A stretch of DNA of 32,243 bases from assembly GCA_003251535.1 (NCBI GenBank), contig QKFD01000054.1, forward strand, positions 1-32,243. Direction: 5' to 3'. The stretch's first letter is position 1. Every line of letters begins with the position of its first letter. Made by a program: the position numbers and the translations under genes. The DNA is from Chromatiales bacterium (lineage in GTDB: Bacteria > Pseudomonadota > Gammaproteobacteria > Thiohalomonadales > Thiohalomonadaceae). This document shows, piece after piece, positions 1 through 32,243 of the stretch. A model generated the notes under the pieces. It had not been told where the DNA came from and ran no database searches. It was given only the letters and a program-made list of their open reading frames with translations.

Positions 1-153
1 GGGAGCGTGGATTGAAACAGTGGGGTTACAAGCTGTTTGCACATTACTGCCGTCGCTCCCTTCACGGGAGCGTGTATTGAAACCCGTACCGTAGATGGCG
101 CAGGTAGACCCGTACCATCTGGTCGCTCCCTTCACGGGAGCATGGATTGCAAC
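1..153 (+). CRISPR. Trailer end of a type I-C-like CRISPR array
   Basis: Three repeats of 32 bases are visible: a partial one at 1-18, a complete one at 52-83 and a degenerate one at 122-153. The repeat begins GTCGCTCCC and ends ATTGAAAC. Its CGCTCCC/GGGAGCG arms form a hairpin, as in the known type I-C repeat class. The two spacers are 33 bases (19-51) and 38 bases (84-121). The last repeat has two changes near its 3' end (CATGGATTGCAAC instead of CGTGGATTGAAAC). Decay at this end marks it as the old, leader-distal end, so the leader and any cas genes should lie to the left, outside the window. The array reads on the plus strand. The middle repeat also carries one substitution (CGTGTATTG). 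Confidence 0.93.
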
Positions 154-445
154 GGACCGCCCTTGCCAACCAGCCATAGAAGACTGCGCTGGCTTTCCTC
201 TCCTGCGTAGGCCCTTCCGGTTGCCCACCGAGCGGTGCCCCACTGGGGTAGGTACCACACATCCCAGGTCGGCTGAGGTTAGCTGGTCGCTGCTGCGGGG
301 AGGCCGCGTGGTCCCGGTTCGCGGCGCATGATGGCAATGTGACCTCGTCGGTGGTGCGGGGGAGTGCGTGCTGGGTAGTAAGGTTTATTAGCATTCTCTC
401 ATGTGGTAGGGTTCCCGCTCTTCTGCGGCGTTTCCTGAGATCTCG
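154..445. other. Intergenic region between CRISPR array and sulP
   Basis: No convincing gene is present. A 78-codon open frame at 95-331 runs through the CRISPR repeat and is not a gene. No further CRISPR repeat is seen after 153. An in-frame stop at 407-409 limits how far the sulP gene could extend to the left. The promoter of sulP presumably lies here, but no clear -35/-10 pair can be picked out. Confidence 0.6.
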
Positions 446-1978
446 ATGTACTTCAATTTCGACTGTACCGATCACGGCTGCCCCAAGAATGATCTCCTCT
501 CTGGTCTGACGGTTGCCTTGGCACTGGTGCCCGAGGCGGTCGCCTTTGCCTTTGTGGCGGGTGTCGAGCCCTTGGTTGGCCTCTATGCGGCCTTCATGGT
601 GGGGTTGATCACGGCCACCTTTGGCGGGCGGCCCGGCATGATCTCGGGTGCCACTGGGGCACTCGCGGTGGTGATGGTCGCGCTGGTGGCGCAACACGGG
701 GTGGAGTATCTCTTCGCCGCGGTCATATTGATGGGGATCTTCCAGATCGTCATCGGCCTCTTGAAGCTGGGCAAGTTTATCCGCATGGTGCCCCACCCCG
801 TGATGCTGGGGTTTGTCAACGGCCTGGCCATCGTGATCTTTCTGGCCCAGCTCAAGGGCTTTCAGGTCACTGATGCGGCAGGGACCTCCCACTGGATGGC
901 CGGCGGACAGTTGGGGTTGATGTTGGGGTTGGTGGCGCTCACCATGGCAATCATCCACTTTCTGCCCAAACTGACCCGCGCTGTTCCCTCCTCGCTGGCG
1001 GCCATCGTCACGGTCTCCGCCATTGTCATTGGCCTCGGGCTGGAGAGCCGCACGGTTGGCGATATGGCCTCCATCGGTGGCGGTCTGCCGGAGTTTCATC
1101 TCCCGCAGGTGCCGCTGACTTGGGAGACGCTGCGGATCATCCTGCCCTATTCGCTGATCTTTGCGGCGGTCGGTCTCATTGAGTCGCTGCTGACCCTCAG
1201 CCTCATCGATGAGCTGACCGAGACCCGCGGCCGCGGCAATCGTGAGTGCATCGGTCAGGGGGCGGCCAACGTCGCTACGGGTCTGTTTGGCGGCATGGGC
1301 GGCTGCGCCATGATCGGCCAGAGCATGATCAACGTAAACTCCGGTGGCCGCGGTAGACTCTCCGGTATCTCGGCGGCCCTGTTTCTGCTGATGTTCATCC
1401 TGTTTGCCAGCAGCCTCATCGAGATGATCCCGCTGGCTGCGCTGACCGGTGTGATGTTCATGGTGGTCATCGGTACCTTTGAGTGGTCGAGCTTCCGCAT
1501 CATGGGCAAGATCCCCAAGGCCGACGCCTTCATCATTGTGCTGGTCTCCGGGGTCACCGTGGCCACCGATCTCGCCATCGCGGTGGTGGTGGGTGTGATC
1601 GTCTCGGCGCTGGTCTTCGCCTGGGAACACGCCAAACATATCAACGTCACCACCTCCGTCGATCGCCTGGGGGGCAAGGTCTATGAACTCAGCGGCCCGC
1701 TATTCTTCGCCTCGGTGAAGAACTTCCATGAGCTGTTTGACGTGAAGAACGACCCGGACGATGTGGTCATTGAGTTCCAGAACTCCCGCGTGGTGGACCA
1801 CTCGGCTATTGAGGCCATCGACTCCCTGGCCGAACGCTATCTCAAGGCAGGTAAGCGGTTACATCTACGCCATCTGAGCGCCGAGTGTACGGGGCTGCTG
1901 GAGAAGGCGGGTGACCTGGTGGAGGTCAATGTCATCGAAGATCCCAAATATCGCGTGGCCGATGACCGGTTGGCGTGA
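446..1978 (+). CDS. SulP-family anion transporter with STAS domain
   Basis: This 510-residue inner-membrane protein belongs to the SulP (SLC26-like) family of sulfate, bicarbonate or other anion carriers. The N-terminal region has the family signature [20 protein letters not shown], followed by a long run of hydrophobic helices to about residue 395. A C-terminal STAS domain covers about residues 405-500 and carries the [10 protein letters not shown] loop typical of STAS folds. The ATG at 446 is the only reasonable start: an in-frame TAG lies at 407 and there is no ATG or GTG between. The ribosome site is weak (GAG about 6 bases upstream). The gene stands alone, with an intrinsic terminator 26 bases past its stop. 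No carbonic anhydrase or sulfur-metabolism gene adjoins it, so the substrate cannot be assigned; bicarbonate and sulfate are both possible. Confidence 0.93.
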
Positions 1979-2003
1979 AGGGGGCGCACCCCATGCGAGC
2001 AAG

Positions 2004-2030
2004 AGGCCGTCGTCAGACGGCCTTTTTTTT
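2004..2030 (+). terminator. Rho-independent terminator of sulP
   Basis: There is a perfect 8-base stem (AGGCCGTC at 2004-2011, GACGGCCT at 2016-2023) with a GTCA loop, followed by an unbroken run of eight T residues. It begins 26 bases after the sulP stop codon. Confidence 0.95.
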
Positions 2031-2219
2031 GGCGCCGGCTCGGTGGTGGCGGCTGTGTAGTGAGTGCTGAAGGCGATGGTTGGGTTGCGCAACGAATAGC
2101 TGTTGGCACACCGGGATAGCGCCGCCCCTAACGGCATCACTCACCCGCAAAGGGGCCCGCCGTGGAGGGGATCCATCGAGATGAGCGGGCGGTGCGTGAT
2201 GCGCGGGTATCCCTCTCCG

Positions 2220-2253
2220 CCGCTGACCAAGGCCACTGCGCCTTGGTCAGCGG
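2220..2253 (-). terminator. Strong hairpin just past the 172-residue gene
   Basis: A perfect 14-base inverted repeat (2220-2233 and 2240-2253, six-base loop) starts seven bases beyond the stop codon of the minus-strand gene at 2260-2778. There is no T run on the exit side, so it may act as a 3'-end stabiliser or a weak or factor-assisted terminator rather than a classical one. Confidence 0.5.
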
Positions 2254-2259
2254 AGGGGC

Positions 2260-2778
2260 TTAAGTGATGGCGGCGACCACGAGATCGAAGTGGCTGACGC
2301 AACCTGGTGATGCAATGAACCCCACCTTGCCAATGGGGAGGTCCGCTATAAAGGCGGTTGAGACGACCGCACCGATAAAGGGTTGCATGGAGCCGCCCTC
2401 CATGTGCGGACCGCCCACCCACCAGTTGTTGCCCCCCAGCAGGTTATGACCTTGCGCTAAGAGCATCTCTTTGACGACCCAGGTTTTGTCAGCAGATTCA
2501 AAAGTCAGTGTGCCAATAACGGCAAAATTGAGTTCATCGGGGTAGGTGTCAGAGGTCGAGCAGGCCGTGACGACCCCGCTCCCTGCCTGATCTCTGAACC
2601 ACTGGGCAACCGGCACAGTCCCGTGCCGGCCGGCCCGGACATTCAGCTGATCATCCCCCTCGACATGCACACCGTCATACGGCTGACCGTCGGAGATCGA
2701 GTGGGCCGTCACCTCAAATGAGAGAATTTTAATACCGGCCAAATTGAGTTGAACATAGTTGTCTCGTATCGTGGCCAT
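2260..2778 (-). CDS. Hypothetical protein, 172 residues, family not recognised
   Basis: I do not recognise this protein. It begins MATIRDNYVQLNLAGIKIL and has no signal peptide or obvious transmembrane segment. Alternating hydrophobic and polar stretches, many glycines and a GGNNWWVGG stretch suggest an all-beta, possibly sandwich-like or carbohydrate-binding fold; this is inference only. Coding is supported by a good ribosome site (AGGAGC about six bases before the ATG), a full-length frame, and a strong hairpin immediately after the stop. It is monocistronic and the upstream region is AT-rich compared with the neighbourhood. Its sequence style is unlike the housekeeping genes around it, so it may be an acquired orphan. 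Confidence 0.75.
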   Translation of the reverse strand: MATIRDNYVQLNLAGIKILSFEVTAHSISDGQPYDGVHVEGDDQLNVRAGRHGTVPVAQWFRDQAGSGVVTACSTSDTYPDELNFAVIGTLTFESADKTWVVKEMLLAQGHNLLGGNNWWVGGPHMEGGSMQPFIGAVVSTAFIADLPIGKVGFIASPGCVSHFDLVVAAIT

Positions 2779-3217
2779 AAGACGCTCCTAGTTTTATGGT
2801 GATAGCGTGAATTAGGGGTGAGTGAATGGATAGTGATAGGCGGAGTGGGGCCGCTTTAAAAAGAAAAAATTTACTGGTTCACCCCCTCGTTTGCCGAGCC
2901 CTGCGAGGGGTTGGCGGGGCGGAGTTTTTCATGAGAAAGGGGCGGGGGCAACCGGTTTAAATAAGGCCCTATTTTATTTTTTATTTGTGGGTTTGAGGGG
3001 TGCTGTTGACTTGGGTTTCCCGGACCGATCCGCCCGTCGGTGACCGCCGGTTGGCGGGGTGTCTATTTTTGCGGGATAGGTGGGTTGGCCGATGAGAAAA
3101 CGCTGACCCGGTAGCCCTCGGTCATCCCTGTCTGGTGGCTTCAGCGGGCGCTGCTGCCCGGCGTTGGGGCGCTTGTCCACAGGGGGCCAATATCCCTGGG
3201 CCGCTAGGCGCGGGGGA
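2779..3217. other. AT-rich intergenic region, no gene seen
   Basis: About 440 bases lie between the start of the 172-residue gene and the end of the djlA-linked gene. It contains A/T-rich patches (2858-2873, 2964-2990) that probably hold the promoter of the minus-strand orphan gene. There is an inverted repeat CCCCTCG/CGAGGGG (2883-2889 and 2904-2910) and a small hairpin CCGCC-GGTT-GGCGG at 3044-3057 followed by a T-rich stretch. A 68-codon minus-strand frame at 2974-3180 is of low complexity, lacks homology that I recognise, and is not called as a gene. Confidence 0.5.
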
Positions 3218-3586
3218 TCACATCCATGGCGCGGGGTCGATCAGGGTGATGCGGGTGGCGGCGCTCTGGCGGTGGATGCGGATCTCCAGCTCACACCAGG
3301 CGGGGAGGGGGTGGGGCTCGTCACCGCAACCGCAGTTGATCACGATCTCGGTGAATAGGGCGCCAACGCGGACGCTGATCTCCTCCGCCGTGGCTTCGAG
3401 GTGTAGCAGGCTAAAGGTGAGGTGGGTGTCGTCTACGACTCCGCCGCGGGTGAGGCCCTGTTGCAGTGGTAGGGCTGTAGCGGGGAGGGTGGCCAGCTCC
3501 TGGAGCAGGGTGGCGCTAAAGGTCGGGGAGGGGAAGGCCGCCAGGCTGGCCGGGAGACGGAGTGGGGTGGGATCAGCGCATTCCAC
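3218..3586 (-). CDS. Hypothetical protein, 122 residues, coupled to djlA
   Basis: The family is not recognised. The protein would start at a GTG (3584-3586) and overlap the end of djlA by 14 bases, a pattern that suggests translational coupling. The C-terminal half, with VGALFTEIVINCGCGDEP followed by LPAWCELEIRIHRQSAATRITLI, reads like a real compact alpha/beta or beta-rich domain with three cysteines. It would be the last gene of the minus-strand purH-djlA transcription direction. A non-coding reading remains possible, because the opposite strand also has a long open frame in this GC-rich stretch. Confidence 0.55.
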   Translation of the reverse strand: MECADPTPLRLPASLAAFPSPTFSATLLQELATLPATALPLQQGLTRGGVVDDTHLTFSLLHLEATAEEISVRVGALFTEIVINCGCGDEPHPLPAWCELEIRIHRQSAATRITLIDPAPWM

Positions 3587-4367
3587 GGGACTCTTTCACC
3601 AGCTCGTAGGCCTGTTTGATCTCACCGGTCTTCTCGTTGGCGAGGCGTACCATCTCTTCCGGCAGTCCCTTGGCCACTAGTTTATCGGGGTGGTGCTGAT
3701 TGATGAGGCGGCGGTAGGCGCGCTTCACCTCGTCGTTGCTGCTGTCACTGGCGACGCCGAGCAGGGCGTAGGCCTCTTTGAGGAGATCGCGCCGTGGTGC
3801 GGGTGGTGCCGGGCCGCCGCTGCCCCCAGTGCCAGTGAAGTGGCGGGCCGCACGGACCAGCATATCCAGCTGGGCGAAGGCGGCGGCTGGAAAGCCGAGT
3901 TTACTACAGAGGTGGAGTAGTAGCGCCCGCTCCCGTTGGTCGAGATTGCCATCGGCGTAGGCGGCCTGGAGTTGGATCTCCAGGAACATGCGCAGCAGTG
4001 CCTGGCGGCGTTGGCACACCTGGCGGAACTGCTCCAGTACCCCGTCGAGGTCAAAGGCGGGGTCCTTGCCCTGCTGGAATAGGCGGATGGCCGCCTCGCG
4101 CTGGGCGCTGTTGAGCGCCATCCGCTCCATCACCGAACGGGCGAAGGCGATCTCCTGTTCGCTGACCCGCCCATCCACCTTGGCCAGCCGCCCCATCACC
4201 GAGAAGGTGGCGGCGAAGAAGGCGGCCTGGATCTGCTCCTGGTTGGCAAAGACCCCGGCGAGGCCCCTGTCCAGCTGGTGGCCCATCGCGCCGCCGAGTA
4301 AAGCCCCCAACGGCCCGCCCACCAGCAGGCCGAAGGTGCCGCCCAGAAGTTTGCCCCACCACGCCAT
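3573..4367 (-). CDS. djlA: DnaJ-like co-chaperone DjlA
   Basis: The 264-residue protein starts MAWWGKLLGGTFGLLVGGPLGALLGGAMGHQLD, a glycine-rich N-terminal membrane segment as in E. coli DjlA. A TerB-like helical domain follows (about residues 45-160, including MGRLAKVDGRVSEQE), then a Pro/Gly linker. A C-terminal J domain (about residues 195-264) has the catalytic HPD motif in INQHHPDKL. DjlA is an inner-membrane DnaK partner whose J domain faces the cytoplasm and stimulates DnaK ATPase. The start at 4367 is preferred over a longer in-frame start at 4463 because only this one matches the family's N-terminus. The gene lies 43 bases downstream of purH on the same strand. Confidence 0.93.
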   Translation of the reverse strand: MAWWGKLLGGTFGLLVGGPLGALLGGAMGHQLDRGLAGVFANQEQIQAAFFAATFSVMGRLAKVDGRVSEQEIAFARSVMERMALNSAQREAAIRLFQQGKDPAFDLDGVLEQFRQVCQRRQALLRMFLEIQLQAAYADGNLDQRERALLLHLCSKLGFPAAAFAQLDMLVRAARHFTGTGGSGGPAPPAPRRDLLKEAYALLGVASDSSNDEVKRAYRRLINQHHPDKLVAKGLPEEMVRLANEKTGEIKQAYELVKESRGMR

Positions 4368-4410
4368 GCGCGTTCTCGATTGAGGGTCTGTTGCCCGGCG
4401 GCAGTGAGGC

Positions 4411-5979
4411 TTAGTGCCGGAAGTGGCGCATCCCGGTAAAGACCATGGCGAGCCCATGCTCATCGGCGGCGGCGATCACCTCCTCGTCCCGCATCGAGCC
4501 GCCCGGTTGGATCACCGCGGTGATGCCGGCCGCGGCGGCGGCGTCGATGCCGTCGCGGAAGGGGAAGAAGGCATCGGAGGCCATCACCGCCCCCTTGACC
4601 TCCAGGCCAGCGTGCTCTGCCTTGATGGCGGCGATGCGGGCGGAGTTGACGCGGCTCATCTGGCCGGCACCTACGCCAATGGTGCGGTGATCGCGGCCAT
4701 AGACGATGGCGTTGGATTTGACAAACTTGGCCACCCGCCAGGCGAAGAGCAGATCCGCCAGCTCCTGTTCGCTCGGGGCGCGCTGAGTGACCGTTTTCAG
4801 CTCCTGGTAGAGGGCCTGGTCGGCCTCCTGCACGAGCAGGCCGCCGTTGACCTTTTTGTAGTCGAGCCGCGGCTGGGGGGTGGTGGGCCACTGACCGCAG
4901 GCGAGCAGCCGCACGTTCTTTTTGGCGGCCACCGCGGCCACCGCCTCAGCGGTGACGCTGGGGGCGATGATCACCTCGACAAACTGGCGCTCGACGATGA
5001 TCTGGGCGGTGGCGCCATCCAGCTCACGGTTAAAGGCGATGATGCCGCCGAAGGCCGACTCTGGATCGGTGGCATAGGCGAGGTCATAGGCGGTGCGTAG
5101 GTCGCTCGCAATGGCGACCCCGCAGGGGTTGGCATGTTTGACGATGACGCAGGCCGGGGCATCATCAAACTGCTTGACGCACTCCAGGGCGGCATCGGTG
5201 TCGGCAATGTTGTTGAAGGATAGCTCTTTCCCCTGGAGCTGGTGGGCGGTGGCCACCGAGGCCTCGTTGGCCTGGGCGCTGATGTAGAAGGCGGCCTGTT
5301 GGTGGGGGTTCTCGCCGTAGCGCATCGCCTGCACCTTGCGGAACTGGCTGTTGAAGGTGCGCGGCAGCCCCTCGGCCCGCCCCTCGCTGTTCTCGACCAC
5401 TGCCCCCAGGTAGTTGGCGATGGCGCCGTCGTAGTGGGCGGTGTGTTCAAAGGTCTTGACCGCCAGGTCAAAGCGGGTGGCGTCGCTCACCGCCCCATCA
5501 TTGGCGCCCAGCTCCTCCAGTACCCGCGGGTAGTCGGCCGCGTCTACCACGACGGTGACATCGCGGTGGTTCTTGGCGGCGGCACGCAGCATGGTGGGAC
5601 CGCCGATATCGATGTTCTCGATCGCCTCCTCCAGGGGGCAGTCGGGACGGGCAACGGTCTGCTCAAACGGGTAGAGGTTGACCACGATGAGGTCGATGGC
5701 GCCGATCTGGTGCTCCGCCATCACGGCGTCATCTTGGCCGCGGCGTCCGAGGATGCCGCCGTGGATCTTGGGATGGAGGGTCTTTACGCGCCCGTCCATC
5801 ATCTCCGGGAAGCCGGTGTAGTCCGACACCTCGCGCACTGCGATCCCCTGCTCTGCCAGCAACTTGGCCGTACCGCCGGTGGAGAGGATCTCCACCCCCA
5901 GCGCCGCCAGGGCGCGGGCGAAATCGACGATACCGCTCTTATCGGAGACACTGATGAGTGCGCGTTTGACTTTGTTCAT
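4411..5979 (-). CDS. purH: Bifunctional AICAR formyltransferase / IMP cyclohydrolase
   Basis: This 522-residue protein catalyses the last two steps of purine synthesis: formylation of AICAR with 10-formyl-THF, and ring closure to IMP. The N-terminal IMP cyclohydrolase (MGS-like) domain begins [20 protein letters not shown] and includes STGGTAKLL. The transformylase half carries [13 protein letters not shown], which holds the catalytic Lys-His pair. The length is normal for the family. The ATG at 5979 has a GGGAG ribosome site. It follows fis by 75 bases on the same strand. In many gammaproteobacteria purD comes next; here djlA takes that place and purD is not in the window. Confidence 0.98.
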
Positions 5980-6054
5980 GACTCCCGTTATCCGCGTTGT
6001 GGGCCCATGGCCGTGATCGATATGACGCCGAGGCGATGCCTCAATAGGCGGGTG

Positions 6055-6306
6055 TTAGGACTCGTCGAGCCCGTACTGCTTTAACTTTTTGCGCAGGGTA
6101 CCGCGGTTAATCCCAAGGGCCTGGGCCGCTTTGGTCTGGTTGCCGCGGGTGTGGGCCATGATGATCTCCAGCAGCGGGCGCTCTACCTCCGCCAGTAGCA
6201 GGTTGTATAGCCCGCTCGGCTCGTGATCGCCTAGATCTGCCAGATATGCCTCGACGGCCCGCCGTACCGATCCATTGAGCGGAAGCTCCCCCCTCTCATC
6301 GCTCAT
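6055..6306 (-). CDS. fis: Fis-family nucleoid-associated DNA-binding protein
   Basis: The 83-residue protein ends in the Fis helix-turn-helix (NQTKAAQALGINRGTLRKKLKQYGL) that bends and binds degenerate DNA sites. The N-terminal part is shorter than the 98 residues of E. coli Fis and lacks much of the beta-hairpin arm region used for Hin/Gin recombination, as is common outside the enterics. Its start codon overlaps the dusB stop (ATGA at 6303-6306), so the two are translationally coupled, the classic dusB-fis arrangement. The product would act in growth-phase control of rRNA and other promoters. Confidence 0.96.
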   Translation of the reverse strand: MSDERGELPLNGSVRRAVEAYLADLGDHEPSGLYNLLLAEVERPLLEIIMAHTRGNQTKAAQALGINRGTLRKKLKQYGLDES

Positions 6307-7289
6307 GCTGCCAACCCCTCCCTCGCGCGGATCTGCGCGAAAAACTCCCGGATCAGCGCCTGTTGGCGGGCGGCGCTATCGGCTTGGTTGATGAGGCGCC
6401 GGAACTCAGCCCCGTTGCGCTGCCCTTTGCTGTACCAGCTGACGTGCTTGCGGGCCATCAGGACGCCGGTGCGCTCACCGTAGAAGTGGTAGAGCTGCTC
6501 CAGATGGCCGAGGAGGATCGCCTCCACCTCGTCGTTGCTGGGCTCTGCCAGTAGCTCGCCACTGGCTAGGTAGTGGGCCACTTCGCGGAAGATCCAGGGT
6601 CGCCCCTGGGCGGCGCGACCGATCATGATGCCGTCTGCCCCGGTGGCCTGGAGTACCGCCGCCGCCTGTTGCGGGGTGGTGATGTCGCCATTGGCGATCA
6701 CCGGCAGGGTGACCGCCTGCTTGATGGCGGCGATGGTCTCGTACTCCGCCTCGCCAGTGTAGCCGTCGGCACGGGTTCGGCCATGGACCGCCAGGGCGGC
6801 GATACCGCTCGCCTCGGCGATGCGGGCCACCTGGACGCCGTTGCGCTGGGTCCGGTCCCAACCGGTGCGGATCTTGAGGGTAACCGGCACCGCCACGGCG
6901 GCCACCACGGCCTCCAAAATACGCGCCACCAGCGGCTCATCCTTCAGCAGGGCGGAGCCGGCCGAGACGTTGCACACCTTCTTGGCTGGGCAGCCCATGT
7001 TGATGTCGATGATCTGCGCCCCTTGGTCGGCGTTGTAGCGCGCCGCCTCGGCCATCAGGCGGGGATCGGCGCCCATGATCTGTACCGAGCGGGGCTCCTG
7101 TTCGCCGGTGTGGTCGGCGCGGCGGCGGGTCTTTTCACTCCCCCACAGCAGGGAGTTGGAGGAGACCATCTCCGAGACGGCCAGACCGGCCCCCAGCTGC
7201 CGACAGAGGGCGCGGAAGGGGCGGTCGGTCACCCCGGCCATGGGGGCGAGCACCAGGTTGTTGACCAGGCGGTAGGGACCGATTTGCAT
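6303..7289 (-). CDS. dusB: tRNA-dihydrouridine synthase B
   Basis: This FMN-dependent enzyme reduces uridine to dihydrouridine in the tRNA D-loop. The TIM-barrel half shows APMAGVTDRPFR near the N-terminus, the NMGCPAKKVC motif with the catalytic cysteine, the HGRTRADGYTG motif and GRAAQGRPWIF in the FMN-binding region. A helical tRNA-binding tail follows. The preferred start gives MQIGPYRLVNN, matching the family's usual N-terminus (328 residues). An ATG three codons earlier (7298) is equally possible, and neither has a clear Shine-Dalgarno sequence. A long inverted repeat lies just upstream (7301-7347). Confidence 0.96.
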   Translation of the reverse strand: MQIGPYRLVNNLVLAPMAGVTDRPFRALCRQLGAGLAVSEMVSSNSLLWGSEKTRRRADHTGEQEPRSVQIMGADPRLMAEAARYNADQGAQIIDINMGCPAKKVCNVSAGSALLKDEPLVARILEAVVAAVAVPVTLKIRTGWDRTQRNGVQVARIAEASGIAALAVHGRTRADGYTGEAEYETIAAIKQAVTLPVIANGDITTPQQAAAVLQATGADGIMIGRAAQGRPWIFREVAHYLASGELLAEPSNDEVEAILLGHLEQLYHFYGERTGVLMARKHVSWYSKGQRNGAEFRRLINQADSAARQQALIREFFAQIRAREGLAA

Positions 7290-7300
7290 CAGAAACATTA

Positions 7301-7347
7301 CCGGAGGGGGCGAGCGGATCGCGGATGATACCGGAAGCGCCCTCCGG
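7301..7347 (-). promoter_or_regulatory. Inverted repeat and possible promoter before dusB-fis
   Basis: Arms CCGGAGGGGGCG (7301-7312) and CGCCCTCCGG (7338-7347) can pair with one or two bulged bases and place the dusB start immediately at the foot of the hairpin. Inside the loop, on the minus strand, is TATCAT (complement of 7325-7330), a plausible -10 box followed by a GC-rich discriminator. The -35 is poor. It could be a promoter, an attenuator, or both. Confidence 0.35.
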
Positions 7348-7388
7348 GGGGAACCGCAGCGGGCGGCTTTAAGGGTGGCAACGGGGCC

Positions 7389-8351
7389 TCATAAGAAGCG
7401 GAACTCGAAGCCCACCGCCTGCTTGCCTGGATCGACCACCTCCAGGCGTAGCGCCGCCACCTCCCCCGGGGCAAAGGTGCCGTCGTCGCCCGCCAGTAGG
7501 TACTCCGCCGGGGTGAAACGGCGGCTCACCACCACCGAGCCGGTGAGGTCTTGGAAGGTGATCTCAACGTCGGGGTAGGCCTGGGCGAAGGGGGCGGTGT
7601 TCTCCAGTTCGCCAGTGATCACCAGGGCGTCGAGGCGGGTGTTGTGGGAGCGCACCTCTTTGCGCAGGAGCCGCACCTGTGAAGGGATGTGGGGCAGCGG
7701 CAGGTTGCAGCGCGCCACGGCGCAGATCCGCTCCAGCCAAGGGCGCATGGCCGGCGAGTTGCTGTAATCAAAGCGGTTGAGCCAGAGGTACTGGGCGGCC
7801 AGCAGGAGCAGCAACAGCGCGCTCCCCACGGCCCAGGCGGAGGTGATCAACACGCTGTGGCGTGGCGTCTCCTCCCGTGCCAGGGCGGCAGGAATGGCGT
7901 CAGCCCGGCCAAACGTCGAGGGGATAGGCTCGCGCCGGGGTGGTGCCGCCGGTTCCGGTTGGCGCCGCGCCGCCGCCTCCTGGGTGGGGGGAGGGGGCTG
8001 GGGGGCGCTGGGGCGTGCTGGGTGTGCCACCGCGGGTGCTACCGCGGCTGGGGGTGTTGGCCGCGGGGCGGCCGGCGGCGGGGGCGCGGCCGGGCTGGGC
8101 GCGGAGGGGCGGGCGACCGGCTGGGGTGCGGGGGCCGCTGGACGGCGCTCTTCGGCCCGCCACTCCCGCAAGAGGGCGCCAACATCCTGCTCCTCCTCCT
8201 CAAGGATGCGGGACGGCGGGGAGGGGACCTCGTTGGCACGGGCGTCGAACACGGTCATGCATTCGCCACAGCGGACCCGCCCGGCGGCTACGCTGAGCTG
8301 CTGGGAGGTGACGCGGAAGACAGTGTGGCATTCGGGGCATCGGGTCTGCAT
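7389..8351 (-). CDS. Zinc-ribbon and DUF3426 single-pass membrane protein
   Basis: The 320-residue protein opens with an MJ0042-type zinc ribbon (MQTRCPECHTVF ... VRCGECMTVF, two CxxC pairs). A very long Ala/Pro-rich linker follows (about residues 55-155). One transmembrane helix (about residues 170-190) comes next, and then a DUF3426 domain at the C-terminus, probably periplasmic. Function is unknown. In gammaproteobacteria a protein of this kind commonly sits between prmA and dusB, and here it directly precedes dusB on the same strand. The start at 8351 is chosen because it places the zinc ribbon at the N-terminus; an upstream TTG at 8369 is less likely. The repetitive linker may vary in length between strains. 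Confidence 0.87.
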   Translation of the reverse strand: MQTRCPECHTVFRVTSQQLSVAAGRVRCGECMTVFDARANEVPSPPSRILEEEEQDVGALLREWRAEERRPAAPAPQPVARPSAPSPAAPPPPAAPRPTPPAAVAPAVAHPARPSAPQPPPPTQEAAARRQPEPAAPPRREPIPSTFGRADAIPAALAREETPRHSVLITSAWAVGSALLLLLLAAQYLWLNRFDYSNSPAMRPWLERICAVARCNLPLPHIPSQVRLLRKEVRSHNTRLDALVITGELENTAPFAQAYPDVEITFQDLTGSVVVSRRFTPAEYLLAGDDGTFAPGEVAALRLEVVDPGKQAVGFEFRFL

Positions 8352-8485
8352 GGTGGGGCTCGCTACCAAGCGGCGCGACGATAGCCCATTTTGGGGCGCC
8401 TTCCAAGCGCACAGCGGGCAGGTCGTGCAACGTAAGGACAGGTAGAATGGAAAATTCGAGGTCTATTCAAAGGAAATCGCCCACC

Positions 8486-9721
8486 ATGAGTCTTGTTCGC
8501 CCCTTTCCCGCTCTGCGTCCCGCTGCCGGTCGAGCAGCGGAGGTGATTGCCCCTCCATACGATGTACTCAACACCGCCGAGGCGCGCACCCTGGCCGCAG
8601 ATCGCCCTTATAGCTTTCTGCACATCTCCAAGCCGGAGATCGATCTCCCCCTTGACACCGACCCCTATGCAGCGGAGGTCTACGCCAAGGCGGCCGAGAA
8701 TCTGGCGGCGATGCAGGCGGCGGGGGTATTGAGCCAGGAGGATGCCCCTTGTTATTACGTCTACCGGCTGGTGATGGGAGAGCATAGCCAGATCGGTCTG
8801 GTGGCGGGCGCCTCGGTGGCCGACTATGACACCAATCGCATCCGCAAGCATGAGTTTACCCGACCAGACAAGGAGGATGATCGGGTTCGGCAGATCGAGG
8901 CCCTCTCCGCCCAGACCGGCCCGGTCCTGCTCGCCTACCCGGCTGCCCCCGAGGTGGACGCCATCCTGGCGGCGGCCAGCAGCGGGGCGCCGGAGGCAGA
9001 TGCCAGCGCCGAGTCCGGGGTGCGCCATACCCTCTGGGTCATCCGCGATGAGGCGACCATCCGCCGGCTCACCGAGCTGTTTGACGCCATGCCGGCCATC
9101 TACATCGCCGACGGCCACCACCGCTCCGCCGCCGCCTCCCGGGTCTGCGCGACACGCAAGGCGGCCAACCCCAACCACACGGGCGAAGAGCCGTACAACT
9201 ACTTCCTCTCCGTCATCTTTCCCCACCACCAGATGGCCATCCTCGACTACAACCGGGTGGTGAAGGACCTCAACGGCCTGGATCCGGCTAGCCTGCTGGC
9301 CGAGCTGGCAGAGCGCTTCTCCATCGAGCGCTCAGAGCAGGCGGTGAAGCCTGCCGCAGCGGGGCAGTTTGGCCTCTACCTGGGGGGGCGTTGGTATCGG
9401 CTGACCATTCGGCCCGATCTCATCCCGAGCGATCCCGTGGGGCGGCTCGATGTCAGTCTGCTCCAGAACAACCTGATTGCCCCCATCCTTGGCATCGATG
9501 ATCCGCGGCGCGACAAGCGCATCGATTTCGTCGGCGGGATCCGTGGTCTGGCAGAGCTGGAGCGGCGGGTTGACTCCGGCGAGATGGCATTGGCCCTCTC
9601 CCTCTATCCCACCTCCATGGAGGACCTGATGGCGGTGGCCGACGCCAATGAGGTGATGCCGCCCAAATCCACCTGGTTTGAGCCAAAGCTGGCCGATGGG
9701 ATGGCCTCCCAGCAGATATAA
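8486..9721 (+). CDS. DUF1015 family protein
   Basis: This 411-residue soluble protein matches the DUF1015 family, which is widespread and poorly characterised. Hallmarks are PFPALRP and VIAPPYDVLN at the N-terminus, RKHEFTRPDKEDDRVRQ near residue 140, and YIADGHHRSAAA about residue 215. The conserved charged motifs look like active-site elements, but I do not assign a reaction. The ATG at 8486 has an AGGAAA ribosome site at normal distance; a frame extension to 8447 lacks one and does not match the family. The gene reads divergently from the zinc-ribbon gene with about 130 bases between, and is followed by a GC-rich hairpin. Confidence 0.9.
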   Translation: MSLVRPFPALRPAAGRAAEVIAPPYDVLNTAEARTLAADRPYSFLHISKPEIDLPLDTDPYAAEVYAKAAENLAAMQAAGVLSQEDAPCYYVYRLVMGEHSQIGLVAGASVADYDTNRIRKHEFTRPDKEDDRVRQIEALSAQTGPVLLAYPAAPEVDAILAAASSGAPEADASAESGVRHTLWVIRDEATIRRLTELFDAMPAIYIADGHHRSAAASRVCATRKAANPNHTGEEPYNYFLSVIFPHHQMAILDYNRVVKDLNGLDPASLLAELAERFSIERSEQAVKPAAAGQFGLYLGGRWYRLTIRPDLIPSDPVGRLDVSLLQNNLIAPILGIDDPRRDKRIDFVGGIRGLAELERRVDSGEMALALSLYPTSMEDLMAVADANEVMPPKSTWFEPKLADGMASQQI

Positions 9722-9730
9722 CGCCGGTTC

Positions 9731-9758
9731 CCCCACCTGCCCCTGGCGGTAGGTGGGG
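9731..9758 (+). terminator. Hairpin after the DUF1015 gene
   Basis: Arms CCCCACCT (9731-9738) and AGGTGGGG (9751-9758) form a perfect stem that extends with a G-T and two C-G pairs. It begins ten bases after the DUF1015 stop. No T run follows, so terminator function is uncertain. Confidence 0.45.
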
Positions 9759-9905
9759 TGCTCCCCAGACGTCAACGGAATGATTTACGCTTGCACTCGG
9801 AGCCGGCTAACGGCGCTCAGTTTCAACCACCTAAACAGAGAATTCATCGGGGTCAGGGTGGGGTTGCGGCTTGCTAGAGTCCCGGCGGCGATGAGGAATC
9901 TGACC

Positions 9906-9934
9906 TAAATTCGAGAAGTTGCTCGCGCCGAAGG
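9906..9934 (+). promoter_or_regulatory. Weak sigma-28-like site before the chemoreceptor
   Basis: TAAA at 9906-9909 and GCCGAAGG at 9927-9934 resemble the flagellar sigma-28 boxes (TAAAGTTT and GCCGATAA), but the spacing is about two bases too long and the downstream box is imperfect. Sigma-28 control is common for chemoreceptor genes, which is the only reason to list it. Confidence 0.2.
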
Positions 9935-9975
9935 CAGTGGTTGGCAGGTTATAAGAGTGCCCTGGGGGGGTGGCT

Positions 9976-11586
9976 ATGAAGAATATGAGCCTGATGCAGA
10001 AGGTGCTGTTGATGGGGGGGCTGCTGGGGGTGCTGATCCTGGTAGAGACCCTTCTGGTGGCCGCTGGCACGGTGGTGGTCAAGGGCCGTAGCCAACAGCT
10101 TGCCGAACATGAGATCCCTCTACTCTCCCACGCCCATGAACTCAAGCTGGCGGTGGTGCAGGTGCAGCAGTGGCTCACCGACATCAGCGCCACCCGTGGG
10201 CTGGATGGCCTCGATGATGGGATGCAGGAGGCGGCCAACTACGCCCGGCAGTTCCATACGCTGATTGCCGAGATGGCCTCCATCGACCCCGCCAACGCCG
10301 AGCACTACCGGGCGATGGAGCCGGTGTTCGAACGCTACTACGAGGCGGGCCAACGCATGGCCAAGGCCTACATAGCCGACGGGCCGGCAGGCGGCAACGC
10401 CATGATGCCCGGCTTCGATGAGACGGCGGCCGCCCTGGCAGAGCAGGTGGATCCGCTCTTGGAGCAGGCGAAGGTGCGGGCCACCCAGCTGCTGACGGAG
10501 CAGCGTAACTACATGAGCTTCGCCCAGCAGTCGCTCTATCTCTCCCTCCCGCTGTTGACCGGGGTGATCATCTTCGCCGCCTTTGTGATGCACCGTACCC
10601 TGCGCACGGTGCCGCTGTTGGCGCGGGATCTGGAACGGGTGGCGGCCGGGGATCTCTCAGGCCAGGATATCAGCGGCCACTGCAACGATGAGGTGGGCAA
10701 GCTGGCCAATGCCGCCAGCTTGATGCGGGGTCGGCTACGCAGCCTGGTGGGGGAGGTGACCTCCGCCGCTGGCCAGCTCGCCTCCGCCGCTGGCCAACTG
10801 GCACAGTTGACCGGGCGCACCGAGCAGGGGGTGGAGGAGCAGCGCTCCCAGGTGGGCCAGATGGCGGCCGCCATGGAGCAGATGGCGGCGACCGCCCAGG
10901 AGGTGGCCAATAGTGCTGGTTCCGCGGCCACTGCGGCGCGGGAGGCGGACCATGAGGTGCATGAGAGTCGCACCATTGTGGCGGGCTCCATCCAGGCCAT
11001 TGAGCAGTTGGCGAGTGAGGTGGAGCAGGCGGCGGAGGTGATCGTTGAACTCGATCGGAGCGCCGAGGGGATTGGTTCCATCCTGGAGGTGATCCGCGGC
11101 ATCGCCGATCAGACCAACCTACTCGCCCTCAATGCCGCCATCGAGGCGGCCCGGGCCGGCGAGCAGGGGCGGGGCTTTGCGGTGGTGGCGGATGAGGTGC
11201 GCACCCTCGCCTCCCGCACCCAGCAGTCCACTGAGGAGATCCGCGCCATGATCGAGCGGCTGCAAGTGGGGGCCAAGAACGCCGTCAAGGTGATGCAGGG
11301 GAGCCGGGAGTTCGCCCACGGTAACCTGGAGCAGGCCTCCCGTGCCTCGGAGCACCTCTCTGGTATCACCCGCGCGGTGACCACCATCTCTGATACCACA
11401 GTGCAGATCGCCGATGCCGCAGAGCAGCAGAGCCAGGTGGCCGGGCAGATGAGCCACCATGTCAGCACCATCTCCCAGTCGGCCGAGGAGACCGCTGACG
11501 ATACCCGCCAGATCGCCGCTGCTGGCCAGATGTTGGCGCAGATGGCCGATGACCTCAGGGCATTGATCGGCCGTTTTCATCTCTAA
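9976..11586 (+). CDS. Methyl-accepting chemotaxis protein
   Basis: The 536-residue inner-membrane chemoreceptor has a first transmembrane helix at about residues 9-31. A periplasmic, mainly helical sensor of about 155 residues follows, of the four-helix-bundle kind, with no ligand suggested. A second helix lies at about 188-208, then a HAMP domain. The cytoplasmic signalling coil has the near-invariant hairpin tip around residues 372-420 ([38 protein letters not shown]). Gln/Glu-rich methylation regions flank it. An ATG at 9976 or a GTG at 9970 could start it; a G-rich ribosome site precedes both. The next gene, a response regulator, begins 18 bases after the stop, so the two probably form one signalling operon. 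Confidence 0.93.
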
Positions 11587-11604
11587 CTGCGATGGGGTAG
11601 CTCC

Positions 11605-12906
11605 GTGACGGCGAACGGTTACCCCCCTGCCGATGGCGTCCCCCAGCCCGCTGGCGCTGCGCCGCCGGCGGTGCTGATCATCGAAGATAGCCGCACCTTG
11701 GCCCATATGGCCAACCGCGCCATCCAGGAGCGGCTCGGTTTTGTCACCCGGGTGGCCGGCACCTTCGCTGAGGTGCGCCGTCAGCTGGCGGAGCCACCCG
11801 TGGGGGGCTTCCTCGCCGCGCTGGTGGATCTCAACCTACCCGATGCCCCCCGCGGGGAGGTGCTGGACTACGTGGTGGCGGCGGGGGTGCCGGCCATCGT
11901 CCTCACCGCCAACTACAGCACCGAGCGGCGCCAGGAGATCCTCAAGCGGCGGGTGGTGGACTACCTCATCAAGCAGAACCGCCACACCTATGACTATGTG
12001 GTGCGGCTGTTGCGGCGATTGGACCGCAACCGCGCCATTGAGGTGCTGGTGGTGGATGACTCCCGCACCGTGCGCGGCACCATCGCCGCCCTGCTCAAAC
12101 TCCACAACTACCAGGTACTCACCGCCGCCGATGGGCGGGAGGCGCTGGCGGTATTGGCCAGCCACCCCCAGGTGGCACTGGTGTTGACCGACTATCACAT
12201 GCCGGAGATGGATGGCTTTGAGCTGATCACCGCCATTCGGCAGCGTTTTGAACGCCCCAACCTCTCCATCATCGGCCTCTCCGCCCAGGGGGCGGCCGAC
12301 ATCTCCGCCCGTTTCCTGAAACAGGGGGCCAACGACTTTCTGGCCAAGCCGTTCTCACCGGAGGAGCTTTACTGTCGGGTGATGCAGGCGGTGGAGACCG
12401 CCGAATATATCCAGGCCATTGAGGAGGCGGCCTTCCGCGATCCCCTCACCGGGTTACACAACCGCCGCCACTTCTTCAACCATGCCGCCTCCCGCATCGC
12501 CCTCCATCCGGAGCGGGTGGCGCTGGTGGCGATGCTCGATATCGATCACTTCAAGCGCATCAACGACACCTACGGCCACGATGGGGGTGACGCCGCCCTG
12601 GTGGCCGTGGCCAACAGCATCAAGCGTCACTTCGGCGGGGAGTTAGCCGCCCGCTTCGGTGGCGAGGAGTTCTGCATCCTCTTTCAGCATGATCGGCCAC
12701 CCCAGGCGCGGGTTCGGCTCGACAACTTTCGCCAGGAGTTGGCGGCCACGGCCATCCCATTTGGCAATGGCGCCATCGCCTGTACCGTCAGCTGTGGCCT
12801 TGCCTGGGGGCAGCTACTGGAGCCGGCCATCAAGGCGGCGGATGAGGCGCTCTATCGCGCCAAGGCGGCGGGGCGCAACCGGATCGAGCCGGTGGCGCTG
12901 GCGTGA
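11605..12906 (+). CDS. Double-receiver diguanylate cyclase (REC-REC-GGDEF)
   Basis: The 433-residue protein has two receiver domains and a C-terminal GGDEF domain. Receiver 1 (about residues 22-138) keeps the acidic pair (IIEDS), phospho-acceptor Asp75 (LVDLNLPD) and a conserved lysine. Receiver 2 (about 146-265) has VVDDS, Asp196 (LTDYHMPEMDG) and FLAKPF. The GGDEF domain (about 275-430) carries GGEEF at residues 352-356, so it should make cyclic di-GMP. The RxxD inhibitory site that usually lies just before the active loop is missing, so product feedback is not expected. It starts at a GTG 18 bases after the chemoreceptor gene, suggesting that the receptor and cyclase are co-expressed. Confidence 0.93.
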   Translation: MTANGYPPADGVPQPAGAAPPAVLIIEDSRTLAHMANRAIQERLGFVTRVAGTFAEVRRQLAEPPVGGFLAALVDLNLPDAPRGEVLDYVVAAGVPAIVLTANYSTERRQEILKRRVVDYLIKQNRHTYDYVVRLLRRLDRNRAIEVLVVDDSRTVRGTIAALLKLHNYQVLTAADGREALAVLASHPQVALVLTDYHMPEMDGFELITAIRQRFERPNLSIIGLSAQGAADISARFLKQGANDFLAKPFSPEELYCRVMQAVETAEYIQAIEEAAFRDPLTGLHNRRHFFNHAASRIALHPERVALVAMLDIDHFKRINDTYGHDGGDAALVAVANSIKRHFGGELAARFGGEEFCILFQHDRPPQARVRLDNFRQELAATAIPFGNGAIACTVSCGLAWGQLLEPAIKAADEALYRAKAAGRNRIEPVALA

Positions 12907-12930
12907 CCCATGGTGCGGTGGCGGCGTGGC

Positions 12931-13803
12931 TCAGTGTCGCCGGCCGGAGATCCGCACCCACCCCTCCCGTTCCAGGGGCGGGTCCAGCGCCAGGGCGTCG
13001 GCATAGGCGGCGGTCACCTCTGCTGCCTGGTGGCTGAGCAGGCCGGCCAGCGCCAGACCACCACCCGGGCGGGTCAATTCGATGAGGCGCGGGGCCAGCT
13101 CCACCAGCGGACCGGCGAGGATGTTGGCCACCACCCAGTCGTGGGGGGTGACCACCACCTGCTGCGGTAGGCAGACCTCTATCCGCTCCGCCACGCCGTT
13201 GCGGGCGGCGTTCTCACGGGTGGCGGTGAGGGCCTGGGGATCGTTATCCACCGCCAGCACCCGCTCTGCCCCCAGGCAGGCCGCAGCCACTGCCAGGATG
13301 CCGGAGCCACAGCCATAGTCAACCACCGTCACCCCAGGGGTGATCACACTGTCGAGCCACAGCAGACAGAGCTGGGTGGTGGGGTGGGTGCCGGTACCGA
13401 AGGCGAGGCCGGGGTCGAGCAGCAGATTGACCGCGGTAGGGTCGGGCGGGGTGTACCAGCTCGGCACCACCCAGAGTCGCTCGCCAAAGCGCTGGGGCTG
13501 GAAGTGATCCATCCAGGCCCGCTCCCACGGCTGGTCCGCCAGCGGCTCCAGCTTCCAGGGGGGCAGTGGCGTCACCACACTGGCCAGCTGGGGCACCAGC
13601 TCGGCCACTGCCCGCTCCGCCGGGAACAGCCCGGTGACCAAGGTCAGCTCCCAGAGCGGGGTGGTGGCTAGGGCCGGTTCATAGAGCGGCTGGTCTGCCG
13701 CGTCCATCATGGTGACCGCTTCCGCCCCTTGGCGCTCTAGCCAATCGGCGATGGCGGGGGCGTGATCGCGGGTCGCTTCGATGGTGAGCTGCTGCCAGGC
13801 CAT
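12931..13803 (-). CDS. prmA: Ribosomal protein L11 methyltransferase
   Basis: PrmA trimethylates lysines and the N-terminus of ribosomal protein L11 using S-adenosylmethionine. The 290-residue length is typical. The N-terminal L11-recognition domain (WQQLTIEATRDHAPAIADWLERQGAEAVTMMDA) is followed by the linker and the catalytic domain, with PGLAFGTGTHPTTQLCLLWL and the SAM-binding VVDYGCGSGILAVAA. VANILAGPLVELAP lies near the end of the active site. It ends 25 bases past the convergent GGDEF gene and lies 62 bases downstream of a small membrane-protein gene on its own strand. The usual partners (DUF3426 protein, dusB, fis) are about 4.6 kb away. Confidence 0.97.
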   Translation of the reverse strand: MAWQQLTIEATRDHAPAIADWLERQGAEAVTMMDAADQPLYEPALATTPLWELTLVTGLFPAERAVAELVPQLASVVTPLPPWKLEPLADQPWERAWMDHFQPQRFGERLWVVPSWYTPPDPTAVNLLLDPGLAFGTGTHPTTQLCLLWLDSVITPGVTVVDYGCGSGILAVAAACLGAERVLAVDNDPQALTATRENAARNGVAERIEVCLPQQVVVTPHDWVVANILAGPLVELAPRLIELTRPGGGLALAGLLSHQAAEVTAAYADALALDPPLEREGWVRISGRRH

Positions 13804-13865
13804 GGGATGGGTCTCTTATTGCGGGGGCGGGATCATAGCCGCTCGTGGGCGCCGACGGGAGGCGT

Positions 13866-14261
13866 TTAGCCGCAGCGGTCGTTGTCACGCCAGCGGGGCA
13901 GCTCATCCAGCTCGCGCCAAGTGCGGCGGCCGAGGATGAAGATGGGGAGCAGCAGCACCAGGAGGGGGAGGAGTGCAGTGGGGCGGAGCGTGCGCCACTC
14001 CGGCTCCAGTAGCAGGAGGGCGGCAGTGGCCAGCAGCCCCACCAGGCCGCCATAGAGCAGCGCCACCGGGGTGCGGGGCCAGCGCCAAGGGGCGAAGCCA
14101 ATGAGATAGGCGAGACCGGCGCCGAATAGCCCGGCGGCCAGCAGGGCACCAGACCCATCGCCCTGTAACCCACGGGCAATGGCCGCCAGCAGCAGCCAGA
14201 TCAGGCTGCCGACACCACCGCCAAGCCAGCCGATGCGTCGTCCCCGATCACTGCTACTCAT
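13866..14261 (-). CDS. Small four-helix membrane protein, unknown function
   Basis: This 131-residue protein has four predicted transmembrane helices (about residues 11-30, 38-57, 65-85 and 95-111). A charged, cytoplasmic-looking tail follows, ending RRTWRELDELPRWRDNDRCG. I recognise no family. Its ATG overlaps the stop of the upstream gene (ATGA at 14258-14261), which indicates translational coupling and supports this start. A much longer in-frame extension upstream (to 14708) is a low-complexity Pro/Arg-rich shadow of the neighbouring gene and is not used. It probably works with the glycine-zipper protein encoded just upstream. Confidence 0.8.
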   Translation of the reverse strand: MSSSDRGRRIGWLGGGVGSLIWLLLAAIARGLQGDGSGALLAAGLFGAGLAYLIGFAPWRWPRTPVALLYGGLVGLLATAALLLLEPEWRTLRPTALLPLLVLLLPIFILGRRTWRELDELPRWRDNDRCG

Positions 14262-14779
14262 GGCTGCGGTGGCGTGGCGCTGGGGGGTGGGAGCGCCATG
14301 TCGATCTCCAAGCCGGGGCAGCAGCCGCGGATGGCCGCTGCCACCGCCACCGCCTCGGCGCGCGGCACCTCCACCACCACCAGCAGCTGACCGGAGAGGA
14401 TCGCCTCCTCGTAGGCGCTCAAGGTGTGGTTGGGCATATCGATCGCCACCAGCCCAGATACCAGCGCCGCCGCACCAGCCCCCGCCAGGGTGGTGAAGAG
14501 TACCGCCCCGCCACCGAGCACCAGCCCGGCCGGTGGAAACGAGACCGCCAACAGGCCGCCCAGCAGCCCCGCTATCCCCCCCACACCGATGCCGAGGCGC
14601 AGGCCGTGGTGGAGATCGCTGGTGTGGCGCAGATCGGCCTCGGGGAGACCTTGGAGGGGTGTCGTGTGGTTGGCCACTACATGGATGTGGTGCTCCGGGA
14701 TCCCCCAAGCGCGCAGCTCAGCGACCACTGTTTGACAGCAGAATAGATCCGGGACTAGAAAGTGGAGGCGTTTGCTCAT
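14258..14779 (-). CDS. Glycine-zipper membrane protein, DUF1269-like
   Basis: The 173-residue protein has a short N-terminal alpha/beta part (KRLHFLVPDLFCCQTVVAELRAWGIPEHHIHVVA). A long Gly/Ala-rich hydrophobic centre follows (about residues 68-115, GIGVGGIAGLLGGLLAV ... GGGAVLFTTLAGAGAAALVSG), with a second alpha/beta part after it (GQLLVVVEVPRAEAVAVAAAIRG). This layout, two ferredoxin-like halves around a glycine-zipper hairpin, resembles DUF1269-type stress-linked membrane proteins; the assignment is tentative. The ATG at 14779 has an AGGGA site; upstream extensions are low-complexity. It is the first gene of a minus-strand group leading to prmA and is divergent from the DUF432-mscS pair. 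Confidence 0.78.
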   Translation of the reverse strand: MSKRLHFLVPDLFCCQTVVAELRAWGIPEHHIHVVANHTTPLQGLPEADLRHTSDLHHGLRLGIGVGGIAGLLGGLLAVSFPPAGLVLGGGAVLFTTLAGAGAAALVSGLVAIDMPNHTLSAYEEAILSGQLLVVVEVPRAEAVAVAAAIRGCCPGLEIDMALPPPSATPPQP

Positions 14780-14929
14780 GGCGGCATTCCCTGTGGTGGC
14801 CAACCGATTTCTATGAGCATACGGGGGGCCGGCCGGGGCGGCAACGGACGGGTGACCTGCGGTGGGCCGCCGGGCGCTGTCGTATGCCACCCCGCCGACC
14901 AGACTCAGCATGGCCGAAGAGGAGGGGTG

Positions 14930-15736
14930 ATGGTCGATACAATCCGCAGCTGGTGGGGTGAGCGATCACTGGCGCTAGGGGAGGGGGGCTATCTGCGACT
15001 CGGTGCCCGTGAGCTGTGGTTACAGCGCAGCGCCCACGACTGGCTGGTGGCCACCCGTGATGGCCGCGATCCCCTGGCGCAGGAGATCGCCCTGGAGCTA
15101 CCGGGGGTGTTTGCGCCACCGGCAGAGGCGCGCCTCTGTCGCTACGCCTTCTCCACCACCCACCCCCGCCTCTCCCTCACTCCGCGCCTAGCCGATCGGC
15201 CCCTGATCTGCCGCCCCGAGGCGCCCCTCACCCTACTTCCGCGACAGCAGGTGGAGCTGCTGGTCAGCTCACCCATCTGGGTGGCCTTGGCCGTGGGTGA
15301 GCCGTTACAGCCGCTGCTCGACCTGCCGCTGTTGCGCCTCTCTGACAGCTGGTTTGGCCCCCCCACTCGACCCGGTGGGCTCAGTTACGCCACCACCACT
15401 CGGGTCTTGACCGAGCGCTCTGCCGTTCACCCCTCACCCCTGCGCGCCATCACGCCGGTGGCGGTGCGCAACAGTAGCCCCACCCCTGTCACCCTGGAGC
15501 GGCTCAACCTGCCGTTGCCGATGCTGGAGCTATACCACGATCGACAGGGAGGGCTCTGGAGCGGCGTGGTGAAGCTGGAGTGGGAGCGGGCACAGGAGGT
15601 GGAGTTGACCCTGGTGGAGGGGCCCCCAACTGCCGCTGCGGGGGGCGAGCGAGTGGCAACGGCACGCCAGGCGGTGAGCCGCAATCTGCTATTTCAGGCG
15701 GTGGACTACCTATTCGGCGAAGGAGCGGGGCTATGA
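14930..15736 (+). CDS. DUF432 family protein
   Basis: This 268-residue protein resembles the DUF432 family (uncharacterised, first noted in archaea). Recognisable features are LRLGARELWLQRSAHDWLVAT near the N-terminus, a stretch of beta-rich sequence, and ITPVAVRNSSPTPVTLERLNLPLPMLELY in the C-terminal half. No signal peptide or membrane helix is seen. A strong ribosome site (GGAGGG) precedes the ATG at 14930; upstream codons are low-complexity and excluded. Its stop overlaps the ATG of the mechanosensitive channel gene (ATGA at 15733-15736). That coupling suggests a cytosolic or membrane-attached accessory of the channel, which is inference. Confidence 0.78.
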   Translation: MVDTIRSWWGERSLALGEGGYLRLGARELWLQRSAHDWLVATRDGRDPLAQEIALELPGVFAPPAEARLCRYAFSTTHPRLSLTPRLADRPLICRPEAPLTLLPRQQVELLVSSPIWVALAVGEPLQPLLDLPLLRLSDSWFGPPTRPGGLSYATTTRVLTERSAVHPSPLRAITPVAVRNSSPTPVTLERLNLPLPMLELYHDRQGGLWSGVVKLEWERAQEVELTLVEGPPTAAAGGERVATARQAVSRNLLFQAVDYLFGEGAGL

Positions 15737-16557
15737 GTTCGGCGATCGACAGCGCGGCGCTGTTGGAGTTTCTACACCAGGTGTGGCTCGCCCCTCTGGT
15801 GCGGGCGGCGCTGCTGCTACTGTTGGGGTGGCCGCTGGCTCGTCTGGCGAGTCGTGCCGCCGCCAGTTTTGCCCGCCGCTACGGCGGGCGGCAGGAGACC
15901 ATGTTGGCACAGCGGGCGGTCTTCTACGGCATCATTACCTTGGCACTGCTGGCGGCACTCCAGCAGCTAGGGTTTGATCTCACCATCCTCGTGGGGGCCG
16001 CCGGCATCCTCACAGTGGCGGTGGGTTTCGCCTCCCAGACCTCCGCCTCCAACATCATCAGCGGCCTGTTTCTCATCGGTGAGCGGCCCTTCGTGGTTGG
16101 CGACACCATCCAAGTAGGGCAGACCAGCGGCGAGGTGCTGGCGGTGGACCTGCTCTCGGTAAAACTGCGCACCCCGGACAACCTACTAGTACGAGTGCCC
16201 AACGAGATATTGATCAAGTCAGAGATCACCAACTTCACCCGCTTCCCCATTCGACGCATCGACCTCACCATGGGCGTGGCCTACCGCGCCAGCATCGGCC
16301 AGGTCCGAGAGATCCTGCTGGCAGTGGCGCAGAAAAACCCACTCTGCCTCACCGAACCCGAACCACTCTTCATCTTCACCGGCTTCGGCGACTCCGCCCT
16401 CACCTTCCAATTTTCCGTCTGGGTCGCACGGGAGAACTTCCTCACCCTGCGTAACGGCCTGTGGGAAGAGATCAAACAAGCCTTCGACGAAACCGGCATC
16501 GAGATCCCCTTTCCCCAAAGGGAGCTACATATCGCCACCCCGCTACGAATCGAATAG
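15733..16557 (+). CDS. Small-conductance mechanosensitive channel, MscS family
   Basis: The 274-residue protein is close to the size of E. coli MscS. Three N-terminal transmembrane segments lie at about residues 15-35, 57-78 and 82-115. The third is the pore helix with the Gly/Ala-rich pattern ILVGAAGILTVAVGFASQTSASNIISGLFLIGERPF. A beta domain (VVGDTIQVGQTSGEVLAVDLLSVKLRTPDN) and an alpha/beta vestibule domain follow. Such channels open under membrane tension to release solutes in hypo-osmotic shock. The start overlaps the DUF432 stop by four bases, so the two are co-translated. A longer frame to 15580 is a shadow of the DUF432 gene. Confidence 0.93.
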   Translation: MSSAIDSAALLEFLHQVWLAPLVRAALLLLLGWPLARLASRAAASFARRYGGRQETMLAQRAVFYGIITLALLAALQQLGFDLTILVGAAGILTVAVGFASQTSASNIISGLFLIGERPFVVGDTIQVGQTSGEVLAVDLLSVKLRTPDNLLVRVPNEILIKSEITNFTRFPIRRIDLTMGVAYRASIGQVREILLAVAQKNPLCLTEPEPLFIFTGFGDSALTFQFSVWVARENFLTLRNGLWEEIKQAFDETGIEIPFPQRELHIATPLRIE

Positions 16558-16660
16558 ATGCGAATAGATGGACAGGAATAGATGGACATCCATCACGAAT
16601 AGATGAACATCCATCATAGAAAGCTCCTTTTGGACGAATAGATGGACATCCATCATAAAA

Positions 16661-16697
16661 CCAAGGAAACCGATTTCTCGGAAAAATTCCTTTTGGA
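16661..16697 (+). terminator. Nested inverted repeat after mscS, possible terminator
   Basis: CCAAGGAA (16661-16668) can pair imperfectly with TTCCTTTTGG (16688-16697), and inside it CCGA-TTTC-TCGG forms a second small stem. It lies about 100 bases past mscS and has no proper T run, so a role as terminator is only a suggestion. Confidence 0.3.
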
Positions 16698-16706
16698 ATA
16701 CAGTAC

Positions 16707-16741
16707 AGCGAATAGATCAGCGAATAGATCAGCGAATAGAT
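16707..16741 (+). repeat. Twelve-base tandem repeat, three copies
   Basis: AGCGAATAGATC is repeated at 16707-16718 and 16719-16730, with a third copy ending AGCGAATAGATG from 16731. The unit shares GAATAGAT with the adjacent hairpin elements, so it looks like local slippage or expansion of an element's left flank. Confidence 0.85.
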
Positions 16742-16998
16742 GACCGAATAGATGGACAGCCATCATAAGAACAAGCTCCTTTTGGGACAGCCAGGATATT
16801 TGTGTGAGGACACCCATGTGAAGCTAGGTAAACAAATTTCCTAAAGGATGATTCAAAAATAATTAAGAGAAAAGCAGGCTGGGCATCAAGGTGGGAATGG
16901 GGGAGGCGGGGTTTTTCTTGCTCGACTGTCTAGTGAAGATGGACGGGGTAAGTAAATATAAAAAAGCGATGCCGATGGTTTCTGGGCGGCGATGTGAA

Positions 16999-17997
16999 TT
17001 ACGTTGAGAAGTAGCTATGGCAGGCCCCCCAGCCAGGGGTTCGGCGATAGCCAAGAGTCCGATAGGCGGCTTTGAGGCGATGGGCAGCACCAACTAGTCC
17101 TTTGAAAAGACTCTCAAAGCGAGTGGTTAGATAGCGCCACTGCTCCTGTTCGATGCCTAAGCGTTGAAGAATTGGGGGAAGTCGATGGTTGATAACCCCG
17201 CGCTTACCCTCTTGTAGAATACGGCCCGTGAACTCCACCACCTCTAAGTAATCCATGAGATGGTACGGCAGGCCGGAAGGCATATCCAGGCGCAGGTCAC
17301 CTAAGAACGGGAGTAAGTGGGCAGGTTGCTGTTCTGGCAATTCGGGAGTGTGGGTGGCTATCGCGGCGGCGATCCGCTCTTTCACCGAGGTGTAGTCGGA
17401 CTCCTCTGGCGTATCGGCCAGTTGAGCGCGGATGGGGTTGAGATCGACATAGACCATGCAGGCGAGTATGGCCTTCTCATCTAACAGGGCTTGCGACTTG
17501 AAGCGTCCCTCCCAGAAGCGGCCTGTGCAACCGTCTTCAGCATTGGCCTTGCGGGCGATCTGCTCGTTCATGGCCCGCATGAACCAGCTGAGATCGGCCA
17601 GGCGCGAGCGCCAGAGCGTGACTAGGCCGTCCAAAATCAACCATTCGGCTTTAGAGAGCACTTCCCCCTGTGCAAAGCGACGACTCAACGGGTTGCCGGA
17701 GAAGAGTCCATGCCAACGTTGGATCACCTCTAGCGCCGTCCACTGGGTTGCTGCCTCAGGGTCCATGCGCACAACCACGTGGTAGTGATTGGACATCACA
17801 GCGTAGGCGCAGAGATCCAGTGCAAACAGAGTGGCCAGTTCCCGCAATCGATCCCGTATCCAGCCGCGACGATGCTCAAAGCTACGGCCACTTTCGGCAT
17901 CTTCGCCACAGAGGAAGGCACGGCGGACGCAGCGGACTGAGCAGTGGTAGAACGGGGTCATCTCCAGGCTGACGAGCGCCTTCCTTGGTTTTGTCAT
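16999..17997 (-). CDS. REP-associated tyrosine (Y1/HUH) transposase
   Basis: The 332-residue protein belongs to the IS200/IS605-like Y1 transposase group that associates with REP repeats (RAYT). The N-terminal half has TPFYHCSVRCVRRAFLCGED and the metal-binding HUH motif in SNHYHVVV (about residues 72-79). A later stretch, GCTGRFWEGRFKSQAL ... MVYVDLNPIRA, is typical of the family. It is longer than the shortest RAYTs, as in a well-known subgroup of about 320 residues. The ATG at 17997 is preferred to an upstream GTG at 18006. The frame is intact. Clusters of short hairpin elements lie on both sides, as expected for a transposase with its own repeats. No terminal inverted repeats of a classical IS are seen. 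Confidence 0.88.
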   Translation of the reverse strand: MTKPRKALVSLEMTPFYHCSVRCVRRAFLCGEDAESGRSFEHRRGWIRDRLRELATLFALDLCAYAVMSNHYHVVVRMDPEAATQWTALEVIQRWHGLFSGNPLSRRFAQGEVLSKAEWLILDGLVTLWRSRLADLSWFMRAMNEQIARKANAEDGCTGRFWEGRFKSQALLDEKAILACMVYVDLNPIRAQLADTPEESDYTSVKERIAAAIATHTPELPEQQPAHLLPFLGDLRLDMPSGLPYHLMDYLEVVEFTGRILQEGKRGVINHRLPPILQRLGIEQEQWRYLTTRFESLFKGLVGAAHRLKAAYRTLGYRRTPGWGACHSYFST

Positions 17998-18163
17998 GGT
18001 TTCCACTCGCTATGAAATTGAAGTTATAGATAGATTTACAGATACGGGCCGTTTTGGCAAGGACTGTGAGTGGATGTCCAACGAGGAGGAGTGGCTGGCT
18101 GGCTAGATAGAAGTGGGTGTCCGAGATGGAGGGAGGGGGCAAGGTGGGATAAGGATGGGTGTC

Positions 18164-18210
18164 CAGGGTGAGTGTCAGGGTGAGTGCAGGGTGAGTGGCC
18201 AGGTGAGTGC
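18164..18210 (+). repeat. Degenerate 11-13-base tandem repeat
   Basis: Four successive variants of CAGGGTGAGTG occur between 18164 and 18210, differing by one or two bases and by small length changes. Non-coding. Confidence 0.7.
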
Positions 18211-18227
18211 TCGGCCTTGGCAAGCTT

Positions 18228-18245
18228 CTCGAATGGATGTCCGAG
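18228..18245 (-). repeat. Left inverted repeat flanking the CHAT operon
   Basis: On the minus strand this reads CTCGGACATCCATTCGAG. It matches 21746-21763 on the plus strand at 17 of 18 bases, so the two copies face each other across the three-gene operon. A third copy lies at 21932-21949. Confidence 0.8.
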
Positions 18246-18248
18246 TCG

Positions 18249-18276
18249 TTGCGCGAGTCGTTGGGCGTGTTAATCT
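18249..18276 (+). promoter_or_regulatory. Candidate sigma-70 promoter of the CHAT operon
   Basis: TTGCGC (18249-18254) and TAATCT (18271-18276) are separated by 16 bases, an acceptable -35/-10 pair about 30 bases upstream of the first gene. It starts four bases after the left inverted repeat. A nine-base direct repeat GAGTCGTTG (18243-18251 and 18255-18263) overlaps the -35 region and could be an operator. Confidence 0.4.
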
Positions 18277-18309
18277 CGCCCACGGCTCATGGGAGGGGAG
18301 GCGGTGTGC

Positions 18310-18717
18310 ATGAACGAAGGATTGAAACGCATTTTATTAGCATCTCAGGTCCACGTCCGGTCCGTGGTCAGGCGAAAAGGCCGCACGAACCTCCAATGGC
18401 GAGGTCTGGCGCTGTTGGTGCTGATATCGCCGACCGCGGCATGGGCCGACTGTTTCTGTCTGACCAACGATGATGACGCCGTTTGGTTCGATTGCGTGGA
18501 GCAGCGGCGCCCGCTGACCGTTGATCCGCTGCTCTTCTGCCGAGACAGGCAAACCGGCCGCCTCCAGAGGGTTGAGGATGGACACCTGCTCGATCGGATC
18601 CCCGAGGGCGAGGGATTTTGCCAGCCGTGCCGTATTGAGATCGCCAATGAAGGGGGCAGATACCCCCGTGGCGAAGACGCTGCCACCCCGCCGGCACCTG
18701 CTGAGAGTAACCCATGA
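18310..18717 (+). CDS. Small cysteine-rich exported protein, unknown family
   Basis: This 135-residue protein has an unusually long N-terminal leader ending in a hydrophobic stretch (GLALLVLISPTAAWA) and a likely signal-peptidase site before DCFCLTN, at about residue 46. The mature part, about 90 residues, has six cysteines (CFC, DC, FC and CQPC), consistent with disulfides in an oxidising compartment. It ends in a low-complexity Pro/Ala/Glu tail. I recognise no family. A good GGAGG site precedes the ATG at 18310; a GTG inside the leader would give a more ordinary signal peptide and cannot be excluded. Its stop overlaps the next start (ATGA at 18714-18717). It is the first gene of the CHAT operon. 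Confidence 0.75.
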   Translation: MNEGLKRILLASQVHVRSVVRRKGRTNLQWRGLALLVLISPTAAWADCFCLTNDDDAVWFDCVEQRRPLTVDPLLFCRDRQTGRLQRVEDGHLLDRIPEGEGFCQPCRIEIANEGGRYPRGEDAATPPAPAESNP

Positions 18718-19307
18718 GTATGAGGCCTCAGCTTGTGGACGCCGCCCTGGTGACCACTTTGACTGCCGCGCTGATCTATGTGGCCGGTTGGTCCTTCGCC
18801 CAGCACTGGTTCGATCACTTCAATCTCGGGCTCATCGGTTTGGGGATCCCACTGGAATACCACCTTATGTACGGCCTGTGGGTGCTGTGGGACGCCTGGT
18901 GGCTGTTGGGCACACTCGCTGCCGCGGGGCTGGCGGCGTGGCGTTGGTGGGTACCGGCGCGGCGGCGGTTGCGGGAGGGCTGGCCGCTGGCGCTGCTCCC
19001 GGCGTTTCTGCTGTTCTACGGCCTGGGTGCGCGATGTGCGGATACCGAGTACGCCACGCTCCGCGAACAGGACTTCGCTAGCCTGCCACCGGTGCGGGTG
19101 TGGCTGAATGGGGGCAATAGCAGCGAGCCAAAGATGCAGGCGGTTATAACCGACCTGGCCGCGGGGGGCTATCGGCTGTTGCTCAAGGGGGGAGGTGATC
19201 TCTACCTGATCAAACCTGTCATGGGGAGTGAGCAGCCCGTCGTGCAGATACCCGCTGGCCAGGTACGGGCGATGCGTGTGATCCCGGTCAATCCCGGGTG
19301 GCATTGA
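18714..19307 (+). CDS. Three-helix membrane protein with periplasmic tail
   Basis: The 197-residue protein has three predicted transmembrane segments (about residues 9-30, 52-77 and 88-107) and a C-terminal soluble domain of about 85 residues that looks beta-rich (GGYRLLLKGGGDLYLIKPVMG). The arginine-rich loop between helices 2 and 3 (PARRRLREG) should be cytoplasmic, which places the C-terminal domain in the periplasm. The family is not recognised. It is translationally coupled to the upstream cysteine-rich gene and followed after 37 bases by the TPR-CHAT gene. That order suggests a membrane anchor or receptor for the two exported proteins; this is inference. Confidence 0.78.
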   Translation: MSMRPQLVDAALVTTLTAALIYVAGWSFAQHWFDHFNLGLIGLGIPLEYHLMYGLWVLWDAWWLLGTLAAAGLAAWRWWVPARRRLREGWPLALLPAFLLFYGLGARCADTEYATLREQDFASLPPVRVWLNGGNSSEPKMQAVITDLAAGGYRLLLKGGGDLYLIKPVMGSEQPVVQIPAGQVRAMRVIPVNPGWH

Positions 19308-19327
19308 ACCTCGGGTGGTATTGAAAC
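19295..19327 (+). repeat. Short direct repeat across a stop codon
   Basis: CGGGTGGCATTGAAC (19295-19309) is followed by CGGGTGGTATTGAAAC (19312-19327). The duplication covers the end of the membrane-protein gene and the leader of the CHAT gene. ATTGAAAC also ends the CRISPR repeat at the window start, but the rest does not match. Confidence 0.6.
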
Positions 19328-19344
19328 AGGAAGGGAGGCGACGG

Positions 19345-21702
19345 ATGGTGAGGTCTTTGCTGATCGGAGGGCTGCTGCTCTGGGCCGGTGCCAGCGCTGC
19401 GCTGGAAGAGGGTGGCTCCACCACGGTCGAGGCTGTGGTCCAGGAACTCCAGGGTGAGCTGGGGCGGGCGCCGAGTGACGAGGAGGTTGTTCGGCGCCTG
19501 AATGCACTAACTGTCGCGGCCTACGGCAAAGGAGACTATGCGCAGGCCGAAGCGGCGGCGAGGCTGGCATGGACAGAGGGCCGAGGCCGATTGGGCGAAG
19601 AGCACCCCGTTACCCTCGTTAGCCTCAACAACCTTGCTGCTTTGTATGATGCCCAGGGCCGTTACGGAGAAGCGGAGCCGCTTTTGCAGCGCGCCCTGGA
19701 GACCCGTGAGCGCGTGCTCGGGCGCGAGCACCCCGATAGCCTCGTTAGCCTCAACAACCTTGCTGCTTTGTATAAATCCCAGGGCCGTTACGGAGAAGCG
19801 GAGCCGCTTTATCAGCGCGCCCTGGAGACCAGTGAGCGGGTGCTCGGGCGCGAGCACCCCGATAGCCTCAGCAGCCTCAATAATCTTGCTGGTTTGTATT
19901 ATGCCCAGGGCCGTTACGGAGAAGCGGAGCCGCTTTATCAGCGCGCCCTGGAGACCAGTGAGCGCGTGCTCGGCCCCGACCACCCCGACACGGTCGCGGT
20001 GCAACTCAACCTCGCCGTAGCGCTTATCAACCAGAACAGGGTCACCCAGGCGCTACGCACACTCCGAACACTGGATAGCCGCCTGCACGCCTTCGTCACC
20101 GGCCAACTCGCCACCACCGAGCGGGAGCGGGTGCGCCGCGGGTGGTTGCTATCCCAATCCAGTTTCCAGGACGTGGTATTTACCCTTGCCCTGAAGAGCA
20201 CCGATACCGATGCCCACCGTCTGGCGGCCGACATCCTGCTGCGCTGGCATCGCCTGGCGGGGGAGGAGGAGGGGGCCATTGCCCATCTCCTGCGCACCAG
20301 TCACGACCCGCAGCTGTTGGCGGAGGCGGAGGCGCTGCGCCGGGCCCGGACCGAGTACAGCCACCTGGTCAACTCCGCCAACCCCGCCCCCACCGCCCTG
20401 CGCGCTGCCCAGGTGCGCATGGAGCGGCAGGAGGTGGCGCTGGCGGCCCGCAGCCGCCCGTTCGCCAGCCTGCGGGCCGGTCGCCAGGTGGAGTGGGAGG
20501 CGGTCCAGTCCGCCCTGCCGCGGGGCTCGGCCCTGCTGGCCCTGCGCATGTACAAACCGGTCGATTTCAAGACCGGCCGGGCGGGCGCGCCGCACTGGCT
20601 CGCCCTGCTGCTACCCCAGGAGCCGGAGGCGGGGCCGGAGCTGTATCTGCAAGACCTCGGCCCGGTCTCCGCCACCATCCCGCTGCTGCGCGAACTGCGC
20701 GAAAGCGGCTCCGACGCGGCGGCCCAGGCGCTCTACGCCACGCTGTTCGGCCGCCTGGACGAGCAGCTCGCCGGCTACCGAGAGCTGTTCATCGCCCCCG
20801 ATGGTGAGCTGGAGCTGGCGCCGTTCGCCCGCCTGCGTCTCCCGGATGGCCGTTTCTGGGTCGAGCGTCAGCCGCTGCACCGGCTCCTGAGCGGGCGCGA
20901 CCTGCTGCCCACCGGCACGGCCGGCATGGGCGAAGGCATGGTGGTGTTCGGCGGCATCGACTACAGCACCTATGGGCCGGCCGAAACCGCTGCCGCGAAG
21001 GAGGGCCCCGCCGCCAGCGGCGGCGAGCTGCTGGCGGCGAGCCGGCGCCTACGCGACGAACGCGGAGAGTTCAAGCTGTTAGAGCATACGGGGGTTGAAG
21101 CGGAGGGGGTGGCGGGCTTCTACTGGGACTACCACCAGCGTGCGCCGGTTGTGTGGCAAGGGGCAGAGGCCAGCGAGCAGCGCCTCAAATCCCTGGCGCG
21201 CCCGCCCCGCATCCTCCACCTGGCCACCCACGGCTTCTTCCTGAGCCAGAGCCAGAAGCGCGCCGAGCGTCCTGCCACCCTCGCCGGCCTCGCTCTGGCG
21301 GGAGCCAACCTGGGGCGCAAGGGGCAACTGAGCCCCACAGGCGAAGACGGCCTCCTCTATGCCCTGGAGGTGCAGGACCTTTACCTGGAAGGCACCGAGC
21401 TGGTGACCCTCTCCGCCTGCGACACCGCTCTCGGCCAGGTGGACTACTCGGAGGGGGTCTATGGGCTGGTGCGCGCCTTCCGCATCGCTGGTACCAGAGA
21501 TGTGCTGATGACCCTCTGGCCGCTGGACGACGCCCTGGCGCAGGGGTTCATGGAGGGGTTTTATCGCCGCCTGTTCGACGGTTCCGGAAAGCGGCCCGCC
21601 GAGGCGCTACGGGAGACCCAACTGGCCTGGATCGGCGACAGCGACCCGCGCCGGCGCGATCCCAAGTATTGGGCGCCCTACGTGCTGGTGGAGGGGCGGT
21701 AG
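19345..21702 (+). CDS. Exported TPR-CHAT caspase-like protease
   Basis: The 785-residue protein begins with a cleavable-looking signal peptide (MVRSLLIGGLLLWAGASA, about residues 1-18). A TPR region follows (about residues 85-220) with three full kinesin-light-chain-type repeats of 42 residues, each with LNNLA(A/G)LY ... GRYGEAEPL. A helical spacer comes next, then a C-terminal CHAT domain (about 490-785). The presumed catalytic pair is His629 in LHLATHGFF and Cys692 in LSACDTALG; both are present. CHAT domains are caspase/separase-related cysteine proteases, and the TPRs would bind a partner or substrate. The ATG at 19345 follows an AGGGAGG site; an in-frame GTG at 19315 is rejected because it would bury the signal peptide. 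Export separates it from cytosolic CRISPR-linked TPR-CHAT proteins. Confidence 0.92.
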   Translation: MVRSLLIGGLLLWAGASAALEEGGSTTVEAVVQELQGELGRAPSDEEVVRRLNALTVAAYGKGDYAQAEAAARLAWTEGRGRLGEEHPVTLVSLNNLAALYDAQGRYGEAEPLLQRALETRERVLGREHPDSLVSLNNLAALYKSQGRYGEAEPLYQRALETSERVLGREHPDSLSSLNNLAGLYYAQGRYGEAEPLYQRALETSERVLGPDHPDTVAVQLNLAVALINQNRVTQALRTLRTLDSRLHAFVTGQLATTERERVRRGWLLSQSSFQDVVFTLALKSTDTDAHRLAADILLRWHRLAGEEEGAIAHLLRTSHDPQLLAEAEALRRARTEYSHLVNSANPAPTALRAAQVRMERQEVALAARSRPFASLRAGRQVEWEAVQSALPRGSALLALRMYKPVDFKTGRAGAPHWLALLLPQEPEAGPELYLQDLGPVSATIPLLRELRESGSDAAAQALYATLFGRLDEQLAGYRELFIAPDGELELAPFARLRLPDGRFWVERQPLHRLLSGRDLLPTGTAGMGEGMVVFGGIDYSTYGPAETAAAKEGPAASGGELLAASRRLRDERGEFKLLEHTGVEAEGVAGFYWDYHQRAPVVWQGAEASEQRLKSLARPPRILHLATHGFFLSQSQKRAERPATLAGLALAGANLGRKGQLSPTGEDGLLYALEVQDLYLEGTELVTLSACDTALGQVDYSEGVYGLVRAFRIAGTRDVLMTLWPLDDALAQGFMEGFYRRLFDGSGKRPAEALRETQLAWIGDSDPRRRDPKYWAPYVLVEGR
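19621..19998 (+). repeat. Three near-identical 126-base units encoding TPRs
   Basis: Units at 19621-19746, 19747-19872 and 19873-19998 each encode one 42-residue TPR. The DNA, including silent positions, is nearly unchanged over most of each unit (for example GGCCGTTACGGAGAAGCGGA in all three), which points to recent duplication or gene conversion rather than old repeats kept alike by selection on protein alone. Confidence 0.9.
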
Positions 21703-21740
21703 GGGCGGTTATCTGGGGTTGCCAGATATAAGCCACCCAG

Positions 21741-21912
21741 AACTACTCGGACACCCATTCGAGGAGTTGGGCTTTGTCGCGTATCCGGACAGCCACCCCG
21801 TTGAACCTATGATGGGTTTCGCCTCCGGCTCTACGCCATCCTACCGGGAGGAAGTATCTGGACATCCATCGGATCTGGGTCAAAAAAATTCAGATGGGTG
21901 TCTGGGGAAGTA
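21741..21912 (+). repeat. Composite direct repeat, copy 1
   Basis: This copy starts AACTACTCGGACACCCATTC and ends TCTGGGGAAG(TA). It contains, in order: the 18-base element (21746-21763), a variant GGACAGCCACC, a hairpin-capable GATGGGTTTCGCC ... CCATC stretch, TGGACATCCATC, a run of seven A residues and the opposed CAGATGGGTGTCTGG. The period to copy 2 is 186 bases. Confidence 0.9.
21746..21763 (+). repeat. Right inverted repeat flanking the CHAT operon
   Basis: CTCGGACACCCATTCGAG is the inverted partner of 18228-18245, with one mismatch. It lies 44 bases after the stop codon of the TPR-CHAT gene. Confidence 0.8.
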
Positions 21913-21926
21913 GCTGGGTGTCGGCA

Positions 21927-22114
21927 AACTACTCGGACACCCATTCGAGGAGTTGGGCTTTGTCGCGTATCTGGACAGCCATCCCGTCGAACCTATGATG
22001 GGTTTCGCCTCCGGCTCTACGCCATCCTACCGGGAGTGTCTGCGAGTATCCGAGGGAGTATCTGGACATCCATCGGATCTGGGGTTAAAAAAATTCAGAT
22101 GGGTGTCTGGGGAA
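21927..22114 (+). repeat. Composite direct repeat, copy 2
   Basis: This repeats copy 1 with scattered substitutions (for example GTATCTGGACAGCCATCCCGTC for GTATCCGGACAGCCACCCCGTT) and an insertion of about 16-20 bases at about 22036-22056. A further partial copy of the end motif (GGTGTCTGGGGAAGTA) is at 22125-22140. Confidence 0.9.
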
Positions 22115-22408
22115 GGGGGAAGTAGGTGTCTGGGGAAGTAAGCGCGATGTAGATCAGCGTTAGTGCAGCGTAACCCGACAACTCTCCGCAGGGGCACAAC
22201 CGTTCATCCAGCCAGTGCTGGAGGCGGGCGAGTCGCGGCCCTCTGAGCATGGTTGAGCGGGGCGCCCATGGAACCTCCCCCAGGCCGCTGCTGGGGTGCA
22301 AAGTTGATTTCCATCTCCCTTGGCAGGCTGGATAGTCTGTGACCGTTTGGGGCCTCGCTACGGTGGGGTAACTCCATGAAATCCTGAAAAAAGCGCCCAG
22401 TTTCGGTT

Positions 22409-22424
22409 TGGCACGGCGTTTGAC
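22409..22424 (+). promoter_or_regulatory. Candidate sigma-54 promoter of the hyb operon
   Basis: TGGCACG (22409-22415), four bases, then TTGAC (22420-22424) is one base off the -24/-12 consensus TGGCACG-N4-TTGC. It lies 57 bases before the start of the small-subunit gene. Sigma-54 control of uptake hydrogenases is known in several proteobacteria. The changed C in the -12 GC makes the call uncertain. Confidence 0.35.
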
Positions 22425-22445
22425 TCTTCTCTGACGGGCACCGCT

Positions 22446-22466
22446 GTGAAGCGGTTCACGAAACCG
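22446..22466 (+). promoter_or_regulatory. Overlapping alternative hairpins in the hyb leader
   Basis: GTGAA-GCGG-TTCAC (22446-22459) and CGGTT-CACGA-AACCG (22452-22466) share bases and cannot form together. They lie just upstream of the ribosome site (AGAGAGGCG) of the first hyb gene. No known riboswitch is recognised. Confidence 0.3.
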
Positions 22467-22480
22467 TAGAGAGGCGAACG

Positions 22481-23635
22481 ATGAGCAACCAGTGGCTGGA
22501 GCGCGAGAAGTGGTTCGACGCGAGCGAGGTGGAGGTCCGCACCGGGATCAACCGCCGCGATTTCTTGAAGTTCTGCACCGGCGTGGCGGCTACCCTCGGC
22601 CTCTCCGGTAACGCCGGGCTCGCTATCGCCGAGGCGGTGACCAATAAGCAGCGGCCGCCGGTGATCTGGCTCTCTGGCCAGGAGTGCACCGGTTGTACGG
22701 AGTCGCTGCTGCGCTCTTACCACCCCACGGTGGAGCAGCTGGTGCTGGAGCTGATCTCGCTGGAGTATAGCGAGACCCTGAGCGCCGCCGCCGGCCACCA
22801 GGTGGAGGAGAATCGGCGGCGGGCGATGGAGCAGTATAAGGGGCAGTATGTGCTGGTGGTGGAGGGCTCCATCCCCACCAAGGATGGCGGCATCTACTGC
22901 AAGGTGGCGGATAAGACCTTCCTCCACCATGTGGAGGAGACCGCTGCCGGTGCCGCCGCGGTGATCGCCATCGGCTCCTGCGCCTCTTGGGGCGGTATCC
23001 CCTCATCCGGCCCCAACCCCACCGGCGCTGTCGGCGTCCCCCAGGTGGTGACCGACCGGCCGCTGGTCACCGTCCCCGGCTGCCCGCCCAACCCTTACAA
23101 CTTCCTCGCTACCGTGCTCCATCTGCTCACCTTCGGCAAGCTGCCGGCGCTGGATGAGAAGCTGCGGCCCAAGTTTGCCTACTCCCGCCTGATCCACGAG
23201 AACTGCGAGCGGCGCGCCCACTTTGACGCCGGTCGCTTTGCCCTGGAGTTTGGGGATGCGGGCCACCGGCAGGGGTGGTGTCTCTACAAACTGGGCTGCA
23301 AGGGGCCGGAGACCTACGCCAACTGCCCGCAGATCCTGTTTGGGGATGTCGGTTCCGGCTCCTGGCCGGTGGGTACGGGTCACCCCTGTTTCGGTTGTAC
23401 CGAGCAGGGGGTCGGTTTCACCAAGGCGATCCACGCCTTGGCCCACGTCAAGAATGTGGAGCCGCCGGCCCACTTCCCGCGGATTGAGGAGGAGCAGGGG
23501 CGCGGGGTCAGTGCCGGCACGGCCGCCTTCGCCGGGGCGCTGGGGGGGCTTGCGGTAGGCGCCGGGGCGATGGCGGTGCGGGATATGCGCAAGGAGGAGG
23601 CAACGGCGCAGAAGAGCGATAAGGCGGAGGGGTGA
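22481..23635 (+). CDS. hybO: [NiFe]-hydrogenase small subunit, Hyb type
   Basis: The 384-residue electron-transfer subunit of a periplasmic, membrane-bound hydrogenase carries three Fe-S clusters. A twin-arginine signal (NRRDFLKF, Arg25-Arg26) exports it folded together with the large subunit. Cluster ligands are seen in CTGCTES (Cys69, Cys72), IGSCASWGG, PGCPPNP, and the C-terminal set CERRAHFDAGR ... LGCKGPETYANCP ... HPCFGCTEQGVGF. A hydrophobic C-terminal helix (AGTAAFAGALGGLAVGAGAMAV) anchors it in the membrane. It opens a six-gene operon in the order of E. coli hybOABCDE. The nearby leader has a sigma-54-like site and alternative hairpins. Confidence 0.97.
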   Translation: MSNQWLEREKWFDASEVEVRTGINRRDFLKFCTGVAATLGLSGNAGLAIAEAVTNKQRPPVIWLSGQECTGCTESLLRSYHPTVEQLVLELISLEYSETLSAAAGHQVEENRRRAMEQYKGQYVLVVEGSIPTKDGGIYCKVADKTFLHHVEETAAGAAAVIAIGSCASWGGIPSSGPNPTGAVGVPQVVTDRPLVTVPGCPPNPYNFLATVLHLLTFGKLPALDEKLRPKFAYSRLIHENCERRAHFDAGRFALEFGDAGHRQGWCLYKLGCKGPETYANCPQILFGDVGSGSWPVGTGHPCFGCTEQGVGFTKAIHALAHVKNVEPPAHFPRIEEEQGRGVSAGTAAFAGALGGLAVGAGAMAVRDMRKEEATAQKSDKAEG

Positions 23636-23639
23636 GCCC

Positions 23640-24578
23640 ATGAAACGCAGAGAGTTTCTGCTCGCGGCGGGTGGTGCCGCCCTCGCCACGGTGAGTGGCG
23701 GGGCAGCTGCCCGCGATAACCGCCCGGTGCTGCCCCACGCCATCGGGATGCTCTATGACTCCACCCTCTGCATCGGCTGCAAGGCGTGTGTCGCCGCCTG
23801 TAAGCGGGCCAACGAGATGCCGCCGGAGACGGAGATGAAGGATTGGGCGGTGGACCTCTCGCCCAAGACCCTCAACGTCATCAAGGCCTATGTCGATGGC
23901 AGTGGCCTTGCCAAGGACCATGAGAGTAACGGCTACGCCTTCGTCAAACGCCACTGTATGCACTGCGTGGACGCCGGTTGTGTCTCGGTCTGCCCGGTGC
24001 AGGCGATGCGTAAGGACCAGACGAGTGGGGTGGTCTCCCACCATCCGGAGGCGTGCATCGGCTGCCGTTACTGCGTCATGGCTTGCCCCTATGACGTCCC
24101 CAAGTTTGATATCCACAACGCCTTCGGTCAGATCCACAAGTGCCAGTTCTGCAACCACCGCCTGGCGGAGGGCAAGGTGCCGGCCTGTGTTGAGGTCTGC
24201 CCCACTGGCGCCTCGCTGTTTGGCAGCCGCGAGCAGATGTTGGCGGAGGCGCAGCGGCGGGTGGCGCTCCAGGAGGGGGAGCCGTATGACTATCCGCGCC
24301 TCACCCTGGACGCCCCCTATCGCCACAAAAAGGAGGCGCCGATCTACCAGCAGCACATCTTCGGCGAGAAGGAGGGGGGCGGTACCCAGGTGCTGCACAT
24401 CTCGGGCGTGCCCTATCAGAAGCTGGGGCTGCCACAGCTGCCGGAGCGCTCCTACGCCGCCATGTCGGAGACGGTACAGCACACCCTCTACGACGGCATG
24501 ATGCTGCCGGGGGCGATCTTGGCCGGTCTGCTCTTTGTCGCGCGGCGGAATAGCGGCGACCACTCAGACGACGAATAG
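23640..24578 (+). CDS. hybA: Hydrogenase 4Fe-4S ferredoxin-type subunit HybA
   Basis: This 312-residue periplasmic iron-sulfur protein passes electrons between the hydrogenase small subunit and the membrane subunit HybB. It has a Tat-like N-terminus (MKRREFLLAAGG), then four cysteine clusters: CIGCKACVAACK, CMHCVDAGCVSVCP, CIGCRYCVMACP and CQFCNHRL ... CVEVCP, ligands for four 4Fe-4S clusters. The C-terminal half contains GEKEGGGTQVLHISGVPY and a final membrane helix (GMMLPGAILAGLLFVARR), both features of E. coli HybA. It begins four bases after the small-subunit stop. Confidence 0.96.
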   Translation: MKRREFLLAAGGAALATVSGGAAARDNRPVLPHAIGMLYDSTLCIGCKACVAACKRANEMPPETEMKDWAVDLSPKTLNVIKAYVDGSGLAKDHESNGYAFVKRHCMHCVDAGCVSVCPVQAMRKDQTSGVVSHHPEACIGCRYCVMACPYDVPKFDIHNAFGQIHKCQFCNHRLAEGKVPACVEVCPTGASLFGSREQMLAEAQRRVALQEGEPYDYPRLTLDAPYRHKKEAPIYQQHIFGEKEGGGTQVLHISGVPYQKLGLPQLPERSYAAMSETVQHTLYDGMMLPGAILAGLLFVARRNSGDHSDDE

Positions 24579-24590
24579 GGGAGAGTGTTC

Positions 24591-25739
24591 ATGAGTGCAT
24601 ATAAACCGCTCGGCGGGCGGCTCGCCACCCTGCCGGTGATCCTCGGCTCCCTGGTCGCCATGGTGGCGCTCTACTACATGGCCCAGCGCTTCATGCACGG
24701 GCTGGGGAGTGTGGCCAACATCAACCAGGGCTACCCCTGGGGGATCTGGGTGGTCTATGACGTGGTGGTGGGGACCGGCTTCGCCTGCGGTGGTTACGCC
24801 CTGGCGCTGGCGGTCTATGCCGCCAACCGCGGCCAGTACCATCCGCTGATCCGGCCGGCGCTTTTGGCCAGCCTGTTTGGCTACACCCTGGGTGGCTTCT
24901 CCGCCTTCTTCGATATGGGGCGCTGGTGGCAGGCCTATAACATCTTCCTGCCGTGGCACATGAATCTGAACTCGGTGATGTTGGAGGTGGGGCTCTGCGT
25001 CACCGCCTACATCCTGGTGCTCTGGGTCGAGTTCAGCCCCACCCTGTTGACGCAGCTGCGGCAGCGGGGGCTGCTGCGGTGGGTCAACCGCTTCATGTTT
25101 GTCTTCATCGCCATCGGCATGTTGCTGCCCACCATGCACCAAAGCTCCCTCGGCAGCCTGCTCATCGCCGCCGGTTATAAGGTCTCGCCGCTGTGGCAGA
25201 CCCCACTGCTGCCGGCGCTGTTCCTGCTCTCGGCGCTGGCCATGGGCTTCTCCATTGTGCTGTTTGAGGGGGCGCTATCGACCTGGAGTTTCCGGCGGCC
25301 CAGTGAGAGCCATCTGTTGGCGCCGCTCTCCCAGGTGATGGTGGCGCTGCTGGTGGCCTATCTGCTCCTGCGGGGGGTGGACCTGACGCTGCGCGGCGCC
25401 TGGGGCCCCGCCTTTGCCGGTGATCTCAAGGGCAACATGTTCTGGTTGGAGCAGCTGCTGTTTGCGGTGCCGCTCTTTGTGCTCGCCTCCAAGCAGCGGC
25501 GCAGCCGCTCCAGTTGGCTCTTCATCGGCGGTGTCGCCATGCTGCTGGCCGGATCGCTCTACCGCTTCAACGCCTTCCTGGTGGGCTGGAACCCCGGCGG
25601 CAATTTCCACTACTTCCCCTCCATCCCCGAGATCATTGTCTCCCTCGGCATGATCGCCATCGAGGTGGTGGGTTACCTCATCATTGTCAAGAAGCTGCCG
25701 GTGCTGCACAGCGCCGACCACGCCAAGGCCGCAGCCTGA
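24591..25739 (+). CDS. hybB: Hydrogenase membrane subunit HybB (NrfD-like)
   Basis: The 382-residue integral membrane protein of the NrfD/PsrC superfamily has about ten transmembrane helices and exchanges electrons and protons with the quinone pool. Conserved stretches shared with E. coli HybB include INQGYPWGIWVVYDVVVGTGFACGGYALA, NRGQYHPLIRPALLASLFGY, LLPTMHQSSLGSLLIAAGYK and FNPGG-like WNPGGNFHYFPS. The ATG at 24591 has a GGGGAGAG ribosome site; a GTG two codons earlier is possible. It lies 12 bases after hybA. Confidence 0.96.
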   Translation: MSAYKPLGGRLATLPVILGSLVAMVALYYMAQRFMHGLGSVANINQGYPWGIWVVYDVVVGTGFACGGYALALAVYAANRGQYHPLIRPALLASLFGYTLGGFSAFFDMGRWWQAYNIFLPWHMNLNSVMLEVGLCVTAYILVLWVEFSPTLLTQLRQRGLLRWVNRFMFVFIAIGMLLPTMHQSSLGSLLIAAGYKVSPLWQTPLLPALFLLSALAMGFSIVLFEGALSTWSFRRPSESHLLAPLSQVMVALLVAYLLLRGVDLTLRGAWGPAFAGDLKGNMFWLEQLLFAVPLFVLASKQRRSRSSWLFIGGVAMLLAGSLYRFNAFLVGWNPGGNFHYFPSIPEIIVSLGMIAIEVVGYLIIVKKLPVLHSADHAKAAA

Positions 25740-25759
25740 CCTAAACCGGAGAACCGAAC

Positions 25760-27460
25760 GTGGCTACCAGAGTAACTGTCGATCCCGTCACCCGTATCGA
25801 AGGCCACCTGCGGGTAGATGTTGAGGTGGATGGCGGCAAAGTGACCAAGGCCTGGGCCTCCGGCCAGATGTGGCGTGGTATCGAGACCATCCTCACCGGG
25901 CGTGACCCGCGTGACGCCTGGATCTTCGCCCAGCGTATCTGTGGGGTCTGCACCACGGTCCACGCCATCACCTCGGTGCGGGCGGTGGAGAATGCGCTCC
26001 AGCTGGAGATCCCGAAGAACGCCCAGTACATCCGCAACATGATCATGACCGCCCACGCCATTCATGATCATGTGGTCCACTTCTACCACCTCTCGGCCCT
26101 CGATTGGGTGGATGTGGTCTCCGCCCTGGAGGCGGATCCGCATAAGACCGCCGCCCTGGCAGAGAGCCTCTCCGACTGGCCACAGAACTCCTACGCCACC
26201 ATGAAGCAGGCGCAGGATCGGCTGCGTGCCTTTGTCGGCTCCGGTCAGCTCGGCATCTTTGCCAACGGTTACTGGGGCCACCCGGCGATGAAGCTCTCGC
26301 CGGAGGTCAATCTGCTGGCCGCCACCCACTACCTCCAGGCGCTGGAGGTGCAGCGCTACGCCAATCAGATCGTCTCTATCCTCGGCGGCAAGAACCCCCA
26401 CATCCAGAATCTGGCGGTGGGCGGGGTCGCCAACCCCATCAACCTCGACAGCCAATCCACCCTCACCCTGGAGCGGCTGATGCAGGTGAAGGATATGATC
26501 GACAAGCTGGGGGTGTTCATCAAAAGCGCCTACCTCACCGATGTCTCCGCCATCGGCGCCTTTTATGCCGACTGGACCACCATCGGCGCCGGCATCACCA
26601 GCTACCTCTCGGTGCCGGATATCCCGCTGGATGAGACGGGGCAGAACTTCGCCATGCCGGGGGGCTACATCGCCGATGGCGATCTGGCCAACTACAAACC
26701 GATCAAGACCTTTGGCGATGAGTTCTTCCGCGAGGGGGTGAAGGAGGCCGCCAAACACTCCTGGTATGCCAACGACGCGGTGCTCCACCCGTTTGATGGC
26801 GAGACGGTACCCAAGTACACCGACTTCCAGGACGACGGCAAATACTCCTGGATCAAGTCGCCCACCTTCTATGGCAAGCCGGCCCAGGTGGGACCGCTGG
26901 CCAATGTGCTGTGCGGCGTCGCCGCCGGCCACGAGGCGACCAAGCGCTATTTGGGTCAGGTGATCAACAACGTCAACGCCCTGGCCGGTATCGAGCTGCC
27001 GCTGTCGGGGCTCCACTCCACCATCGGTCGCCACGCCGCCCGCGCCATCCGTGCGGCGGTGCTGCATGAGGAGCTGGAGCGGCAGTGGCACCTGCTCATG
27101 GAGAATATCGGTCGGGGCGACACCGCCACCTATGTGCGGCCGGAGTTCCCCAAGGGGGAGGTGCGCGGCTTTGGCTTCCACGAGGCGCCCCGCGGCGTCC
27201 TCTCCCACTGGGTGGTGATCGACAACGGGGTGATCAAAAACTACCAGGCGGTGGTGCCCACCACCTGGAACGCCGCGCCGCGCAACCAGGACGATGCCAT
27301 CGGCCCCTACGAGGCGTCGCTGATGGACAATCCGGTGGCCGATCCGGAGCGGCCGTTGGAGGTGCTGCGCACCGTCCATAGCTTCGATCCCTGCCTCGCC
27401 TGTGCGGTCCATGTGTTTGATACCGACCAGCAGCAAGTGGTGCGGGTGAAGGCACTTTGA
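25760..27460 (+). CDS. hybC: [NiFe]-hydrogenase large subunit, Hyb type
   Basis: This 566-residue catalytic subunit binds the Ni-Fe(CN)2CO centre. The N-terminal cysteine pair is in RICGVC (Cys61, Cys64) and the C-terminal pair in DPCLACAVH (Cys545, Cys548). Cleavage after His551 would remove a 15-residue tail (VFDTDQQQVVRVKAL), the step done by HybD. The length and tail match E. coli HybC closely, which suggests a group 1c, H2-uptake enzyme with some capacity for H2 production. It starts at a GTG with a GGAGA site, 20 bases after hybB. Confidence 0.98.
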   Translation: MATRVTVDPVTRIEGHLRVDVEVDGGKVTKAWASGQMWRGIETILTGRDPRDAWIFAQRICGVCTTVHAITSVRAVENALQLEIPKNAQYIRNMIMTAHAIHDHVVHFYHLSALDWVDVVSALEADPHKTAALAESLSDWPQNSYATMKQAQDRLRAFVGSGQLGIFANGYWGHPAMKLSPEVNLLAATHYLQALEVQRYANQIVSILGGKNPHIQNLAVGGVANPINLDSQSTLTLERLMQVKDMIDKLGVFIKSAYLTDVSAIGAFYADWTTIGAGITSYLSVPDIPLDETGQNFAMPGGYIADGDLANYKPIKTFGDEFFREGVKEAAKHSWYANDAVLHPFDGETVPKYTDFQDDGKYSWIKSPTFYGKPAQVGPLANVLCGVAAGHEATKRYLGQVINNVNALAGIELPLSGLHSTIGRHAARAIRAAVLHEELERQWHLLMENIGRGDTATYVRPEFPKGEVRGFGFHEAPRGVLSHWVVIDNGVIKNYQAVVPTTWNAAPRNQDDAIGPYEASLMDNPVADPERPLEVLRTVHSFDPCLACAVHVFDTDQQQVVRVKAL

Positions 27461-27468
27461 TGGCATGG

Positions 27469-27493
27469 CGGCGCCCCCGTGGTGGGGGCGCCG
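27469..27493 (+). terminator. Perfect GC hairpin between hybC and hybD
   Basis: A ten-base perfect stem (CGGCGCCCCC and GGGGGCGCCG) with a five-base GTGGT loop starts eight bases after the hybC stop. There is no T run. It most likely lowers read-through into, or protects the transcript end before, the maturation genes, giving more structural than accessory protein; this is inference. Confidence 0.45.
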
Positions 27494-27525
27494 TTGTGGG
27501 GCTGTAGAGCTAGAGGAGCGAGACA

Positions 27526-28050
27526 ATGCAGGTGCTGGTACTCGGTTTGGGCAACATCCTGCTCTCCGATGAGGGGATCGGCGTGCGGGTGGTGGAGTGG
27601 CTCTCGCAGCGCTTCCAGTTCGGTCCTGAGGTGGAGCTGATGGATGGCGGTACCGCCGGCATGGAGCTGCTGGTGCCGATGGCGGGGTGTGATCTGGTGG
27701 TGATTGTCGATGCGGTGCGCACCGGCCGCCCGGCGGGGACGGTGGTGGTGCTGCGGGACGAGGAGGTGCCCCACTTCTTCCGTACCAAGCTCTCGCCCCA
27801 CCAGGTCCATCTGGCGGAGGTGTTGGCGACCCTCGACATCACCGGCGAGACCCCGGATGAGGTGGTGGTGGTGGGGATTGAGCCCCTCTCACTGGCCACC
27901 GGATTGGAGCTGAGTGCGCCGGTGGCGGCCCGCCTGGAGGAGCTGGCGCACCATGTGTTATCGGAGCTGGCGCGCCATGACCTCGCCCCGCAGCCGCTCA
28001 CCCACCGCCCCCGCAGCCTGCTGCTGGAGGCGGGGGCGTTTGCTGTCTGA
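27526..28050 (+). CDS. hybD: Hydrogenase maturation protease HybD
   Basis: The 174-residue endopeptidase clips the C-terminal tail of the large subunit once nickel is inserted. The nickel-sensing residues of the family are in place: Glu16 (ILLSDEGIGV), Asp62 (VIVDAV) and His92 (LSPHQVHLAEVL). The N-terminus VLVLGLGNILLSDEGIGVRVVE is diagnostic of the HyaD/HybD/HoxM group. The specific substrate is presumably the hybC product encoded just upstream. Confidence 0.96.
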   Translation: MQVLVLGLGNILLSDEGIGVRVVEWLSQRFQFGPEVELMDGGTAGMELLVPMAGCDLVVIVDAVRTGRPAGTVVVLRDEEVPHFFRTKLSPHQVHLAEVLATLDITGETPDEVVVVGIEPLSLATGLELSAPVAARLEELAHHVLSELARHDLAPQPLTHRPRSLLLEAGAFAV

Positions 28051-28061
28051 GGGGGTGGGGC

Positions 28062-28550
28062 GTGGAGCATCCGATGACGGAGTTGGTGGCGCTCTACCGC
28101 CGCATCCACCGCGAGCGGATGGCCGGTCTGCCGTTTCTCAATCCCGCGCTGGAGGTGGAGACGCTCCAGTTCCAGCTGCGGGCGGGGCGCTGGTCGGGGC
28201 TGCTCATCACCCCCTGGTTTATCAACTTTGTCCTCTTCCCTCTGACGCCTGACGAGTGGGCCGGGGTCACCCCCGGGACCCGCTGCCGCTTTCCGCTGGA
28301 GCGCCATGAGATCGAGCTGATTCATGACTTCGAGCCGGCGGTGGGCCACTACCGTATGTGTACCCTGCTGGCGCCGGTGAGTCACTTGGCCGATCAGGCC
28401 AGCGCCCGCACCACCGCCCTGGCGGCCTTGGAGCGGCTGCTGGCCACCCCGGCCGCCGCTGCCGCAGCGCGGGCGATCTCTGCCAGCCAGCCGAAAAAGG
28501 GGGCGGCGGTGAGCCGCCGCGGCTTTCTGCGCGATCTACTCGGCCACTAG
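28062..28550 (+). CDS. hybE: Hydrogenase assembly chaperone HybE
   Basis: This 162-residue cytoplasmic protein resembles HybE (HupJ-related), which binds the Tat-bearing small subunit and coordinates export with large-subunit maturation. Recognisable stretches are LPFLNPALEVETLQFQLRAGRWSGLLITPWFINFVLFP and a cysteine in YRMCTLLAPVSHLADQ. The C-terminus has SRRGFLRDLLGH, a twin-arginine-like sequence of unclear meaning. It may start at the GTG 28062 or at an ATG four codons later (28074), which has GGAG just upstream. It is the last gene of the operon and is convergent with the photolyase gene 20 bases away. Confidence 0.88.
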   Translation: MEHPMTELVALYRRIHRERMAGLPFLNPALEVETLQFQLRAGRWSGLLITPWFINFVLFPLTPDEWAGVTPGTRCRFPLERHEIELIHDFEPAVGHYRMCTLLAPVSHLADQASARTTALAALERLLATPAAAAAARAISASQPKKGAAVSRRGFLRDLLGH

Positions 28551-28569
28551 GGGGACGACACCCTGCCGT

Positions 28570-29991
28570 TCAGGGGCCGCGGCCGAGCCCCTTCCAGGCC
28601 GCCAACGCCTCCTCCCGACTGCGGGCGAGGTCCACTATGGGGGCGGGGTAGTCGCGCCCTAGCTGGAAGCCGAGGCGCGTCACCTCCCGCGCCGGCAGGG
28701 CCCAGGGGCGGTGGATGAAGCGATCCGGCAGCTGCGCCAACTCCGGCAGATAGCGGCGGAGGTAGACGCCGGCGGGATCGAACTTCTCCCCCTGGAGGAC
28801 CGGGTTGAAGATCCGGAAGTAGGGGGCGGCATCGGCACCACAACCGGCGATCCACTGCCAGCCGAGGCTGTTGTTGGCCAGATCGGCATCCACCAGCGTC
28901 TGCCAAAACCAGCGCGCCCCGGCCTGCCAGGGCAGGCGCAGATTCTTGGTCAGGAACGACCCCACCACCATCCGCACCCGGTTGTGCTGCCAGCCGGTCT
29001 GCCACAGCTCGCGCATCCCGGCATCCACCAGCGGGATGCCGGTCTCACCCCGCTGCCACGCTCGCAGTAGGCTGCCGTCATCGGCGCGCCAGGGGAACTG
29101 CTCGAAGCGCCGATCCAGCGGCTGCTCGGCGGTGTGGGGCAGGTGGTGTAGCAGATAGTGGGCAAACTCCCGCCAGGCCAACTCCCGCAGATAACTCTCT
29201 TTGTCCGCCTCGCAGCGGGGCTCCGCCGTCACCGCCGCCAGCAGTTGGCGTGGCGTCAGTTCGCCAAAGTGGAGGTGGGGCGAGAGGCGGGAGGTGGCGG
29301 CCAGGGCGGGCCGATCACGCCCTGCGCCATAGCCGCAGAGCGCCGCCTCTAAAAACCGCTCCAGCTGCTGTTGGCCCCCCGCTTCACCCGGTTGCCAGTG
29401 GGTCGTAAAGCCATCCGCCCAGTTGAGGCGCGGCAGCAGCCCCCAGGCGGCGAGCGGCTCACTGGCTAGATCGCCGGGGGGGGCCGGTAGGCGGGCCGGG
29501 GCCGGTCGCGGCGGGGTGGCGGTGAGCTGGGTCTGGAGGCTGCGCCAGTAGGGGGTGAAGACCCGATAGGGGGTACCGGCGGCGCTGACGATCGCCTCCG
29601 GCGGGAGCAGTAGCGCCCCCTCATGCAGGATGAGGGTGATCCCCTCCGCCTGGAGCCTCTCGGCCACCGCCCGATCTCGGGCGCGGGTGGCCGGCTCATG
29701 TAGACGGGTGGCGTGGATGGTGGTGGCGCCGGTGGCACGGCAGAGGGCGAGGAGCGCCGCTGCGCTCGGTCCGGAGCGGCGGATGAGGCGGGAGCCGCGG
29801 CGGGCCAGATCGGCATCGAGGGCGGTCAGGGAGTGGTGCAGCCACCAGTGGCTGGCCGCACCCGGCTCCCAGGGGGTCTCCTCCTGGGGGGCGTGGATGT
29901 AGACCAGCAGGGGGTGGTTAGCGGCGGCGAGGGCCGGGTGATCCGCCAGACGCAGGTCGCGCCGTAGCCAGACGAGTTGGGGAGTAGGCAT
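28570..29991 (-). CDS. phrB: Deoxyribodipyrimidine photolyase, class I CPD type
   Basis: The 473-residue light-driven DNA repair enzyme splits cyclobutane pyrimidine dimers. The N-terminal antenna-chromophore domain begins PQLVWLRRDLRLADHPAL. The C-terminal FAD domain shows ESYLRELAWREFAHYLLHHLP, GMRELWQTGWQHNRVRMVVGSFLTKNL and the highly conserved GWQWIAGCGADAAPYFRIFNPVLQGEKFDP. The length is standard. The ATG at 29991 lies two bases after the stop of the Smr-domain gene, so the two are probably co-translated; an in-frame GTG at 30003 would overlap it. Confidence 0.97.
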   Translation of the reverse strand: MPTPQLVWLRRDLRLADHPALAAANHPLLVYIHAPQEETPWEPGAASHWWLHHSLTALDADLARRGSRLIRRSGPSAAALLALCRATGATTIHATRLHEPATRARDRAVAERLQAEGITLILHEGALLLPPEAIVSAAGTPYRVFTPYWRSLQTQLTATPPRPAPARLPAPPGDLASEPLAAWGLLPRLNWADGFTTHWQPGEAGGQQQLERFLEAALCGYGAGRDRPALAATSRLSPHLHFGELTPRQLLAAVTAEPRCEADKESYLRELAWREFAHYLLHHLPHTAEQPLDRRFEQFPWRADDGSLLRAWQRGETGIPLVDAGMRELWQTGWQHNRVRMVVGSFLTKNLRLPWQAGARWFWQTLVDADLANNSLGWQWIAGCGADAAPYFRIFNPVLQGEKFDPAGVYLRRYLPELAQLPDRFIHRPWALPAREVTRLGFQLGRDYPAPIVDLARSREEALAAWKGLGRGP

Positions 29992-29993
29992 CG

Positions 29994-30551
29994 TTAGCCC
30001 CACCCTGCGGTGGAGCGCAGTAGTACGTAGAGCGCCCCGGTGCCGCCGTCGGTGGGGCGGGCGGAGGCGAAGGCCAGCACCTCATCTCGCTGGCGCAGCC
30101 AGTGGCTCACCTTGGCCTTCAAGACCGGAATACGCTGCACGGAACCGTTCCCCTTGCCATGGATAATGCGGGCGCAGCGCACCCCGCGGCGTCCGCAGAT
30201 GTGCAGGAACTCCGCCAACACCTCCCGTGCCTCGTGGGAGGTGAGGCCGTGGAGATCCAGCTCGGCCTCCACACTATAGTGGCCCCGGCGCAGCTTGCGC
30301 AGCACCCCGTGCTGGAGTCCGGGGCGGGCAAAGAGCAGCTCTTCGCCACTCTCCAGCTCCAATGGGTCCCAGAGGCCGTGGGCCAGCTCCTGCATCACCT
30401 CCTGCTCATCGGCCAGCCGACTACGCGGCAGCGGCCGGGGCTGTTGCCGGGGGTGGAGTACCCGATCACAGGCGAGGGGGCGCACATCCTGCATTGCCTC
30501 GCGGAATAGTGCCTGCTCTTCAGGTTGGATACGGCTCTTGCGTCTGCCCAT
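29994..30551 (-). CDS. smrA: Smr-domain DNA/RNA endonuclease-like protein
   Basis: This 185-residue protein has a charged N-terminal region and a C-terminal Smr (MutS2-related) domain from about residue 95. The domain motifs are present: AELDLHGLTSHEAREVLAEFL, RIIHGKGNGS and GGTGALYVLLR. Smr proteins are small nucleases or nucleic-acid-binding proteins; in E. coli SmrA/YdaL and SmrB have this layout. The target here is unknown. It lies upstream of phrB on the same strand and divergent from surE, with 136 bases between. Confidence 0.9.
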   Translation of the reverse strand: MGRRKSRIQPEEQALFREAMQDVRPLACDRVLHPRQQPRPLPRSRLADEQEVMQELAHGLWDPLELESGEELLFARPGLQHGVLRKLRRGHYSVEAELDLHGLTSHEAREVLAEFLHICGRRGVRCARIIHGKGNGSVQRIPVLKAKVSHWLRQRDEVLAFASARPTDGGTGALYVLLRSTAGWG

Positions 30552-30583
30552 GGCCTCGTCCTCGGGCTGGCGAGTGTACCATC

Positions 30584-30613
30584 GCCTGCCCCCTCCCGAG
30601 AGGGAAGGCGGCG
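30584..30613. repeat. Inverted repeat in the smrA-surE divergent region
   Basis: An outer arm CGCCT/AGGCG encloses an inner CCCTC-CCGA-GAGGG stem centred near 30597. It lies between the divergent smrA and surE genes and could be an operator or part of the smrA leader. No known binding site is recognised. Confidence 0.35.
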
Positions 30614-30642
30614 CAGCCCGTGAGGGGAGCGCCCGATTTGGG

Positions 30643-30648
30643 TATGAT
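30643..30648 (+). promoter_or_regulatory. Candidate -10 box for surE
   Basis: TATGAT at 30643-30648, 39 bases before the surE start, is a good -10 match in an otherwise GC-rich stretch. The -35 is weak. Confidence 0.4.
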
Positions 30649-30687
30649 GGTGCCCCTCCCTAGCCAACCCATTGCCGCGCCCTGCGC

Positions 30688-31440
30688 ATGAACATCCTCC
30701 TTTCCAACGACGACGGCTACCAAGCCCCTGGCATCCAGACCCTGGCCCACCACCTGCGTCAGGTGGCGGAAGTGACCATGGTGGCCCCTGACCGCGATCG
30801 CAGCGGCGCCAGCAACTCCCTCACGCTGGAGCGCCCATTGCGGGCCACCTGGGTCGATGAGGTGACGGTGCGGGTCGATGGTACCCCCACCGACTGCGTG
30901 CATCTGGCCATCACCGGCCTGCTGCGGAGCGAACCGGATATGGTGATCTCCGGCATCAACTCCGGTGCCAACCTGGGCGATGACGTGCTCTACTCCGGCA
31001 CCGTTGCCGCCGCCATGGAGGGGCGCTTCCTCGGCCTGCCGGCCATGGCGGTCTCCCTGGTGGGCTCTCCCCCTAGCCACTACGACACCGCGGCCCAAGT
31101 GGTGTTACGGCTGATTGACCGCCTATTGGCCAATCCGCTGCCTGCCGACACCATCCTCAATGTCAATGTGCCTGATCTCCCCTGGGCGGAGCTGGCCGGT
31201 TTTGAGGCGACCCGCCTGGGGCACCGCCACAAGGCCGAGCCGGTGATCACCAGTGCCGACCCCCGAGGGCGGCCCATCTACTGGGTGGGACCGCCGGGGG
31301 CCGAGCAGGATGCCGGTCCCGGTACCGATTTTTACGCAGTGCGTCACAAGCGGGTCTCTGTCACCCCCATCCAGGTAGATCTCACCCGCCATGGGGCGGT
31401 GCCCCAGGTGGCCGAGTGGTTGGGCGGGGTGGCGCCATGA
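30688..31440 (+). CDS. surE: 5'/3'-nucleotidase SurE
   Basis: The 250-residue metal-dependent phosphatase removes phosphate from nucleoside monophosphates and is linked to stationary-phase survival. The N-terminal motif [19 protein letters not shown] with the metal-binding Asp pair, [16 protein letters not shown], and [26 protein letters not shown] are all diagnostic. The length is normal. The stop overlaps the start of pcm (ATGA at 31437-31440), the conserved surE-pcm coupling. Confidence 0.98.
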
Positions 31441-32114
31441 GGGCGGAGTTTCTCGGTATCGGCATGACCTCCCAGCGCACCCGGGAGCGGTTGGCGGCCC
31501 GCATGGCGGAGCTGGGGATCCGCAATCGGCAGGTGCTGAACGCCATCCGCAGCCTGCCGCGCCACATCTTTGTCGATGAGGCGTTGGCGAGTCGCGCCTA
31601 TGAGGAGACCTCCCTACCCATCGGCAACGGTCAGACCCTCTCGCAGCCCTTTGTGGTGGCGCGGATGACGGAGATCTTGTTGGAGGTATCGCCGCGGCGG
31701 GTATTGGAGGTGGGGACCGGCTCCGGCTATCAGACGGCGGTGCTGGCGAGTCTGGTGGAGAAGGTCTACTCCATCGAGCGTATCGCCACCCTCCAGGCGT
31801 TGGCGCGCGGACGGTTGTGGGACCTGAAGCTCAACAACGTCACCCTCAAACATGGTGACGGCTATGCCGGTTGGCCGGAGCACGCCCCCTTCCATGGCAT
31901 CCTGGTGGCCGCCGCCCCCCCTGAAGTGCCCCAGGCGCTGCTCCAGCAGTTGGCCGATGGCGGGCGGTTGGTTCTGCCGGTGGGGGTGAGCGGTGGCCAG
32001 CAGCAGCTCTACTCCATCACCCGCCGCGGTGACACCTTCATCCAGCAGGCGCTGGATAAGGTCACCTTTGTGCCGATGCTGGGTGGCACCCAGTCTAGTG
32101 GAGGGTTCCGTTGA
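31437..32114 (+). CDS. pcm: Protein-L-isoaspartate O-methyltransferase
   Basis: The 225-residue SAM-dependent enzyme methylates damaged L-isoaspartyl residues so that they can be repaired. The family motifs are [20 protein letters not shown], the SAM loop [16 protein letters not shown] and RLVLPVG near the end. The ATG at 31437 overlaps the surE stop; a longer frame from 31416 lies inside surE and is rejected. One variation is in the segment [18 protein letters not shown], where AAAPPEVP takes the usual T-A-A motif position. Confidence 0.97.
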
Positions 32115-32131
32115 GCCGCCGGCTAGGCGGC
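32115..32131 (+). terminator. Small GC hairpin after pcm
   Basis: GCCGCC-GGCTA-GGCGGC begins directly after the pcm stop codon. There is no T run, so it may be only a transcript-stabilising or attenuating stem before the next gene. Confidence 0.3.
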
Positions 32132-32203
32132 ACCTATGTTATGTGGGGGTGGGGCATGGGTCGCTGTGTGCCTCGCCAGAGTATTGCGACCTAGAGAGCT
32201 ATC

Positions 32204-32243
32204 GTGACCCTCTTCTCCTCCCTCTACGAGCGGGCCATGACCT
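32204..32243 (+). CDS. Start of a probable YqaA/DedA-like membrane protein
   Basis: A GTG at 32204 with an AGAGAG site opens a frame (MTLFSSLYERAMT) that runs off the window end. In many gammaproteobacteria the gene after pcm is a YqaA-family membrane protein whose N-terminus reads similarly (LFSxLYER/DR), then nlpD and rpoS. Only 13 codons are visible, so this rests mainly on gene order. Confidence 0.5.
   Translation, partial: MTLFSSLYERAMT

Follow-up and report, generated by a model that had tools for sequence, protein, structure and literature searches.

A probable terminal repeat, apparently linear, of a subclass 2.3 Y1/HUH transposase beside a three-gene CHAT operon

TIRtron/TIRYT elements, described by Di Nocera et al. 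2013 (PMC3733652), are Y1 transposase genes lying between inverted terminal repeats. Most belong to subclass 2.1, and some of the repeats fall into families of moderate abundance whose members are dimeric or clustered. According to Quentin et al. 2018 (PMC6006769), the TIRtron/TIRYT examples include no member of subclass 2.3. This Y1/HUH group, found in Chromatiales and Alteromonadales, is recognized by the motifs NHYH, WE and YVDLNP (Table 1 there), a HuH-to-Y distance of about 110 aa and a length of about 325 aa; published work had left its DNA partner unidentified. The window (the whole stretch of 32,243 nt that was analysed, contig QKFD01000054.1 of a Chromatiales bacterium) holds a transposase gene that fits this subclass next to a three-gene operon bracketed by inverted 18-mers. 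From sequence comparison it is probable that the 18-mers belong to the terminal-repeat family of this transposase, copies of which stand alone or in arrays and would arise by nick-and-recopy, and that the bracketing of the operon is incidental. The features concerned are as follows.

16585–16762, minus strand: further outward cores past the stop-side end (TGGCTGTC from 16762; TGGATGTC from 16652 and 16592)
16809–16816, minus strand: probable stop-side terminal core TGGGTGTC, outward, 186 nt past the transposase gene
16999–18006, minus strand: Y1/HUH transposase gene with a GTG start, 335 aa, its invariant Met being residue 4
18071–18078, plus strand: probable start-side terminal core TGGATGTC, outward, 64 nt from the transposase gene
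18114–18121 and 18156–18163, plus strand: second and third outward cores, TGGGTGTC (core scan)
18228–18245, minus strand: left 18-mer, with core TGGATGTC at 18234–18241 on the plus strand, pointing to the operon
18242–18251 and 18254–18263, plus strand: tail CGAGTCGTTG and its second copy, the unit ending 18 nt from the core start
18289–21702, plus strand: three-gene operon, between repeat clusters and judged to lie outside the repeat unit
18289–18717, plus strand: gene 1, 142-aa Cys-containing protein, probably exported (reading of the sequence)
18714–19307, plus strand: gene 2, 197-aa probable membrane protein (reading of the sequence)
19345 or 19315 to 21702, plus strand: TPR-CHAT protein gene
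21741–22140, both strands: right-hand repeat cluster before hybO, an imperfect tandem duplication
21746–21763, plus strand: right 18-mer, with core TGGGTGTC at 21750–21757 on the minus strand, pointing to the operon
21932–21949, plus strand: third exact 18-mer copy (pattern search with one letter, Y, left open)

The 18-mers and the repeat family in the window and its genome

The Y1/HUH transposase was named as the next-door gene in an earlier note on this DNA, and it is present as described. Its translation and alignment show NHYH at residues 73–76, WEGRF, and YVDLNP at 186–191 with Tyr 186, so that HuH-to-Y spacing is 110 aa (76 to 186); the alignment comprised 44 rows (the window, 5 further relatives and 38 of the 77 loci of the tree described below). 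The protein scored 47 bits against the NCBIfam model REP_Tyr_transpos (NF047646), under the cut-off of 80 for that curated REP transposase family, and a PDB sequence search returned no match; the closest fold was the REP transposase 4er8, at a Foldseek E of 1.8e-3, which is above the 0.001 mark.

The two 18-mers lie where they had been placed and agree at 17 of 18 positions, and the sequence exceeds chance (3 window matches at ≤3 mismatches vs 0.06 expected in shuffles). There are, however, three exact copies with Y left open, and the 18-mers do not mark the operon uniquely because the right-hand pair stems from an imperfect tandem duplication (21741–21850 vs 21927–22036, 97%; a further duplicated segment, 21848–21888 vs 22052–22092, 90%). 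Genome-wide, 5 sites match with ≤2 mismatches. All three 18-mers fall in a larger repeat family with core TGG[AG]TGTC, for which the short pattern TGGRTGTCC gave 205 genome sites vs 48 for the reversed pattern and TGGGTGTCYNNNTWR gave 62 strict sites vs 2. As a gauge in other genomes TGGRTGTCC was rejected as too unspecific, an excess being seen also where there was no transposase match (e.g. G045), and the longer pattern was used instead.

Counted outward from the transposase, the core of the left 18-mer is simply the fourth (core scan). On the right, minus-strand cores start from 21757, 21868, 21943 and 22072 and plus-strand cores from 21895, 21915 and 22100, among which 21868/21895 and 22072/22100 form two outward pairs. 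Both 18-mers carry tails CGAGT[AC]G, which resemble those on the start side of further copies in this genome (CGAGTAG in 3/5, CAAGTAG in 1/5 and CGAGTTG in 1/5 of five such copies, with few stop-side ends to compare). In the window itself the tails beyond the terminal cores (after 18078 and 16809) have diverged, which counts against the terminal-repeat reading.

These positions bear on the proposal of a mobile operon cassette that ends in the two 18-mers. Near-identical inverted 18-mers do lie near both operon ends and the two small genes are orphans, as an acquired cassette might show; against this, both cores face the operon whereas element ends point outward, both resemble one end type, the left copy is accounted for by the transposase's own core series, the right one is duplicated within its own cluster, and a third copy exists. 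Repeats elsewhere also surround ordinary genes. In Aliiglaciecola lipolytica a U32 peptidase/GST group, topoisomerase IB, cytochrome b561 and adenosine deaminase stand between inward repeats, a DEAD-helicase/histidine-kinase group between outward ones, and an arginase gene between two that share one direction; a gene-cassette array in this organism (G389 contig C3, about 20 kb) was rejected, the genes there being of ordinary kinds and lying in both orientations. Occurrence at many sites with no tie to cassette ends, which the earlier note had named as evidence against its cassette, was largely found, together with this flanking of ordinary genes, and the cassette reading is left unsupported and very improbable. 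A comparison with empty sites was weak: hybO relatives within the family reached at most 52% identity, and there were 0 mscS matches in 25 hyb and CHAT loci spanning ≤ about 1.5 kb per side.

Cores at the transposase ends in relatives

Of 586 candidates the 80 best were used as relatives, which leaves distant ones out of the sample; a partial gene (L113) was left out, giving 79 named loci. Cores were outward in 64/79 and inward in 2/79 upstream of the transposase gene, and outward in 58/79 and inward in 1/79 downstream, at median core-to-gene distances of 70 nt and 203 nt, the looser cores having been picked after the misses of the exact core were known. The exact core TGGGTGTC was outward in 42 upstream and 24 downstream flanks and inward in 0 (shuffled means 0.49 and 0.30 over the 79 loci). 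An outward core stood at both ends in 52/79 loci and at one or both in 68/79, which upholds the claim that the repeats go with the Y1/HUH transposase; 11/79 loci were without a core at either end in the expected windows, as was one of 8 further relatives at both ends, its upstream flank being partly masked. A distinct genome-wide repeat excess was seen in only 3/15 named hosts (1 of 16 loci left out). Since outward cores flank the gene on both sides in most of the 79 relatives, the TGG[AG]TGTC core family is very probably the terminal repeat of the transposase. For a tree, two more loci were dropped (77 remaining, 11 of them without a label), and clade versions of the core were seen as TGGGTGTC, TGGGTGGC and GACTGTC.

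A role of the repeats as regulatory or protein-binding sites of the host, with the transposase merely nearby, would agree with their intergenic placement, 43/45 strict sites lying outside ORFs in own-genome stretches that were selected for holding repeats or transposase matches, and with arrays that have no transposase match in the examined stretch (e.g. C30, C43 and C46). Host sites would hardly explain the outward position fixed at both gene ends across genera, nor the tendency of both ends to carry the same core variant (TT 21, GG 11, TG 4, GT 0; p 2.3e-6, uncorrected for kinship), and this reading is very unlikely.

A terminal repeat of this transposase could have been recognized as a hairpin; folding was computed at 119–120 ends, no folding signal was found (mean z −0.06 to −0.27) and hairpin recognition was dropped. 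A linear, apparently hairpin-less repeat for subclass 2.3 is new.

Tandem copies, a possible mechanism and the operon

Tandem copies at the ends vary in their starts and prefer a 3' boundary 17–19 nt from the core start. After removal of low-complexity duplications, 23/76 ended there, i.e. 23 of the 52 ends with any duplication, whereas 2000 random placements gave 1.3 on average and never more than 6; 53/76 ended elsewhere. The peak recurred in own-genome sites (7/24) and in other loci (11/23), periodic arrays (21 and 3 rows) being counted apart. This tandem-copy signature, which is new, is what we infer a repeatedly re-extended nick would leave; replication slippage without a nick could also produce tandem duplications.

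In the proposed scheme the site would be linear, roughly T[TA]Ann[AG]TGGGTG[TG]C-YNNNTWR; position and orientation in many relatives show it pointing off the transposase gene at both element ends, and further copies are single or in arrays and mostly intergenic. The transposase would cut a single strand some 10 nt on the 3' side of the core, and the freed 3' end may slip back onto the repeat and be re-extended, adding end copies with varying starts and, where the core is included, building arrays. That a Y1/HUH transposase recognizes a linear, hairpin-less site, nicks about 10 nt outside it and seeds arrays by repeated re-annealing and re-extension is put forward tentatively, at somewhat less than even odds. 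If true, this would be a distinct route for an HUH enzyme to build dispersed repeats, legible as a preferred 3' boundary; nick-and-recopy would explain simply how tandem intergenic arrays arise, the preferred breakpoint predicts the cut position within about 3 nt, and the repeat with its clade-specific versions is a testable substrate for subclass 2.3.

The operon would then merely lie between two repeat clusters. Its TPR-CHAT gene is as the earlier note described it (CHAT E 1.9e-60), and profile searches gave no family match for either small gene. A promoter had been expected at the left 18-mer; a sigma-70-type scan of 17950–22520, other promoter types being outside its coverage, gave 21786 and 21972 only, and immediately inside the left 18-mer lies the duplicated repeat tail. 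A defence system was rejected, the only PADLOC match among four proteins being a generic TPR model.

The operon might instead be cargo of a composite unit bounded by outward cores on the left (minus strand, 16592–16816) and right (plus strand, 21895 or 22100) with the transposase inside. Outward cores are indeed present on both outer sides; gene 1 had no relative among 368 further genomes of the class and gene 2 none among 55 others, which would fit acquired DNA; and the GC3 of gene 1 is low (0.678 vs 0.84–0.89 in the hyb genes). The transposase, however, already has a normal end pair at the usual 64 and 186 nt, the right-side outward cores belong to mini-pairs of about 30 bp able to stand alone, and GC3 of the CHAT gene (0.819) is close to that of its neighbours; a composite unit is therefore unlikely. 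Under the preferred reading, terminal repeats with incidental bracketing, the locus also carries a caution that paired repeats around an operon need not mean a cassette.

Comparison with described Y1 systems

With IS200/IS605 elements (IS608, ISDra2) the window transposase shares the Y1/HUH core fold. It is more than twice as long as their transposases, and its ends are inverted and not same-strand, and folding of these ends gave no hairpin signal. RAYT/REP systems and REPINs are alike in having dispersed repeats that are mostly intergenic and associated with a Y1 transposase, in inverted pairs and in the closest solved fold; there, however, a hairpin with GT[AG]G at its foot flanks the gene, whereas here the tail consensus YNNNTWR has no fixed GT[AG]G and mean folding z around the core is about −0.2. 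TIRtron/TIRYT elements (PMC3733652) are defined by a Y1 transposase gene flanked by inverted terminal repeats, and the 52 loci with an outward core at both ends are their counterpart here, although the consensus differs, GGGGWSAS there vs TGGGTG[TG]C here, and GGGGWSAS, a majority consensus of the TIRtron/TIRYT examples, was found outward in only 1/79 upstream and 1/79 downstream flanks. Closest is TnpA_Y1 subclass 2.3 (PMC6006769), which the window transposase fits by its motifs (NHYH, WE, YVDLNP, and TS in the tail), by its HuH-to-Y distance of 110, by its length (335 aa vs a median of 325) and by several copies per genome; no REP-like repeat is given for the subclass in that paper, whereas a linear, probably terminal, repeat is present here.

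Repeat elements in the window and in its genome

The two matching 18-mers of the earlier note were present as described, left and right of the three-gene operon (18289–21702); as a pair bracketing the operon they were joined by a third copy in the window.

18-base elements in the window
18228–18245, minus strand, left of the operon
21746–21763, plus strand, right of the operon
21932–21949, plus strand, third copy

These three copies compare with a chance expectation of 0.06 matches in the window (up to 3 mismatches), and the right-hand repeat region was an imperfect tandem duplication. At up to 2 mismatches, 5 sites were found in the own genome (GCA_003251535.1). The part common to the repeats was shorter than the 18-mer: TGGRTGTCC occurred at 205 own-genome sites versus 48 for the reversed pattern, and TGGGTGTCYNNNTWR (strict sites) at 62 versus 2. 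Many repeats were arranged in irregular clusters or tandem arrays, e.g. with periods of 8, 15, 16 and 20 nt on contigs C40, C3, C25 and C27. On C40 (~3230–3286) a near-pure 8-bp tandem array of TGGGTGTC/TGGATGTC was seen, i.e. the core motif (~TGG[AG]TGTC) without the tail that follows it 3′. On C37 (~200–300) an end of the type found downstream of the transposase gene (stop-side) and one of the type found upstream (start-side) lay outward ~60 bp apart, possibly as a miniature element.

The transposase and the core at its ends

The neighbouring Y1/HUH transposase gene (16999–18006, minus strand) encodes 335 amino acids with the motifs NHYH, WEGRF and YVDLNP and 110 residues from the second HuH histidine to the tyrosine. 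No Pfam match was obtained at E 0.001, and NCBIfam REP_Tyr_transpos scored 47 bits, under its cut-off of 80. Among solved structures, the predicted fold (mean pLDDT 86.9) came nearest to 4er8, an E. coli-type TnpA_REP (E 1.8e-3, probability 1.00). These features fit TnpA_Y1 subclass 2.3 as described in Quentin et al. 2018 (PMC6006769). Matches in the own genome numbered 11 at E 0.001, several truncated by contig ends; in the six copies retaining the start-side end (window, C34, C75, C40, C124 and C38) a core pointing away from the gene (outward) was located 63 to 83 nt beyond it. Eight matches in further relatives had an outward core at both ends (4), at one end (3) or at neither (1, with a partly masked upstream flank).

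A contig search gave 586 candidates, of which the best 80 were taken and one partial gene left out. Among these 79 loci the upstream flank (300 nt) carried TGG[ACG]TG[TG]C in outward orientation in 64 cases and in inward orientation in 2; for the downstream flank (500 nt) the numbers were 58 and 1. This bears out the proposed tie between repeats and transposase. Exact TGGGTGTC was outward in 42/79 upstream and 24/79 downstream flanks (shuffled means 0.49 and 0.30) and never inward. Core positions were tight, with medians of 70 nt (59–141) ahead of the conserved start and 203 nt (159–240) past the stop; within these position windows a core was present at both ends in 52/79 loci, at at least one in 68 and at neither in 11. 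Judged from these sequences, the repeat goes with the transposase. GACTGTC stood at both ends in 4/6 related Oceanospirillales-type loci, and some of the 11 loci lacking the core carry a clade variant of this kind. A looser core, picked post hoc once the variant had been seen, was outward in 70/79 upstream and 66/79 downstream flanks (inward 3 and 2). T or G at core position 7 tended to agree between ends (TT 21, GG 11, TG 4, GT 0; p 2.3e-6, uncorrected for kinship); with the relaxed core, 77 loci gave TT 32, GG 12, TG 5, GT 2, one end only 15 and none 11, and the variant clustered on the protein tree (8 changes versus a shuffled mean of 20.2). A Microbulbifer element (L108) had four tandem 18-bp units in its upstream flank, with an altered core (TGGGTGTTG) and an unchanged tail.

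At 120 ends, 46 tandem duplications had a start in the interval −30 to +20 relative to the core. These starts were scattered between −16 and +20, but the unit ends peaked, with 23/46 at 17–19 nt from the core start. Without the start condition, 23/76 duplications ended there, i.e. at 23 of the 52 ends having any; random placement (2000 trials) gave a mean of 1.3 and a maximum of 6 such ends. Single duplications had the same peak, with 7/24 at own-genome sites and 11/23 at other loci; the latter set partly overlaps the named loci, and one duplication is countable from two cores. The left 18-mer of the window had its unit end at 18 nt. This scar suggests a mechanism in which a nick would be made ~10 nt outside the core and the nicked 3′ end would slip and then re-extend; slippage at a sequence-dependent pause, with no nick, may also account for it. 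No hairpin signal was detected around the ends on either strand (mean folding z −0.06 to −0.27).

The operon and the spread of the repeat

The operon with its 18-mers is probably not a cassette. The 18-mers had been read as its ends; both point at the operon, unlike element ends, which face away from the element, and both have tails resembling the start-side type. The left copy is the fourth outward core counting from the start-side end of the transposase (core starts 18071, 18114, 18156 and 18234), and the right copy is duplicated and adjoins two outward mini-pairs (21868/21895 and 22072/22100). A composite element carrying transposase and operon together we consider improbable. Repeats of the family also flank ordinary genes on both sides in Aliiglaciecola lipolytica (G389): inward-facing repeats enclose a U32 peptidase/GST group, topoisomerase IB, cytochrome b561 and adenosine deaminase, outward-facing ones a DEAD-helicase/histidine-kinase group, and those at an arginase gene share one direction. 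Repeats settle between genes, and bracketing of either polarity therefore arises. Strict sites lay outside ORFs in 43/45 cases in the own genome and 38/40 in Aliiglaciecola, in stretches picked for holding repeats and covered by ORFs to 65% and 72%. On contig C3 of A. lipolytica (L173, L174) ~20 kb were repeat-dense, with outward pairs ~44 bp apart among ordinary genes.

For gene 1 (18289–18717), a search of 368 further genomes of the class gave no match; gene 2 (18714–19307) matched nothing in 55 other genomes and nothing by pattern among the genome contigs searched; neither matched a Pfam family. CHAT matches were found in only 3/19 other genomes of the family, and the closest hybO relatives within the family reached 52% identity at most. 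Three 126-bp tandem repeats (19600–19988), 89–93% alike and holding one TPR unit apiece, suggest that the TPR part of the TPR-CHAT gene was recently expanded. The CHAT part (20305–21702) retains HLATHG and SACDT stretches, in which the putative catalytic His–Cys pair would lie.

Strict sites were in clear excess over the reversed control in three of 55 other relatives (G018, 14 versus 2; G016, 13 versus 0; G010, 10 versus 2) and in 3/15 named hosts (117 versus 5, 65 versus 3 and 27 versus 2). The remaining 12/15 ranged from 13 versus 6 to under the reversed control, so dispersal outside the element is not a general feature.

Comparison with known Y1 elements

According to PMC6006769, subclass 2.3 is embedded within subclass 2.1, which holds 20/26 TIRtron examples, and neither automatic nor manual search found REP-like sequences for either subclass. 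The TIRtron consensus GGGGWSAS resembles the core described here, but was outward in only 1/79 upstream and 1/79 downstream flanks (best 80 of 586). No earlier report of a subclass 2.3 repeat was found in the literature searched, which holds few subscription papers. Y1 transposase elements bearing inverted terminal repeats were described by Di Nocera et al. 2013 (PMC3733652) under the name TIRtrons, and what appears new is a repeat for subclass 2.3.
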